A model generated the notes under the pieces. That model had not been told where the DNA came from, searched no databases, and saw only the letters and a list, made by a program, of their open reading frames with translations. From a virus: a stretch of 57,002 nt of DNA. The translations under genes were made by a program, and so were the position numbers. Location of the stretch: the IMG/VR virus record IMGVR_UViG_3300018080_000211, positions 1 to 57,002 of that record. The stretch is one strand, 5' to 3'. This document shows positions 1 through 57,002 of this stretch, in pieces. The stretch's first letter is position 1, and the number at the start of each line of letters is the position of its first letter.

Positions 1-98
1 AATCGGTTAATCTGGTAAAACTGAAAGTGCACTATATCGGAGATATAGGTTGTGGGAGCTGCCAACCGCTCCCAGCGACCTTCTGGAAGGTTAATCTG
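1..98. other. Hairpin and short-repeat cluster (candidate origin or packaging site)
   Basis: Three consecutive hairpins are visible: CTATATC/GATATAG with loop GGA (32-48), TGGGAGC/GCTCCCA with an 8-base loop (53-74) and ACCTT/AAGGT with loop CTGG (78-91). GGTTAATCTGG occurs at 5-15 and 89-99, and a shorter GTTAATCTG lies just upstream across the junction (56868-56876); two of the copies are followed by AAGTGC. Such clusters of iterons and hairpins in a gene-free stretch are typical of replication origins or terminase recognition sites; the role is inferred. Confidence 0.4.
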
Positions 99-123
99 GA
101 AGTGCCGTGCTCGTGCTGTAGGA
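1..123. repeat. Terminal direct repeat, left copy (circle junction)
   Basis: Identical, base for base, to the last 123 bases of the window. Either the assembly of a circular or circularly permuted molecule overlaps itself here, or the virion DNA is terminally redundant. The copy contains three hairpins and two copies of an 11-base direct repeat, listed separately. Confidence 0.95.
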
Positions 124-783
124 ATGAAATGGGGTGGGGTGCATCGTTGTCTGCAAATATCTCGGTGTGTCCATTCCATTCCGCTCGGGAAATCTATCAG
201 ACAAACATTGCTGTCAGGGTGGCGCTGTATCTGGCACAATCCTTCAATCCATAGACAAAGCTATCTGTGGTGTGGCGAGGTAATCATTGGTGTTGTAGTT
301 GAGGGAATGAATTGTTGAATGTTGGTGTGGTGTAGTCGTGAGAAGGAAGGGCACGCTTGGGATGATGACAGAGAGAGGAAGAGCGAGAGTGAGAGAGCGA
401 GAGCGAGAGGCAGCGCTTGATTTGTTGCTGCAAAGCTCGAAGGATTAATTGATTGCAGGCTTGGTGTGGGTTGTGGGTGTGTGATGTATCGAAGAGGAGA
501 GAAGCGAAGAGGAGAATGACAGCAGCAATGGACAAGTGAAAGACAACAACGACAGAGCAGCTTCGCACTCGAGCTTCGAGGAGCGATGAGATGATTGACT
601 CGAGGAGAATGACAGGTGGTGTGTGTGGGGTGGGGAGATGGGCGATTGCGCTGGACAAAAGGCAGCGGCAGTAGGGTGGCCAGTTCAATCGTATAGCATT
701 TTTTCACCCATGCATTCTTATCTGACACACCAACACCACACGGCAGCTCCTCTTATGGATAGACTTATTCAAAAATAAAAAGA
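124..783. other. Gene-poor, purine-rich stretch
   Basis: No convincing gene. The plus strand from about 300 to 620 is rich in G and A (a GA-repeat-like run at 361-412). Only tiny plus-strand reading frames exist, for example 319-420 (33 codons, Arg/Glu-rich), several chained by TGA/ATG overlaps. They could continue the chain of tiny plus-strand genes that ends at 56745 across the circle junction, but the skewed base composition produces such frames by chance. A minus-strand frame over 261-728 is low-complexity and not credible. Confidence 0.5.
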
Positions 784-807
784 TGGGGCAGCTCGGAAGC
801 CACCCCA
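784..807 (-). terminator. Hairpin terminator of the left minus-strand operon
   Basis: Read on the minus strand, a nine-pair stem (TGGGGTGGC with GCTGCCCCA, two wobble pairs) is followed by a T-rich tract. It lies just after the last small gene of the operon (stop at 844). Confidence 0.7.
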
Positions 808-843
808 ATGGTGTGAAACCATTTCATCGTGAGCGAGGTGTGT

Positions 844-978
844 TCATTCAACGATGATAGGGCACTTGTCCTTTCGGCACTCTCCACTCTCATTCATTTT
901 GTGGTAGCAAAGCTTGCCCTTCCTCGAGGGACAAACCCACCGTGAAACTTCGAGTCGCACATACCATAGCTTGCTCAT
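844..978 (-). CDS. Small Cys-rich protein (44 aa)
   Basis: Function unknown. The start ATG overlaps the stop of the upstream acyltransferase-like gene (ATGA), the same coupling seen along this operon. The peptide begins MSKLWYVRLEV and has four Cys in the pattern C-x7-C-x9-C-x4-C, so it probably folds around one zinc ion. It is the last gene of the left operon and precedes a hairpin terminator. Too short for homology by eye; called real because of the coupled start and the Cys pattern. Confidence 0.55.
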   Translation of the reverse strand: MSKLWYVRLEVSRWVCPSRKGKLCYHKMNESGECRKDKCPIIVE

Positions 979-1283
979 CCAGCCACCGTCCAAGCAGGTC
1001 TTTGCCAGACACATACATGCAGGTCGGGCAGGTATTCATAGCCTTGCGACAACAGAAGCTCGAGCGAGGGAAGGCTTGGTGAAATTATTATGACAGCCTT
1101 GACACCTTCCTTCAGCTTCTCTCCCGAGAGCGCCTTAAAGTGTCCCTTCCCTCGATACTCTGGCTTAATTGTGGCAAAACCCACTGTCCTGACGCCATTA
1201 CGGTCAAAGTAATAGCCTTCATACATCTCTCCGAAGTCGGACATTGGGCGCTCCCTCTCGAAATCCCAAAAGTCATCGTTCAT
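975..1283 (-). CDS. Small GNAT-like acetyltransferase-related protein
   Basis: 102 residues. The middle, around residues 33-55, reads TVGFATIKPEYRGKGHFKAL, which resembles the strand plus R/Q-x-x-G-x-G/A acetyl-CoA-binding loop of GNAT acyltransferases (here R-G-K-G-H). After it comes an alternating hydrophobic strand and a segment ending LLLSQGYEYL, like the C-terminal GNAT strand. At 102 residues it covers only part of the usual 140-160 residue fold, so it may be a minimal or degenerate member. The start ATG lies 11 bases inside the end of the upstream zinc-finger gene, with GAAGGTGA as ribosome-binding site. Substrate unknown. Confidence 0.5.
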   Translation of the reverse strand: MNDDFWDFERERPMSDFGEMYEGYYFDRNGVRTVGFATIKPEYRGKGHFKALSGEKLKEGVKAVIIISPSLPSLELLLSQGYEYLPDLHVCVWQRPAWTVAG

Positions 1284-1542
1284 GCTTCACCTTCCTCGCT
1301 TCATCTATCTCGCAACCGCAGTGTCCAGCAAACTTCATGCAGTGAAGACAAAGCAGCCTTCCGCAGATGCAATCTCTGTTTGTCCAATCACCGCAGCGAG
1401 AGCACCTGCCGACCTTCTCACCCTCTTGCTTCAGCCTGCGACCTGTTCCACCGCATGCCTGACACTGCGCATCGCCACTCACTCGAATGATAAAGCCCAT
1501 CCCCTCGCAGTCAGGACACCTTATCCAGACCTTCCTTGCCAT
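1273..1542 (-). CDS. DnaJ-type zinc-finger protein
   Basis: 89 residues. Two CxxCxG elements near the N-terminus (CPDCEGMGF and CQACGGTGR) form a DnaJ-like zinc finger. A second group of Cys and His residues (CSRCGDW, CICGRLLCLHC, HCGC) suggests one or two further zinc sites. Such modules bind unfolded protein or nucleic acid; no J domain is present. The ATG shares one base with the stop codon of the upstream gene (TGATG). Specific role unknown. Confidence 0.65.
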   Translation of the reverse strand: MARKVWIRCPDCEGMGFIIRVSGDAQCQACGGTGRRLKQEGEKVGRCSRCGDWTNRDCICGRLLCLHCMKFAGHCGCEIDEARKVKHER

Positions 1543-2174
1543 CAGGCATCACCATCCTGCTTAATCCGAATGCCAATGCACTTCCTATCTTCCTTCAGGT
1601 CTTGATAGCGCTCATATCTCCCTTCCTTCAGGAGCTTCTTGACGGCATAGTGCACGACTCCACTGCTTGCCCTCGCTTCTGCCTGTATCCTGACCAGCAG
1701 GATGCCTTCAGGCTTCTCCTTGAGCGCTCGGTCAATGAATTTCATCACTCGCTCGGTCGCACCCTTGTCCCATTCGCTCGAGGGAGTCGGAGTTTTGTGA
1801 TGCGGTGCTTTCGGTCTGTAAGGTCGAGGAAGGTTGAGGATTTCAAGCTGGCTATCTGACACAAGGAATTCATTGCCGCACTCGGTGCACTTCATCACAT
1901 GTTTCCCTTCGTGCTCACCGCCATTCCTCGCTCCCTTGTTTCCACAGCTTGGGCACTCGAGTGGATAGATATACTGGTCAGGCCTGTCAGATGTGCCTTT
2001 CGTGGCCACTTCTGGTGGATTTCCTGCCAGTATCTTCGTCAGCGTGTCCCTCTCTGCCTTCAGCTTTGTATGTCTGTCAGCGAGGATGGATATTGCATTG
2101 GACAGGCCTGCCAGCTCTCCCTCGATTGCTTTCAATCTCTCCGCACAGAACACTCTCGCAAGCTCTTCACTCAT
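1542..2174 (-). CDS. Coiled-coil, zinc-ribbon and winged-helix-like protein
   Basis: 210 residues from the ATG at 2174, chosen because it overlaps the stop of the upstream gene (ATGAGTGA) as elsewhere in this operon; a longer frame exists but lacks such a signal. Residues about 10-45 are a heptad-like coiled coil. A zinc ribbon follows (CPSCGNKG about 18 residues before CTECGNEF). The last 75 residues (ATERVMKFIDRALKE to the end) look like a winged helix, with a helix-turn-helix around ASSGVVHYAVKKLLKEG. The architecture suggests a dimeric DNA-binding regulator or replication accessory protein; this is inferred. Confidence 0.6.
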   Translation of the reverse strand: MSEELARVFCAERLKAIEGELAGLSNAISILADRHTKLKAERDTLTKILAGNPPEVATKGTSDRPDQYIYPLECPSCGNKGARNGGEHEGKHVMKCTECGNEFLVSDSQLEILNLPRPYRPKAPHHKTPTPSSEWDKGATERVMKFIDRALKEKPEGILLVRIQAEARASSGVVHYAVKKLLKEGRYERYQDLKEDRKCIGIRIKQDGDA

Positions 2175-2436
2175 TTGAACCACCCATCCGCTCGACTCTC
2201 GCTGGTATGACCTTCGTGATGTTACAGTGGTCACAGCACTTGCCTTCCCTCGCCAGTGGGTCAGGATTATTGCCATGGCCATAGATGTATGCACCACAGA
2301 GCACGCAATACAATGCGTCATCTGCTCTTCGCTCTGCCGCAGCTTCGCAAGAAGCTCCACCCTCGCAGCCTATTCGACCGCAGGTGCGGCAACGCTCCTC
2401 GCTCACGTGGTAATATCCATCATTGTCATAGCTCAT
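2167..2436 (-). CDS. Cys-rich zinc-binding protein
   Basis: 89 residues, function unknown. Cys pairs CRTCGRIGC, CVLCGAY and CCDHC indicate two zinc knuckles. The ATG overlaps the upstream stop (GAATGAGC), and its own stop overlaps the next gene, so it sits inside a translationally coupled chain. Confidence 0.6.
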   Translation of the reverse strand: MSYDNDGYYHVSEERCRTCGRIGCEGGASCEAAAERRADDALYCVLCGAYIYGHGNNPDPLAREGKCCDHCNITKVIPARVERMGGSNE

Positions 2437-2633
2437 TCGACCACCACCACATCGGCCAGAATGCTCTCCAGCACTTCGTTTGGTTCACTGTCGGCAATGG
2501 GCATCTCCTCGACAACGATGCGCTCCAACTCCTTCTCCCAGCACCCTGTACAGTAGCCATCACCCTCGATGTAGAACACTTTGTTTGGATGAGGGCACTG
2601 TACAATCTCGGTGAAATAAGGGTTGTAGCTCAT
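2433..2633 (-). CDS. Small zinc-binding protein (66 aa)
   Basis: Start placed at the ATG overlapping the upstream stop (ATGA); the in-frame extension upstream has no such signal. One CxxC pair is visible (YCTGCWEKEL) together with CPHPNK, which could complete a zinc site. The C-terminal half is acidic. Function unknown. Confidence 0.55.
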   Translation of the reverse strand: MSYNPYFTEIVQCPHPNKVFYIEGDGYCTGCWEKELERIVVEEMPIADSEPNEVLESILADVVVVE

Positions 2634-2959
2634 TCGACCACCTTGCCTTTGAGGTAATCCACTGGAGCAATCCATCCTTCAGGAGCTTGTTCAATCGACA
2701 CGAGTGTTTCGATGTTGACCACTTGACCAGTGCCCACTTGAGCAAGGAAGGTTATCATTTGCTCAAAGTAGGGATACCAATCTGGGCGCTTCTCGGTCAG
2801 CCATATGCCATAGGCAATCGCTCTGGCTCTCTCGGGATGGATGCCCCAACCCATCTGGCACTCGAGTGATGCCAGCTTCTCGAGAGCTTCCTTTGGGTCA
2901 TCGATTTCCTTGAGGGAGTCGAACATCAGTTGAGCTTCAATAACCAGTGTGTTGCTCAT
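2630..2959 (-). CDS. Hypothetical protein (109 aa)
   Basis: Mostly helical by composition, with an acidic N-terminal half and a Trp/Tyr-rich middle (GIWLTEKRPDWYPYFEQM). No motif recognised. Both ends overlap neighbours by four bases, placing it firmly in the left operon. Confidence 0.55.
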   Translation of the reverse strand: MSNTLVIEAQLMFDSLKEIDDPKEALEKLASLECQMGWGIHPERARAIAYGIWLTEKRPDWYPYFEQMITFLAQVGTGQVVNIETLVSIEQAPEGWIAPVDYLKGKVVE

Positions 2960-3504
2960 TCACTCACCTCACTGTCGATGGTTGCATAGACTTCAGCCAA
3001 CACATCGTATGGCATCAAGTCTTGAAGGCCAAACTTCTCGTGGCGCTCGGTCAGGAGCTTCGTGATGAGTGCTTTCAGGATTGGGCAATGCTCAAATCCC
3101 TTCTTGCGTGCCTTCCGCTCCTCGTTGAACAGTTGACTCCACATCGAGTGCTCAAAATCCTCGATGGCTTTGGTGGTGGCGTCATCCTCTTCCTTCTGAA
3201 GCTCCTCTTCCTCAACGATTTCCCACTTTCCACCCAGCTCCTCGACAAGCTCCTTGAGGTCATCGAAGAGTTGAGTGCGCTCTTTGGCGGTGATGACCAG
3301 CTCGGAGTGAACGGTGAGGCCATCGTCATCCTTTGTGAAGAAGCCTTGAACCATCGTGCCTTCGGTTTGCCAGAGGAAGAGCTGATTGGTATGGAGCGCT
3401 CCTTGATTGAACTTCAGACCGTATGCCTTGTACACCTTCTTGATTTTGTCTTTGTTGTTGCTGTACAGTTGGTCTGGCAAGATTGCCTTCTCACGCACCT
3501 TCAT
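2956..3504 (-). CDS. Hypothetical protein (182 aa)
   Basis: Start chosen at the ATG at 3504, preceded by GAGAGGTG five bases upstream; it lies 14 bases inside the upstream gene. An in-frame extension further upstream has no ribosome-binding site. The protein is charged, with a predicted helical acidic stretch (EEEELQKEEDD) in the middle. No family recognised. Confidence 0.55.
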   Translation of the reverse strand: MKVREKAILPDQLYSNNKDKIKKVYKAYGLKFNQGALHTNQLFLWQTEGTMVQGFFTKDDDGLTVHSELVITAKERTQLFDDLKELVEELGGKWEIVEEEELQKEEDDATTKAIEDFEHSMWSQLFNEERKARKKGFEHCPILKALITKLLTERHEKFGLQDLMPYDVLAEVYATIDSEVSE

Positions 3505-4396
3505 TGTAGCACCTCTCTGCAAGCACCTCGAGTGCGGTGATGACATCATCGTATGCCATTGCTTCATTCTGTATCAGCTTCAGCGCTTTCGGTTTGAAGG
3601 CTTCCCAGCCAAATTGATGCCTTGTGGTCGCATAGCCACCATCTGGATAGGTATGCTTGGTCACACGGCAATACACGACCTCTGCATTGATTAGCCTTCC
3701 CCTGCCATAGCAATCAGGGCATGGCATCATTTCAGGCATCATTCCTGTTTCGTGGTAGAGTGGGTTGTCATCTCGCTCGATGACCTGCCCTGTCCCATTG
3801 CAAATCGGACAAGGGTGTTCAGGGACATCAGCGTGGCAGCTCGGGCAACCGAGCAATCCGTCAGCGACCTGCTCCAAGCTTGCCATAGCGCAGAATGGGC
3901 AGGCATCTCCGACCTTGTTCACTGCCTTGGCTTCTGGCTTTGGTTGGGATGGGTACACACACCCCAAATCAATGAGAAGCATGTGCAACATCTCTGGCTC
4001 GGGAGTGCCGATTGTCAAAATCAGCTGCTCACCGTCAAGCTCGTGGCTCACCTTCGTGTCCTTGTGGAGCATCCCAGCTTCCTTCCGAGCGAGGATTTCA
4101 AGGTGAAGGTCTTGACTTCTCTCTTCGGTCGGTCTGACCACGAACACATCACCCTCTCTCCTGACGAGAGCGGTGGGCACTCGCTTGCCTCTCATTCGGT
4201 CGATGGCGCTGTCCAGACCGCTCCAGATGTCCTTCCACGGTCGCATCAGTATTCCATCCTTTGTCCAAGCAACCAATCCTTCCTCGCTCGTGGTGAAGTA
4301 GATTTTGTCATCTCCATCACCTGTAGCTCCGATGGAGTTGAGGAAGGGCACTTTGAACTTCCCATCCTCATACTTCTCGACAACCTGCCAATTCAT
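3491..4396 (-). CDS. Protein with a C-terminal DnaJ-like zinc-finger region
   Basis: 301 residues from the ATG at 4396, which overlaps the upstream stop and follows GGGGTGG. The first 150 residues show no recognised domain. Four Cys pairs follow: CPFC, CPSC, CPICNGTGQ and CPDCYGRGR; the last two are CxxCxGxG repeats of the DnaJ zinc-finger kind. Together with the 89-residue gene at 1273, this operon carries two such modules but no J domain, so they are probably nucleic-acid or protein-binding adaptors. Confidence 0.6.
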   Translation of the reverse strand: MNWQVVEKYEDGKFKVPFLNSIGATGDGDDKIYFTTSEEGLVAWTKDGILMRPWKDIWSGLDSAIDRMRGKRVPTALVRREGDVFVVRPTEERSQDLHLEILARKEAGMLHKDTKVSHELDGEQLILTIGTPEPEMLHMLLIDLGCVYPSQPKPEAKAVNKVGDACPFCAMASLEQVADGLLGCPSCHADVPEHPCPICNGTGQVIERDDNPLYHETGMMPEMMPCPDCYGRGRLINAEVVYCRVTKHTYPDGGYATTRHQFGWEAFKPKALKLIQNEAMAYDDVITALEVLAERCYNEGA

Positions 4397-5307
4397 CTGT
4401 CCCACCCCTTTGGACTGTAGATGTCAAGCACTTTGTCCACATGCTCTGTCCTGATGCGCTTGACCTCGACAAACCAAGCCTGCTCATCGAGTTTGGCCTG
4501 CCAAATCCAATCTGCGACCTCGAGCGCCTTGCCCTTTTTGGTGTAGTCCACAATGGCGCAGCTCTCATCTCCCTTCAGGCGCACATGCCCTTTCGGGAAG
4601 TATGTGTTCATTAGCAGGACATCAGTCAGCTCTTCCTTCATTCCGAGCTTCTGAAGGCAGCGCTTGCAATTGACCTGCTCCTTGACATTGGTCTCATGGA
4701 TGTAGTTGCCTGTTGTGTAGGTCGTGCCGCACCACAGCTGGCCATAGCCATTGCCACCCTCTCCGCACCAGTGGAAGATTGGAATGTCAGCTTCATTCCT
4801 GTACTTGTTCGCATACTCGAGGAAGTCAGGCAGCTTGTCGTCAGCGTTGACGGGCAGCACCCAACCAACAACCACCGACTTCTCCCTGACCTCGAGCACC
4901 TGAAGGTTGTACTCGGAAATCCACTTGCGGTCATCCTTCCGCTCGAATGTGTCACCCCAAAACTCGAATGGCGCAGACTCGCTCACATTCGCCCACTCAT
5001 TGACTCGAGTGGTCTTGAAGTGCACCTTTGAGCCAACATCTGGGATGGCCTTCTGGCGCTCCTTGTCGCAGCAGTCCACCATCACCTTCAGCTCCTCTCG
5101 AGCTTCGCCATTGACCTCGACTTCCTCGAGCAGTAAGAAGTATTTCATGTGGCTCTCGGTCTGGTCATATCCGAAGCTCTGCGTGTAGGTCTTGATGCGA
5201 CCGATTTGCTTGGCTATTCCAACGACATCATTCTTGTAGCTGCCGTGGTTCCAATTCTTGTCGTTGTCGCTGTAGGTGGCATCCATGTCCTTCTTGTGCT
5301 TCCTCAC
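4393..5307 (-). CDS. Hypothetical Cys/Trp-rich protein (304 aa)
   Basis: Starts with GTG overlapping the stop of the preceding 45-codon gene (GTGA). The body is rich in Trp and acidic residues. WCGEGGNGYGQLWCG with CKRC 26 residues later suggests one zinc site. The largest unknown gene of the left operon; no family recognised. Confidence 0.55.
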   Translation of the reverse strand: MRKHKKDMDATYSDNDKNWNHGSYKNDVVGIAKQIGRIKTYTQSFGYDQTESHMKYFLLLEEVEVNGEAREELKVMVDCCDKERQKAIPDVGSKVHFKTTRVNEWANVSESAPFEFWGDTFERKDDRKWISEYNLQVLEVREKSVVVGWVLPVNADDKLPDFLEYANKYRNEADIPIFHWCGEGGNGYGQLWCGTTYTTGNYIHETNVKEQVNCKRCLQKLGMKEELTDVLLMNTYFPKGHVRLKGDESCAIVDYTKKGKALEVADWIWQAKLDEQAWFVEVKRIRTEHVDKVLDIYSPKGWDR

Positions 5308-5441
5308 GCAACCACCTCATCTGCTGAATATCCGCAAGGGCATCGGACATGAACGATGTGTCCATCTTCCTCGAAGCTCTCGCTGACCTGTGCTGTGTCC
5401 TTCTTGCACTTGGGGCAAGTGATGTTCGATGCTCTGGGCAT
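5304..5441 (-). CDS. Zinc-ribbon microprotein (45 aa)
   Basis: A minimal zinc ribbon: CPKC near the N-terminus and CPCG 21 residues later. The start ATG at 5441 sits directly before the upstream stop (TAAATG), and the stop overlaps the next start. Confidence 0.6.
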   Translation of the reverse strand: MPRASNITCPKCKKDTAQVSESFEEDGHIVHVRCPCGYSADEVVA

Positions 5442-5672
5442 TTACAACACCTCTCCCAAGCGCTCTTTTGACTGCTCGATTTCCTCGATGACCTCACGGA
5501 TAAGGTCAGCTTCCTCTTGCAGCTGCTCGCTCACCTGATTGCCACTCTCGAAGTAATCTTCAATGTTGGCAATCCTCTCTTCCAAGCTCTCGGCAAGCTC
5601 TTCAAGAGCCACCAAGTGCTTGGCTATTCCTTCATCGACTTGCGTCAATATTTTTCTATCTTCGTTGTTCAT
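5442..5672 (-). CDS. Coiled-coil protein, first gene of the left operon
   Basis: 76 residues, nearly all in heptad-like repeats rich in Leu, Ile and Glu, so a helical dimer or trimer is likely. The ATG follows GAGGTGTGAAAC, the strong ribosome-binding arrangement used by the first genes of several minus-strand transcripts here. A TATA-like box lies about 50 bases upstream. Function unknown. Confidence 0.65.
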   Translation of the reverse strand: MNNEDRKILTQVDEGIAKHLVALEELAESLEERIANIEDYFESGNQVSEQLQEEADLIREVIEEIEQSKERLGEVL

Positions 5673-5675
5673 GTT

Positions 5676-5740
5676 TCACACCTCGCAGGGAAATATCCCT
5701 GTCAACCATTAAGGTTGTTAGGGCATATAAATATTTCCTT
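5676..5740 (-). promoter_or_regulatory. Promoter and leader of the left operon
   Basis: Minus strand: TATTTATATGCCC at 5733-5721 is a good archaeal TATA box. The leader after it contains two short hairpins, CAACC/GGTTG (loop TTAAT) and AGGGA/TCCCT, before the GAGGTG ribosome-binding site. Confidence 0.6.
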
Positions 5741-5810
5741 GTACAATAATTCTCATCCTTCGATTTTATTATGTCCAACAAATAATTAACTCGAGCTGAT
5801 AGCCATGAAA

Positions 5811-5897
5811 TTATATTTCTGTCAGGATAATATTTTTTCCGTGCCATTTTCCAGAATATGTGTGAATAAATATTTCTGTCAGAATAATAATTTTTTT
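5811..5897. promoter_or_regulatory. Two copies of the intergenic CTGACAG element
   Basis: ATTTCTGTCAG followed by an AT-rich run occurs twice (cores 5819-5825 and 5876-5882). The same core with A/T flanks recurs near 6015, 31285 and 54695, always between genes. The core reads CTG-T-CAG, a small palindrome, so a dimeric regulator is one possibility. Confidence 0.5.
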
Positions 5898-6008
5898 TAG
5901 CCACAAAATTTGCCCTACTCAACGATTGGAGCCAACAGAGTATTAGCGTACAGCTGAACACAAAGCGTGGCAGAAAGTGGCTTTTTGGCCACTCTCCTGT
6001 TGGATGAT

Positions 6009-6030
6009 TTTTATCTGTCAGGGAAAAAAT
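6009..6030. promoter_or_regulatory. CTGACAG element downstream of a terminator
   Basis: TTTATCTGTCAGGG then an A-rich run. On the minus strand it directly follows the T-tract of the terminator of the zinc-ribbon gene ending at 6082, the same arrangement as at 54689-54710. Confidence 0.5.
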
Positions 6031-6035
6031 AAAAG

Positions 6036-6057
6036 TGCCCTTCCTTGTGAAAGGGCA
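6036..6057 (-). terminator. Hairpin terminator after the zinc-ribbon gene
   Basis: Perfect seven-pair stem TGCCCTT/AAGGGCA with an 8-base loop. On the minus strand it is followed by a T-rich tract. Confidence 0.75.
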
Positions 6058-6081
6058 GTGGGAAGAGGTCATTTTCATCTG

Positions 6082-6360
6082 TCAATCCTCACCAAGCTCG
6101 ATGACTTCATCATCACTGGATTTGGGTGCAGATTTTGGAGTGGGCTTGGCCTTCGATTTTTTGGGCTTGTCATCCAGCATGTCGGAGCAACCGTCACAAA
6201 AGATTTCCCGACCTGAACCTTGCCATCCATGTCTTGTCTTTGCTTTCATCACCGCATCCTTCCTGTCAAGCTCGGCAGGGAAGATGAGTGTGCCTTTGCA
6301 TCTTGCGCAGCTGATGGAATAGACCAGCTGACCTTCCTTTATCGCAACTCCTGCTCTCAT
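6082..6360 (-). CDS. Zinc-ribbon protein with acidic ELGED tail
   Basis: 92 residues from the ATG at 6360 (GAGGTG eight bases upstream). Cys pairs CARC and CDGC, about 38 residues apart, form a zinc ribbon. A basic Lys/Pro linker (KPKKSKAKPTPKSAPKSS) follows, ending in DDEVIELGED. Nearly the same tail closes the clamp, the Sak4-like ATPase and the SSB-like protein of the replication operon, so this protein probably acts at the replication fork although it is transcribed separately. Its own promoter (CCAGAAAG class) lies at about 6390-6415. Confidence 0.65.
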   Translation of the reverse strand: MRAGVAIKEGQLVYSISCARCKGTLIFPAELDRKDAVMKAKTRHGWQGSGREIFCDGCSDMLDDKPKKSKAKPTPKSAPKSSDDEVIELGED

Positions 6361-6389
6361 AGGGTTCACACCTCACTGAAGGGAGATTT

Positions 6390-6415
6390 CTTTAAAATCT
6401 TAAATACCTTTCTGG
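6390..6415 (-). promoter_or_regulatory. Minus-strand promoter with CCAGAAAG element
   Basis: On the minus strand CCAGAAAG (6415-6408) is followed by GTATTTAAGATTTTAAAG, a TATA-like run. CCAGAAAG before an AT-rich box recurs at 49200-49207, 50953-50960 and 53287-53294, each time upstream of a minus-strand gene set. Confidence 0.6.
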
Positions 6416-6434
6416 CTTCCGAACACGACCAAGT

Positions 6435-6474
6435 TGCATAACATTCATGTAGTTCACCGAGAATATCGGAAGCG
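6435..6474 (+). promoter_or_regulatory. Upstream region of the first plus-strand gene, TGCATAACATT motif
   Basis: TGCATAACATT (6435-6445) also occurs before the portal gene (8957-8967). CCGA/TCGG half-sites with a five-base spacer (about 6458-6470) lie just before the start codon; related CCGATA sequences lie before the portal gene. Confidence 0.35.
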
Positions 6475-6684
6475 ATGAGTTCAGATGCAGAAGTTCAGCC
6501 GAAGCCTGCAATCATAGTCAAGCCTGATGCGGAGAAGCAGCAGGTGAGTGTTTCTGTCGATACAGATGGCGATGGAAAGCCTGATTTTGAGAAGAGCTTC
6601 ACTGTGAAAGACCCAAGGGTTTGGGCAGCCATAGGCTGGATACTTGCTGGTATATCGATTGCCAAGAATTTGGGCATATGGTAA
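6475..6684 (+). CDS. Small membrane-anchored protein with a Ca-binding-like loop
   Basis: 69 residues. The middle carries DTDGDGKPDFE, a DxDxDG loop like those of calcium-binding EF-hand or thrombospondin-type repeats. The last 22 residues (RVWAAIGWILAGISIAKNLGIW) are hydrophobic, consistent with one C-terminal membrane helix. It stands alone between the divergent promoters and a T-tract terminator, upstream of the packaging genes. Possible roles include a lysis/holin-like factor or a membrane-bound accessory; none can be fixed. Confidence 0.55.
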   Translation: MSSDAEVQPKPAIIVKPDAEKQQVSVSVDTDGDGKPDFEKSFTVKDPRVWAAIGWILAGISIAKNLGIW

Positions 6685-6705
6685 TCAAATCATTTCACGA
6701 TTGCC

Positions 6706-6726
6706 TCCCCCCTTTTTTTTATTTTG
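6706..6726 (+). terminator. T-tract terminator
   Basis: A C-run followed by eight T and ATTTT, 22 bases after the stop of the small membrane protein: the U-rich type of archaeal terminator. Confidence 0.6.
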
Positions 6727-6775
6727 ACAGAGCGATAGATTTCATTTAAGATTTCGAGGATTTTAAACAAAAACT

Positions 6776-6886
6776 TGGGGAAGATTTTTATACAACGCTT
6801 ACGATTTTAAGGTTGTCGAGTTTTGCCGATGCGAACAAGACACTCCTGCTGGAGCGGTCTGACCAACCGCTCCGCTCATTTAATCG
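6776..6886 (+). promoter_or_regulatory. Promoter and long leader of the packaging/virion operon
   Basis: GATTTTTATAC (6783-6793) is a strong TATA box. About 90 bases of leader follow, carrying the hairpin listed at 6851-6873 before the terminase small-subunit gene. Confidence 0.6.
6851..6873 (+). other. Perfect leader hairpin
   Basis: GGAGCGGT pairs with ACCGCTCC around a seven-base loop. Its 3' side shares CCAACCGCTCC with the second hairpin of the terminal repeat (63-73). Because it lies immediately upstream of the terminase genes it could be a terminase recognition site or an RNA regulatory hairpin. Confidence 0.5.
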
Positions 6887-6892
6887 GTGAAG

Positions 6893-7399
6893 ATGATGGA
6901 TGAACAAGAGAGGGCAGACAAATGCCCAATATGTGAAGAGCCACACGGAATAGGTCGAGCGGAAGATTGTCCAACTGACCTCTGTAATCAGTGCGCTCTC
7001 AATCGCTTTTATCTCGATGACGACAGGGAAGTGCGCTTCAGGAAGGAAGTGGAAGTGCGCATATCCAAGCTCAAAGAATTATTCAAGGATGACTATGACG
7101 ACACGCTCCATCGCAAGATGGTTGAGCAAATGGTGCGTTGCGAGATTGCGATTGACCGCTATGACCAACTGATACAGAATGACAACGAAGCTCCTCAAAC
7201 TGCCGAGCTTCTGAAGTCAGAAAGGCAACAGTGGAACAAGCTTGCAGACAAGCTGAACATGACCATCGCCAAGCTCCGTGGAGATACAAAGAAGGTGGAG
7301 CACGACTTCACTAATGACTTCAGGGAGTATCTCAAGAGGATTATGATTGATGGGGATGGCAATGGACAAGGACAAGAGCAAGAAGAGTCAGAAGAGTGA
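6893..7399 (+). CDS. Probable terminase small subunit
   Basis: 168 residues. The N-terminus has a Cys-rich segment (CPICEEPHGIG, then CPTDLCNQC) that probably binds zinc, unusual for this family. The rest is helical, with ERQQWNKLADKLNMTIAKLRGD resembling the C-terminal helix of P27-type small subunits (ww..L...L.lTp..R). It lies directly upstream of the large subunit. Start could be GTG 6887, ATG 6893 or ATG 6896; GGTGA is the ribosome-binding site. Assignment rests mainly on position and the C-terminal helix. Confidence 0.6.
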   Translation: MMDEQERADKCPICEEPHGIGRAEDCPTDLCNQCALNRFYLDDDREVRFRKEVEVRISKLKELFKDDYDDTLHRKMVEQMVRCEIAIDRYDQLIQNDNEAPQTAELLKSERQQWNKLADKLNMTIAKLRGDTKKVEHDFTNDFREYLKRIMIDGDGNGQGQEQEESEE

Positions 7400-7505
7400 T
7401 AAGCGCTCTGTACCACTGACCGAGTATCTTCAGCTGACCAAAGGGCAATCCATCTCTCGAGGAATGAAAGCGAGGAAGCAAAAGAATGAAGATGACAACC
7501 GATGA
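7362..7505 (+). CDS. Small basic protein overlapping both terminase genes
   Basis: 47 residues, Lys/Arg/Ser-rich at the N-terminus (MDKDKSKKSQKSDKRS), starting inside the small-subunit gene and ending inside the large-subunit gene in another frame. It bridges the gap between the two, so it may couple translation or be a real packaging accessory. No homology can be judged. Confidence 0.4.
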   Translation: MDKDKSKKSQKSDKRSVPLTEYLQLTKGQSISRGMKARKQKNEDDNR

Positions 7506-8913
7506 ATTTATTGAGCGCTGCGCTGACGATGTTCCCTTTTTTGCCCATCATATTCTGTACAATCAGAAGCGAGAGCTGACGCCAAAGCAGGTCGAATTGA
7601 TTGAAGCGCTTCGGAAGTATCCGCACGTGGCTGCGATATTCAACCGTCAGGGTGGCAAGACCGAAGCCTTGGCTGTGTATGACACTCATGAGCTTTGCTT
7701 TGGGAAGGCAAAGGATGGCGAGGCAGACCACACCATCATATATGCTCCAATCCTTGACCAGACACAAATTATCATGTCCCGCATCCATCAATTTCTGAAT
7801 ATCCCTATCCTGCGAGGATTTGTCAAGGATAAATTCAAGTTCACCATAGAGATGAACAATGGCAACACTATTACGGCAAAGTCTGCATCAGAGCAATCGC
7901 ATGTCAGAGGACATAGCCCAACGAAGATACAAATTGACGAAACACAAGACATCAGCGACCGAGTTTATTTTGATGACATTCTCCCGAGCGGAGCAGCGAC
8001 AGGTGCAAGAGTTCAGGAAACAGGAACACCAAAAGGTAGAAATCATTTTTACAACTTGTACAGAATGAAGGACAAGACCGTGAAGATTGTGACACAAACT
8101 TGGGAAGAGTGCCCTTTCATCGACAAAGAATTTGTGAAGCGAAGGAAGGCCAGAATGCCCAGAGATAAATTCAATGCTGAATTCATGTGTATCTTCCTCA
8201 CTGAAACCAGTGTAGCCTTCTCGACAAATATGCTTGAGAAGATAATCACACTTGACCCAGAGGGAGCAGGAGTGCCAGATATGAGCACATTCTATCTCGG
8301 TGGGGACATCGCCAAGCAGGATGAGTCGGTGTTTGTAATCCTTGGCCATAATCCTGCCGACAATAAGCTGTATCAGGTCGATATGAAGCGCATGTCTGCC
8401 TTCCGCTCTTACAAGCTCGTGTTCAACGAGATTATTGACCTTTGCGATGAATACAGGATTGCCTATGGCCTCATTGATATGACAGGAGTGGGTGAAGGCA
8501 TAGTCGATATGCTTCCACCAGACCTTCCACTTGATGGCGTGTTCCAATCCAACGAGGAGAAGGAAGCCATGGTTGAGGAATTTATCAAGCTCGGAGAGGG
8601 AGAAGCAGAAGAGGGATTTGACCCACAAATCCAACTATGGAAGGATTACGATTTGAAGCAGCAATTCTATGAGTGGGAAGCCAAGAAGCTCAAGAGCGGA
8701 AAAACACGATACCATCATCCAACTGGTGGCCACGATGACATTGTTATGGCAGTGCTTGCTGCATGTAAAGCTTTCAAGGATGACACAGATATAGTTGATT
8801 ATGGGGATGGCGTCAGTGCAAGAGCTGCGGATTACAGGAGAGCCAGTGATGTTCTTGCCAGCCGAAATCCCTTAAAAATCTTAAACACTGAAAATCCTCT
8901 CGACAGGTTGTAG
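7486..8913 (+). CDS. terL: Terminase large subunit (ATPase and nuclease)
   Basis: 475 residues. ATPase half: Walker A-like NRQGGKTEA (about residue 57), Walker B IQIDETQDI (about residue 148), with the catalytic Glu after the Asp. Nuclease half, RNase H-like: GGDIAKQDES (first acidic residue, about 270), IDMTGVGEG (about 335) and HDDIVMAVLAACKA near the C-terminus (last metal-binding Asp). These are the standard elements of the motor that translocates DNA into the prohead and cuts it. ATG at 7486 follows GAGGAAG. The single GATC of the genome is not in this gene. Confidence 0.95.
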   Translation: MKMTTDEFIERCADDVPFFAHHILYNQKRELTPKQVELIEALRKYPHVAAIFNRQGGKTEALAVYDTHELCFGKAKDGEADHTIIYAPILDQTQIIMSRIHQFLNIPILRGFVKDKFKFTIEMNNGNTITAKSASEQSHVRGHSPTKIQIDETQDISDRVYFDDILPSGAATGARVQETGTPKGRNHFYNLYRMKDKTVKIVTQTWEECPFIDKEFVKRRKARMPRDKFNAEFMCIFLTETSVAFSTNMLEKIITLDPEGAGVPDMSTFYLGGDIAKQDESVFVILGHNPADNKLYQVDMKRMSAFRSYKLVFNEIIDLCDEYRIAYGLIDMTGVGEGIVDMLPPDLPLDGVFQSNEEKEAMVEEFIKLGEGEAEEGFDPQIQLWKDYDLKQQFYEWEAKKLKSGKTRYHHPTGGHDDIVMAVLAACKAFKDDTDIVDYGDGVSARAADYRRASDVLASRNPLKILNTENPLDRL

Positions 8914-9005
8914 AATTATATATAATTCTATCGTGCGATAATCTTATATTTGAAGATGCATAACATTTATATATTTATGCCGATATTTAACCGATAGGAT
9001 TTGGG
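8911..9005 (+). promoter_or_regulatory. 20-bp palindrome and promoter region before the portal gene
   Basis: A perfect 20-base AT palindrome (8911-8930, half-site TAGAATTATA) begins at the terL stop codon. Then come TGCATAACATT (8957-8967) and a TATA-like TTTATATATTTATG within GCATAA/TTATGC arms. Either a regulated promoter or an operator for the head genes. Confidence 0.5.
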
Positions 9006-11225
9006 ATGCCTGAAGAAGCTGTTGAGAATTATGGTGCCAAAGAGCGTGGCTATGTTCAACCGTATGATGATTATTTAGACCAGATGATTACATACATTGA
9101 CCACTATGCTACAGATGAGCCAAGCATGGAAGCTCGAAGGAAGATGATGCGTGATGCTCAAGTCAAAGCGGTCGTGGGGATAATTGAAGAGGCAGTGCTT
9201 TCGACAGGCTGGGAAATCCATTATGATTGGGAAGTGGACAAGGAGCTTGGAACACAAATGGTCAACTTCCTCTATGAGACACTCAATCGTATCAATGAGA
9301 CACCCCAGAGCGCTGGTGGAGTCGAGGATTTGCTTGAGAAGATGATGGATGCGCTCTGGTTCAAAAAGAGCACGATTGAGCTTGTGTATGCTCACGATAA
9401 AATGAATGAGTACATCTTCGTAAAAAAGGCCAAGCTTCTCCCACCTGAATCCATCAGGCTGCCTATCGACCACCTTGGCAATCTTCTCGCTGTAGAGCAG
9501 TATCCATACAGCATTGAGCAGGAATATCTCGAGTCAGGAGATTATGTCAGGCAGGGTGTTGACCCAGTCGAGTTGGACATGGACAAAATCCTTCTCTGGA
9601 TAAATGGAGATGACTACAGCCAATATCACGGCAAGAGTGAATTGGATGCCATCTACAAGTATTGGTTCTTGAAGGATTTCATTCTCAAATTCTGGTCAAT
9701 GTTCATTGAGCGCTTCGGTGCTCCGCTCCTCGTGGCCTTTGTGAAGGCCAAAAATATGAAGGCAGCTCGGGATGGATTGAAGAACATCATCACACAAACT
9801 TCCTTCACGCTCGAGAAGGATGACAAGATGGAGATTGTCGAGCCAAAGAAGGAAGGTGAAGCCTTCAACAACATGATTAAGTATTGTGATGGTGAAATCA
9901 CAAAAGGCTTGCTGATGCCTACACTTATGATTGAGACAGGTGAAGGTGGCTCGAAAGCTCTTGGTGATATACAGTTCAAGCTCTTCGAGTATCGCATTAT
10001 GTTCATCCAGAGGAAGCTCCAAAACTTGATGAGAGCACTTATCAAAAAAGAAGTTGATTTGAACTTCCCGAATGTGAAGCATTATCCTGTCTTCACTTTC
10101 AAACCACTCACGATTACACAGCGCAGGATGATGGCGCAGACCTTCGACCTGCTTATCAAGAATGCACTCATCCATCCGCTCGAGCCATGGATAAGGAAGG
10201 AATTGCAGCTGCCAGAGATGGATGATGAATTCTGGGATGACCTCGACCAAGCTTGGCGTGCAAAGATGACCGCAGGGAGTCAGACAATTATCGACACGCC
10301 CACTCCTGTTGCCGACATAACAAGGACAGAAGCTCAAACACCACAGCGTGAAGCAGCTCCTGTAGGTGAGAGTCAGCGAGAGCTTTCACAAACGACTCGC
10401 ATCAAGAGGCAACTCGACAATGCTGACCAGAAGTTTGCCGACTTCTTGGTGCCACAGGTTTACAGCAACATCGAAGCTCTCGTCAAACATGTCGAAGAGG
10501 AGCTGAAGGCAGACAAGAATATTGAGTTTGCCAAGATGCCATCTTGGCTCAAGAATTTAAAATACAAGTTCACTGGACTCGAGGAAGGCTTCAGAGAGAT
10601 GATGGATGACATTCTTGTTGATGTCACACTTGAAGATAATTCGCACCTCACTCGTTATGGAATGAAGAGTGCGTTTGATGTACCAACGAGGACAGGAGCT
10701 TTCAGGTGGATTGACCAAAGGATGACTGACATCAGGTCTGGCCTTCTGGACTATGGGAGCGCCAATGCAAATGAGTTGGAGCTTCGCATCCTTGAGGACA
10801 CAAAGTTGATAGTCCAGAAAGGTCTTGACGAAGGCTTGCGAGGTCGAGATGTTGTGAACAATCTTCGTGAGACAATGTTGGGCAAGAGATACAACCCTGC
10901 TCAACTCCAAACTGTCGTCAGGACAAACACGACCGCTATTGTGAATCAGGGCAAGAAGGGATTTGCTCGAGCCAACAGCGATTTCGTGCGAGGAATGGAG
11001 TTTGTCGCTATCATTGACGATAGGACAACCACGATTTGCGAGGAGCTAAATGGCAAGCAATTCGCTATGGATGACCCAAACCTCGACAAATACACTCCAC
11101 CACTACACTTCAGCTGCCGAAGTGTGTTGGATTATATCACGGAAGGCAGCCCAAAATTCAGCCCGAAGGGTATAACACAAGATGTGCCTGAAGGCTTCGG
11201 AGATGGTATATATGCCTTGGGATAG
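9006..11225 (+). CDS. Portal protein fused to a MuF-like head protein
   Basis: 739 residues. Residues 1-430 match the layout of SPP1/Mu gp29-type portals: an N-terminal region, a long central segment with many aromatic residues, and the long helices that line the channel. Residues 470-739 end in a Mu gpF-like (minor head) domain: FVAIIDDRTTTICEELNGK, then PPLHFSCRSVL. In many phages the portal and MuF genes are separate; here they are one polypeptide. The portal forms the dodecameric DNA gate; the MuF part is ejected or sits inside the head. Start ATG at 9006, poor ribosome-binding site (GGATTTGGG). Confidence 0.85.
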   Translation: MPEEAVENYGAKERGYVQPYDDYLDQMITYIDHYATDEPSMEARRKMMRDAQVKAVVGIIEEAVLSTGWEIHYDWEVDKELGTQMVNFLYETLNRINETPQSAGGVEDLLEKMMDALWFKKSTIELVYAHDKMNEYIFVKKAKLLPPESIRLPIDHLGNLLAVEQYPYSIEQEYLESGDYVRQGVDPVELDMDKILLWINGDDYSQYHGKSELDAIYKYWFLKDFILKFWSMFIERFGAPLLVAFVKAKNMKAARDGLKNIITQTSFTLEKDDKMEIVEPKKEGEAFNNMIKYCDGEITKGLLMPTLMIETGEGGSKALGDIQFKLFEYRIMFIQRKLQNLMRALIKKEVDLNFPNVKHYPVFTFKPLTITQRRMMAQTFDLLIKNALIHPLEPWIRKELQLPEMDDEFWDDLDQAWRAKMTAGSQTIIDTPTPVADITRTEAQTPQREAAPVGESQRELSQTTRIKRQLDNADQKFADFLVPQVYSNIEALVKHVEEELKADKNIEFAKMPSWLKNLKYKFTGLEEGFREMMDDILVDVTLEDNSHLTRYGMKSAFDVPTRTGAFRWIDQRMTDIRSGLLDYGSANANELELRILEDTKLIVQKGLDEGLRGRDVVNNLRETMLGKRYNPAQLQTVVRTNTTAIVNQGKKGFARANSDFVRGMEFVAIIDDRTTTICEELNGKQFAMDDPNLDKYTPPLHFSCRSVLDYITEGSPKFSPKGITQDVPEGFGDGIYALG

Positions 11226-12852
11226 TATTGAAAATGTGCCAGCAAATGTTCGGACACATAAGGGTGTCAAGCTCACATTAGCACAAGCCAATCGCTGGGC
11301 GCAAATCTATGATGGCGTCAAAGCTGCTGGGGGTGCTGATAATCCTGCTGCGGTCGCATGGTCGCAGTGGGATAAGGAATACAGGATTTCAGACGATGGA
11401 ACAAGCTGGGTGGAGCGAGAGCGGAAGCTACAAGAATATGAGTGCGAGTGTTTGGATTGCGGTCATATCATGTCAAGTGAGCAGCACTGCCGAGAGCTGA
11501 CTTGTCCAAAGTGTGGCGGTCAGATGAGAAGGGTGGAGAGAGCTGGTGTTGGCTATCAAGACTTTGAACCGCCAGCAGCTGGAGAGGATGCACCGCAGGA
11601 AGTCAAGGACATTCTTGCGAAGGTCTATGAGAGCTGCCGATTGGATTGGGTAAAAGAGCGCCCATCTGACCGTGAAAATCCTGCCAACAAAGAGAGCTGT
11701 GCGAAGATTGCATGGTCAGCGGTCGAGAAGGCTGGTTGGCGCAAGAATGCGGAAGGCAAATGGGAGAAGCAGGAAGGCTTGAGTGAACAGCGATGTGACA
11801 CTTTTGACTCGATGCTTCCAAAGTTGGAGCAGCTTAACCTCGCAGACATGGAGCGCACTGGACAGACCGAGCTATTGATGGTTGATGGCCTGATGATAGC
11901 AGAGGGAGAGTGGAAAAACACTGTGTTTCCAGCTGATGTCCTGAAGGGAGCGCTCGACCGAGTTGGAAACAAGCGCATTGATGTCGAACACGAGGATGAA
12001 ACTTGGGAAGATGTGAAAGGTTTCAACTACAAACCGAGATGGAATGAGGACAAGAAGGGAATTGAAGTGTCAGGAGCTATCTTTGACGAGCGAGTCATTG
12101 ATTGGCACAAGGACAATCCCAACACGAAGATTGGCTTGAGTGTGAAGCTATCTCCTGAAGCCACCTTCGAGCAAATTGACGGTCGAAAAACATGCACATA
12201 CTTTGACATAAAGGGTATTGCACTCACCTTGAATCCAGCATGCAAAGTTTGCTGGCTGGATACATCAGAAGTGGTGCAGTTAAACTCATCCGATAGCACG
12301 CAATCGGATGGGGGTGAAAACATGGCGGATGAAAAACCGACAAAAGAGGAGAAGCCTGAAGAGGAACAGAAGCAGGAAGAGGAGAAGGTTGAGAAGCAGC
12401 CTGACCAGAAGCCAGCCGAAGCTCCCAAGCAGGAAGCTCCCAAGGGTAGTGAACCAAAGACACAGCCAGAGGATGCTGCACCTGCCCCGCCAGCAGCAGC
12501 GCCCTCTACTGACGCACCCTCGTTGACCGAGTTCAACGAGATGAAGTCAAGACTACAGGCACTGGAGCAGGCAAACAAAACTCTCCACACGGAGAGGAGC
12601 TTGAGTGAAACGAAAGCTATGGTGGATGGCCTGATTGAATCAGGTCAACTCTCTGAAGCCAACAGGGAGCAGGCAACCAAGGTGTTGCTGGAGCTATCCA
12701 GCGATGACGCCAAGGCTGCATTCCTGTCCACCATTGGAGGCAAGACATGGAAGGCCACTGAAAAAGGTCTTGTTCTGTCAGAGGAAGAGAAGGACAAGGA
12801 CAAGGACAAGGACAAGGAGTTCAGTGAGCCAGACAGGAGCTTCATCAGTTAA
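11212..12852 (+). CDS. ChaB-like / prohead protease / scaffold fusion
   Basis: 546 residues from ATG 11212, chosen because ChaB domains start MP and because GGAG lies nine bases upstream; it overlaps the end of the portal gene. Order: ChaB-like domain (MPWDSIENVPANVR to about 60), zinc ribbon (CECLDCG with CPKCGG, about 75-110), second ChaB-like segment (about 125-185, ending AEGKWEK), prohead protease (about 220-370; IDVEHEDE His, KIGLSVKL Ser, typical of the herpes-protease-like U35 family), then a Glu/Lys/Pro-rich linker and a coiled-coil scaffold tail. The protease matures the head; the tail likely guides shell assembly and is cleaved away. Confidence 0.75.
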   Translation: MPWDSIENVPANVRTHKGVKLTLAQANRWAQIYDGVKAAGGADNPAAVAWSQWDKEYRISDDGTSWVERERKLQEYECECLDCGHIMSSEQHCRELTCPKCGGQMRRVERAGVGYQDFEPPAAGEDAPQEVKDILAKVYESCRLDWVKERPSDRENPANKESCAKIAWSAVEKAGWRKNAEGKWEKQEGLSEQRCDTFDSMLPKLEQLNLADMERTGQTELLMVDGLMIAEGEWKNTVFPADVLKGALDRVGNKRIDVEHEDETWEDVKGFNYKPRWNEDKKGIEVSGAIFDERVIDWHKDNPNTKIGLSVKLSPEATFEQIDGRKTCTYFDIKGIALTLNPACKVCWLDTSEVVQLNSSDSTQSDGGENMADEKPTKEEKPEEEQKQEEEKVEKQPDQKPAEAPKQEAPKGSEPKTQPEDAAPAPPAAAPSTDAPSLTEFNEMKSRLQALEQANKTLHTERSLSETKAMVDGLIESGQLSEANREQATKVLLELSSDDAKAAFLSTIGGKTWKATEKGLVLSEEEKDKDKDKDKEFSEPDRSFIS

Positions 12853-12882
12853 GCTGGTGGCTCTCACACAAGGTGATGACAA

Positions 12883-13314
12883 ATGTCTGGAGAAGTTGAT
12901 ACAACCACGGGCATCCTCGAGGATGCCGAGAACACCAGCGCCATCATCGACAGCTCGGAAACGGGCACTGTGGTCGATGGTCTGGCGATGGAGCGGATGG
13001 ACAATGGCAATGTCAAAATCTGGGCTGGCGGTCGTTATGCTGGGCTTGCCCGCATAATCAAAGGCACAGATGCTGGCGTTGCCGAAGCTGTCGCAGGCGA
13101 TAGAGTTTGCCTTTTGCACAAAGGCACTCACGAAGGCTATGACAGTGAGGATGACACCCTGAAGCTCGACCAACCGCTGGCCGCAACTGGCACAGCTGGG
13201 AAGTTGAGGATATGGGACAGCACCACGCAGAAGGCACATGAAATCGTGGGCTACCTTGCGAGGACAAAGGATGCAAACAAAAAAATCCTCGTGAGGCTTG
13301 TGGCAGGCAGGTGA
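12883..13314 (+). CDS. Probable head decoration / capsid-stabilising protein
   Basis: 143 residues, small beta-rich protein between protease-scaffold and major capsid genes, the usual place for a decoration protein. Gly-rich turns such as VVDGLAMERMDNGNVKIWAGG and LVAGR at the end fit DUF2190/gpD-like shells. Assignment by position and composition. Confidence 0.6.
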   Translation: MSGEVDTTTGILEDAENTSAIIDSSETGTVVDGLAMERMDNGNVKIWAGGRYAGLARIIKGTDAGVAEAVAGDRVCLLHKGTHEGYDSEDDTLKLDQPLAATGTAGKLRIWDSTTQKAHEIVGYLARTKDANKKILVRLVAGR

Positions 13315-13319
13315 GATAA

Positions 13320-14219
13320 ATGCCTTTGGAACCAAACAGATACTATGAAGGATTGTTCGTCAATCCTGATGCCATCGATGCTCGCCAGAAGGAATATCTG
13401 GCCAAGCTGACTCGCTCTGTCTTGAAAGAGGCAGGTGAGATGTCGATAGCGCCACAACTCTTCGTGCCAAACCCACTCGATGCAAAGATGGGGACAGAGG
13501 GCAAGTTTTACGACTGGGGACAGCTCGTTGCTCGCCTGAAGCCTGACGGCATTCCCACAGGTCTTGGCAAGGTCAAGCCTTCCGACCACTCATATTCACT
13601 CGATGAGTATGAGGTGAAAGTCGGAATAACCGACCGAGCCAAAATCAACAAGCAGATGCAGGCGCAAGACCTGCTCACCGCAGGCAATGCAGCTCGTGCA
13701 TTCTCTCGTGCGTTTGATGCGCAAGCATTCAACCACGTGGAAGCAGACTGCAACACCACATCTGGCACGAATTGGAGCACTGAAACTGATGCCAATATCC
13801 TCGACCAGCTCGATGGAATCATTGGCGAGGTGGATGACAAAGGCTTCGATGCCAATGCGATGATAATGACGAGGAAGCAGCGCAGCAGGTTGACAAGGAT
13901 AGGATTGACCTATGCCAACCCTCTCACAGCTGAAGAGCTGATAATGAAGGAATGGCCAATGGTCAAGAAAATCTTCATCTGGAAGAAAATCGAGATTGAG
14001 AAGCCAGATGGCAGCGGATATGAAACGCTGTTCGACCCAACAGGCTATCTCTTCGTTGTTGACACGAAGGCATGCGGTGTGTTCACACAGCGCCCCACAA
14101 CCATAGAGAAGGACAGAGATGTTGAAGCAGGCATCGATTTCGCATACATGAGGAAATACTTCAAAACCGACCTCGTGCAGCTCGATGCAGCTCATCAGCT
14201 CGACAGTCTGGTCATTTAG
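13320..14219 (+). CDS. Major capsid protein (HK97 fold)
   Basis: 299 residues, immediately after the decoration protein, as in HK97-like viruses. Family-typical features: an N-terminal arm, FYDWGQLVARLKPDG followed by YEVKVGITDRAKINKQ (E-loop/P-domain region), a spine helix region around residues 105-130 and an A-domain segment near AMIMTRKQRSRL. The gene starts six bases after the previous stop with GTGAGATAA upstream. A hairpin after the stop may separate its expression from the next gene. Confidence 0.85.
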   Translation: MPLEPNRYYEGLFVNPDAIDARQKEYLAKLTRSVLKEAGEMSIAPQLFVPNPLDAKMGTEGKFYDWGQLVARLKPDGIPTGLGKVKPSDHSYSLDEYEVKVGITDRAKINKQMQAQDLLTAGNAARAFSRAFDAQAFNHVEADCNTTSGTNWSTETDANILDQLDGIIGEVDDKGFDANAMIMTRKQRSRLTRIGLTYANPLTAEELIMKEWPMVKKIFIWKKIEIEKPDGSGYETLFDPTGYLFVVDTKACGVFTQRPTTIEKDRDVEAGIDFAYMRKYFKTDLVQLDAAHQLDSLVI

Positions 14220-14230
14220 GCCAGACTTCT

Positions 14231-14258
14231 CTTTATTTATTCCACGAGGTGAATAAAG
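14231..14258 (+). promoter_or_regulatory. Hairpin enclosing the ribosome-binding site after the capsid gene
   Basis: CTTTATT (14231-14237) pairs with AATAAAG (14252-14258), enclosing CCACGAGGTG. The same TCCACGAGGTGAA block precedes the tail-chaperone gene at about 20803-20815. It could dampen translation after the highly expressed capsid gene. Confidence 0.45.
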
Positions 14259-14795
14259 ATGTCTAATATAACAAGGGACAAAATCGAGCAGGAAGAGGAT
14301 TACAAGAAGCTCCAAGCTATCGGCAAAGACTTCGAGGCAGATGGGCATGGCGTGAAGCTCAATGCATCGAAGGCTGACCTGAAAGCAGAGCTTCTCAAAA
14401 TCTTCGATGAACACTATGCCGAGCAAGGTGAGGATGAGGAAGCTGACGACATTGTCGATGAGGCAGTTGAGAAGGCTGACGCAGAAGCCACCGAGCTTGG
14501 CGAGGATGACGAGAGCCAAGAGGAAGCTGAAGAGGGAGTCGAGGAAGCTGCGGAAGAGCAGCCTGACCCAGCTCCCGAGCCAGAAGATGACGAGAGCGCT
14601 GACGAGGAAGAGCAGCCCAAGCAGGAGCTATGGGTTGCGAGGCAAGGCCGATACAAGCTTTGGACTGGTGAGGGTGAGTATGTGGAGTTTGACGCACGCT
14701 TCCCGAAGCCAATGCCGAAGGTCAAGAAGGATTTCAGACCACAACTTGAGCAGGCCATCAAGATGAAGCGCATCGTCAGATATGTCGAGGAGTGA
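14259..14795 (+). CDS. Acidic virion-module protein with an N-terminal HeH/LEM-like segment
   Basis: 178 residues. Residues 10-50 (DYKKLQAIGKDFEADGHG...KADLKAELLKIF) look like a HeH/LEM or SAP-like helical hairpin, a DNA- or protein-binding module known in phage head genes. The middle is almost all Asp/Glu with Ala/Pro; the C-terminus is basic. Located between capsid and neck genes, so a head-completion role is likely but unproven. Confidence 0.5.
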   Translation: MSNITRDKIEQEEDYKKLQAIGKDFEADGHGVKLNASKADLKAELLKIFDEHYAEQGEDEEADDIVDEAVEKADAEATELGEDDESQEEAEEGVEEAAEEQPDPAPEPEDDESADEEEQPKQELWVARQGRYKLWTGEGEYVEFDARFPKPMPKVKKDFRPQLEQAIKMKRIVRYVEE

Positions 14796-14805
14796 GGTGA
14801 TTCAG

Positions 14806-15540
14806 ATGGAAATTGACCCAAGTGAACCATGTGACAAGCACACTGGACAGTTTGTCATCCTTGCTGCCATCGATGAAACAGAGAAGCGCCCATATCCTCT
14901 GGTGATAGACAAGGACAGCGGTGAGCTTCGGGTCAATGCAGACTTCAGCGGTGATGTCAATGTGTCTGGCGAGATAGTCGATGGAGTGGATAACAACATC
15001 AAAGCAACCGTGTTCAACAAGGTTGTTCCTGCTAATGTGTTTCCACTCGCAACGGCCATCACGCTCCAAGATGTCATTGAGCACGGTGGAGAAGGGTTGA
15101 TTGCCCGACCTCTGAAATCACTGGATGAATACTTCGTTGCAGACCCATGGCTTGCAGGATTGCCTGACCGAGTGCTTCCTGTCGGGATATTGTCAAGCAT
15201 TCCCGAGCTTCTTGTGGCCATATCTGGCAACACCCAGCTTGACGATGGAAACAGCGCAGTGTTCGACAACTTGAAGACACAGCATGTCAAGAGAGTGATT
15301 GGCCACCTAATGCACTCATTCGAGGGTGAAGGTGCAACGCTGGAGATGAGAGCCAAAGATTATCTCTGCACCAATGGCACAGTTGTGTACACAAGGTGGT
15401 TTAGGGAAATCGAGCTTAATGAGACAAACGAATGTGTCGCAATCGACCTCGAGGAGCTGGCTTCATTCCTGACTGTGACAATCGTGAACGACACTGGGGC
15501 GATTGGCTCATATTACCTGTATTTGCAGGGGGTGAACTAA
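14806..15540 (+). CDS. Virion structural protein (244 aa)
   Basis: Start at ATG 14806, preceded by GAGGTGATTCAG; a longer frame starting at 14782 has no site. Beta-rich, with FSGDVNVSGEIVDGV near residue 48 resembling repeats in tail or fibre proteins. Position suggests a neck or whisker protein. Confidence 0.5.
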   Translation: MEIDPSEPCDKHTGQFVILAAIDETEKRPYPLVIDKDSGELRVNADFSGDVNVSGEIVDGVDNNIKATVFNKVVPANVFPLATAITLQDVIEHGGEGLIARPLKSLDEYFVADPWLAGLPDRVLPVGILSSIPELLVAISGNTQLDDGNSAVFDNLKTQHVKRVIGHLMHSFEGEGATLEMRAKDYLCTNGTVVYTRWFREIELNETNECVAIDLEELASFLTVTIVNDTGAIGSYYLYLQGVN

Positions 15541-15699
15541 ATGGCTGACGATGTACCAGAACAATGCTCAATATGCAACGAGGATTTCGAGTACAGAGAG
15601 GAAAAAAATCAGGCTGGAGAGCTTCGTTTGTTCATCACATCTCCATACCACACGGATGGCGTGAACAAATGGCATGTAGAATGCGGTGGGGGTGATTAA
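15541..15699 (+). CDS. Zinc-binding microprotein (52 aa)
   Basis: CSICNEDF near the N-terminus and HVEC near the C-terminus form a C-C-H-C arrangement. ATG directly follows the previous stop (TAAATG). Unusual in a virion operon; function unknown. Confidence 0.55.
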   Translation: MADDVPEQCSICNEDFEYREEKNQAGELRLFITSPYHTDGVNKWHVECGGGD

Positions 15700-15700
15700 G

Positions 15701-16057
15701 GTGGGTGAACAAGAATTTGCTCCCAAGAAGGCATTCGATGTCGTTTTGCGTCTGTTTGAACACGATATAGATGCAAGTGGCTCATATCAGAAGGAAAATA
15801 TCGATGTCTCAAAGTACAGAAAGCTCTATGGAAGGCTGACCCATGAGATTGATGATGGCTCACTTGAAATAACCTTCGCACAAGCTGATGGCACACCAAT
15901 GGAAGATGAGGTCATAATTTTTGAAGACCTTGAACAAGGCGTGACAACAGAAATCGACATATCGATACTTCCACCGCTTCCATATATGAAAGTGACAATC
16001 AACAACAATGATGGGAGCGCAAAAGAAGTGATGCTGGTAATCTCTGGCGAGAAGTGA
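15701..16057 (+). CDS. Hypothetical virion-module protein (118 aa)
   Basis: GTG at 15701 chosen, preceded by GGGGGTGATTAAG; GTG at 15686 is the alternative. Mixed alpha/beta, acidic in the middle, no recognised family. Confidence 0.5.
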   Translation: MGEQEFAPKKAFDVVLRLFEHDIDASGSYQKENIDVSKYRKLYGRLTHEIDDGSLEITFAQADGTPMEDEVIIFEDLEQGVTTEIDISILPPLPYMKVTINNNDGSAKEVMLVISGEK

Positions 16058-16066
16058 GGTGGGAAG

Positions 16067-16663
16067 ATGACAGGTGAAGTTGAATTCCCACGACAACCAA
16101 AGAATGCAACCAAACTACAGGGTGTGCCGATAAGCTCGACTCCACCAACAGATGGCCAAGTGCTTGAATATCAATCCTCGAGCGGAGAATATGAGCCAAA
16201 GGATGCAGGTGGATACACGCTGCCTGACGACATTGAGGATGGCGGTTCAGCAGAGATGAATGTTGGAGGGCTGGACGGCGAACTGGCAGACCCTCAAAAG
16301 CAGAAGCTCCAGAACTTCGGTGGCGACCCTTTGGCTACACAACAGACATCCTACACCACGTTCTACCACTTTCTGTTCAGAGGCACGACAGAGATGGGGA
16401 CACCCACGAACATCAAAGTGCTTCTGGCAGAGCTTAACAGCCCAACTTCTGTAAGTGTCAGGATAAGGGATTTAACGAACGGGAATACCATAGCTGAACA
16501 GACAGGGCTCACGCCATCCACATATCCATCGATTGACATTCAGGATATGGGGGCACTTTCAAACCTTCCATCTGGTGAAGCAATATTCATAGTGGAGGCT
16601 TTGAGGACAGGTGGGACGTTTAGCCCTCAAGTCGTTCTATCAGGGGGTGAAGTACAATGGTAG
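16067..16663 (+). CDS. Tail-fibre or decoration-like virion protein
   Basis: 198 residues. KLQGVPISSTPPTDGQVL and the following residues match the short repeat common at the N-terminus of phage fibre and receptor-binding proteins (LxGvpvs.taPtdgqvL.yd). The C-terminal 120 residues are beta-rich. Sits before the tail-completion genes. Confidence 0.5.
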   Translation: MTGEVEFPRQPKNATKLQGVPISSTPPTDGQVLEYQSSSGEYEPKDAGGYTLPDDIEDGGSAEMNVGGLDGELADPQKQKLQNFGGDPLATQQTSYTTFYHFLFRGTTEMGTPTNIKVLLAELNSPTSVSVRIRDLTNGNTIAEQTGLTPSTYPSIDIQDMGALSNLPSGEAIFIVEALRTGGTFSPQVVLSGGEVQW

Positions 16664-16959
16664 GGAAACTAATTGGTGCGACTTACACAGGCGAATACAC
16701 TGGCGATGGGCAGACAAGTCAAGACATCGATTGCGGTTTTAGTCCAGCGAGAGTGAAAATATACGATGAGGATGGGAACTATGCAGAGCTAATCGACAGC
16801 ACAACTTACGCCTATCGTGAGGTTCTGGTATCTGGTGAGTATGTCCTGAAAAGATACGAGCTTGTGGATGCAATCGTTGTAATCGACAACGGTTTCAGAG
16901 TGCAGAACACATACCTGAATACGAATGGAAAGGTGTTCTACTGGGAGGTGTGCGAATGA
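16657..16959 (+). CDS. Small beta-rich virion protein
   Basis: 100 residues. FSPARVKIYDEDGNYAEL resembles the repeat seen in phage structural proteins that display on the virion (GF.P..V.i). Overlaps both neighbours by a few bases. Confidence 0.45.
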   Translation: MVGKLIGATYTGEYTGDGQTSQDIDCGFSPARVKIYDEDGNYAELIDSTTYAYREVLVSGEYVLKRYELVDAIVVIDNGFRVQNTYLNTNGKVFYWEVCE

Positions 16960-17057
16960 AACTTCACTGCCTGAACTGTCAGGTCAGATACACGGCAACT
17001 GGCAACGAAACCGAATGTGACCAGTGTGGCTCGACCAACATAGAGTTCGAGGAATGA
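16956..17057 (+). CDS. Zinc-ribbon microprotein (33 aa)
   Basis: CLNC and CDQC separated by a short loop: a minimal rubredoxin-like knuckle. The ATG overlaps the preceding stop (ATGA), as for the other microproteins in this genome. Confidence 0.55.
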   Translation: MKLHCLNCQVRYTATGNETECDQCGSTNIEFEE

Positions 17058-17065
17058 GGTGAGAT

Positions 17066-17428
17066 ATGGGAGATGCGCTTGACACTGTGCTGACTGAAAT
17101 CCGTGGGCTGCGGTCTGATGTTCGTGAAGACCAGTCCAAAATCTGGGATGCCATAGAGCGAGAGCGCAAGTGCACCACCCAACTCAAAATCAATGATGCA
17201 AAGCTCGAGGGAGAGATTACCCAATTGAAGCTGAAGCAGAACATGACAGAGGAAGCTTTTGTCAGACATGTTCAGAACAAAGACAAGCACTTCAATCCCT
17301 ACTACAGTGAGACACTTCGGCAGAAGCTCTGGCGCAAAAAACCAGAGATTGCGGCAGGTGGCGGTGCTGGAGCGCTCATTGTAGCACTTGTCACGCTTCT
17401 GTTGAAGGCATCTGGAGTGATACCATGA
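17066..17428 (+). CDS. Coiled-coil protein with C-terminal membrane helix
   Basis: 120 residues. Residues 1-75 are heptad-like; residues 95-118 are hydrophobic with a Gly-rich start (AAGGGAGALIVALVTLLLKA). This plan (coiled coil then one membrane helix) resembles XhlA-type haemolysin/holin accessory proteins of phages. It could be a lysis or membrane-contact protein; alternatives are possible. Confidence 0.45.
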   Translation: MGDALDTVLTEIRGLRSDVREDQSKIWDAIERERKCTTQLKINDAKLEGEITQLKLKQNMTEEAFVRHVQNKDKHFNPYYSETLRQKLWRKKPEIAAGGGAGALIVALVTLLLKASGVIP

Positions 17429-18546
17429 CGGAATATCAGATTGACGATGTGTTCACGAGCAATCCTGCGAAGAGCGGATGGCAACAATTTCAAGGCACAA
17501 GTCTTGATTGGGATAGCTTGGAGAAGGTCGGTGGTGAGCTTGGACACGATGAGGATTGCAGATATATCAAATATCTCGGGAAGGCTTTGAACCAACAGGA
17601 CAACATCACAGCTCTATTCACCTTCATGGTGGACAATTGCCTTATCGGTTCAGCTGATGCAATCATTGGCTTCTTCAATGTTGACAGGGCAGCAGGGAAG
17701 GATGAGTGCTTTGGAATGAAGGTGATTTGCGCCACAGGTAATCCTCAACCGCAGCTCTACATTGCATATGACGACAGCACCAAACAGACAACGAGCGGAT
17801 TGTTCACCTTCACACAAGGCAGCAAATACCTGATAGCTGTCAGATTTGTCCCAGAGGATAACAAGGCATATCTTGAGGTGTATGATTTCCTGACTCAAAC
17901 TCTTCTCCACGAGCTGTACATTGTACTCGATGAAACAAAGAGCTTCACCCTGAATCAAGTTGGTATATCAGAAGTTGACACGGTTGGTTCACCAAAATCG
18001 GAAGCGTGGATATATGATTTCAAAGCTGTTGGCGACACCGAGCCAGTTGATTATAGCAACCTGTATGCCACACCTGACGAGGTCAGACAGCTCACGAATT
18101 TGGATGCAGTTCAGGATATGACCGACTCCCAAATTGCCAACATCATTCTGACCATGGCTATGCCCCAAGTTAATGCACGATTTCGTGCCGAAGCCTATGA
18201 TGCACCCTTTGATACAGGGGATAACACACCGCCAATGGTTCGCACCATTACTGCGCTCCTCTCGGCAGCATATGCTGCGAGGGTGTCGTATATCGGGCAC
18301 GCTCCCAGCGAGAGTCCAGCATACGCAGCCTATCTTGACGAGGTGAACACCCTGTGGAAATCCATCTTGAGCGGATATTATGAGCTGTTGGACATAAACG
18401 GTCAGTGGATTGAGCGCACTGAAGCAACTTCGACCGATATGTTGACAACCACGAGTGGACAGACCGTGCTGTTCACTTTGGATGACTTCCCAGACATCAC
18501 GGATATAATGACAGGTGGTTCATTTGGCGGGCAAGAAGGGTGTTAA
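17425..18546 (+). CDS. Lectin-like domain fused to a head-tail adaptor domain
   Basis: 373 residues. Residues 1-210 look like a concanavalin-type jelly roll as in phage-borne LamG/lectin domains (KSGWQQFQG start; YIAYDDSTKQT, YLEVYDFLTQTL strands). Residues 215-330 (YATPDEVRQLTNLDAVQDMTDSQIANII, then TITALLSAAYAAR) resemble DUF1320/gp6-type connector adaptors, which are normally stand-alone proteins of about 120-150 residues between portal and tail. So a surface-binding domain appears attached to a neck protein. Overlaps both neighbouring genes. Confidence 0.55.
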   Translation: MTEYQIDDVFTSNPAKSGWQQFQGTSLDWDSLEKVGGELGHDEDCRYIKYLGKALNQQDNITALFTFMVDNCLIGSADAIIGFFNVDRAAGKDECFGMKVICATGNPQPQLYIAYDDSTKQTTSGLFTFTQGSKYLIAVRFVPEDNKAYLEVYDFLTQTLLHELYIVLDETKSFTLNQVGISEVDTVGSPKSEAWIYDFKAVGDTEPVDYSNLYATPDEVRQLTNLDAVQDMTDSQIANIILTMAMPQVNARFRAEAYDAPFDTGDNTPPMVRTITALLSAAYAARVSYIGHAPSESPAYAAYLDEVNTLWKSILSGYYELLDINGQWIERTEATSTDMLTTTSGQTVLFTLDDFPDITDIMTGGSFGGQEGC

Positions 18547-18991
18547 TCTCGGTCTGCAAATAACTGGGTTGGACAAAGCTCAACGCCAGATGGGGAGAGC
18601 CAAGCAAGAAGCTCGGAATATGCGCCCATTGTTTGAGAAGGCAATAATCATCCTTGAACAATCGCATATGCAGACCTTCAGGCAAGGTGGAAGGCCAAAG
18701 TGGACTCCCTCGAAGAGAGCGCAAGCCCAAGGTGGCCAAACCCTTCAAGATACAGGTCGATTGCGGCAAACTGTCACAGGGAGAGCACCTGCTGCAATCA
18801 GACAGTACAACAATGAAGAGCTTCGTTTTGGTACAAAGCTCATCTATGCTCCCAGCCACCAGTATGGCTTCCCACCTCGAAACATTCCGCAGAGGCCATT
18901 CTTGGGAGTGTATTCAGAAGACATGAAGAAGATGGAGAAGGTATTTGAAGATGATTTATCTAATAGGTTGAGGGTGGTGACAAGTGGCTAA
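18524..18991 (+). CDS. Tail-completion protein, Mu gpG / HK97 gp10-like
   Basis: 155 residues from TTG 18524 (AGGTGG five bases upstream); GTG 18515 is an alternative. PKWTPSKRAQAQGGQTLQDTGRLRQTV, then YAPSHQYG and IPQRPFLGVYSEDMKKM, follows the order of the phage virion-morphogenesis family: W.pl...k....L..TG.L..S, YA.iHQ.G, ipaRpFLG. It joins tail to head during assembly. Confidence 0.75.
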   Translation: MAGKKGVNLGLQITGLDKAQRQMGRAKQEARNMRPLFEKAIIILEQSHMQTFRQGGRPKWTPSKRAQAQGGQTLQDTGRLRQTVTGRAPAAIRQYNNEELRFGTKLIYAPSHQYGFPPRNIPQRPFLGVYSEDMKKMEKVFEDDLSNRLRVVTSG

Positions 18992-19496
18992 TCAGCGACC
19001 GACTCGGGAGTTGAAATATGACTCATATCAATCGAAGGTTGTCAAGCGATTAGTCGAGATGCTCATGGAATATGAGGATAACCACGGCAACAAGATATTC
19101 GAGCAGTTCAAGGGCAACATATTCTACAACGCCAAGAAGTCAATCCCTGACACGAGGTATCCTGCGTTGTTCATCTTTGTGGACAGTGGGAGTCGTGAGC
19201 CATTCGGGATAAAGAGGCAGGACATTTGGAATTTGCCAGTCAAGGTAATGTTGTACACCCTTGACCGCTCGGAGAATGACATGGATGACCACTACAAGTG
19301 GATTGAAGGCTTGGACAGAGTATGCCGAGTCAATCCACGATGGCATCTTGATGGCAAAGAGGATTTGTCCATACACAAGGGGGATTTGGATTCATGGGCA
19401 TACAACTTTGCCTTTGGCGACAACTTCGTCATATCTGAAACGGATGCGACCGTGAATGTCATGACGAAGATGTGCCTTGCAAATCAAATTAGTTGA
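18984..19496 (+). CDS. Probable tail terminator / minor tail protein
   Basis: 170 residues, starting with GTG, between the gpG-like protein and the tail tube gene, the usual place for a tail terminator. LPVKVMLYTLDRSENDMDDHY and an N-terminal helix fit the gp37/gpU-like alpha/beta fold. By position; sequence family not certain. Confidence 0.5.
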   Translation: MANQRPTRELKYDSYQSKVVKRLVEMLMEYEDNHGNKIFEQFKGNIFYNAKKSIPDTRYPALFIFVDSGSREPFGIKRQDIWNLPVKVMLYTLDRSENDMDDHYKWIEGLDRVCRVNPRWHLDGKEDLSIHKGDLDSWAYNFAFGDNFVISETDATVNVMTKMCLANQIS

Positions 19497-19506
19497 GGTG
19501 AAATAC

Positions 19507-19794
19507 ATGAAAGATGTGACAACAGCTACACTGGAACAGGAATTGAAAAAGGCAGACAAACTCATCACTTCGGCTGAACAAGACTTGGACAGTGCTAAAC
19601 AGTCAAAAGCTCCTCGCAGCACTGTCAAACACTTGGAAGAGCGAGTCAAGGCGCTCGGGAGCAAAAGGAAGCGCATTGAGGCAGCTCTCTCCAAGCACAC
19701 GAAAGCAATCAACAGCGAGGAGCAGACACAGGACACAAAGAAGGCCGCAGCACCCAGCGGTAAAAAGGGTGCAAAGAAGGAAGGTGATGAATAA
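19507..19794 (+). CDS. Coiled-coil basic protein (95 aa)
   Basis: Start at ATG 19507 after GAGGTGAAATAC. Heptad-like Leu/Lys/Glu helix over residues 10-65, then a Lys/Ala/Gly basic tail. Its stop is linked to the tail tube start (TAATGG). Function unknown, perhaps a tail-assembly factor. Confidence 0.5.
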   Translation: MKDVTTATLEQELKKADKLITSAEQDLDSAKQSKAPRSTVKHLEERVKALGSKRKRIEAALSKHTKAINSEEQTQDTKKAAAPSGKKGAKKEGDE

Positions 19795-20774
19795 TGGTGA
19801 AGTGCAACGAAACACTCGCAGGCTTCGAGGGAGTCGTTGGATGGGGAAATGAAGACCCATGTGGCACACCGCTCGACAGTGGCGCACTCTCTCCTCTTCT
19901 CAACTTCGGAGTTGTGACAGACTTCAGCCCTGATGGATGGTACAACTCGAGGACAAAGCGAAGAGGGATTGGCAACCAAGGGATAACCCAAAACCGTTTA
20001 ACCAGCATAGTGGGTGGTTTTGGTGTGGAATATGCGGCAGTCGATAGCTTACTACAGGCAAGACTTGAGAAGGCATTCGGTGGAACAGGTGTACTGGAAA
20101 ATCATCTGGACACATCCTTCGTGGAAGCAGCGCTCAATCGAGCGAGTGCGACCGTGCAGCAATTGCGCTATCTCTACAACATGTGCAAAATCGTGGACTT
20201 TGAGATTGCCATCTCTATCGATGAGCCAATCATGATAACCGAGAATGCGATTGCGCAGTATGTGAGGAAGGCTACAAGCAAGAGCTATCCTGCGGTTGTC
20301 GATGAGACAACCGACACAATCTTTGATGCCATAACCATAGGTGCTGACCCAGCAGACATTAGCGAGGATATGCTGATGTACTATGAGGGTGAGCCAATCC
20401 TCGTTGAAGACCCACTCGGAACGCCAACTGACCTCATCCTCGATGGCGTCAGCAACATGACTTTCGCTCTCGCTCGGAACACCGAGCAACGCAGAGGCAT
20501 CCGAAGAGGTCTGATTGGAAGGATGGCCTATGAGCAGGCAGAAGGTGTCAGGGATTTGACACTGACGATAACCAAGGATTTCCACGATGCTGAAGAGTAT
20601 GACCGCATGGTCGCCAACGAAGGCTTCGACTTCAAGTTTGATGTGGGAACAACTCGCATCACGCTTGTCGGTGGAAGGTGGGAAGGAACACCGCCAGCAA
20701 TTGCCGAAGAGGATTTGGTGGCTGAAGACCTGACTGCTTCCTTTGAGAGTGCGACATACGCAACAATCCCATAG
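19794..20774 (+). CDS. Major tail tube protein
   Basis: 326 residues. Begins ETLAGFEGVVGWGNEDPCGT, then a Gly-rich segment and a beta-rich core, typical of long siphovirus-type tail tube proteins. The tail-chaperone and tape-measure genes follow in canonical order. No separate sheath gene lies next to it, so the tail is probably non-contractile. A stable hairpin after the stop likely marks the 3' end of the abundant transcript. Confidence 0.65.
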   Translation: MVKCNETLAGFEGVVGWGNEDPCGTPLDSGALSPLLNFGVVTDFSPDGWYNSRTKRRGIGNQGITQNRLTSIVGGFGVEYAAVDSLLQARLEKAFGGTGVLENHLDTSFVEAALNRASATVQQLRYLYNMCKIVDFEIAISIDEPIMITENAIAQYVRKATSKSYPAVVDETTDTIFDAITIGADPADISEDMLMYYEGEPILVEDPLGTPTDLILDGVSNMTFALARNTEQRRGIRRGLIGRMAYEQAEGVRDLTLTITKDFHDAEEYDRMVANEGFDFKFDVGTTRITLVGGRWEGTPPAIAEEDLVAEDLTASFESATYATIP

Positions 20775-20815
20775 GCGCAGGGATTAATGCGCCTGAAATA
20801 TATCCACGAGGTGAA
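20774..20815 (+). promoter_or_regulatory. Hairpin after the tail tube gene plus CCACGAGGTG site
   Basis: GGCGCA (20774-20779) pairs with TGCGCC (20788-20793). TCCACGAGGTGAA follows, the same ribosome-binding block as after the capsid gene. Confidence 0.5.
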
Positions 20816-20819
20816 ATAA

Positions 20820-21323
20820 ATGACAGAAGATACCAAAGAACAGAGCATGGAGAAGCTGTTGAAGACTCCACCGCCATCGGAGTACAAAACAGGCAGAGGC
20901 AATGTATTCATGTTTGGCAAGCCTGCTTTGAGACACAGGAAGATAGTGATGAAGGTCTTGAAGATAATGCGTGAGCCAGCAGCGGATTACAACGCCATAG
21001 TTGAGTGCGCAGAAGCGAGAGGATTGACTGTTGAGCAGTTCATCGCACTGAAAGAGAATGAGCTGACAAAAGAGGAGCTTCAGAAGATAATGAAGCACTC
21101 AACCCTTGACAGCAACATATCCTTCGCTGAATCCATGAATGAAATCCTGACGGAAGTGCTATATGCGACTATCCGCAAAGCTCCCTTCCAGTTCAGCTCT
21201 CTCGAAGAGTTTGAAAATTTGATGGATGACTATGGTGAAGCGCTCGAGCTATTCCCGATTGCCATCAAATGGGTGGCACTCGCTTCCGCAGACATAGGAA
21301 GGATTGACCGAAAAAACTTATAA
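20820..21323 (+). CDS. Tail assembly chaperone, short (G-like) form
   Basis: 167 residues, highly helical (EILTEVLYATIRKAPFQFS, EEFENLMDDYGEALELF), immediately upstream of the tape-measure gene. It ends two codons after a canonical A-AAA-AAC slippery heptamer (21311-21317), so part of the ribosomes should shift to -1 and make the longer form (see 21317-21565). This matches lambda gpG/gpGT and similar chaperones that coat the tape measure during tail assembly. Confidence 0.8.
   Translation: MTEDTKEQSMEKLLKTPPPSEYKTGRGNVFMFGKPALRHRKIVMKVLKIMREPAADYNAIVECAEARGLTVEQFIALKENELTKEELQKIMKHSTLDSNISFAESMNEILTEVLYATIRKAPFQFSSLEEFENLMDDYGEALELFPIAIKWVALASADIGRIDRKNL
21311..21317 (+). promoter_or_regulatory. 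-1 ribosomal frameshift site (A AAA AAC)
   Basis: In the reading frame of the chaperone gene the codons are CGA AAA AAC TTA TAA, so the heptamer A AAA AAC is in the exact phase for simultaneous slippage of both tRNAs, six bases before the zero-frame stop. The -1 frame stays open for 82 codons. Confidence 0.85.
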
Positions 21324-21565
21324 GAGCCATCAAGACAGGCAAGGGAGCGCACGAACACGATGCGCTCGTGCTGCACTTCTTGTTGGACAAATATGGCGGT
21401 TATCCTGACCGATGGCTCGAACAGGATTGGGCTGTATGCATGCAGCTTCTCGATGTAAATCATATAATCGCAAAAGTCCAAGAGAGAGAGCGCAAGAAGA
21501 GGGAGCGCAAGAACAAAAACAAGCCAAGGTCAAGGCGCTCCAGAAGGCCAAGACGCAGAAGATGA
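21317..21565 (+). CDS. Frameshift extension of the tail assembly chaperone (T-like part)
   Basis: Reached by -1 slippage; the fusion is 166 + 82 = 248 residues. The extension continues the helical protein (LVLHFLLDKYGGYPDRWLEQDW) and ends in a strongly basic tail of Arg/Lys repeats. In lambda-like phages the T extension binds the tape measure. No independent start with a good ribosome-binding site is seen. Confidence 0.75.
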   Translation, partial: LIRAIKTGKGAHEHDALVLHFLLDKYGGYPDRWLEQDWAVCMQLLDVNHIIAKVQERERKKRERKNKNKPRSRRSRRPRRRR

Positions 21566-21573
21566 GGTGAAAA

Positions 21574-23856
21574 ATGGCTGGAGAAGTCAAACTGGCAATA
21601 ATCCTGACCGCAAGCATGCGAGGAGCGGATGCTTTCGACCGAGCAGGTGGTGGGATTAAAGGGATTGCGGCAGCTGCAAAGTCAGCTATTCCTATGTTGG
21701 CCATGTTTGCTGCTCACGCAACCTTCAACTTCCTGAAGGACAGCATAAAAATTGCCATGGAATTTGAGAAGATAATGGCAGAGGCAGGTTCAATCATTGG
21801 GAAGACAGCGGATGAGGTCAAAGGTCTTGGAGATGAAATCAGAGAGATGAGTCAGCGCATCCCAAAATCCCCGAGAGATTTGGGTACAGCGTTGTACGAC
21901 ATCTTTTCAGCTGGTGTCACAGACACCGCAGATGCAATGAATGCGCTCGAGCTATCCGCAAAGGCAGCATCGGCAGGCCTGACTGAAACTGCAACAGCAG
22001 CGAAAGCAGGCATTGCTACAATGAATGCCTTTGGCATGGAAGCTTCCGACCTTGAACACATATTTGACACACAGTTTTTGACTATCAAGTATGGTATCCT
22101 TCGATATGAGGAGCTTGCCGCAGTTGTCGGTCAGCTATCGCCAGCAGCAAAGGCAGCAGGGCAATCAATGGAAAGCATGTTTGCAGGTCTTGCCATGCTC
22201 ACGCAGAAAGGTCTGAATGCAGCTGAAGCATCAACTGCTCTCGCTCGAGCTATGGAAGGCATCACGAAGCCTGCCGCAATCCGAGCTGCTGCCGAGCTTG
22301 GCATCAGCTTCGTTGAGATGACAGCAGATAGCATCACCGCTCGTGATGAATTCCTTCGTCAATCTCAATCCTTGGATGAATTGACGCAGAGCTACAACGA
22401 CACAGAAGCTTCAGTGAAATCTCTCGGAGAAGAGATGGCCAAAGTGTCCCTCGAGGAAGCCAAGAACAGATTGGAAATCAACAAAATCAAGCGTGAAGCG
22501 GAGAAGCAAGACAGGGAGTTGACCAAAGCGGAAATCGACCAAATCGAAGCTCTGGAAGAGGCAAACAAAGATTTGTCCATTCAATACAGCGAGTTGTCCG
22601 TGTCGCAACAAGAAGCTCGGATACAATCAACCGAGCTGAACAATCAACTCGAGGAGCAGAAGCTTGCGACCGAAGAGGCAAAAGCTGCATTCGATGAACA
22701 GATAGCAGCCACAGGCAACTTCCGACCGCTCGTTGACATAGTCAAAGAAATCAACGACAAGTATGGCATGCTCGGTGAAGCAGCCCAAGCAGACATAATC
22801 GGCAAGATGTTCCCTGAAGTCAGGGCACGCAGGGCAATCCTCTCAATCTTGGGGAGCGAGGAAGAGATGATGGCCATGACCGATGAGATGATGAATCAGG
22901 CTGGAGCGATGGGTGAAGCCTATGCCATCAATACAGACACAGCCGCAGCAGGTCATCAACTCATGCAAAACTCGGTCGAGGATTTGCAAATTCAGATTGG
23001 CGAAGAGATGATGCCTGTCATGGAGTATTGGAATGAGATAATGCGTGATGCGATTATTCCACTAATCAAGAATGCCTTCATCCCAATCCTCGAAGCCATG
23101 ATGCCGATAATCAAAGTGATGGCAGAAGTGCTTGGATGGATTGCGGGAATATTTGCCGAGTATCCCGAGCTGCTTTGGGCAATCATTGGAGCAATCATTG
23201 CTTGGAAGGTCGCACAGATTGCACTGAACATAGCTATGACTGCAAATCCGATTGGCCTGATAATCACGGCAATCGCTCTGCTGGTCGCTGGCATACTTAT
23301 CCTTCTCGACAAGCTCGGATTACTCGAGCCAATATGGGAAGCTATCACTGGGACATTTCAGTGGTTGTACGACTCCATACTCAAGCCTGTGTTCGATGGC
23401 ATAATCACCTTTGTAGATTTAATCGTGGGAGCTATCGAATGGATGGCTGAACAAATCGACAAATACTTTGGTTGGATAATCGATGCTGTCAGTGGTGTGG
23501 CAGATGTGCTTGGTGGCATTGGCGATTTCTTTGGTGGGATTGGCGGTGCTATAGGTGGCTTCTTTGGATTTCAAGAGGGTGGCATCATCACACAACCAAC
23601 GCTTGGCCTTCTCGGTGAAGCAGGAGCTGAAGCGGTCATTCCCCTGAAGAATGGTGCAGTGCCCGTGGAAATCGTTGGCAGGGGTGGTGTTCCTGCTGGC
23701 GATAGTGGTGGAACGATACAAACCCATGATACCTATACCATAACGATACAAGCAGGTGCGCTTCCACAAACGGAAACACCAGAGAGCTTGAGCGAGAAGC
23801 TTGTGGATGCTATGGTTGAGGCAAAGAAGAGAGGTGCGACAGGACAAGTGATATAA
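21574..23856 (+). CDS. Tail tape-measure protein
   Basis: 760 residues. N-terminus LAIILTASMRGADAFDRAGGG matches phage minor tail/tape-measure starts. A TP901-like core follows (FEKIMAEAGSIIGKTADEV, about 60-160), a long coiled coil (about 275-380), then hydrophobic helices (about 490-600) and a Gly-rich C-terminal region with LGEAGAEAVIPLKNG, a common tape-measure ending. The known rule of about 1.5 angstrom per residue suggests a tail near 110 nm. Confidence 0.85.
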   Translation: MAGEVKLAIILTASMRGADAFDRAGGGIKGIAAAAKSAIPMLAMFAAHATFNFLKDSIKIAMEFEKIMAEAGSIIGKTADEVKGLGDEIREMSQRIPKSPRDLGTALYDIFSAGVTDTADAMNALELSAKAASAGLTETATAAKAGIATMNAFGMEASDLEHIFDTQFLTIKYGILRYEELAAVVGQLSPAAKAAGQSMESMFAGLAMLTQKGLNAAEASTALARAMEGITKPAAIRAAAELGISFVEMTADSITARDEFLRQSQSLDELTQSYNDTEASVKSLGEEMAKVSLEEAKNRLEINKIKREAEKQDRELTKAEIDQIEALEEANKDLSIQYSELSVSQQEARIQSTELNNQLEEQKLATEEAKAAFDEQIAATGNFRPLVDIVKEINDKYGMLGEAAQADIIGKMFPEVRARRAILSILGSEEEMMAMTDEMMNQAGAMGEAYAINTDTAAAGHQLMQNSVEDLQIQIGEEMMPVMEYWNEIMRDAIIPLIKNAFIPILEAMMPIIKVMAEVLGWIAGIFAEYPELLWAIIGAIIAWKVAQIALNIAMTANPIGLIITAIALLVAGILILLDKLGLLEPIWEAITGTFQWLYDSILKPVFDGIITFVDLIVGAIEWMAEQIDKYFGWIIDAVSGVADVLGGIGDFFGGIGGAIGGFFGFQEGGIITQPTLGLLGEAGAEAVIPLKNGAVPVEIVGRGGVPAGDSGGTIQTHDTYTITIQAGALPQTETPESLSEKLVDAMVEAKKRGATGQVI

Positions 23857-24080
23857 TGACAGAAGAGAGCAAAGGAATATATTTGGATGCAACGGATGGG
23901 AAGCTGAAAGACATCAGCACTGATGAGGAGCTGCCTATGCACGAGCTTGAACACTCGGAATATGGCCTGATAAAATATGTCGAGTATCAAGGAGTGAATG
24001 TTGTGTATTGGACAGACTATCAGGAGAATGAATTGGTCATGCCACTTCCTTCCGATTGGGAAGATGAGATTGAGGAGTGA
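23856..24080 (+). CDS. Acidic small tail protein (74 aa)
   Basis: Start ATG overlaps the tape-measure stop (ATAATGA). Acidic, with no recognised motif. Between tape measure and adhesin genes, so probably a distal-tail accessory. Confidence 0.45.
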   Translation: MTEESKGIYLDATDGKLKDISTDEELPMHELEHSEYGLIKYVEYQGVNVVYWTDYQENELVMPLPSDWEDEIEE

Positions 24081-24087
24081 GGTTTGA

Positions 24088-24693
24088 ATGGGCTTAATCT
24101 CGACTGTGGAAATATTGCCAGATGCTGACAACACCTTAATGCAGATATTTCCAACTTGGAATAATGGAGCATCTGTGTTCAATACGGTGGGTTCAGATAC
24201 TACAGGGTATGCAAGGCATGCATTGATGAGGTTCAAAATACCTCAATTCACAGGAAGGATTAAAGAAGCTCATTTGCGACTCTACATCCATCAATTCGCA
24301 GATAAAGAGATTGCTTTTATGATAGTTGACTCCCCACAGGATGACATTTGGATTGAGGGCAATTCATCTATGACTACTGACCCAGAAGGTAGCACATGGA
24401 ATGAATATGCAAAAGACTTCCCTTGGGCTGCCGCAGGTGGCGATTTCGGTGATATGCCTATCGCAATCAAGATATTCTCGGCATCAGACCCAACAGGTTG
24501 GTACAATATAGACTTGCCTCTGGACAACATAACCTTCAGCGCTGGGAAGACAATATCATTGATTGCAATTCCAGCAGAAACGCTTGCCGTGAGCAACGAG
24601 TTCATATCATGGGGTTCAAAAGAGCGAGTATCACCTGATTGGCGACCTCGACTTATACTTACATTGGATGAGGGGTTGGAAGAATATGACTGA
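24088..24693 (+). CDS. DNRLRE/CBM-like beta-sandwich protein (tail-tip adhesin)
   Basis: 201 residues. ALMRFKIPQFTGRIKEAHLRLY, then IWIEG and TWNEYAKDFPW, follow the DNRLRE-type jelly-roll pattern (LRFdlp.. A.LrLy ... W.e..tTW). These domains bind carbohydrates in surface proteins. A second copy opens the next gene, so the pair arose by duplication. Confidence 0.6.
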   Translation: MGLISTVEILPDADNTLMQIFPTWNNGASVFNTVGSDTTGYARHALMRFKIPQFTGRIKEAHLRLYIHQFADKEIAFMIVDSPQDDIWIEGNSSMTTDPEGSTWNEYAKDFPWAAAGGDFGDMPIAIKIFSASDPTGWYNIDLPLDNITFSAGKTISLIAIPAETLAVSNEFISWGSKERVSPDWRPRLILTLDEGLEEYD

Positions 24694-27600
24694 AGTAAAA
24701 ATGATAATACCTGTGGAGATTGATGCGTTCATAAAGAGCAGTGCACCAGACTACAATTATGGTGGGCACAGCAAGATTTATGTTGGCGATAAGATAACAG
24801 CTGTTGGCGTGCTGCATGAACTAAATCGAGGATTGTTGAGATTTCAAATGCCAGAGTTTGAAGGCACTGTAAAATCTCAACAGCTCAAGATTTATCAGAG
24901 CGGTTATGGTGGGTCAGCTCCCTTCCCTGTCGGAATTTACTTAATGAAAGAAGCTCATAGTGAGCTTTGGATTGAAGGCACTGATAACGGTGCTACATCT
25001 ACTGGTGGCTGTACATGGAAGGATATGGCACTTGGCTTCGATTGGGATAATGTCGGTGGAGATTTCGATGAGCAAGAGATTGCTTTGCTTGAGTTGGATA
25101 CTTCGAGCGGTTGGAAAATATTCATTATTCCGACCGAGAGCTTCACGGTTGAAAGTGGGAACAAGCATTCATTCTTCCTGAAGTTTGGGAATGAGGATGA
25201 CAGGATTGAGAAGTGGGTTGAATTCTCCTCAAGAGTTGGTGTGCTGGATGCATATCTTGAAATCACTGTCGATGTGGATGGATGGGATGCTCCGATAGTC
25301 AGCGCTCACGGTGTTACATCAGAGGAGATACTGGTGGAGTGGGAGAAGACAGAGCTTGAAGAGTTTATGTTTCAACATTATCTATTGGAGCAATCGGATA
25401 CAGGCACTGGCGGATGGACTACTCTGGCGACAATCACTGACATAAATCAAACCAGCTTCAATCACACAGGCCTTGTGACACAAGGTGATGTTGACGATTA
25501 CGATGAAGACAACGACACCTATCCAAACGGCAGGACAAAGTATTATCGAATATCTGTTGTATCAAATGTATTCTCCACTGCCACTGCTTATGGAGAAGCT
25601 AATGGAACAACCATTCCAGTCGTCAGACCGATGAAGATGGACTCATTGATACCAAAGTCAAAATTCTCTGGCGAGGATTTCATAAACGACAACAAAGCCT
25701 TCCCACCGTATGGTGTTCAAATAATACCTGCTTGGTATGATGACGAGGACACGACCGAGCTGGAGAACATCGCACAGATTAAGCTCAAATGGGATGTGCG
25801 AGTCAATGTATGGTCATCGAAGCCTGACGAGATATTCACTGAATGGGACTTCGAGAATGGCTTCATCCTAAAGGGAGCTGCTGGCTATGTGCTGTACAGA
25901 TTAAAGGCTGAAGCTCGGGACACTGGTGGCTTGATAAGGAAGTTCACAGACGACAAGACAACCGAGCAATCTGAAATCACATTCCCTGCACCATGTCCTG
26001 TGGTGCTTCCAAATGGTCTGCTTGCGAGCAATCCACCACGACTTTTTGGCCCATATGACAGTGGAAAAATAGCTGTGGATTTGAGCTTCGCAGGACAGCA
26101 AGCTGGAGATAGAATATTCACTGAAGACTTCCTTGAAGAAGTATCAGACAAATGGCTCTCTCATAAAACAGGTGGAGCAAAGACACCAATATATTCATTC
26201 CTTCCTTCAGGAGCGAATTGGTTCAGCGATGATTTCGAGAGCTATCCATTTGGAGCGCAAAATCCTACTCCACCATGGCGCATGATATATGGAGCGCAAA
26301 TATCAATCAACACAGCTGGCTCTTATCAAGGGACACAACACATGACAGACTCTGGTGGAGTGGCGCTTGATTTCCCGATACCAAAATCTTTTATTTTTGC
26401 GATGAGAAGTGATGCAAGCCTATCCAATAATTATGCCAGAATGATGTTCAAAAGCGGATTGCCATATCACCCTTCGCCAAACTTATTCTATGTACAAGTG
26501 CGTGGCCCAACTGGCATCATAGAATATGAGGGAGATAGTGGTGTACAGACTGGCCCAACGATTGGCAGCACCTCGTGGATGTTATTCAGAGTATCCTATG
26601 ACGCTATCGCACAAACTTTCGACCTGTATTATTATCCATCTGGCGTTGAAACTCTTATCGCTTCTGGAATTGGAGCGAATGGGACAATCAAATACAACGA
26701 TGTGTATGCTGCCATAATAAGCAATGTATCCTCTGCTTCATATTGGCACTTGGATGCCGTTCAAATACCAAAGAACGAAGTGATGATATTAGGACACAGT
26801 GGTGGCTCTGGCGCATCACTCATTGCCAAAAAATTCTGCCAAGACCTTCCGAACAAATACAACGCATATTTCGAGAAGTACACTGGTGGGTATCGCTCCA
26901 GAATAATCCTTCGATATGATGATGCTTGGAATTTTCCAAATGAACCAACGATGTCAAGAATAAATATGATTGTAACACAAGTTGCTTTTGATATAACTCC
27001 GACAAGCTGGTTGTATAGTGGATATTATATCAGATTTTTTGATGACCTCGCTCGTGTAGATACTATTAGATTGTATGCAGACAAAAATATTGGAAGCTCC
27101 ACGAGAGGATTTTTGGCTCAATTCAATTTAGGTGCAGGCGATGGAGCGCTCCGAAGTGCAAACAAAGAAAAATATATATTGATTGAAATAATTACATCAC
27201 CGCTGTGGGATGAAACTGGCGCACTTAAAGGCAGTGTAATTTATGTCATCTACAATATTGCTGATACACTTGATGATGTGAAAAATATCGATTACGATAC
27301 TCACCCATACATCTTTGAATATGAAGATACTGCCATACCATCGGATGAACAACAACACTACACTGGAAGATATGGACTTACAAATTCATCGAGTGTAAGC
27401 CAAACTGATGCAAAGCTATACATACACGAACAATGGCTTGAGGGAAGAGTTCAAGGAGAAGTATATGGAATCAAGGACATCAACAAAGGTGTGGTATTTC
27501 CAACGAGCACTTCAAAGAAGCCTATTGTACCTTTGGCCTGCGCTCCTGACCAATTGTTTGAAACAGTCTTGCTCGAGGGAAGAGCGAAGAATGAATATGG

Positions 27601-28318
27601 TGCTCAAAGTCAGACAAACGAAATCGACAACTATCAAGGTGATTTATTCTACAACACACCACCAATCGCATTCCTTGCAGCTCCAAAGATTGGATACACA
27701 AATCAGGGTGTTCTCCTCGATGGCTCTCAATCAGTTGATTTTGAAGGTGGAAGCCTTGTTTACATTTGGGACTTTGGTGACAGCAGCTCGATTGAAACGA
27801 CTGACTCTTCAATAAGCCATGTTTACACCACGGCAGGAGTTTACACCGTGAAACTCAAGGTCAGAGATGAAGCTGGACTCGAGAGTGCTGAAGTTGAAGC
27901 TCTCCTGACAATCATTGACGCCCTCGAGCAATTCCAATTAGTCGAGCTTATGAGCCCATGGATTTCAATCTCTCAATCCTCACCCACTGGGACAGGTGTG
28001 ACATCTCTTCCTGAAGTCGATTATGATGTTGTACAAACCATGGAAGGTGGAAACAGGATATTCAACCTGACTGGTGTACACAATGACCCAGATTGCAGTC
28101 ATGACGCTGCTACACAAATCGAGCTTGCGACTTCAGAGAAGGATTTCATACACTTCCTCAAGAACAACGGGCAACTCATAACACTCGACCTCGAGTTTTA
28201 TGGCAAGGTGAAGGGAGTAATCACTGACCACAAACCTTCAATGACAGTGGATGACCAAAATGCATATGCCTTCTCGATGACCTTCCAAGAGGTCGATGTC
28301 AGGCAGTTTGAGGAGTGA
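24686..28318 (+). CDS. Large multidomain tail adhesin (DNRLRE, FN3, PKD)
   Basis: About 1210 residues from ATG 24686, overlapping the previous stop (ATGACTGA). Residues 1-195: DNRLRE-like jelly roll (GLLRFQMPEFEGTVKSQQLKIY). About 200-310: fibronectin-III-like (DAPIVSAHGVTSEEILVEWEK). The middle carries two or three LamG-like beta sandwiches. Near 995-1080: PKD domain (VYIWDFGDSSS, YTTAGVYTVKLKVRD). The C-terminal 140 residues resemble a baseplate-attached anchor. Domains of this kind in archaeal S-layer and surface proteins suggest it recognises the host surface. Confidence 0.7.
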   Translation: MTEVKMIIPVEIDAFIKSSAPDYNYGGHSKIYVGDKITAVGVLHELNRGLLRFQMPEFEGTVKSQQLKIYQSGYGGSAPFPVGIYLMKEAHSELWIEGTDNGATSTGGCTWKDMALGFDWDNVGGDFDEQEIALLELDTSSGWKIFIIPTESFTVESGNKHSFFLKFGNEDDRIEKWVEFSSRVGVLDAYLEITVDVDGWDAPIVSAHGVTSEEILVEWEKTELEEFMFQHYLLEQSDTGTGGWTTLATITDINQTSFNHTGLVTQGDVDDYDEDNDTYPNGRTKYYRISVVSNVFSTATAYGEANGTTIPVVRPMKMDSLIPKSKFSGEDFINDNKAFPPYGVQIIPAWYDDEDTTELENIAQIKLKWDVRVNVWSSKPDEIFTEWDFENGFILKGAAGYVLYRLKAEARDTGGLIRKFTDDKTTEQSEITFPAPCPVVLPNGLLASNPPRLFGPYDSGKIAVDLSFAGQQAGDRIFTEDFLEEVSDKWLSHKTGGAKTPIYSFLPSGANWFSDDFESYPFGAQNPTPPWRMIYGAQISINTAGSYQGTQHMTDSGGVALDFPIPKSFIFAMRSDASLSNNYARMMFKSGLPYHPSPNLFYVQVRGPTGIIEYEGDSGVQTGPTIGSTSWMLFRVSYDAIAQTFDLYYYPSGVETLIASGIGANGTIKYNDVYAAIISNVSSASYWHLDAVQIPKNEVMILGHSGGSGASLIAKKFCQDLPNKYNAYFEKYTGGYRSRIILRYDDAWNFPNEPTMSRINMIVTQVAFDITPTSWLYSGYYIRFFDDLARVDTIRLYADKNIGSSTRGFLAQFNLGAGDGALRSANKEKYILIEIITSPLWDETGALKGSVIYVIYNIADTLDDVKNIDYDTHPYIFEYEDTAIPSDEQQHYTGRYGLTNSSSVSQTDAKLYIHEQWLEGRVQGEVYGIKDINKGVVFPTSTSKKPIVPLACAPDQLFETVLLEGRAKNEYGAQSQTNEIDNYQGDLFYNTPPIAFLAAPKIGYTNQGVLLDGSQSVDFEGGSLVYIWDFGDSSSIETTDSSISHVYTTAGVYTVKLKVRDEAGLESAEVEALLTIIDALEQFQLVELMSPWISISQSSPTGTGVTSLPEVDYDVVQTMEGGNRIFNLTGVHNDPDCSHDAATQIELATSEKDFIHFLKNNGQLITLDLEFYGKVKGVITDHKPSMTVDDQNAYAFSMTFQEVDVRQFEE

Positions 28319-28320
28319 TA

Positions 28321-29418
28321 ATGCCGTACAAACCAAGCGTGAAGTTGGAGCTGAACGATGCGAGGTTCAAGCAATGGAATAGCATCACGATAAAACAGAT
28401 GCTCAACGCTCTCTCTTCCATCAGTGTAAATCTTCCCAATCCTGCTGGTTTGCGCACCACTCTTGCGGTCGAGGATATGCCCATGAAGGTCTATCTCGGT
28501 TGGGATACTGATGACCCACCGCTCCGCTTCGATGGTTATCACGATGACCCAGCTTGGAGCGTGGCAACAGGCAACATGGCAGTCGGTCTGACAGGTCGTG
28601 ATTTCGGTCGGATACTATTTGACGAGATGACAGTGGATGATAACTTCTTGGCATATGGCAATCCTATCGGACAAGCTTACATTCTCACCTTCATATCCTA
28701 TCTCGCTGACAGCCTATCGACTCCATTGCCAAAGCTATTCAATCGAAACACAGATGTCGATGACGATGAAAATTTTCAGTACACATTCGGATATGAGAAG
28801 GTGATTGATGCCCTCAAGAAGCTGATTCAATATGGTGGATATGAATGGCTGATGACATATGACCAAGACAACAATCGTCAATTCATAGTGAGGCCACCGA
28901 AGGATTTGACGCCAGAGAATGTCACACATGCTTTCATAGTCGGTGAAAAAGGCAACTATCCAGACTTGCCATTGAATGCGAGTGTACATCATGTAGAGTC
29001 ATTGAGAGTCAAGAAGGAATTTGGCTTCAAGAAAAATTATGTCAGAGTTCAAGGAGAGGGAAGCGTGAATGCGGTGTATCCACTTGCTCCACCCTCGACT
29101 CCCAAACACCTGTACCACGAAGATGATGGCATCAGCAGCTCTGATGACGCTCTCATTGTGGCAAGGAGAATATACACAGAACGGTCTGCCCCAAAGATCC
29201 TCGTGGATTTCAGTGGGATAGGTGTGGAGCAATTGAGGGTGGGCGATGTAGTGTATGTCAACGACCATCGATATGGCGCATCACAGCTTCCCTCGAATAT
29301 CTTCAGACTCATCGAGATAAACGACACAATCACGATGTCGGGATGGAAGGCCACCTATAAAGTGGCAGATTTTGTCCCTACTCTGTTTCAGTTCATAGAT
29401 GGGACAATCGGCCTGTAA
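28321..29418 (+). CDS. Baseplate hub / tail-tip protein (gpD / gp27-like)
   Basis: 365 residues from ATG 28321 (GAGGAGTGATA before it); four bases after the adhesin stop. The sequence fits the late-control gpD / Mu gp44-like fold of tail hubs (VKLELNDARFKQW start; DALKKLIQYGGYEW; QFIVRPPKDLTPENV; LRVGDVVYVNDHRYG). It would cap the tail tube and hold the adhesin. Last gene of the virion operon. Contains the only GATC found in the window (29196-29199). Confidence 0.6.
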   Translation: MPYKPSVKLELNDARFKQWNSITIKQMLNALSSISVNLPNPAGLRTTLAVEDMPMKVYLGWDTDDPPLRFDGYHDDPAWSVATGNMAVGLTGRDFGRILFDEMTVDDNFLAYGNPIGQAYILTFISYLADSLSTPLPKLFNRNTDVDDDENFQYTFGYEKVIDALKKLIQYGGYEWLMTYDQDNNRQFIVRPPKDLTPENVTHAFIVGEKGNYPDLPLNASVHHVESLRVKKEFGFKKNYVRVQGEGSVNAVYPLAPPSTPKHLYHEDDGISSSDDALIVARRIYTERSAPKILVDFSGIGVEQLRVGDVVYVNDHRYGASQLPSNIFRLIEINDTITMSGWKATYKVADFVPTLFQFIDGTIGL

Positions 29419-29479
29419 GGATACAACCCCATCATAATCGCCACGAAATTGGCCAAATACGGCAAGAAAATGGAAAGGG

Positions 29480-29497
29480 TGGGGGAATAATCCCCCA
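29480..29497. terminator. Bidirectional hairpin between convergent operons
   Basis: TGGGGG and CCCCCA with loop AATAAT. It lies just after the baseplate gene on the plus strand and abuts the stop of the minus-strand small gene. Confidence 0.65.
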
Positions 29498-29710
29498 TTA
29501 TGCGCTTCCACACCCATCGAAGAGCGTGCCGAGTCCAGCTGCGGCATTCTCCTCGCTGGTTGGTGCGCAATCCTCGACCGCTTCCCTGAAGAGCTTGCGG
29601 AGAGGTGGCTTGGCGTTCAGGATTGTCACAAGCTCCTTGACATCGAAATCCTTTGTCAACTCTTTGCCTGTTTCCCTCTTGAATGCTTCCAACAGAGTAT
29701 CTTTGACCAT
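29498..29710 (-). CDS. Hypothetical small protein (70 aa)
   Basis: ATG 29710 preferred (AGGAG nine bases upstream); TTG 29716 is the alternative. Helical, with a Cys pair (DCAPTSEENAAAGLGTLFDGC) near the end that could form a disulfide or a metal site. Located behind the terminator of the upstream gene with no TATA box seen between, so expression may depend on read-through. Confidence 0.5.
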   Translation of the reverse strand: MVKDTLLEAFKRETGKELTKDFDVKELVTILNAKPPLRKLFREAVEDCAPTSEENAAAGLGTLFDGCGSA

Positions 29711-29726
29711 GTTCAAACACTCCTGC

Positions 29727-29751
29727 GCTCCCGATGGGATTTGAACCCAAT
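29727..29751 (-). other. Sequence resembling a tRNA 3' end (possible att relic)
   Basis: On the minus strand, TTGGGTTCAAATCCCA then TCGGGAGC looks like a T-arm and the 3' acceptor strand. No matching 5' half follows upstream, so it is not a tRNA gene. It is also the leader of the small gene at 29498, and many leaders here contain short hairpins, so chance or an RNA hairpin is equally possible. Confidence 0.25.
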
Positions 29752-29771
29752 GGGAACAAAAAGAAAAATGG

Positions 29772-29793
29772 AGTGAGGGACAGTGCCCTCACT
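29772..29793 (-). terminator. Perfect hairpin terminator of the DUF932-like gene
   Basis: AGTGAGGG pairs with CCCTCACT (loop ACAGTG). On the minus strand it is followed by a T-rich tract; the hairpin overlaps the stop codon. A T-run follows on the plus strand too, so it may work both ways. Confidence 0.75.
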
Positions 29794-31027
29794 TTTTTGA
29801 TTTGCCTTTGCCCTTCTTGGCTTTGGCTTCCTTCTTGGCAGCCTTCTTGGTTGCCTTCTGCTCGACCTTCTCTTTGGTCTGCCTCTTGTCGTGGTGCGCC
29901 TTGATGTGCTTCCAGTAGCCTTTTGGGTCTTGGCTGACCACGAGGATTTCGCCTGCGAGAGTCTTGAGTGCTCCCCTGACTCCATCCTTGAGGTCTGTGT
30001 CGTGTGTCCCGACATATGACATGCCCATCGCAAGACCGAACATGGTGTCAGGCACTTGCTGTATCTCCTCGCTCTTCATCGCTTCGAGGAGCTTGGCTTG
30101 TGTCCGAGCGCTGATGACATTCTTGTCGGTGTAGTATTGGACAACCATCTCCATCTTGTCCTTCTTCAATCCGACCTTCTTGGCTGCGTCAACAATAGTG
30201 CCGTATGCACCGATTGCCTCTGCGACCTTTGTCACCAGTGTCTCAAACTTCATGTCCTCTCCCACGTGAAGCTCGGATAAGGCAGCAAACGCACCTATCT
30301 CGAGCTGTCCCATGGCGCCACGCACATCGATGGTCAGCTGGTTTGAGCAGGCCAAGACCTGCCCACCTGCGACTCCACGCACACGGTTGTAGCCATCCCA
30401 CCTGCCGAAGTCGAAGGTGGCGATTGGCTGGATGATGCCATCGTTGTCCTTTGGCTCAACGACTATCTGGCCACCGTGAAGGCCATCGCTCTCGGTGTGG
30501 GAGATGGAAGCTTTGACATCCAGCTCCTTGAGGACATTCTTGACCGTGTCAATGTAATCCTCTGCCGCAACTGGTCGCCACTTGTTGCTCATCACTCCGA
30601 ACAACACCTGCTCGCTTCCGACCTTCGTGTGCCTGAACAGAAGAGGGACACGAGGTTGGTATGTCAGCGCTCTCTTTATCATGTTTGTCCTGTAGGCTTT
30701 GTCACCCTGCCTGAACTTCGGCAGGTTGTTGTATTCACCCAAGAAAAACATGATGGTGTCGAACATCAGTGCTGTCCTTATCGCAATCTTGTGTACAGCT
30801 CCCTTGATGTCCTCAACCACAACGCTTCCTTCCTTCGCATCTGGGTCATAGGTCAGCTCAATCGGTCTGCCTCTGACCTCAATTGCCTTCTTGACCTTCT
30901 GAACAGCTTTGTAGTCATCTGGCACATTCTTGTAGAATGGTGTTGGGTCATACCCTGACCCAGCGGTCTTTGACTTCGCTCCCTTGCCACCCTTCTTGGT
31001 GGACTTTTGACCTTTGTTCTTTGCCAT
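29789..31027 (-). CDS. DUF932-like phage protein with basic tails
   Basis: 412 residues. The core resembles DUF932 proteins of phages and plasmids: LFGVMSNKWRPVAAEDYID (family usual: g.Vs.rY..v...e), then DGLHGGQIVVEPKD, FGRWDGYNRVRGVAGGQVLACSNQ (family usual: dG..~~~~~~r.vC.N). Both ends are Lys-rich and low in complexity, so it binds nucleic acid or acidic partners. DUF932 proteins are often near recombination or replication genes; the precise job is unknown. Own promoter and terminator. Start ATG after GGAGTGAATTGCT. Confidence 0.65.
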   Translation of the reverse strand: MAKNKGQKSTKKGGKGAKSKTAGSGYDPTPFYKNVPDDYKAVQKVKKAIEVRGRPIELTYDPDAKEGSVVVEDIKGAVHKIAIRTALMFDTIMFFLGEYNNLPKFRQGDKAYRTNMIKRALTYQPRVPLLFRHTKVGSEQVLFGVMSNKWRPVAAEDYIDTVKNVLKELDVKASISHTESDGLHGGQIVVEPKDNDGIIQPIATFDFGRWDGYNRVRGVAGGQVLACSNQLTIDVRGAMGQLEIGAFAALSELHVGEDMKFETLVTKVAEAIGAYGTIVDAAKKVGLKKDKMEMVVQYYTDKNVISARTQAKLLEAMKSEEIQQVPDTMFGLAMGMSYVGTHDTDLKDGVRGALKTLAGEILVVSQDPKGYWKHIKAHHDKRQTKEKVEQKATKKAAKKEAKAKKGKGKSKK

Positions 31028-31084
31028 AGCAATTCACTCCTGCGCAGTGTAATCCGTGTCACACCTCGCTAAACCATAATAGAC

Positions 31085-31105
31085 CAGAGGATACATAAAG
31101 ATTTT
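31085..31105 (-). promoter_or_regulatory. Promoter of the DUF932-like gene
   Basis: Minus strand CTTTATGTATCC (31100-31089) is a TATA-like box, about 60 bases before the start codon. An 8-base palindrome CTGCGCAG lies in the leader. Confidence 0.5.
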
Positions 31106-31278
31106 GCTTCATATTTCGACCTATTTTTTGGGAGCAAATACTGGGTATGACAGTGGCACGAACATTGATTTAAAGCCAACAGAAAGCCACCATTCCGCCA
31201 ATATCTGTGTTCAGGTGATTAACTATATGTCAGTTGTTCCAATCGTTGACTCTCGGCAATTTTGTTCGGGAGATTTTT

Positions 31279-31300
31279 TATTATCTGACAGACCAAAATA
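31279..31300. promoter_or_regulatory. CTGACAG element
   Basis: TTATCTGACAGACC in an AT-rich context, in the intergenic region between the terminator of the Topo VI-A-like gene and the promoter of the DUF932-like gene. Opposite orientation to the copies near 5819-6021. Confidence 0.45.
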
Positions 31301-31382
31301 TAAATGATGGAATTTTTATTATGACATGAAATGAAAAATATATATTTGTGTCAAGATAAAAGTTGGTATGACAAAAAAAAAT

Positions 31383-31403
31383 GAGTGAGGTCAGGCCTCA
31401 CTC
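31383..31403 (-). terminator. Perfect hairpin terminator of the Topo VI-A-like gene
   Basis: GAGTGAGG pairs with CCTCACTC, loop TCAGG, overlapping the stop codon. On the minus strand it is followed by CATTTTTTTT. Confidence 0.75.
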
Positions 31404-33566
31404 GTTGTCCTCTTCGTCAGTGTCGTCATCCCAGTCGGTGTCATTTGACTCGGTGTCATCCTCGTCATCCTCGACCTGCTGGTGCTTGCCCTCATCGATG
31501 TCTGACTCAACCTGCTCCTTCAAGCGCTCGAGGTCATCCATCAGGTCATCCATCTCTGGTGGGTCAGGATAATCAACCTCAACGCCATCTCCTGCCTCGT
31601 GGAGTATTGTCTTCATCGCTGAAAGGAAGTCAGGAGTGAAGCCACGCCTGTGGGGTTCAACCGTGTGGCTCTTCGCACCTGCTGCCTTGGCCAAGCAATC
31701 CTTCTCGGTGAACACTGGGAAGGTGTCCTGCTCCCACGCTGACTCGTCATCCTCGAGGAGTGCGCTTGGGTCGGTCATCAGCTTGGCGACATGTGGCTGT
31801 GTGCGTCCATCTGCCTCGATGTCCCTGTATCTGAAGTCAAGCTCTCCCTCGAGCGCATCATTGACCGCTTCCCGCAGCTCGATGTCCACTGGGTTGAAGT
31901 TGGCTTCCTGCCACCTCTTGAACTCATCGAGCTTCGACTGTCTGTATTCACCTCGTGCCCTGATTTCTGCCATGTTCTCGTTGTGCTCTGCGTTTGGCTC
32001 TTCCAACTCTTGGCGCTCCCTCTCGTTGATGTCGCTGACTCGCTCGTTGTGGCGCTCCCACGCTGCCTCGATTTCGCTGAACTGCTCCTCGCAAGCTGTG
32101 TGGATGTCATCATTGATGTCCGAGCGCTCCTGTTCCAGCGCTGCAATCTCTGCCTCAATCTCGGTCAGGCGCACATCGTGGCCTTGCTCCTCTTTGTAGG
32201 CATCGATAATCTCCTGCTGGTCATCCTCTTCATCCTGCGCTGTGTCGTTTGACTCATCACGCTCTTCCTCATAGCGCTCTTGGATTGGGTCAATGATTTC
32301 GTGCCACCTGCTCCTCTCTGCCTCTCGCTCCTCTTCGGTCTTGGTGTTGAACCAAGCTTCCAACTCGTCAGCCTGACTCAAGAAGGCTTCGATGATTGGC
32401 TTCAACCAGTCCTCTTTATGATGCTCGAAAATCTCCTCAACGACTTCCTTGCCGACCTTGGCGAAGATGCGCATGATTTCAGGTATCATAATCAAGCTCT
32501 CGTCAGAAGTGGCTCTGATGATTTTCAGAAGCTCCTCGAGTATGTTGCGCTCGATGACAGACATTGGGAAGGCATCCAACTCGACCTTTGCCCTGTAGCG
32601 CTGGCCACCCTCTGTCTTATACAAGCCACCGTTTGTCTGCTCGCAGAAGTATGCCCACTTGGTGTCCTCTGCCTTGCGTGCCCTCTCGTTGCTGGCTCCA
32701 ACATCTTCGCACTTCATCGCTTTGTGCCTCAAGATATTCTCGGTGATTTGCTCTGGCCTCACGAACAAGCGCCTTATCCTGACAGAAGCGCAGCTGCCGT
32801 AATACTCGAGTGCCTTCTCAATCTGGTTCTTGAAGCTCTCTTGGATGTAGTATCCAGCTGGGTCAAGGTCGCTGATTGTGCACATGTAGATGTCCTGATT
32901 GATGTCCACACCAGCTTCCTGAAGCTCCTCGACCAGCTGCTTGGCATAGCTCCTCGACACGCTCCTTGAAGGCTGGCCACCTGCGGTGATGAGAGTCGAG
33001 TTAAACAGTTCAGGTATCCACTCGAATGCCTCAAACAGATTTTCCTTCTCAACCGCTATCAGCAGGTTGGAAAATGGGCTGTCCCTGATGAAACTCCTGC
33101 GCACATTCTCTTTGGCGCTGACGATGTTCATACCTTCGTATGTCACAAGGCCAGAGTCCACGAGATTTGCCCAAGCAGTGTTTATCGCTCCTGCCACTGA
33201 ACTTGTCTCACCCATCCGCAGAACATCTTCCACAAGGAATTTTATGTGGGTGTACCAGAAGTGCCTCACATTGCCTTCCTCGAGAGTTGTGCCCTCATCC
33301 CTGTAGGCTTCCCATATGACCGCTCTCATAACATCGAGCAGACAGAAATCCAAGCCAGCTCTCCTGCCGTTTGCATCTGGGGGGAACACCTCACAGATTT
33401 CCTCATAAGTCATTCCTTCGCTGACAACCTCGATGTCGAGCTGCTGTCCATCCTCGCTCTCGATGACCTCGCATATCGTGGTTATCTGCTTGTCACATTC
33501 AATCAAGTTGAACCTCTTGATTGAGCCCTTGTATTCATATTCGATTTTCCGTGTTCTTATTTCCAT
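31398..33566 (-). CDS. Stand-alone Topo VI-A / Spo11-like protein with long coiled coil
   Basis: 722 residues. Residues 75-160 form the winged-helix part with RHFWYTH (candidate catalytic Tyr 105). The Toprim part has AVEKENLF (Glu 173) and ISDLDPAGYY (Asp 233, Asp 235), the metal-binding signature of Topo VI-A and Spo11. Residues about 330-722 are long Glu/Arg-rich helices (coiled coil), then an acidic tail, far beyond the usual 370-residue length. No B (ATPase) subunit is encoded. The family of such orphan A-type proteins on mobile elements has been described as Mini-A. Likely a DNA cleavage or relaxing enzyme at replication or recombination. Own promoter; GAGGTG then ATG. Confidence 0.75.
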   Translation of the reverse strand: MEIRTRKIEYEYKGSIKRFNLIECDKQITTICEVIESEDGQQLDIEVVSEGMTYEEICEVFPPDANGRRAGLDFCLLDVMRAVIWEAYRDEGTTLEEGNVRHFWYTHIKFLVEDVLRMGETSSVAGAINTAWANLVDSGLVTYEGMNIVSAKENVRRSFIRDSPFSNLLIAVEKENLFEAFEWIPELFNSTLITAGGQPSRSVSRSYAKQLVEELQEAGVDINQDIYMCTISDLDPAGYYIQESFKNQIEKALEYYGSCASVRIRRLFVRPEQITENILRHKAMKCEDVGASNERARKAEDTKWAYFCEQTNGGLYKTEGGQRYRAKVELDAFPMSVIERNILEELLKIIRATSDESLIMIPEIMRIFAKVGKEVVEEIFEHHKEDWLKPIIEAFLSQADELEAWFNTKTEEEREAERSRWHEIIDPIQERYEEERDESNDTAQDEEDDQQEIIDAYKEEQGHDVRLTEIEAEIAALEQERSDINDDIHTACEEQFSEIEAAWERHNERVSDINERERQELEEPNAEHNENMAEIRARGEYRQSKLDEFKRWQEANFNPVDIELREAVNDALEGELDFRYRDIEADGRTQPHVAKLMTDPSALLEDDESAWEQDTFPVFTEKDCLAKAAGAKSHTVEPHRRGFTPDFLSAMKTILHEAGDGVEVDYPDPPEMDDLMDDLERLKEQVESDIDEGKHQQVEDDEDDTESNDTDWDDDTDEEDNE

Positions 33567-33583
33567 GTTTCACACCTCATTCT

Positions 33584-33640
33584 GCTACAACAGTAGCGAT
33601 ACCATAAAGGGTGTAGGGAGTATATAATGATATTGGTATC
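33584..33640 (-). promoter_or_regulatory. Promoter, inverted repeat and leader hairpin of the Topo VI-A-like gene
   Basis: TATA-like CATTATATACTC near 33632-33620 (minus). GATACC (33598-33603) and GGTATC (33635-33640) flank it as an inverted repeat, a possible operator. In the leader GCTAC/GTAGC (33584-33597) forms a hairpin. Confidence 0.5.
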
Positions 33641-33654
33641 TCTCATTTATGTGT

Positions 33655-34647
33655 TCAACCCAAGTGTTTGAGCAGAGAATTTGACCGCTTCACGATGGCC
33701 TTTGTTGCCTTGATTTTCTTGCTTGTGCCCATAACCTTCCTTGGCTTCACTTCGACCTTCCGCTTTTGCGCTCTCGCTTTGAATTCTCCCTTTGGCCTTC
33801 TGACTTCACCTCTGTGTCGCTGAAGCTCCATAACGGCAAAGGCATGAGCCCACAATCGATAGTTGCCTGTCTGCTTTGCAACCGTGAGCCAAACATCGAC
33901 ATCACGCAATATATGATGAATTTTATTTTGATACACAAATCTTAAAAGCTCCTCTGGAGCTATCTTCAACCGCTCTGAACCAACCTCTCCTCGCAACATC
34001 GCTCCAATCAGCTCGAGCTTGTTGCCCTCTTTGTCATCTGCGAATGCTTCCCCATATGCGTCAAAGAAGAGATTGTTCAACAAATCTCGGAAGCTCTCGC
34101 TTGACTCCACAACCTTCTTTAAATCCCATGGCTCAATGCCTTCCTCTTCAATGATTTCCTTCGCCAATGAAAGCTTTTGCATGTCTGTCGGTTTTTTCAT
34201 CTCGAGCTTGAGCGAAATCTTCTGAAGGTCAAGGATGATTTTGTCCATGTCATTGACCAGCAATATCATTGGTTGTTTCAGGAGCTTTGCCTTGGACACG
34301 AGGAGCTGCTGGGCGCTCTTCGTGAGGTTGTCTGCTTCGTCAAGTATCGTGAGGCGCTTCTTTTTGTCGAGTCCAGCCACACCAGTGAACTGTATCGCTC
34401 TCTTGATTTGTCCCACATTCCGCTCATCGCTTGCGTTCAGCTCGGTGATGGCGCAATCGAAATCAGCAGCAAGACAATGGGAGAGTGTCGTTTTGCCAAT
34501 TCCAGACCTTCCATGGAGTATTAGGATGGGCAGCGGTGCTCGACCTTTCCAGTGCATTTCCATCCACCTCTTCGCAGCGCTCACGATGTTGCGATTGCCG
34601 ATGAAATCCTTCAGTGATTTCGGTCGATACATCTCTGTCCAAATCAT
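33655..34647 (-). CDS. rfcL: Replication factor C large-subunit-like clamp loader ATPase
   Basis: 330 residues. Starts WTEMYRPKSLKDFIGN as RFC proteins do; Walker A HGRSGIGKTTL (about 46), Walker B LTILDEADNL (about 100), NASDERN conserved block. The region after the AAA+ core is helical, ending in a basic tail (RAQKRKVEVKPRKVMG to the end). Shorter than cellular RfcL (usually over 400). With RfcS it would load the clamp. Its start overlaps the end of polB; last gene of the replication operon. Confidence 0.85.
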   Translation of the reverse strand: MIWTEMYRPKSLKDFIGNRNIVSAAKRWMEMHWKGRAPLPILILHGRSGIGKTTLSHCLAADFDCAITELNASDERNVGQIKRAIQFTGVAGLDKKKRLTILDEADNLTKSAQQLLVSKAKLLKQPMILLVNDMDKIILDLQKISLKLEMKKPTDMQKLSLAKEIIEEEGIEPWDLKKVVESSESFRDLLNNLFFDAYGEAFADDKEGNKLELIGAMLRGEVGSERLKIAPEELLRFVYQNKIHHILRDVDVWLTVAKQTGNYRLWAHAFAVMELQRHRGEVRRPKGEFKARAQKRKVEVKPRKVMGTSKKIKATKAIVKRSNSLLKHLG

Positions 34648-37040
34648 CCTCGCTTCACCCCTATCTTGCCTGTGTCGAGGTATGCTGTGAGATTGGATTG
34701 TTTCAGGCCTGTCATAATCTCCTCGATACTCATGCCGAGCGCTTCGAGGATTGGCTCACTTGGGAGCACAATATGCCTTCTGACATTGTTCGGAATATCG
34801 AAGATGACACCGAAGCCTATTGGGTCATCATCCCAATCAAGTGCAACAACATCGGTCTTGGGTTTGCCTTCCACTGTCCCGAGATACACCCAGAAGCTAT
34901 CCCCACGCTTGTAATTCTTGCCGAGATAGGTGTTGCTGTAATTGGGCGCTCTGACCTGTGGCACATCAGTCTTGTATTCCTTTCGCCACGACATCGGGAT
35001 TGCCAATTTTTGTGGGTTTATGGTGGCTTCCTCGATGGATTGGATGGCCTTCTTTATCAGAGGTCGCACCTTCTCGACCTTCCCTTCAACGATGAGTTGG
35101 AAGAGCTTCTTTTGAAGCGCCTTTGTAAGCCTGCTGCTGTCCCTTCGTTTTGAGTGCGCTCCCTTGATTATCATCCGCTTCTCGATTGGGACATCACGCA
35201 CATCTTGTCCATCCCAAATCGGCACTTGGATGTATCGCTTTTTTCTGCCCCATTGAAACACGACCTCATTGATTGTTTCGAGCTTGATTTCAAAGTGGTG
35301 GCTCTCCGCATTCAATCTGCCAGCAAGCTTCTGGAAGGATTTGTTGATGTGTTTGACGGTCTTGTCGCATGCTCTCTTCAACTTGTCAAGCTCCCAATCT
35401 TCAGAGTCTGGGAATGTGAACAGAATTCCATCGGTGTCGCCATACCAGACTTTGAAGCCAGAGCGCTCGAGGATACCAATCACCCAAGCAATCATCATCC
35501 TGACAGTGCCTGTAATATCACTGCCGACCTTCCCTGCGTTGAGTCGGAAGTAATCGCTGCCCATTACACCATAGAGAGAGTTGGTGAAGAATTTGAGCAC
35601 CTCTTGTTCATCCTTCAACTCTGTATATTCATCGCTGTTGTATTCACAAGCGTGCATCCGCTCCCTTAATTGATAGCGCTCGTCAACGAGCTGGTCATAA
35701 ATTATTGGCACCAATCCTCGTGGCTTTTTGGAATAGCAGCGCCCACTCGGTGCAACGAAGTAATCGCCATCAGGCTTCGGAGATTTGACATATGTTTCCT
35801 GCGAATAATTCCCTGTTCTGACAGCGTTTGGATATGCTGTCTTCAAGTCCAAATAAATAGCCTTCCGAATGAGTCCAGTGAAGGCTTCTCCAACCCACCC
35901 ACCTTTGTCAATGCCTTTGCCCTGCTCGAGTGAGGCAACTGTTGGCAGCACGAGATAGCTATGACATTTGTGAAGGAAGTATGCGTCAGCCAATTTGCTG
36001 TTCTGGGCAAACACCTCAATCGAGCTTCCACACTTCTGGCACAAACCGATGAAGAAGCCTGTCAGATTTTTCTTGTCTATGAGTCGGTCAACCAACTCCA
36101 AATCTTTGATGTTGTAAATGAGGAGCTTTGCCATGTCTGTCCTGTACAACTCACTGATTGTCGTGCGCTCGACCTTCCCCTCACCAAGCTCCTGTTGTGA
36201 CACATAATCGAGGTGAAGGTCATCTGGCGTGCCAACATATCGTTTGACATACATCGCAAGCGTGTCCATCCGTGCGAAGTCATCCCAATTTGGACAGGTG
36301 AACTTCCTGCTCGGAGTCTTGGCACGCTCTCGCAGATAGTCGAGGTCATAATTGATGTTCCAATTCGTGATAATGTCAGGTGGATTCAATTGGAAGTATT
36401 GAGTGATAGCCATGAACAACCGCTTCTCATCCTTGTAGCTCCTCAATTTGATTTTGGCATTCGGATATGCTGCCTTGATTTTGTCATAGTCCACCTTGCT
36501 TCCTTCGGTGAACAGAATGGTGTAGGTGTTGCTGGCTTTATCCCATATTCCGACCACCAGCACTTCAGCGGTCGGATACTTGGGCAGAGCGAGTCCAAGC
36601 TCATCCTCATTCTCGATGTCCACAATGGCGATGTTCGGTGGTATCGGTTTGCAGTCCAAAGGTTTAATGTCCTTCGGATAAATCACCTCACGGTCTGGCA
36701 CTTCGATTGTGTGCCAAATCCCATGGTCATATCTCACCCTATCCTCATACAAAATATCAGCCTCATAGGTGATGGGATACTTGTTGCGGATACTCGGCAC
36801 ATTGAATGGAAAATCGACATACACCTTCAACAGTGGATTGTTATCAATGTCCACTCCCTCTTCGACTATCTCGGTGATGCAATTATCGTTTGGAAGCTTC
36901 TTTGTCTTTGGAATGTACAAATATGGTCGAGTGCCCTTGAGCACCTTGTGTACACGCTTCCCATCCTCTCCTCGACCGAAGAGATGAACCAGAAGCTCTC
37001 CCTTGACTTCATAGCGGATTTTGTAGATGGTGCACTTCAT
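34644..37040 (-). CDS. polB: Family B DNA polymerase
   Basis: 798 residues from ATG 37040. Exonuclease motifs: AIVDIENED (Exo I), NWNINYDLDYL (Exo II), YNIKDLELVD (Exo III), all acidic residues present, so proofreading should work. Polymerase motifs: LDLKTAYPNA (A; the usual DxxSLYPS is altered), FFTNSLYGVMGSD (B), WYGDTDGILF (C), GRKKRYIQV. The typical length and absence of a terminal-protein domain suggest an RNA-primed replicase. Preceded by RfcS, followed by RfcL. Confidence 0.95.
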   Translation of the reverse strand: MKCTIYKIRYEVKGELLVHLFGRGEDGKRVHKVLKGTRPYLYIPKTKKLPNDNCITEIVEEGVDIDNNPLLKVYVDFPFNVPSIRNKYPITYEADILYEDRVRYDHGIWHTIEVPDREVIYPKDIKPLDCKPIPPNIAIVDIENEDELGLALPKYPTAEVLVVGIWDKASNTYTILFTEGSKVDYDKIKAAYPNAKIKLRSYKDEKRLFMAITQYFQLNPPDIITNWNINYDLDYLRERAKTPSRKFTCPNWDDFARMDTLAMYVKRYVGTPDDLHLDYVSQQELGEGKVERTTISELYRTDMAKLLIYNIKDLELVDRLIDKKNLTGFFIGLCQKCGSSIEVFAQNSKLADAYFLHKCHSYLVLPTVASLEQGKGIDKGGWVGEAFTGLIRKAIYLDLKTAYPNAVRTGNYSQETYVKSPKPDGDYFVAPSGRCYSKKPRGLVPIIYDQLVDERYQLRERMHACEYNSDEYTELKDEQEVLKFFTNSLYGVMGSDYFRLNAGKVGSDITGTVRMMIAWVIGILERSGFKVWYGDTDGILFTFPDSEDWELDKLKRACDKTVKHINKSFQKLAGRLNAESHHFEIKLETINEVVFQWGRKKRYIQVPIWDGQDVRDVPIEKRMIIKGAHSKRRDSSRLTKALQKKLFQLIVEGKVEKVRPLIKKAIQSIEEATINPQKLAIPMSWRKEYKTDVPQVRAPNYSNTYLGKNYKRGDSFWVYLGTVEGKPKTDVVALDWDDDPIGFGVIFDIPNNVRRHIVLPSEPILEALGMSIEEIMTGLKQSNLTAYLDTGKIGVKRG

Positions 37041-37116
37041 GCTTGCACCCACGAGGCAGAATGGAGCGAGGTGTGAACTTGGAAAAATTCACGGCCATTC
37101 CCCTCGAGGTTTGTGC

Positions 37117-38109
37117 TCATGATTTGCTCGACTTCTCTGCCAACCAAGCAAAGAAGCACTTGAGTTGGAAGAGTGGGTTGCTTCCAACTATGATATAGTG
37201 CTCGGTTTGAGCCATGCGAATGATGATTTTCACTTTGGAGCTTCGAGGGATTTTTTCAGAGCGCTTGACCACATCAAAGGTCTTGCTCAATATATCCTGT
37301 ACACTGAAGCCATTCCAGTACAAATCGTCAATGATTTTGAAAGCACGCTCGACCTCTCCCTTGCCACAAGCCTTTAACAGCTGCTCTATCTGGCCATAAT
37401 CCACGAAATCGACAAGGCTTTGTATATCGCTGACCTCTATTACATTTGGCTGAAGGGACATCGTATAAAGCAAATTAATGGCCTTCCGCAGTGAGCCTTC
37501 CGATACTGCGGCAAGATAGCTTCGTGCGTCAGGCTTCATCTCAATTCCTTCTCCCTTCTCGATGGTGGCGATTGCCGACCTTATGTCATTCAATTCGAGC
37601 TGGTGAAATCGAAACACCTGACATCTATTTTGGATGGGTGATATAATTTTATTTGAATTATTTACACTCAATATAAATCGGCAGGTCTTGGCATATTGTT
37701 CCATTGGCCTTCGGAGAGCAGCTTGTGCGTCAGGTGTCAGGTTGTCTGCTTCATCGAGGAAGATGAGGTTGAACACCTTCCCGAGCTTTGAGTGAGGCAA
37801 TCGGGCACTGGTCGCAAACTTCTTTATCTTTGTGCGCACGACATCGATGCCACGCTCATCCGATGCGTTCAGCTCAATCCAATTGTTTTTCCACTCGCTT
37901 CCGAAGGCATCCCTTGAGAATGCTTCTGCGCAAGTTGTCTTCCCTATTCCTGCATCACCGACAAAGATGAGGTGTGGCATATTCCTGTCGCCATCCTGTA
38001 TGGCCTTGACCATATGTTTCAGCCTGCTGACTATGTGGTCTTGTCCAATCACCTCATCCAAGCTTTTTGGCCTGTACTTTTCAATCCATGGTAGATTTTC
38101 ATCTCTCAT
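37117..38109 (-). CDS. rfcS: Replication factor C small-subunit-like clamp loader ATPase
   Basis: 330 residues from ATG 38109 (GAGGTG upstream). PWIEKYRPKSLDEVIGQDHI start, Walker A VGDAGIGKTT, Walker B LIFLDEADNL, sensor and SRC-like motif IQNRCQVFRF (Ser changed to Asn, Arg finger kept). A C-terminal RFC collar domain follows. Normal RfcS length. It should form the clamp loader with the RfcL gene at 33655. Confidence 0.9.
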   Translation of the reverse strand: MRDENLPWIEKYRPKSLDEVIGQDHIVSRLKHMVKAIQDGDRNMPHLIFVGDAGIGKTTCAEAFSRDAFGSEWKNNWIELNASDERGIDVVRTKIKKFATSARLPHSKLGKVFNLIFLDEADNLTPDAQAALRRPMEQYAKTCRFILSVNNSNKIISPIQNRCQVFRFHQLELNDIRSAIATIEKGEGIEMKPDARSYLAAVSEGSLRKAINLLYTMSLQPNVIEVSDIQSLVDFVDYGQIEQLLKACGKGEVERAFKIIDDLYWNGFSVQDILSKTFDVVKRSEKIPRSSKVKIIIRMAQTEHYIIVGSNPLFQLKCFFAWLAEKSSKS

Positions 38110-38154
38110 TTTCACACCTCGCCTGAATACATTATCGACTCCTCAATACTTAAA

Positions 38155-38418
38155 TCATTCTGATGTAGTGATTACAAGATACTCTGCCCTCAACATTGTG
38201 TTATTCCTGACTCGATAAAACACGCTCTCCTCAAGCTCAAGATATGTTCCAAGCTTCGATAAGCCTGTTGTCTTTGGTCGGCAGCTCCCGCAGGTCTGAT
38301 GTTCCACGAGGATTTCACCCTCAACGAGCACCAGCACTGACGGTGCTTTTGTCTTGTTCTTTGAACTCATCTGTTGCGCAAACAATCCGACCTTCTCAAC
38401 GCTTAATCCGAATGCCAT
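38155..38418 (-). CDS. Hypothetical protein (87 aa)
   Basis: The ATG overlaps the stop of the PLP-enzyme gene (TGATG). One Cys pair (TCGSCRP) is present. Beta-rich (VLVLVEGEILVEH, TYLELEESVFY). Unknown function; position between PLP enzyme and RfcS may link it to either. Confidence 0.5.
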   Translation of the reverse strand: MAFGLSVEKVGLFAQQMSSKNKTKAPSVLVLVEGEILVEHQTCGSCRPKTTGLSKLGTYLELEESVFYRVRNNTMLRAEYLVITTSE

Positions 38419-39419
38419 CAAATCACTCCTCTGGATTTGAGATATTTCACCATCTCTTCCTCTGTTGTGTGTCCATCTCCCATCAGGCCATCTCCCATGC
38501 CAAGCTTTGGCGACCATTCGCCACCCACATTCCAGAAGTGAACAGGTGGCTCGAGGTCGTCAAGGTGGTCTATCATCCAACTGAAAGCCTTGGCATCAAT
38601 GAATTGGTCGCAAGGGAAGTTTGGCCTGTACAGAGCTTTGTCGTTGTAGCTGTATCCATCGTCAACAATTTCAAATGTCCACTTCCTATCCGAGCGCATC
38701 AATGGGCTGTTCCTGACATTAATCATCTTCCGAGCATCCGTGAGTATCTTGTCGTGGCGCTTCTTGAAATTGTGAATCAATACACCTTTGACATCGATTG
38801 ATATGTTGTTCTCCATTATACCTGCGAGCAATCCCGAGAGGATAGTGCCACTGGACACAACCATCACAAGAGTGCCATTGGTGTCGAGTTTATCCTTGAC
38901 CGCTTCGATGAGCTTCATATGTTCGGTCTTGCTTTCGTTGAGTCGAAGGCCAACAGGCAGATAGCGATAGTTGTCCACACCCTTCCTTCGCAGCCAATCC
39001 TTTGCCCAACCTTGAACAATCCTTTGGTGGTGTCCTCGAAGCTCCACCCCTGTGCTGCCGAATGACTTCATCATCTTCCTGTAAAAGTCATCGTGCCCTG
39101 TTGGATAAAATCCATAGTGCTTCATATCGAATTGCTCGGCAAAGTATCCGACTCCCCAACCAACACGAGCAATGATTGTGTCTTGGCTCACGACCGTTTT
39201 GACTCCCTCTTCCTGAAGCTTCTCGAAGTATGGCACGATGCCTCTGACCTTTGAGAAGTTGGGCATGGGGAATGGGAATGGCAAATCATCTCGGACAACA
39301 GTGAATTCCTTCCCTTCCTCTGTCCTGTAATCCTCGAGGGTGGGCATGTCCAATCCGTGTAGCTTGCCTTGGAGCTTCCTGCTGTCCCTCAATTCCAGCT
39401 CGATGTCCTGCCGTTTCAA
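38418..39419 (-). CDS. Fold-type II PLP-dependent enzyme (ACC deaminase / D-cysteine desulfhydrase-like)
   Basis: 333 residues. VVRDDLPFPF, then NFSKVRGIVPYFEKL, corresponds to the RDDL...GGNKxRKLE block; Lys 57 would be the Schiff-base lysine. VSQDTIIARVGWG matches the Q-S-N-H helix region, and VVSSGTILSGLLAG (about 187-200) the Ser/Gly loop that holds the PLP phosphate (GSGGTxAGLxAG). Such enzymes deaminate, eliminate or exchange amino-acid side groups. The gene sits in the replication operon between XPF nuclease and RfcS, suggesting a role on DNA or nucleotides, possibly base hypermodification. Substrate is inferred only. Confidence 0.65.
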   Translation of the reverse strand: MKRQDIELELRDSRKLQGKLHGLDMPTLEDYRTEEGKEFTVVRDDLPFPFPMPNFSKVRGIVPYFEKLQEEGVKTVVSQDTIIARVGWGVGYFAEQFDMKHYGFYPTGHDDFYRKMMKSFGSTGVELRGHHQRIVQGWAKDWLRRKGVDNYRYLPVGLRLNESKTEHMKLIEAVKDKLDTNGTLVMVVSSGTILSGLLAGIMENNISIDVKGVLIHNFKKRHDKILTDARKMINVRNSPLMRSDRKWTFEIVDDGYSYNDKALYRPNFPCDQFIDAKAFSWMIDHLDDLEPPVHFWNVGGEWSPKLGMGDGLMGDGHTTEEEMVKYLKSRGVI

Positions 39420-40189
39420 TCCACATCACCTACCAAGATTGCGACCGCATTGTCCAATTGCTTTCTGTTCAGGCCAAGCTCTCGCATGAGCTTCTTGTTT
39501 GGCTTCTCAAAGAGGTTGAGGAGCGCCTGATTTACCTCACCGACACTGCCATATTTTTCCAGAAGCTTCTCTGCGGTCTTGTCGCCAATAAATGGATAGC
39601 TCAAGAGCACTCTCATTGCTCGGTCTTTGTGTGTTGCTGTCGGTCGAGTCGCAACAACCTCGCTCCTGTCTTTGCTATCCCTTGCCTTGTAGTACATTCT
39701 CACAATCAACTCGGCAGCTTCTCTCCTGTCTGAACAGAAGATTGGGGGAAATCCTCGAAGGCTACAACTGGCTATCGCTCCAAACAACCGCAGCTTCCTT
39801 CGGTTGTATTCCGCTATCTTTTGAGCGCTCGTCAATCGTGGCTTGTAAAACACCTTCTTTTTGATGTCCTTGAACACTTCGGTGATAGGCTTATCGACCA
39901 AGAAAAATGCGTGAGGATATTGGGACAATTCTTGGAGCTTCGCAAACAGGTTGCCATTCTCGATTTCATCCCACAAATCTTCGCTCTTCCGCTCGACCGC
40001 AAACCCAAACTTTGGGTCAGCATAATCTCCGACCTCGAGCTGAACCACTTTGGCCTTTGAGCCAATGTCAATACTCCCAGCCTTGTCCAGTGATATTTTT
40101 TCATTTGCGTCAGGTGCAAACTTCTGGAGCGCTCCCTTCACCAACCTCTTCATCATGTCGTGTTCTCTGTTGTCAATCAATAATGTCAT
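39416..40189 (-). CDS. XPF/ERCC4-type nuclease
   Basis: 257 residues from ATG 40189, two bases after the primase stop (GAGGATGGT upstream). LLIDNREHD and VGDYADPKFGFAVERKSEDLW carry the D...GD...ERK signature of the ERCC4 nuclease; the acidic residue after ERK is one position nearer than in the usual ERKxxxD. A helix-hairpin-helix DNA-binding segment (LLSYPFIGDKTAEKLLEKYGSV) lies near the C-terminus. It probably cuts branched DNA at stalled forks or recombination intermediates. Confidence 0.85.
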   Translation of the reverse strand: MTLLIDNREHDMMKRLVKGALQKFAPDANEKISLDKAGSIDIGSKAKVVQLEVGDYADPKFGFAVERKSEDLWDEIENGNLFAKLQELSQYPHAFFLVDKPITEVFKDIKKKVFYKPRLTSAQKIAEYNRRKLRLFGAIASCSLRGFPPIFCSDRREAAELIVRMYYKARDSKDRSEVVATRPTATHKDRAMRVLLSYPFIGDKTAEKLLEKYGSVGEVNQALLNLFEKPNKKLMRELGLNRKQLDNAVAILVGDVD

Positions 40190-40190
40190 T

Positions 40191-41312
40191 TTACCATCCT
40201 CTGAATTTGGGGCAGGCTTCTCCAACGCACAGCCCATGTTCATTCTTAATCTTCCCACATGTGTCGTGTTTATATTCTGGCACATGGAAATAAATATGTT
40301 TGATTTGATAAATCCTTCTCGAGCGGAACATTCTGTCAACCCATCTAAATGTCTCACTCATCTTCTCGAATAGCTCGACCACTTGGCCAAAGCTGTATCC
40401 GATTTCCTTGAGCTGAATCACCGTCATTCTCCGAGTTGGATGAGTTGGATTGCGGCTGAACAGGTCGTTGTGTACACACATTCGAGGAATGAGCGCTTTG
40501 ATAAGCTCGTGGAAGTCATCGTCAGGCACGGATGAATATTCACGAGTGGACACAATCCGCTCTCCCTCGATAAGCTCTTTGTCTGCCGCATACTCGAGTA
40601 TGTCAATGCCAAACTTCTCGATGAGGTCATCCAAATCCAGCTTCGCTTCGGGCAAATTAGGGATAAAAAGTGTGGGGGCACGAGCATTTTCTATGATTTC
40701 GTAAATGGAGTTGTCCACGACCTCTTCAGCCTTGACAGGACAACAGAATGTATCCCCAATCAAATATTGCTTGTGCTTCTCCTCTCTCGCATATCTCGAC
40801 ATTGGGACACGGCACAATCTTCTTGGCTCTTTACACATGCCATCCATCGTGCGAAGCTCGAGCTTGTCCTTGAGCCAATTGTGAACCGCTCGAGTCTTTG
40901 CCTTCAGCTCTTCATCGTACAGGTGAACAGAAGGCTTCAATCGAATGAAATGGTGGAAGCCTTTTGAACCAGAGAATGAATTGATAAATGGCAAGCCTTC
41001 CTTCTGACAAAACTCGATAAGCTTGATGGTGTCGAGTTGCGCATTTTCAGGCTTCTCTTTGTCATCAAAATCGGTGAACAGATTTCCCACTCTCACGCTC
41101 TTGACAGATGGCGGATGAAATCTTTGGTCAAGCTCGGGATAGCTGTTGTGAGAAGTGAAGCAGATAGCTCGACCAGTGTTTGCTTTGAACCACCTCGCAA
41201 ACTCTTCCCGATTGTACACTGGGGTTTGAATTGGGTCGCCAACCATTCGAGGAAAATCCATGAAGCCATAGGCATCCCATAGCTTGTACAAATCTCCGAG
41301 CTTGGCTTTCAT
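40191..41312 (-). CDS. Archaeal-type primase, PriS/PriL-CTD fusion
   Basis: 373 residues from ATG 41312 (overlaps upstream stop). Catalytic half: LFTDFDDKEKP with DxD, FSGSKGFHHFIRL (the SGxxGxH loop), RRLCRVPMSRY. C-terminal half: MCVHNDL, a helical block (QLKEIGYSFGQVVELFEKM), then DTCGKI, GLCVGE and EACPKF, the four-Cys pattern of the PriL iron-sulfur domain. One polypeptide therefore seems to combine both primase subunits. It should make primers for PolB. Confidence 0.85.
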   Translation of the reverse strand: MKAKLGDLYKLWDAYGFMDFPRMVGDPIQTPVYNREEFARWFKANTGRAICFTSHNSYPELDQRFHPPSVKSVRVGNLFTDFDDKEKPENAQLDTIKLIEFCQKEGLPFINSFSGSKGFHHFIRLKPSVHLYDEELKAKTRAVHNWLKDKLELRTMDGMCKEPRRLCRVPMSRYAREEKHKQYLIGDTFCCPVKAEEVVDNSIYEIIENARAPTLFIPNLPEAKLDLDDLIEKFGIDILEYAADKELIEGERIVSTREYSSVPDDDFHELIKALIPRMCVHNDLFSRNPTHPTRRMTVIQLKEIGYSFGQVVELFEKMSETFRWVDRMFRSRRIYQIKHIYFHVPEYKHDTCGKIKNEHGLCVGEACPKFRGW

Positions 41313-42124
41313 CCTTCCCACTCCAATGAATAGACAGGCAGGATTGCCTCTGGTGCAAACTTCCTCTTGAGCTGCGCCAAGCCTTCACTGTCGAGGTCGC
41401 TGCCGTCATTAACGAAAGGGAAGCCTATGTCAAGCACTTGTCGGTGGAAATCCCATCTGACATAATCGACCAAATACTTGATGGTGTGAACCGATTTGGA
41501 GATGAGGAAGGACACGGTGGAATAGGACAGTGGAGCGCCCACATTAAAAGCCACCATTTCGCCATCCAGCCAGTATCCCCTATGGTATAGGTTGAATTGG
41601 GTCATATTCTTGAGGATTTTGGTGTTATATGCGATGTCGTCAAATTCATCGGATTGGCTGTGATACTTCTCGCAAAGCTCAATCGCTCTCGGAAGGTCGG
41701 ACAATGATAATGGTTTCACCTCAAGCTCCAGACCGAAGTTGCGCACATTGTTGCGAAGCTTCTTGAGTTTGCCACCATGCAATCCCACGACCTTCTCGGT
41801 GCTGTTGATGTAATTATTATCGATTTGTTCAATATTAAAACCTTGGAATACAAGTGGATGTATTTTTGTTGATATATTATGTGGAGCAAATAAAATCTCA
41901 AGCTCACCAAAGGTCTTGTAGTGGCGCTGAAGAGCTTCATCGATGCGACCTTTCAGGATTGGTGGGACAAGCAGCAAGCCTTCCTCGTTGGTCAAGCGCC
42001 ACCCATCGAAGTTGATGTCATAGTCTTGACAACACCAAAGCTCTGGTGAGCTGTACCAAAAGTCAAGCTCCGCTTCCTTGAGTGCAGCAGATAGCTGCTT
42101 GTAGATTTCCACCGTGAGTTTCAT
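41309..42124 (-). CDS. DUF2156 / GNAT-like acyltransferase
   Basis: 271 residues. The C-terminal half matches phosphatidylglycerol-lysyltransferase-like DUF2156 proteins: GGKLKKLRNNVRNF, a Tyr/Trp-rich middle (HRGYWLDGEMVAFNVG) and FVNDGSDLDSEGLAQLKRKF (family usual: yiNreqDlGipGLrkaKlsY). Members transfer aminoacyl or acyl groups. It overlaps the primase gene by four bases, so it is co-translated with replication enzymes. A modification enzyme acting on DNA bases or a viral protein is plausible; not shown. Confidence 0.65.
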   Translation of the reverse strand: MKLTVEIYKQLSAALKEAELDFWYSSPELWCCQDYDINFDGWRLTNEEGLLLVPPILKGRIDEALQRHYKTFGELEILFAPHNISTKIHPLVFQGFNIEQIDNNYINSTEKVVGLHGGKLKKLRNNVRNFGLELEVKPLSLSDLPRAIELCEKYHSQSDEFDDIAYNTKILKNMTQFNLYHRGYWLDGEMVAFNVGAPLSYSTVSFLISKSVHTIKYLVDYVRWDFHRQVLDIGFPFVNDGSDLDSEGLAQLKRKFAPEAILPVYSLEWEG

Positions 42125-42125
42125 C

Positions 42126-42218
42126 TCACTCTTCCTTTCTGCTCTTCTTGCCCGATAGGGTGAGTGGTCTGTGTGCTCGAGATTTCTTCAGACCACCCTT
42201 GCTCGATTTTCCACCCAT
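42126..42218 (-). CDS. Basic microprotein (30 aa)
   Basis: Gly/Ser/Lys/Arg-rich (MGGKSSKGGLKKSRAHRPLT...KKSRKEE). Linked to neighbours by one-base spacing on both sides. Looks like a nucleic-acid-binding tail peptide; function unknown. Confidence 0.45.
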   Translation of the reverse strand: MGGKSSKGGLKKSRAHRPLTLSGKKSRKEE

Positions 42219-42219
42219 G

Positions 42220-42345
42220 TTAATTCGCTCCCTCGATTTTGACGGTGATGTGCGCTCCGCATCGAGTGCAACCACCGCTCTTCTCTGTTGTTCCTTCGTG
42301 AAGCTCCTGTGACAATCTGTTCCAGAGCTTCCTTGCTGTCTTCAT
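42220..42345 (-). CDS. Zinc-binding microprotein (41 aa)
   Basis: One CxxC (GCTRCGAHITV) near the C-terminus, an amphipathic N-terminal helix. One zinc pair suggests dimer or incomplete site. Fills the gap between the clamp-like gene and the acyltransferase gene. Confidence 0.45.
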   Translation of the reverse strand: MKTARKLWNRLSQELHEGTTEKSGGCTRCGAHITVKIEGAN

Positions 42346-42364
42346 GCAACAGGTATTCACTCGC

Positions 42365-43081
42365 TCACCGCTTGTACTTCATTGGGCTTATGATAACCTT
42401 TGCTGTCAGGCTTCCCATCAGGATTTGACCGAAGATTTTGCCACCATCTTCCTCGATGGATAGGTCAATCACCGACTCATCCGTCAGTATAGGCAAGCTC
42501 TTGAACTCGATGGTTGGCACGATTGTCTCAACCTCTTCGACCTCTTCTGATTGCGTGTGAGCAAGAAGGCCACCGCTCGATTTCAGTGGCACTTCGTTGG
42601 TGAAGATTTCATCCCCTGTCGTTGTCATCTGCTCAAACACAACTCTATCTTCGTTGCGCATGACCTTCAGGATATGGATGCCATCGTCAATCACCTCGAA
42701 GGCTTTGACAGGAAGCTTGAATGAATTATCCATCTTCCAGAATTTGTCGATTGCCTTCTTGCCCTTCTCGAACAGGTTGCCACACGATGGGACATTGACC
42801 TTTTTGTTGATGCCCTTCCGCTTCCACTTGAAGTCAATATCCTTCTCGTGTCCATCGATAGTGAGTGGAGAGTTTGCGTCAGGGAAGAGGTGGCTTTTGA
42901 ATGCCACTTCCTCGTCAAACTCCTTGTTCTCCAACAGCACTATAATCGAGTGCATGTCATTGGCGAGAAGCATACCACCCTCGCCAATTGATATGTTCGC
43001 TCCTGTCTTGCTGCCCTTGTTTATCTTGTCCCCAAAATCGCACATGCGAGTTAAGTGGGGAAATATCTTGTCTATTTTCAT
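42365..43081 (-). CDS. Possible second PCNA-like clamp protein
   Basis: 238 residues, close to PCNA length. GEGGMLLANDMHSIIVLL and the following strand resemble the first PCNA domain (eeGi.i...D...v), and SIEEDGGKIFGQI with AKVIISPM at the end resembles the last strands before the C-terminus. A wide spacing of acidic residues fits a clamp surface. Start ATG overlaps the radical SAM stop (ATGA). Low-confidence fold call; could also be a different beta-rich replication accessory. Confidence 0.35.
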   Translation of the reverse strand: MKIDKIFPHLTRMCDFGDKINKGSKTGANISIGEGGMLLANDMHSIIVLLENKEFDEEVAFKSHLFPDANSPLTIDGHEKDIDFKWKRKGINKKVNVPSCGNLFEKGKKAIDKFWKMDNSFKLPVKAFEVIDDGIHILKVMRNEDRVVFEQMTTTGDEIFTNEVPLKSSGGLLAHTQSEEVEEVETIVPTIEFKSLPILTDESVIDLSIEEDGGKIFGQILMGSLTAKVIISPMKYKR

Positions 43082-44523
43082 TTGCTATACACCTCTGCAA
43101 GTCTTTCATAATCTCTTCTCAATCTCTCTTCTTTGTAGTCGTACACTATGCCCTTGTCATCATATCCGACCGCTCTCACTCCACCGCACCAATCCATCGC
43201 CCATGGGCTGTACTTCAGCTTGTTCCATATGACATAGCTGTTCATAAAGATTTCACGGTTGAGGCTTTCAGCCTTCCTCTCAAGAATGTCTGCCCAACCG
43301 ACTCTTCCACCGCTCTTGACTATTTCACGAGCGAGGGACAGAGTGTTGAAGGTATTAAATCCTGCATCCTTGAAGTAATCCCCTACACCGCAACAAATGT
43401 CATCGCTGTTGTATGGGATTGTGTGGAAGTTGAAAGTGCTATGACCTATGCCAGCATCCTGCAATTTGAACCCAAGCTTCTCGAGGAAGAGTGAGCCAAC
43501 CAATTGCCATTCTGAAGTAGCACGAAACATCTGGTCATAATCGAAGCCTTGAATGTAGAAATTTTCACGGATGCCCGCATTGTGAGCATAGTAGTGGTAT
43601 GTGTCTGATGTCACATGTGGCGCTCCTGCCTCGAGGCAGGCATCCACATACTGCGGCAAGTGCTCTTCAGTGATGTTGATATAGGCCATTGATGGTTCAA
43701 TTCTCGGGATAGCTCTGATGCCGACTTCGTTGAGCTGCTTCACTAATTTGAAGCGCTCGGTCGAGGATGGTGCAGCCATCTCAATCTTCCTCGCAATCTT
43801 ATCATCCACATGAGTTATCGTCACATGGACAGCGATGTTCTTGCCCATCTCGCAAATCTGCTTGAACCACTCTCCCTCTCCGAGCAAAACCGACTTGGTG
43901 TTTATCATCATCGGATAGTCGTGGTCATGGATTGTTTTGAGTGCTGTTAAAGCCACCTTCTTTTGCTTCTCGACTGGGATAAAATCTTCAGTCCTAATAC
44001 CCAGCCTGATTGGTATCCTTCGCTCTATGGCCTTCTTCAACTCACCCTTACAATTGCCTGCCAGTATCTTCTCCAGCTCGTTGGTCACATATTCCTTCGA
44101 GGAAGCTCTGACCTTGGCAAGCTCCCAGTTGTCATAGAATGCCGCATACAAGCTCTGTTCAAAGAGCTTTGCGAAGCAATAGATGCACTGGAAGCAAAGG
44201 CCACCACTGTACACATCCATGTTCAGTGGCATTGGGCACTCACTCGCTCGGCAGCTGACTTCAAGCATTGAACCGTAATCGCTTGGAAGCTCTCGCTTCT
44301 GTTCCTTCCATTCCTCTTCGAGAAGGTCGAAGGTTGCCTGAAGCTCTGCTCTCTTGTGTCGCTCGATTGACCTCAAGTCAGGCTTATCTTTGGCGTGCAT
44401 TGTCGGGAATAGTGGTTGTTTTGCTGGCATGATTTTGTTGATGTCGATTGACTCGATTTGTTCTTTGACTATGTCCCTTGTTTTGTCACCGACAAACCCT
44501 TTCACCCTGCTTTCAATTGTCAT
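43078..44523 (-). CDS. SPL/SplB-like radical SAM protein, CX2CX2C variant
   Basis: 481 residues from ATG 44523 (GAGGTG upstream). Paralog of the neighbouring gene at 44534: both have Y-x-G...C..C, AxYDNW, VRxxxxxxY, RLGIRTEDFIPVEKQ, KIEMAAPSSTERFKLVKQLNEVGI (family usual: iE...P...~Rl..i..l...Gi). This is the spore-photoproduct-lyase / COG1533 DNA-repair family. Unlike the canonical CX3CX2C, the iron-sulfur motif here is CFQCIYC (Cys 110, 113, 116), one residue shorter. A second set of Cys (CRASEC, CCGVGDY) could compensate. Works on a DNA or thymine-derived substrate if the family function holds. Confidence 0.75.
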   Translation of the reverse strand: MTIESRVKGFVGDKTRDIVKEQIESIDINKIMPAKQPLFPTMHAKDKPDLRSIERHKRAELQATFDLLEEEWKEQKRELPSDYGSMLEVSCRASECPMPLNMDVYSGGLCFQCIYCFAKLFEQSLYAAFYDNWELAKVRASSKEYVTNELEKILAGNCKGELKKAIERRIPIRLGIRTEDFIPVEKQKKVALTALKTIHDHDYPMMINTKSVLLGEGEWFKQICEMGKNIAVHVTITHVDDKIARKIEMAAPSSTERFKLVKQLNEVGIRAIPRIEPSMAYINITEEHLPQYVDACLEAGAPHVTSDTYHYYAHNAGIRENFYIQGFDYDQMFRATSEWQLVGSLFLEKLGFKLQDAGIGHSTFNFHTIPYNSDDICCGVGDYFKDAGFNTFNTLSLAREIVKSGGRVGWADILERKAESLNREIFMNSYVIWNKLKYSPWAMDWCGGVRAVGYDDKGIVYDYKEERLRRDYERLAEVYSK

Positions 44524-44533
44524 TTGTTTCACC

Positions 44534-45781
44534 TCATAGATGTGCCAACAAGTCTGGCTTCGACTTCCTGCGCTTCCAGATTACCATCCCATCGCTATCC
44601 TCACCAGCTGCGTCAATATAAAAGTTGTCATATAAATCTCGCATGCCGTACATTTTTTCATCCACCTCATTCCACAATCGCTTCATGAGTTGATAATCCT
44701 TTTTGTTGTACAGAACTGGCGAAGCTTCCACCATGTCCTTCCAGCGCACTTCACCCTTCTCTTTGAGAACAGCGCAAGCGTGTCGGAATGTGAACTTGTT
44801 GAAGCCATCTGGCCATATCAGGTCGATGCCGCAACAACTCTCACACGCACTGTCGTATGGCATATTGACCCAATCAGCGCTCGAGGTCGGAATGCCATAT
44901 GACTTGAACAACTTCATTATCCTTTGTGCGTTGGGCTTCCATGGTTCATCCGCATTGGCCTTCCACATTCGCTCGAAGTCAAACCCTGCCTTCTCGAATT
45001 TGACTTTGGCCATTGGCCTTCTGGAGCTGTGATAATTGTAGAATGTAATGTGTTGGCAACCGCTCTCAACCGCTTCCTCTGCATATGCCCGCAGCTCCTC
45101 TTCACTGTCATTGATTGTTGGCATTACTGGTTCATGTTTTACAGCAGCCCATATACCACTGTCATTCAAGGTCTTGATGGCCTTCCATCTGGCCTTCGGT
45201 GTAGGTGCTTTTGGCTCGAGCTTCCTGATTTTTTCAGGTGTCCCTGCTATGATGGATATGACTGGAGCTGCTTTCATCTCCGAGATTACATCAAAGTATG
45301 GCGATTTTGCTGGAAGGTCTGATTTGACGAGTAGTAGAACGGGGTGGTCATAATCCTTGAATAGATTAAGGATTTTCAGTGTTATCTCCTGCTCTCGCTC
45401 GATTGGTAGCATGAATGGTTCAGAGCGCACGCCAAGACCGAAGGCAATGCCCATCCGCAGACCGAGTGCTATTTTGTTCTTGGTCTGCTTCTCGGAATAG
45501 GCAAGTGCGAGCATCTTCTCATACTGCTTCAAATCAGCTGGGCGCACCGTGTTGGGAGTCCAGTTGTCATAGTAGGCAGGGAAGATAGTGCTTTCAAGCT
45601 CTCGACAGAAACAGAAGGTGCAGTGGATACTACACCCATGATAACTGTCGCCACCGAGCGCTTGGGGGCACACATGCTGGTCGCCACGAATGAACATGGG
45701 CTGCTTGAACTTCTCGGGAAGCTCTCGCTTGTTGCCATCGGTCTGGCGCTGGAAGTAAAAGTCAAACTCTTTGTCAGGCAT
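44534..45781 (-). CDS. SPL/SplB-like radical SAM protein, canonical cluster motif
   Basis: 415 residues. Canonical CSIHCTFC (Cys 50, 54, 57) for the 4Fe-4S cluster, then FCRELEST and AYYDNW. LGVRSEPFMLPIE, SIIAGTPEKIRKLEPKAPTPKARW and GIWAAVKHEPVMP match the SPL-family barrel. The ATG shares one base with the stop of the clamp gene (TAATG). SPL enzymes split thymine dimers by abstracting hydrogen; relatives in phages have been proposed to modify bases. Two such genes in tandem in a virus operon are striking. Confidence 0.8.
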   Translation of the reverse strand: MPDKEFDFYFQRQTDGNKRELPEKFKQPMFIRGDQHVCPQALGGDSYHGCSIHCTFCFCRELESTIFPAYYDNWTPNTVRPADLKQYEKMLALAYSEKQTKNKIALGLRMGIAFGLGVRSEPFMLPIEREQEITLKILNLFKDYDHPVLLLVKSDLPAKSPYFDVISEMKAAPVISIIAGTPEKIRKLEPKAPTPKARWKAIKTLNDSGIWAAVKHEPVMPTINDSEEELRAYAEEAVESGCQHITFYNYHSSRRPMAKVKFEKAGFDFERMWKANADEPWKPNAQRIMKLFKSYGIPTSSADWVNMPYDSACESCCGIDLIWPDGFNKFTFRHACAVLKEKGEVRWKDMVEASPVLYNKKDYQLMKRLWNEVDEKMYGMRDLYDNFYIDAAGEDSDGMVIWKRRKSKPDLLAHL

Positions 45782-46701
45782 TAGTCCTCACCAAGCTCAA
45801 GGTCATCGTCATCGTCATCCTCTTCGCTCTCTTCCTCGACCTCTTCAGCTTCCTCGCTTCCTTCCTCGCTTTCTGACTCGTCATCATCCTCTTCTTCAGC
45901 TTCCTCTTCTTCACGCTCACGCTCTGCTTGCACCTCATCGTATTGAGCAACGAGATAACCAACTGTCAGGTTGTCCCCTTCCTTCAGTATCCAGATGGGA
46001 TGCTCTATGTCTTGACCGTACAAGGATATGCTTCCAGAAAGCACCGACATCACTTCAGCGAAGTTGCTGCCAAGGATTATCTCAAATCCCTTCTTGACCT
46101 TTGCATCGAGCGGTCGAGCTATTCCTGTTGCATGCGCTTCCATCGAGCCAATCAGTGCAAGGCTTCCCTTTTTGTTGAAGGTCAACCTGACAACCTTGAT
46201 TTCCTTCTGGCCATACACAAGCGTTGTCGGTGATAGGATTGCGTTGATTTCACTGGCCTTGATTTTGACCTCGCTCCATTCCATCTCGCCAAGCACTGGC
46301 AGGTTGTCCTTGACCTTCAACTGTGAGGCATCTTCAATCCTCGCAGCGTCAGCATCGCTGGGGGTGAGTTGAGCTTCATACTTATCACCCTTCAAGTGCA
46401 CGGTCGTGCCTCTGTGTTGGATGGTAATCTCCTCATCATCACCAAAGAGCTTATTGACCCAATCGACAAGCTCTGCGTCAATGACATATTGACCGCTCTT
46501 GCCCGTGAGCTTCAGCTTCTCCGCTTTGCCCCAAGTGAATGCTGTATGGTCGCTGGTAATCCATGACCAAGCAATCGACTTCTTTTTTATGTTCACTTCA
46601 GCTATCAGCGGTGAGAACAGTGCTGAACCACCGCTCTCTCTGGCAGTCATCTTGCTGATAAGACCTGCCACCGCTCCTGCTTTGCCTTTCAATTCAAACA
46701 T
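45781..46701 (-). CDS. PCNA-like sliding clamp with acidic ELGED tail
   Basis: 306 residues; the first 250 form the clamp, the rest a Glu/Asp tail ending DDLELGED. Clamp-like features: two similar halves, SLALIGSMEAHATG (middle), FEIILGSNFAEVMSVL and NLTVGYLVAQYDEV near the end of the second half. The tail is the same type as in the Sak4-like and SSB-like genes. A GAGGTG site precedes ATG 46701. The fold call rests on pattern, length and its clamp-loader partners. Confidence 0.6.
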   Translation of the reverse strand: MFELKGKAGAVAGLISKMTARESGGSALFSPLIAEVNIKKKSIAWSWITSDHTAFTWGKAEKLKLTGKSGQYVIDAELVDWVNKLFGDDEEITIQHRGTTVHLKGDKYEAQLTPSDADAARIEDASQLKVKDNLPVLGEMEWSEVKIKASEINAILSPTTLVYGQKEIKVVRLTFNKKGSLALIGSMEAHATGIARPLDAKVKKGFEIILGSNFAEVMSVLSGSISLYGQDIEHPIWILKEGDNLTVGYLVAQYDEVQAEREREEEEAEEEDDDESESEEGSEEAEEVEEESEEDDDDDDLELGED

Positions 46702-46713
46702 TTTTTCACCTCA

Positions 46714-47730
46714 TTACAAATCTCCAAGTTCAATCTCTTCTTCATCGTCATCGCTGTCTTGCTGCTTCTCTGGTGCTCCCTTTGGCTTCTCTGCGCTCTT
46801 CGACTTCTTGCCCTTGTACTTCTGCAACCAACTGAAGCTCGGCATCTTAACGCCACGCTTCTTGGTGTCCTTCTTGAGCATCTCACCATACTTCTCGAGG
46901 AAGGCTGTGAAGCTCTTCTCGGGAAGCACGAGCTTTGTGAAGTTGTGCGTCAAGCTCCGAAGCTTCCTGCTGTCTGCGAACCATTTGCCTTTGTCATAGT
47001 ACAGGCGCAGGATAAAGTCCACTCTCGCATCATTGCCCTTCTGACCAGCTGCCACGACCTTCTCGACTTCCATATCACCCTCTTGAAATTTGCGAGTCGT
47101 TGGGTGAGCTGTCCATAGTAGATTGTACTCACCTCGAGCTGCTTTGTTTGCAAGCTCATTGTGTAGTGGGTTGATGTTTCGATAGTCCAGCATTTGGTCG
47201 AGCGCTGGAAGAGTCTTTTTGCCTCGTGCATAAGCTTCCTCTTGGCGCTCCATCAGGAGCTGAACATATGGTATGCGATAGGTTGCTTCAACATAATCTC
47301 GCTGACAGAAATACCAGACACTGCCCATGTTCTCTATGACCAGCCAGCCATCCATTCCTGTTTCAGCTTTATGCTCAATCAGGCGCTGGTCAAAGATTTT
47401 GAAAGCATCATAGACCTGCCAGATGTCATCGCACTTCGCATACTGTATGCACTCCTGATACTCGAGAGGAATGATTTGAGAGAAGAGGAGAGGTGCAACA
47501 CCTTCCTTGTCGCAGTCAATGAAGCAGAGCAGGATTTTATCGAGAGGTATGCCCATCACCTCGTGCATGTGAGTGATTAGTTGTAGGATGAAGTTTGATT
47601 TGCCTGACCCAGCCATTCCTTCGAGCTGGATGCGAAGCACATTGAAATCCTTCCCTTTATCCGCTCCTGACACGATGTTCACGCATGACTTCCCTGCCAT
47701 GCTCTTCTTCAATGAATCAGCGATTGACAT
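46714..47730 (-). CDS. Sak4/RecA-like P-loop ATPase (recombinase) with ELGD tail
   Basis: 338 residues. EGMAGSGKSNFILQL is Walker A; DGWLVIENMG Walker B; the rest fits AAA_24/Sak4-type phage single-strand-annealing ATPases (AAGQKGNDARVDFILRLYYDKGKW block). The C-terminus is basic, then acidic, ending EEEIELGDL. It would help pair homologous strands, probably with the SSB-like protein encoded just upstream. Start after GAGAGGTGAGGAAC. Confidence 0.7.
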   Translation of the reverse strand: MSIADSLKKSMAGKSCVNIVSGADKGKDFNVLRIQLEGMAGSGKSNFILQLITHMHEVMGIPLDKILLCFIDCDKEGVAPLLFSQIIPLEYQECIQYAKCDDIWQVYDAFKIFDQRLIEHKAETGMDGWLVIENMGSVWYFCQRDYVEATYRIPYVQLLMERQEEAYARGKKTLPALDQMLDYRNINPLHNELANKAARGEYNLLWTAHPTTRKFQEGDMEVEKVVAAGQKGNDARVDFILRLYYDKGKWFADSRKLRSLTHNFTKLVLPEKSFTAFLEKYGEMLKKDTKKRGVKMPSFSWLQKYKGKKSKSAEKPKGAPEKQQDSDDDEEEIELGDL

Positions 47731-47743
47731 TGTTCCTCACCTC

Positions 47744-48907
47744 TCAATCTTCTCCAAGGTCAATCATTCCACCGTCATCATCGTCATCGTCATCTTCCTT
47801 CTTGGGCTTCTTGGTGGGCTTCTTTTTGTCCTTCTTTTTGGGCTTGGGCTTCTCTTCCTCTTCCTCTTCCTCTGCCTCAAGCTCCTCATCATCGTCATCG
47901 ACCTCTTCGCTGTCCTGCTCTTCCTCTTCCTCATCTCCAGACAGGTCAACCTCGCTCTCATCGTCAAGTGGCTCATCTTCCTCTTCGTCATCCACCTCTT
48001 CGACCTGTTCCCTTGGGATTGGAATTATTGGAACAATGACATTCGCTGTCATCCCAACTCTGCCCTCATCATCCTTGTCTATCTGACCCAAGAAGAGCAG
48101 TGAGCTTCCTTCAGCATAGAGCACCTGCGATTTGTCCACCATGATGGACAGGCCACCGTGCTTCTTGATGTCCTCAATATCGAGGGAGTCGTCAATGCAG
48201 ACAAACCTGCCATATGTGTATCCGCTCTGGGATGTCATGACGGCAGCATATGTCACATCTCCTCGAATGAGTCGCATATCGCTCCTGACCTTCTTGTTGC
48301 ATACATTGAACTCTGCGTCAGCAATCGGCACGACCTTGAAAAGCTCCTGCAAGACCTCATCTGGATTTGCATCCATCTGCTCCTCGCTCTCCTTGAAGTG
48401 AGTCAGACCTTCGATTGCTCCAAGCTCAAAGATGCCTTTCACGAGGTCGAGAGTGCATTGCGCTTTGTAGGTCATTCCACGCTCGACTTCCTCGACAAGC
48501 TTGGTGTTGTCATCGAACATCACGAGTGAAAAATATTTCAGCTCTTGCTCGGAGTCGGTCGCATCCTCATCGATGCATACACCCAGCCCATAGATGTCAG
48601 CCCTGTCGTATGGCTCTTTGCTCTTGTCCTTCGGTGTTATCCTTCTCGGTTTGGTGAAGTCCAAAACCAATAGCTCCATCTCACGACCTCTCCTGACGAG
48701 TGGGGTGGTGTGTGTTGCTTTCAATATTCTCAAGGCATGCTCGACCTTCGCATCATCCTCGAAGGATTTCAATACAGGCTTTTTTATAATTGTCTTCAAT
48801 TCCTTCGTGAGTTCATCCATTACTTCTTTTGTCTTCCTGCCTGATGCTTCGGCAAGTGCCTTTGCCCAGTTTTTAAGCTCTGCGGCTTGCTTCTTTTTTA
48901 TTTTCAT
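47744..48907 (-). CDS. SSB/RPA-like protein with very long acidic tail
   Basis: 387 residues. Residues 70-300 contain at least two beta-rich segments that fit OB folds (MELLVLDFTKPRRIT, DIYGLGVCIDEDA, TYKAQCTLDL; then VVPIADAEFNV, GRFVCIDDSLD, LLFLGQIDKDD). From about 305 the protein is Asp/Glu-rich with a Lys/Pro stretch, ending GGMIDLGED. The plan (OB folds, then flexible acidic tail with a short end motif) is that of single-stranded-DNA-binding proteins. Sequence-level homology to a family not certain. Second gene of the long replication operon. Confidence 0.5.
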   Translation of the reverse strand: MKIKKKQAAELKNWAKALAEASGRKTKEVMDELTKELKTIIKKPVLKSFEDDAKVEHALRILKATHTTPLVRRGREMELLVLDFTKPRRITPKDKSKEPYDRADIYGLGVCIDEDATDSEQELKYFSLVMFDDNTKLVEEVERGMTYKAQCTLDLVKGIFELGAIEGLTHFKESEEQMDANPDEVLQELFKVVPIADAEFNVCNKKVRSDMRLIRGDVTYAAVMTSQSGYTYGRFVCIDDSLDIEDIKKHGGLSIMVDKSQVLYAEGSSLLFLGQIDKDDEGRVGMTANVIVPIIPIPREQVEEVDDEEEDEPLDDESEVDLSGDEEEEEQDSEEVDDDDEELEAEEEEEEEKPKPKKKDKKKPTKKPKKEDDDDDDDGGMIDLGED

Positions 48908-49140
48908 TCTTTCACATCTCCTGTCTTTTTGAGAGTGTCCATTTCAGCCTTGGGGAATTCAAATATCAAAAAGGTCGTGTCGTGTGTTTCAGCTTTTGAT
49001 ACTCGCTTTGGCTCGGGATAGTGCACTGGGCTTCCAAATATGTCCCTGAAAGCCTGTGGCACTTTCAAGTATCCGAGCTTGCGCTGAATGACATTCTCGA
49101 TGCTCAATTGTTCTCTATCAGTTATTGGTGTCATTAACAT
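48904..49140 (-). CDS. Hypothetical protein at the head of the replication operon (78 aa)
   Basis: ATG 49140 preferred; GTG 49152 is an alternative that overlaps AGGAG. The leader CAGGAGTGTTCGAGAAG is almost identical to that of the gene at 52919. No domain recognised (proline- and charged-rich). Confidence 0.45.
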   Translation of the reverse strand: MLMTPITDREQLSIENVIQRKLGYLKVPQAFRDIFGSPVHYPEPKRVSKAETHDTTFLIFEFPKAEMDTLKKTGDVKE

Positions 49141-49179
49141 CTTCTCGAACACTCCTGCCTTGCGGCAATTCTCCGATAA

Positions 49180-49207
49180 GGTTGTTTAAGTTTTTAAAGC
49201 TTTCTGG
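49180..49207 (-). promoter_or_regulatory. Replication-operon promoter with CCAGAAAG element
   Basis: Minus strand: CCAGAAAG (49207-49200) then CTTTAAAAACTTAAAC. Nearly the same sequence precedes the small-gene operon at 53294-53268. Confidence 0.65.
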
Positions 49208-49210
49208 GGT

Positions 49211-50644
49211 TCAATCAGCCTTCTTCAACCACTTGGGAAGCTTCTTGAGTTTAATCATCGGTGCTGTGCCCTGATATGACCGCTCAAATAATCCTTCATC
49301 TTCCATCTTCCTGACTCGCTGGGATGCAGTTTTTTTGCTGACATTCCAATAATCTGAATGCGATAGCGTGCGGATGAAATCAGCTCTCTTAATTGTATCA
49401 CCATCCTTCCGCTTCAGCTTCTTGATAGTGCTCTTGTAGAGTCGCACTGCCTCGCTCACCTGCATCTTCCAAACTCGCTGGTGGTCTTTGGGTGGCGCAA
49501 TCCCTTCCTCGAGAAGTCCAATCAGCTGCTTCCAGACTGGCATCACATAATTCTTGGCATAGCCTACATCTTCAAGCTTGAGCGTGTCATCGAGTCGGAG
49601 AAGCATATGATGCCAAGCCAATCGCCATATGTGTTCAATCCATCGCTGGCTGAACTCTTCGAGCTTCCTGCGAGGATATTCAGCGATGCCCTCGAATTGT
49701 ACAAAGAATTCATCGACCAATCGAACAAGGATTTTGAGCGCTTCAGGTTGAACCTTGACCACGATTTTATCCTTGCCCATCCAATACTCGTTGACATACT
49801 TCAACCGCTTGGCGAGGTCTGACATGCCTTGCTTCTTGTCCACCTTGCTTTCCAGCAGGCCTGTAAGCTCCTTGGCCACCTCAATCCTATCTTCTGTTGT
49901 GAACTCGTTGTACAGGATTACCATGCGCTGAAGAAATCCTCGCTTGACGATGGTGTCATAAAAACTGTCAGGTGGATAGGACATCAGCATGAGTGAGCAA
50001 TCGGGATTAAATTCAATCCACTCTCCATGCGCAAGCTTCTTGGTGAGCTTGTTGTCCTCTGTGTCCATCGTATTGAGGGCAATCTGATAGTACAGCATAG
50101 CATTTTTCTTGTACTCATTCTGAATTCCACTGAACAGAATATCTGCCTCATTCATTGCGATGATGTTCGCAATCGGTCTGTCTGGGTCATCCTCGTCAAA
50201 GGTTGGGTCAAGTACACCTCTCTCAATCCTGCTCACGACCTCGATGCCCTTCTTTTCAGGATTGTATTCTTTGACCTCATCGCTTGTACCAATGAGAGCA
50301 GCGTCAGTTATCTCGGTGATGACACAATAGTTGAGCCCAAGCGCTCGAGCAACTTGTGCCATGAAATTGAATCCACGACCGCCACCGCTCCCTGATGGCT
50401 TGAAGAAGCAACCTGAAATCCGCAGGTCGAGGTCATTTGCTCCGACATGAATGCGAAGCTTCTTGACCGCAGGGAGCTGACCAATGATACAATGTAGCGT
50501 CAGCTCTGCGAAGTTGGGCTGTCGTTTGACTCGCTCCTCGAATAATGATACATACAATTTTATTAAATTCTGTCCAAAAAATTCCTTGCGTTGTTTCGGT
50601 GTAGGTGGATTGCTCCACTTGGGCATATGCTCTTGCCACTTCAA
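49211..50644 (-). CDS. Helicase-like AAA+ protein (DUF3987-like) with altered P-loop
   Basis: 477 residues. FFKPSGSGGGRGFNFMAQVA has the P-loop layout, but the usual GKS/GKT Lys is replaced (GGGRG). NIIAMNEADILF is Walker B-like and GFLQRMVILYNEF fits the Arg-finger block of DUF3987/MCM-like replicative helicases. The last 90 residues are a winged helix. If ATPase-active it would be the replicative helicase; the missing Lys makes this uncertain. TTG start with GAGAGGAGCG upstream; last gene of a two-gene operon. Confidence 0.5.
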   Translation of the reverse strand: MKWQEHMPKWSNPPTPKQRKEFFGQNLIKLYVSLFEERVKRQPNFAELTLHCIIGQLPAVKKLRIHVGANDLDLRISGCFFKPSGSGGGRGFNFMAQVARALGLNYCVITEITDAALIGTSDEVKEYNPEKKGIEVVSRIERGVLDPTFDEDDPDRPIANIIAMNEADILFSGIQNEYKKNAMLYYQIALNTMDTEDNKLTKKLAHGEWIEFNPDCSLMLMSYPPDSFYDTIVKRGFLQRMVILYNEFTTEDRIEVAKELTGLLESKVDKKQGMSDLAKRLKYVNEYWMGKDKIVVKVQPEALKILVRLVDEFFVQFEGIAEYPRRKLEEFSQRWIEHIWRLAWHHMLLRLDDTLKLEDVGYAKNYVMPVWKQLIGLLEEGIAPPKDHQRVWKMQVSEAVRLYKSTIKKLKRKDGDTIKRADFIRTLSHSDYWNVSKKTASQRVRKMEDEGLFERSYQGTAPMIKLKKLPKWLKKAD

Positions 50645-50659
50645 GCGCTCACGCTCCTC

Positions 50660-50908
50660 TCAAAAGAATGCCTCATCCACTTGTCTGGGCTTCCGCTTTG
50701 GCTTGTTATCTTCATCGTCATCTGCGACCACTCCTGCTTCCTCGAGCTTCTTTGCCTCGAAGTATTGCCACTTGGCAACCTTTGTCCTGAAAAAGCACGA
50801 CTCGACATCACCGCATCGCTTGGGCTTCCCTTCTTCATCCTTCCAATAATCGCACTCGGTCGAGGAGCTGACCTTGATGCCGTGCTTCCAGCACTCTATT
50901 ATCGCCAT
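50660..50908 (-). CDS. Small Cys-containing protein upstream of the helicase-like gene
   Basis: 82 residues. Four Cys (positions about 6, 19, 32 and 38 in an N-terminal half with CWKHGIKV, ECDYW, RCGDVESCFF) suggest one zinc. A basic, acidic and basic alternation follows. Own promoter of the CCAGAAAG class. Confidence 0.5.
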   Translation of the reverse strand: MAIIECWKHGIKVSSSTECDYWKDEEGKPKRCGDVESCFFRTKVAKWQYFEAKKLEEAGVVADDDEDNKPKRKPRQVDEAFF

Positions 50909-50944
50909 GGCTATCCTGCGAGAGAGGGAGATACTTTCAAGGGT

Positions 50945-50960
50945 GTATATTCCTTTCTGG
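50945..50960 (-). promoter_or_regulatory. Minus-strand promoter with CCAGAAAG and TATA
   Basis: CCAGAAAG (50960-50953) directly followed by GAATATAC on the minus strand. Confidence 0.6.
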
Positions 50961-50999
50961 CGCTCCCAATCGTGCTAAATATGGCCAGTTTAACCACTT

Positions 51000-51371
51000 T
51001 TACGGTGGAGTCTTTGGCGCTGGAGCTTTCGGTTGTACAGGCTTCTGCTTCTTGGCAGCTGCCTCTTCCTGCTTCCTTATCTCCTCGACCTCTGCCAAAT
51101 CCTCTGGCGTGATGGCAAAGGTCTTGGAGATGAAGAAGCTCAACCTATCGATAAGGCTGCGCTGCTCTGCCATGATTTGTTTGTTCATCCTGTTCTGGCG
51201 CTCCAGCTCCATTATCCTCTTCCATGCACAAACCTCGCATCGACAAGTGTCTGGGTGCGGTGCTGTCGTGAATTGTTTGCAACCGCACTTCGTGCATCGA
51301 CCATTCCTGCGGTGCTTCTTGTTTGGATGCCCGCAAATGCATAGCTCCTCTTTTTTGTTGACTGTTTCCAT
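51000..51371 (-). CDS. Zinc-finger protein with helical and Pro-rich tail
   Basis: 123 residues. Several Cys/His residues (ELCICGHPNKKHRR, CTKCGC, CRCEVCAW) form probably two zinc sites. A helix (ERQNRMNKQIMAEQRSL) and an Ala/Pro/Lys tail follow. Overlapping TGATATG coupling with the nuclease gene. Function unknown; likely nucleic-acid-binding. Confidence 0.55.
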   Translation of the reverse strand: METVNKKEELCICGHPNKKHRRNGRCTKCGCKQFTTAPHPDTCRCEVCAWKRIMELERQNRMNKQIMAEQRSLIDRLSFFISKTFAITPEDLAEVEEIRKQEEAAAKKQKPVQPKAPAPKTPP

Positions 51372-51372
51372 A

Positions 51373-52317
51373 TCATTCCTCTCCTGCTATCAATCCCTGC
51401 TCAACCAGTAGGTCATACTGATTGCAAACGCTCCTGACATCGCAGTAGGGACAGCGTTTGACATATCCTTTGCGCTTCTCGATTGAGTGCTTCAACCTCT
51501 CGCTCTCTTTGTCGATGTTCTCAATATGCATCTTCGCTTCCTCGAGGGTGTCATACACTCGCACTGCGCTCTTCCTTCCTTCCTTCTTCACGGCAAAAGT
51601 GTCCTTGTCCTTCCAAAGCTCCTCATCTGTACAGAAGGGCAAGTCAGCATCAGGAAGCTCTTCAGCTTCCGCTATCGCTTCGAGCTTGGTGGCAATGAAA
51701 TCCCTTGTGAAGTCTGGGTGGTATAGGTCGATGTCCATATGAGCAACTCGAATGGGTGGATAATCCTTGTGCCTATTCATGTCAGCTTTTTTCCAATCGG
51801 TGAACACCAGACATATCTCTGCATGCTTGTCAACCGTGATGGCTTCTCGCTCGACCATCTCACCCTCATCCATTGCCCATCCATCTCGCTCGAGGAGATA
51901 GCGATAAATCGACAGCTGAAGCTTCCACTCCTCTGCGCTGCTTCCATAGATGGCATTCCAGACCGAAGTTGACTTGATATCAATGATGCGAAATCGACCA
52001 CCACCAATGTCTTTGAGCATATCGAATTTTCCTGACACCTTCCTCTTGTCAACAAGCGCAATCACTCGCTGCTCTTGGGTGATGCGTGGCATATCGACCT
52101 GCTCGAAGCTTGCGTGAAGTGCGCTCCCATACCTTCTGGCTATGAGGTCAGCCAAATCGACCTCGAGCGAGTCGAAGTGTCGTGCCTTCAAAACGATTTG
52201 GCGAGGTGGCGAGAGAAGGCCAGTTGCTGACACTATTCCCTCGAGATAATCATAGTCATCATACTCGAGCCACAGCCTCAAGTAGTCAGGAAGGTCGTGT
52301 TGGTTTGTGTATTTCAT
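51373..52317 (-). CDS. RecB/Cas4-like PD-(D/E)XK exonuclease
   Basis: 314 residues from ATG 52317 (overlapping the upstream microprotein stop, ATGA). VSGKFDMLKDIGGG (metal Asp), FRIIDIKSTSVWN (D-x-K), QLSIYRYLL (motif III). C-terminal Cys: LPFCTDEELWKDK, CPYCDVRSVC fits the Cas4-type iron-sulfur or metal site. Families of this kind degrade or trim DNA ends during recombination-dependent replication. Confidence 0.8.
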   Translation of the reverse strand: MKYTNQHDLPDYLRLWLEYDDYDYLEGIVSATGLLSPPRQIVLKARHFDSLEVDLADLIARRYGSALHASFEQVDMPRITQEQRVIALVDKRKVSGKFDMLKDIGGGRFRIIDIKSTSVWNAIYGSSAEEWKLQLSIYRYLLERDGWAMDEGEMVEREAITVDKHAEICLVFTDWKKADMNRHKDYPPIRVAHMDIDLYHPDFTRDFIATKLEAIAEAEELPDADLPFCTDEELWKDKDTFAVKKEGRKSAVRVYDTLEEAKMHIENIDKESERLKHSIEKRKGYVKRCPYCDVRSVCNQYDLLVEQGLIAGEE

Positions 52318-52385
52318 TCGGTCAGCTCCGTGCCACAAGCTGGGCATGGTATCCCACTGTCTGTGTAATCCTCTGTCAAGTCCAT
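52314..52385 (-). CDS. Zinc-knuckle microprotein (23 aa)
   Basis: MDLTEDYTDSGIPCPACGTE: a single CPAC. Preceded by GAGGTGGGAAG, overlapping the next start. At 23 residues it might be a leader peptide rather than a protein. Confidence 0.4.
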   Translation of the reverse strand: MDLTEDYTDSGIPCPACGTELTE

Positions 52386-52394
52386 CTTCCCACC

Positions 52395-52919
52395 TCAATA
52401 GGTCGATTGGTCTTCACAACCGTCATATCCAGTGAACAGGTCGTGGTCTGGGTCATAGGTCTTGCGCCAGCTCCCGCACTGCGCTATTGTGCCGCTGGCA
52501 ATCTCTTCCTCGAAGGATTTGATATGCTCTTCATTAATTAGCTCGATTGAGCCACCGCAGACCGCACACACGATTTCCTCGCCAACAATTGGCTTGCGCA
52601 ATCGCTTCCATGCGTGCCGATAAACCTCTTTGTTGCCGAGATTGCATTCAAGCACTCGTTGGTAGCAAGTGCCGACAGGGAAGTTGTACAACCCTGTCTT
52701 GCCATCGGCCAAATTCTTGTAGCCAACTCTTGCCACATTGTATCCTTCGGTCATCCCCTGTACAAACTCGACTCCAATGATTTGTAGCAGCTCCAGACCG
52801 AGCAGGATGATTTCACCTGCCTGCATATCTCTGGCGGTGATGTTTTTCACTCTCGCTGTATCAACCTTGTGGTTGGGCACATCTGGTATCTCGACCAGCT
52901 CAATTTTCTTGATGTCCAT
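52395..52919 (-). CDS. Hypothetical protein with zinc pair (174 aa)
   Basis: ATG 52919 with AGGAGTGTCGAGAAG upstream, the same leader as at 49140. Alpha/beta, with CAVCGG and CGSW as a possible zinc site. An upstream in-frame extension to 53066 lacks a ribosome-binding site but may be a relic (see next entry). Function unknown. Confidence 0.5.
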   Translation of the reverse strand: MDIKKIELVEIPDVPNHKVDTARVKNITARDMQAGEIILLGLELLQIIGVEFVQGMTEGYNVARVGYKNLADGKTGLYNFPVGTCYQRVLECNLGNKEVYRHAWKRLRKPIVGEEIVCAVCGGSIELINEEHIKSFEEEIASGTIAQCGSWRKTYDPDHDLFTGYDGCEDQSTY

Positions 52920-53141
52920 CTTCTCGACACTCCTGTTTTGGTTGTCGGCACGGTCAAGACATCCGTGCCAGAGGTTGGAGATTGGCAATGCCACCTTCCT
53001 GCATGGGCAGAAATCCTCTGGCAGATGATGTTCCCGCAATGCCCTGTTTGCATCCCAAAGACGCATCCCATCATTGCGGGCAGCTCAATACTCGAGTTTG
53101 GTCTGGTGAGTTTCACACAGGGCAAGTTTTTTCGACTCCAT
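52920..53141 (-). pseudogene. Possible small zinc-protein gene interrupted by UGA
   Basis: ATG 53141 opens an 18-codon frame (LCETH) that stops at TGA 53087-53085, then continues in the same frame as RALREHHLPEDFCPCRK... up to the ATG at 52919. Both halves are Cys/His-rich, so one gene may be broken by a nonsense base, or a stop codon may be recoded. Short lengths make this tentative. Confidence 0.35.
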
Positions 53142-53242
53142 TATCCAATGAAGTCATTTGTATCCTGCGTCATTGCGCTATCTTCTCTTGCTGTCACCCT
53201 CGAGGAGCACGAGCGCTGCGCAGCTTTCGGATTTGTCCCCAT
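53141..53242 (-). CDS. Basic microprotein (33 aa)
   Basis: ATG 53242 with GGAG eight bases upstream; the stop and next ATG share a base (TAATG). Ser/Arg-rich. First gene after the CCAGAAAG promoter at 53268-53294. Confidence 0.45.
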   Translation of the reverse strand: MGTNPKAAQRSCSSRVTAREDSAMTQDTNDFIG

Positions 53243-53267
53243 GCCGACAACTCCAGCTGACCTTATC

Positions 53268-53294
53268 GATGTTTAAGGTTTTAAAGCTTTCTGG
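53268..53294 (-). promoter_or_regulatory. Minus-strand promoter with CCAGAAAG element
   Basis: CCAGAAAG (53294-53287), then CTTTAAAACCTTAAACATC, near-copy of the replication-operon promoter at 49207-49180. Confidence 0.6.
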
Positions 53295-53328
53295 GGGAAG
53301 GGAAGAGATAGAAAAATCAATAAAAAAA

Positions 53329-53354
53329 GGCAGCCAGACCAAAGCCTGACTGCC
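53329..53354 (-). terminator. Hairpin terminator
   Basis: GGCAG/CTGCC plus CAG/CTG stem with one mismatch. On the minus strand a run of seven T follows. Confidence 0.65.
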
Positions 53355-53378
53355 CGAAGTTGCCGTGAGTTTGGAAGC

Positions 53379-53600
53379 CTACAGCCACCCCTCATCGTGA
53401 CAGAAAGGGCACTGGTCATCCGTGATGTCTGGCTTGTGGTGGTCGTTGTGCGTGTTCTCCCACCCTGCTCGCTCGAAGCAAGCTGGGCAGAGCTTTGATT
53501 GGCTGTTTCCATCGCCATTCTCCCTCGTGAGCTTGCCGCACTCGGTGCAGTTGAAGCAACCGCTCCCTGTCTGAAATCTGCTGTTGCGCTCCCTGCTCAT
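53379..53600 (-). CDS. Zinc-finger protein (73 aa)
   Basis: CFNCTECGKLTRENG, CPACFERAGW and CPFCHDEGW give three to four Cys pairs. The ATG overlaps the previous stop (ATGA). Last gene before the terminator at 53329-53354. Confidence 0.55.
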   Translation of the reverse strand: MSRERNSRFQTGSGCFNCTECGKLTRENGDGNSQSKLCPACFERAGWENTHNDHHKPDITDDQCPFCHDEGWL

Positions 53601-53977
53601 GCTCCCACCTCGCTCTCTGCCATCCTGTACCACTTGTTCGTGTCGTACAGATACTGGCCAAAGGCATGGTATATCCGTGCCTTGCTCGGTGGTGTAAGGT
53701 CTTTGTGCACGAAGTTTTGCCTGCCACCATTCAGCTCCTGCCAAGCCACTGCCTCACCGCTCTCGTCATTCAGGTAAACACGGTGGCTTCCGCTCCTGCC
53801 TGCCTTCCAAAAGTTGACCTTCCAGTTGTTGGCCTTGGCCAGCTCCTCGAGGGTGGAAAAAAAGCGCTGCTCGAATGCCCTGTGTGTTGTTGGTGTTGGG
53901 GAGTCGAACAGCGTGTCATCGAACAGGTCAGGGAATGCCCATGGCCTGTCCATCTGCTCATAGGTGGCCTTGTTCAC
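53597..53977 (-). CDS. Hypothetical protein (126 aa)
   Basis: GTG start with GAGGTGATAGC upstream, overlapping the preceding stop (GTGA). Aromatic-rich; ends in a helical SEVGA. No domain recognised. Confidence 0.5.
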   Translation of the reverse strand: MNKATYEQMDRPWAFPDLFDDTLFDSPTPTTHRAFEQRFFSTLEELAKANNWKVNFWKAGRSGSHRVYLNDESGEAVAWQELNGGRQNFVHKDLTPPSKARIYHAFGQYLYDTNKWYRMAESEVGA

Positions 53978-54120
53978 GCTATCACCTCAAAATGATTAGG
54001 CATGCTGGATTTGTAAACCTTCAGTCCAGCTGCCTCTGCATTTGCGATTATCTCTTGCGCTTCCTCTGTTGTGACGAGGGACATCATGACGCCATTCTTC
54101 CAGAACTGTGTCTTGTTCAT
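53974..54120 (-). CDS. Small hypothetical protein (48 aa)
   Basis: The ATG overlaps the upstream stop (ATGA); the stop overlaps the next start. Compact alpha/beta pattern (VTTEEAQEIIANAEAAGLKVYKSS). Function unknown. Confidence 0.5.
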   Translation of the reverse strand: MNKTQFWKNGVMMSLVTTEEAQEIIANAEAAGLKVYKSSMPNHFEVIA

Positions 54121-54590
54121 TCTGGCCACCCCATTTCCTTCCATGCCTCTGCTTCGAGCTTCCTGCTGTAATCCTTGTCTGCCTGCGTGGGATAAGAGAG
54201 CAGGTGTTTCAACCTGCCCTCATAGTGTCCCTCTGGCTTGAGGTCATAGCACCTCACCCAGCGCTTGTGCCCGACTCTGTACATGTCAACCACGATGGTT
54301 GAGCTTCCCTTGTACTTCTGGATTGGTGGCTGGCCTGTCACAACCGACACCTTGACGATTTCCACATCCATCTTCCTGTCGCCATGCTCACTGGCATCGC
54401 TCTCTCCGAGCACCTTGACCGTGTAGATTACTCCACTGGTGAAGGATAGCTCGAAGTATCGCTGGCCAGAGATGTAGAGCTTCCAAAAGTCCTTCTCGCT
54501 CTGGGCTGCTGCCTCGAGGCAGGCTGCGGTCAAATCAACTATCTCACTTCCAAGCTCCTGTTGAGCTTCCATCTGTGTTTCCAAATCCAT
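54117..54590 (-). CDS. Hypothetical protein (157 aa), first in its operon
   Basis: GAGGTGTGAAAT before ATG 54590. Mixed alpha/beta, an acidic N-terminal helix (MDLETQMEAQQELG...). No recognised domain. Confidence 0.5.
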   Translation of the reverse strand: MDLETQMEAQQELGSEIVDLTAACLEAAAQSEKDFWKLYISGQRYFELSFTSGVIYTVKVLGESDASEHGDRKMDVEIVKVSVVTGQPPIQKYKGSSTIVVDMYRVGHKRWVRCYDLKPEGHYEGRLKHLLSYPTQADKDYSRKLEAEAWKEMGWPE

Positions 54591-54605
54591 ATTTCACACC
54601 TCACT

Positions 54606-54640
54606 TGGCAACTTCGTTGCCATAGGTATATTATTTTGTC
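54606..54640 (-). promoter_or_regulatory. Promoter with perfect leader hairpin
   Basis: TGGCAAC/GTTGCCA with a 3-base loop (54606-54622). Minus-strand TATA-like AATATACC (54632-54625) lies just upstream. Confidence 0.5.
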
Positions 54641-54688
54641 TGTACATAAAACCTTCGGCACAATTTAGCCACGAATGTCAGAATGAAA

Positions 54689-54710
54689 ATATATCTGTCA
54701 GGAAAAATAA
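54689..54710. promoter_or_regulatory. CTGACAG element
   Basis: ATATCTGTCAGG then an A-rich run, core 54695-54701. On the minus strand it follows the terminator hairpin of the upstream gene and its T-tract, as at 6009-6030. Confidence 0.5.
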
Positions 54711-54723
54711 AAAATGGAAAGGG

Positions 54724-54741
54724 TGAGGTTTTTCAACCTCA
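54724..54741 (-). terminator. Hairpin terminator overlapping the stop codon
   Basis: TGAGGTT/AACCTCA, loop TTTC. Followed by CCCTTTCCATTTTTTATTTTT on the minus strand (tract in two T-runs). Confidence 0.75.
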
Positions 54742-55041
54742 TTTTTTGGCATGTTGTTCATCGCTCTTCAACACTTCCTTGAGCGCCCAAGCCTTTGCCT
54801 TTTTGCGTGTGGCAAAGCAGAGTCTGCGCACGAGCTTGTACATGCGCTTCTCCTTGTAGTGCCGATAAATCCCACAGACATAGTGCTTGTCGTTGCCATG
54901 CCGACAGGTGCACTTCTCTGTTGTCCAGAAGTATCGGCTGCCACGCCAGTCAGTGTAGTATCGATAGTGTGGCTGTCTTGGTGCTGGAAAGTATCGAGCG
55001 AGCATGTTGTTTAACTCATTGAGTACTGGGTCATTGCCCAT
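54739..55041 (-). CDS. Cys/His-containing basic protein (100 aa)
   Basis: CTCRHGNDKHYVC with Tyr-rich flanks could bind a metal. The C-terminus is Lys-rich. Own promoter (TATA-like CTATATAGG) and terminator. Possibly a DNA-binding regulator. GAGGTGTGAAGCC before ATG. Confidence 0.5.
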   Translation of the reverse strand: MGNDPVLNELNNMLARYFPAPRQPHYRYYTDWRGSRYFWTTEKCTCRHGNDKHYVCGIYRHYKEKRMYKLVRRLCFATRKKAKAWALKEVLKSDEQHAKK

Positions 55042-55077
55042 GGCTTCACACCTCGCTTGACGCTTTGGCTCTCGCCA

Positions 55078-55097
55078 TACCTATATAGCGTTATAAG
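55078..55097 (-). promoter_or_regulatory. Promoter of the 100-residue protein gene
   Basis: Minus strand TATAACGCTATATAGG; a GGC/GCC leader stem follows. Confidence 0.45.
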
Positions 55098-55259
55098 ACA
55101 AAATGATTTTCGCACTTTTTTTGACGAAATTGGCCAATTTTGAGCACAAAACCCATAGTGACAAATAAATATTATTGATGGGATATAATGGGATTTCCAG
55201 CGCCAGAAATATTGATAAGGTCGGTCAACGATATATTCTTTTGCTCTGGAGCGCTCGGC

Positions 55260-55769
55260 ATGGCTAAAAATTATTGTTCTACATTAGAGCAAGGCACTGC
55301 ATTCGAGTATTGGGTGTTTGATGTCTTGCGACCTTACACAACGAGGTTGGATGCTACCAAGCATAATGGTAATCCCGACCTCTATTTCAAGCTTAACAAC
55401 CACGTGGTGCTACTCGAGTGCAAGTGTTTCCAATTCCGTGAAAAAACTGGCAAGCGCCCACGCTATATCGTGCTGCGACCGAGTCAAATCAAAGCACTGC
55501 GGTCAATGAAGCAAGGTCTGGGTGGGGAGAATGAAATATATATTATTTGTGGGATTTTATTCAGTGGGTATGATGTGATGCCATTCACCTTCGAGCTTGA
55601 GGAAGGATTGAGGCATGCGAAGAGGTGGAAGGATGCACAGAAGCGCAAGTTTATCCCAATGGATTGGATTATCAAACAACTGACTCTCCGAGATTGGATG
55701 ACCGAGAAGTTTGGAGTTGACGGTGCGAATATTCAGATGCCCGAGTTCAGAGCATACTTGAGGAGATGA
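55260..55769 (+). CDS. Hjc-like PD-(D/E)XK nuclease
   Basis: 169 residues from ATG 55260 (GGAG eight bases upstream); a TATA-like AAATAAATATT near 55165 would place the transcription start near 55190, so an ATG at 55188 is less likely. GTAFEYWVFDVL (Glu), NGNPDLYFKL (Asp), VVLLECKCF (ExK) follow the archaeal Holliday-junction-resolvase order. It would resolve branched DNA before packaging. Confidence 0.7.
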   Translation: MAKNYCSTLEQGTAFEYWVFDVLRPYTTRLDATKHNGNPDLYFKLNNHVVLLECKCFQFREKTGKRPRYIVLRPSQIKALRSMKQGLGGENEIYIICGILFSGYDVMPFTFELEEGLRHAKRWKDAQKRKFIPMDWIIKQLTLRDWMTEKFGVDGANIQMPEFRAYLRR

Positions 55770-55771
55770 CG

Positions 55772-56140
55772 ATGAAGCGAGTTTATGTTGCAGGAGCTTT
55801 CAGCCCTGCGCCAGAGCTGACGAGGAGCGATGCGTGTATGGATGTGTTCAACAATATGCGCAAGGGAATTGATGCTTGTATCGACCTATTGATTGAAGGC
55901 TTCCATCCTTTCTGTCCATGGCTTGACTATCACTATGTGCTTGGATTTCGAGGAGCTGCTATCACTGACGAGATGCTGTATGCCATGAGCTTGGAATGGC
56001 TCGATGTGAGTGATGCGGTGTATGTCCTCGAGGGAAGCGAGCAATCATTGGGTACAAAGCGAGAGATTGAGAGAGCGCACGAGCTTGGCATACCTGTCTA
56101 TTACAACCGCAATGACCTAATGGCTCTGACAGATAAATAA
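55772..56140 (+). CDS. Nucleoside 2-deoxyribosyltransferase-like protein (DUF4406 type)
   Basis: 122 residues from ATG 55772 (GAGGAG upstream). KRVYVAGAFS, then GFHPFCPWLDYHYV, LDVSDAVYVLEGSEQSLGTKREIERAHELGIPVY match the nucleoside-deoxyribosyltransferase / DUF4406 plan, with the conserved acidic E-x-E-x-A-like helix start. Phage members may salvage or alter nucleotides; relevant to the possible base-modification genes. Confidence 0.65.
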   Translation: MKRVYVAGAFSPAPELTRSDACMDVFNNMRKGIDACIDLLIEGFHPFCPWLDYHYVLGFRGAAITDEMLYAMSLEWLDVSDAVYVLEGSEQSLGTKREIERAHELGIPVYYNRNDLMALTDK

Positions 56141-56167
56141 ATAATGGGGTTGGGATATTAACCTGCT

Positions 56168-56443
56168 ATGAGCGAGAGTGTGATGAATGGCAATTGGCTG
56201 CTGGAGAAGGCTATGAGCGAGATGTTTGACGAGGGAGAGCTTGAGTGCCCACGATGTCATCAGCACGAGGTCGAGGTGGATGACCTTGGCGACCTGTTGG
56301 TGTGTATCTGTCAGGTGTGCGGATGGATGTGGGTTGAGGATGAGGAAGAGGTTGAGCAATCACTGGCTCCAGTGTTCAGACAAAAAGACCTGATGGGTTG
56401 GAAGCCTGTGGGTGAGTTGTATGGCATGCTGTCCCACTTGTAA
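56168..56443 (+). CDS. Zinc-ribbon protein (91 aa)
   Basis: CPRCHQHEVEVDD and CICQVCGW form a zinc ribbon; the C-terminal half is acidic then basic. Overlaps the next start. Confidence 0.6.
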   Translation: MSESVMNGNWLLEKAMSEMFDEGELECPRCHQHEVEVDDLGDLLVCICQVCGWMWVEDEEEVEQSLAPVFRQKDLMGWKPVGELYGMLSHL

Positions 56444-56558
56444 GACCAAGAGAGGAATGCCTGTGAGGTTGGTCGCAACGCTCGAGGATGGCGTGGAACA
56501 TTGTATGGCTTGCGGGAAGGATTACAGAGTGAAGGATGATGTGGTGGTGTTGCCGTGA
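56421..56558 (+). CDS. Zinc-ribbon microprotein (45 aa)
   Basis: MACCPTCKTKRG and CMACGKDY are two Cys pairs. ATG 56421 lies inside the end of the previous gene, with GGTGAGTTGT upstream. The next gene starts inside its stop (GTGA). Confidence 0.55.
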   Translation: MACCPTCKTKRGMPVRLVATLEDGVEHCMACGKDYRVKDDVVVLP

Positions 56559-56662
56559 GTCGCACCTATCGAGAGAACAAACATGGGAAGCATATCAAGA
56601 AGCGTGCGAGGAAGCTTGGAAGGAAGGGAAGGCAACAGGAGAAGGATTGGAGCAGGTATTGA
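56555..56662 (+). CDS. Very basic microprotein (35 aa)
   Basis: Starts GTG overlapping the previous stop. Over half Lys/Arg/His (KHIKKRARKLGRKGRQQ). A nucleic-acid- or membrane-binding peptide is likely. Confidence 0.5.
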   Translation: MSRTYRENKHGKHIKKRARKLGRKGRQQEKDWSRY

Positions 56663-56745
56663 TGTGTCGCAGAGGTAATGTGACAGAAGTATCGATTGAT
56701 GGCGTGGTTGTCGAGGTGGAGCTGACAGAGAAGCCTGCCCAATGA
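56662..56745 (+). CDS. Microprotein (27 aa), last in the right-end chain
   Basis: ATG overlaps the previous stop (TGATG), GGAG upstream. Two beta-like stretches (TEVSIDGVVVEVEL). Confidence 0.4.
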   Translation: MCRRGNVTEVSIDGVVVEVELTEKPAQ

Positions 56746-56879
56746 TTTCCCTCGTTTAAAGCTCTGTTCAAGGCACTGTAATTAAAAACTCTATTGATTG
56801 AATGTTTCACGCAAATCACACTTTTCACAATGAACAACAACCACCACACACCCACCATTGCGGCAGCGTTAATCTGCGA
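56746..56879. other. Gene-free end before the terminal repeat
   Basis: No gene. An AT-rich GTTTAAAGC lies at 56754-56762. The first GTTAATCTG copy of the repeat cluster is at 56868-56876. Confidence 0.5.
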
Positions 56880-57002
56880 AATCGGTTAATCTGGTAAAAC
56901 TGAAAGTGCACTATATCGGAGATATAGGTTGTGGGAGCTGCCAACCGCTCCCAGCGACCTTCTGGAAGGTTAATCTGGAAGTGCCGTGCTCGTGCTGTAG
57001 GA
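56880..57002. repeat. Terminal direct repeat, right copy (circle junction)
   Basis: Exact copy of positions 1-123. Removing one copy gives a unit of about 56,879 bp. The bases just before it (ending CTGCGA at 56874-56879) are the natural upstream neighbours of position 1 in the circle. Confidence 0.95.

Follow-up and report, generated by a model that had tools for sequence, protein, structure and literature searches.

The window analysed here, a stretch of 57,002 nucleotides of viral DNA, bears a 123-bp exact terminal repeat at its ends and is thus taken to be a complete virus genome. Four unrelated proteins encoded in it, all on the minus strand, end in a near-identical short acidic peptide. 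The genes and tails concerned are the following:

45781-46701, minus strand: clamp-like protein of 306 aa, with a body of ~260 residues and an acidic extension of ~45 residues
45781-45807, minus strand: its C-terminal tail DDLELGED and stop codon
46714-47730, minus strand: Sak4-like ATPase of 338 aa, with the Walker A motif GMAGSGKS
46714-46743, minus strand: its C-terminal tail EEEIELGDL and stop codon
47744-48907, minus strand: SSB-like protein of 387 aa, with a long acidic and lysine-rich tail
47744-47773, minus strand: its C-terminal tail GGMIDLGED and stop codon
47927-47965, minus strand: a copy of the motif inside the SSB-like protein, DDESEVDLSGDEE
6082-6369, minus strand: zinc-ribbon protein of 95 aa with a GTG start, consisting of two CxxC motifs, a K/P/S linker and the tail
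6082-6114, minus strand: its C-terminal tail DDEVIELGED and stop codon

The last six residues are LELGED in the clamp-like protein, IELGDL in the Sak4-like ATPase, IDLGED in the SSB-like protein and IELGED in the zinc ribbon, giving the consensus [I/L]-[D/E]-L-G-[E/D]-[D/L]; the longer C-terminal stretches are, in the same order, DDDDDDLELGED, DDDEEEIELGDL, DDDDDDDGGMIDLGED and SSDDEVIELGED. An earlier note on this DNA had pointed to these tails, and all four are confirmed in the window sequence at the genes named, with two corrections: the Sak4-like tail ends in GDL, not GED, and the zinc-ribbon open reading frame extends from 6082 to 6369. The clamp-like, Sak4-like and SSB-like genes are adjacent, the zinc-ribbon gene lies ~40 kb away from them, and no structural protein carries the tail. 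The linkers ahead of the tails, rich in K, P and S in the Sak4-like, SSB-like and zinc-ribbon proteins and purely acidic in the clamp-like protein, are probably disordered, as is usual for docking tips.

The shared tail is specific. When all six frames of the window were searched for an acidic stretch followed by [ILVM][DE]L(x)G[DE], only five occurrences were obtained, corresponding to the four C-termini and to the copy inside the SSB-like protein, and no further convincing window gene has such an end. Acidic C-termini exist elsewhere in the window (e.g., 31398-33566) without the L-G motif. As a background, gene prediction on the viral contigs that had been fetched gave 1504 genes, only two of which match the tail, both in loci retrieved by means of the motif. 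When the last 10 residues are shuffled, the probability is 0.002-0.004 per tail and the product 6e-11, a post hoc value, calculated when the motif was already known. The strict form [DE][DE]h[DE]LGED-stop, sought in 2.9 million viral contigs, yielded nine DNA matches, four of them in frame and never two in one contig, although this is a partial yardstick, given that only the clamp version of the four tails fits the strict form. The six-frame and background-gene counts support the tail as a feature in its own right, and not as something that arises wherever a C-terminus happens to be acidic.

At the DNA level, synonymous codons vary among the tails (GGT/GGA for Gly, GAG/GAA for Glu, GAC/GAT for Asp), and thus it is the peptide that is kept. 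Leu, in turn, is encoded by CTT in all four tails, a triplet that accounts for 23% of Leu codons, and 14 bases, GAGCTTGGTGAGGA, are common to the clamp and zinc-ribbon tails; together these features may be a weak hint of copying. That the tails arose by chance, or from a short piece of DNA copied without a selected function, can nevertheless hardly be believed, since the background rate is practically zero, the other codons differ, and the four copies are placed exactly at protein ends and in frame. There is likewise next to no probability that the tails are in-frame readings of ribosome-binding sites, of the archaeal GGAGGTGA type, that serve downstream genes. The Gly-Glu codons do look like such sites, and in the clamp tail GGTGA sits 6 bases ahead of the ATG of the next gene; however, a full GAGGTGA is present downstream of the stop codon at the SSB-Sak4 and Sak4-clamp junctions, so that the tail is not needed for this purpose there, no convincing gene follows the zinc ribbon, and the I-[DE]-L part would be left unexplained. 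This reading is contradicted for three of the four tails, and only the GGTGA of the clamp could serve a downstream gene.

The family B DNA polymerase (PolB) of the window is nearest, among named phages, to those of haloarchaeal tailed viruses. Clamp-loader-like (RFC) proteins, a small-subunit-type primase and an ERCC4 nuclease are also encoded, and ribosome-binding sites of the GAGGTGA type are used. Taking these features together, the virus is most likely an archaeal tailed virus. No tRNA genes were found in the window. Three products of the minus strand have to be considered as candidate readers of the tail:

49211-50644, minus strand: helicase-like ATPase near the SSB gene, with a suggested C-terminal winged helix
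40191-41321, minus strand: small-subunit-type primase (DNA_primase_S at E 0.0024, below the cut-off; halovirus gene 95 at E 3e-17)
34644-37052, minus strand: family B DNA polymerase, with a PIP-box-like QSNLTAYL near its own C-terminus

IIAMNEA is conserved in the helicase-like ATPase, whose degenerate P-loop, SGSGGGRG, is devoid of the usual Lys; a comparison of this protein with halovirus MCM gave no match. Two further observations concern other parts of the minus strand. The replication region between 38418 and 45781 encodes a PLP enzyme nearest to the "threonine dehydratase" of the Pseudomonas phage PAE1 type, an LPG_synthase_C/FemAB-like acyltransferase and a pair of radical-SAM-like proteins, of which one has a Pfam match. 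We take this set to resemble an M6-like phage pathway for the hypermodification of thymidine, here in an archaeal virus. The protein at 3491-4405 has a zinc domain similar to the CXXCXGXG type of DnaJ (1e-6, below the cut-off).

Relatives of the virus were found through a terminase Walker pattern followed by a terminase alignment scan. Terminase identity to the window reaches 75% in L098, 63% in G001-G003 and ~36% in G004 and G005. Single-protein scans with Sak4 and PolB retrieved no relatives and a PolB DNA pattern none either; the PolB alignment scan gave distant viruses only, in none of which tblastn detected a relative of the tail-bearing proteins, and alignment scans of bacterial and archaeal genomes with the helicase-like and Sak4 proteins gave none. 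G003, a genome of 53 kb that looks complete by its terminal repeat, has structural genes in common with the window, many of them at ~50-73% identity, as well as an exonuclease and the helicase-like ATPase (49% identity). In this genome SSB, Sak4, clamp, PolB, RFC and zinc ribbon were undetected by tblastn, and no LGED-type tail was found. G005, an 81-kb relative, contains the helicase-like ATPase (40% identity), SSB, Sak4, clamp and primase in the same order as the window; one of its loci (L110:1896-4040) encodes a DNA methyltransferase with a probable intein (Intein_splicing just below the cut-off, LAGLIDADG). Profile comparison also revealed a homologous module, again in the same order, in the Druskaviridae haloviruses (HCTV-1 genes 99, 98, 96 and 95), with E values of 6e-7 for SSB, 1.4e-13 for Sak4, 4e-6 for clamp (hhalign E 4.4e-6) and 3e-17 for primase, mismatched pairs giving nothing. 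Genes 99, 98 and 96 of HCTV-1 (L002:10619-14552), which are annotated as hypothetical, appear by homology and order to be SSB-like, Sak4-like and clamp-like.

The names given to the tagged proteins derive largely from these comparisons. The clamp-like protein is homologous to G005 L108:6936-7730 and to HCTV-1 gene 96; it has no match to Pfam or to the PCNA family, and a PDB search returned nothing useful. Its profile matches T4 gp45 weakly (probability 11%) and halovirus PCNA not at all, halovirus PCNA and gp45 being also unmatched to each other. It is a putative clamp, named for its position, its homology to the syntenic halovirus protein and the PCNA-like last strand of its G005 homologue. 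The Sak4-like ATPase is so called for a Pfam AAA_24 match (E 4.6e-4, below the cut-off), its P-loop, its synteny and its SSB-like neighbour, and it is homologous to halovirus gene 98, an AAA protein; a RecA-like fold is putative. For the SSB-like protein, homologous to halovirus gene 99, both SSB identity and an OB fold are suggested by gene order and distant homology, PDB and Pfam searches with it and with the helicase-like protein having given nothing useful. AF2-type models built from two-sequence alignments reached a pLDDT of 33 for the clamp-like and 42 for the SSB-like protein. The zinc ribbon, at most a putative replication protein, has no homologue in the loci searched.

The exact LGED occurs in none of the relatives found, G005 being the only one outside the haloviruses that has the genes, and the halovirus homologues of SSB, Sak4 and clamp show no comparable tip. 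In G005, the SSB ends in DDAIDLTDF, Sak4 in DEEDIEW and the ERCC4 nuclease in DDEIEW; since IEW is common to the last two, this virus too repeats a tip on several proteins. The clamp homologues of G005 and of three haloviruses stop at the last strand without a tail, and thus the clamp tail is an added extension in the window virus. The internal motif of the SSB-like protein, in turn, aligns with AIDLTDF, the C-terminal end of the SSB of G005, which suggests that the window SSB was lengthened past an older tip. Judged on G005, which is fairly distant, and on distant haloviruses, the exact tag would be lineage-specific and fast-changing, with an acidic-[IL][DE][LW] core apparently staying on SSB and Sak4 in both the window virus and G005. 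Other C-terminal tips were observed in these genomes. In G005 (L108, L110, L103), PIP-like ends are found on PolB (QSSLEEFW), RFC (SKGLDNFF) and methyltransferase-like proteins (SETIGDYF, AETLNDYF), suggesting that the methyltransferases ride on the clamp. In HCTV-1 (L002) and HCTV-5 (L041), about six proteins of the replication region end in [VP]L[DES][FWY] (SVLDF, DPLDF, VLSW). Repeated C-terminal tips may therefore be common in these viruses.

Peptides of this kind have been described in other replication systems. The T4 proteins gp43, gp55 and gp33 bind gp45 through highly similar hydrophobic-acidic C-termini, which some of their relatives lack (PMC2988020); in phage HK620, Sak4 is recruited by the final six residues of the SSB (PMC5928155); and the acidic tails of T7 gp4 bind basic patches on gp5 (PMC12593628). 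By analogy with these precedents, we find it rather probable that the tail serves as a short linear peptide for docking on one replication partner, and we infer both the docking and the single partner. The linkers, presumably disordered, would expose a run of negative charges and then [IL]-[DE]-L-G-[ED]-[DL], and a single pocket, basic at its rim and with a hydrophobic hole accommodating I/L and L, would bind whichever of the proteins is needed. In this way, clamp, recombinase, ssDNA-binding protein and zinc-ribbon factor might be brought to a common partner at the fork, or compete for it. Taking into account that G005 keeps these enzymes together with the acidic-[IL][DE][LW] core on SSB and Sak4, the partner is most likely a viral replisome enzyme maintained with the module, that is, the helicase-like ATPase (49211-50644), the primase or the polymerase; the clamp, being tagged itself, is an unlikely hub. 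The earlier note had read the tails as ligands of one hub protein, and had named as evidence to the contrary a motif frequent at random acidic C-termini or tails not conserved in close relatives. Such a frequency was not found, and a specific tail on the proteins of one replication and recombination module is supported; conservation of the exact LGED did not hold in the relatives found, while the SSB and Sak4 of G005 carry a different acidic-hydrophobic tip. The T4 case shows that a shared tip can do without conservation inside its phage family (PMC2988020).

The main alternative to these three readers is Sak4, whose own tail would dock on a neighbouring subunit, for oligomerisation or self-inhibition, with SSB, clamp and zinc ribbon mimicking that tail. 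BRC repeats, which mimic the Rad51 interface, offer an analogy for the recruitment of Sak4 by tail mimicry. The common core on the Sak4 and SSB tips of the window virus and G005 would agree with this proposal, as would the binding of HK620 Sak4 to the last six residues of its SSB (PMC5928155); we regard it as unlikely, however, because the Sak4 tips differ strongly (IELGDL in the window, DIEW in G005), and the passages considered from that study mention no such tip on HK620 Sak4. It is also unlikely that there is no common partner and that each acidic tail folds onto its own nucleic-acid site as a DNA mimic tuning affinity, as phage SSB tails do. The acidity of the tails is indeed strong, with 10-29 D/E among the final 40 residues, and removal of the tail of the Enc34 phage SSB alters its DNA selectivity (PMC5686142), but simple electrostatics would not call for a common L-G motif whose spacing from the terminus is constant, and other acidic C-termini of the window, such as that of 31398-33566, do without it. 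Finally, a tag for sorting, degradation or localisation, whose reader would be a factor of the host or the virus outside the replisome, would account for bearers of different roles, the distant zinc ribbon included, and a host-specific reader would fit the fast change between relatives; with three of the four bearers encoded by adjacent replication and recombination genes and no structural protein tagged, we consider it quite improbable.

If the preferred reading of a docking peptide is taken further, it is possible, though doubtful, that the tail is a private peptide code, in which one pocket collects all four proteins and tag and pocket change together quickly, giving LGED here and LTDF and IEW in G005. 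Should this be true, the replisomes of co-infecting viruses could be kept apart. A peptide of about ten residues could be used as a bait for the hub, and would offer a simple way into the replisome of uncultured tailed viruses of archaea.

Among known systems, the likeness to T4 is evident: in both, one hydrophobic-acidic C-terminal peptide, borne in near-identical form by three or more unrelated proteins of a single virus, is not conserved across the family, and in gp55 the tip likewise sits on a divergent linker (PMC2988020). In T4, however, the hub is the clamp, whereas here the putative clamp bears the tag, and the sequence differs. The bacterial SSB-Ct (DDDIPF) and the HK620 SSB tip (NDYPPF; PMC5928155) also combine an acidic stretch with a hydrophobic tip, with the SSB encoded beside Sak4, but the tails studied here end in ED or DL without the terminal Pro-Phe or Phe (the G005 SSB ends in DF), and occur on Sak4, clamp and zinc ribbon as well. 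T7 similarly has acidic C-terminal tails on different replication proteins, gp4 (PMC12593628) and gp2.5 (PMC5686142), that interact with the polymerase; those of gp4 are described as charge-driven, in contrast to the fixed [IL][DE]LG motif. The PIP box (Q-x-x-[ILM]-x-x-aromatic-aromatic) is also a short replication docking motif present on many proteins, seemingly including PolB, RFC and methyltransferases of G005, but the four tails have neither Gln nor an aromatic pair. In the Druskaviridae module (HCTV-1 genes 99-95), the SSB-like, Sak4-like, clamp-like and primase proteins all have homologues, and gene order is conserved, but there is no LGED tail and the clamp lacks the extension. Thus, shared docking tips were already known from T4 and T7, and what is new here is a different sequence and its presence on a putative sliding clamp as well; if confirmed, it would join T4 as a case of one virus marking several replication proteins with the same tag, the clamp being here a client and not the hub.
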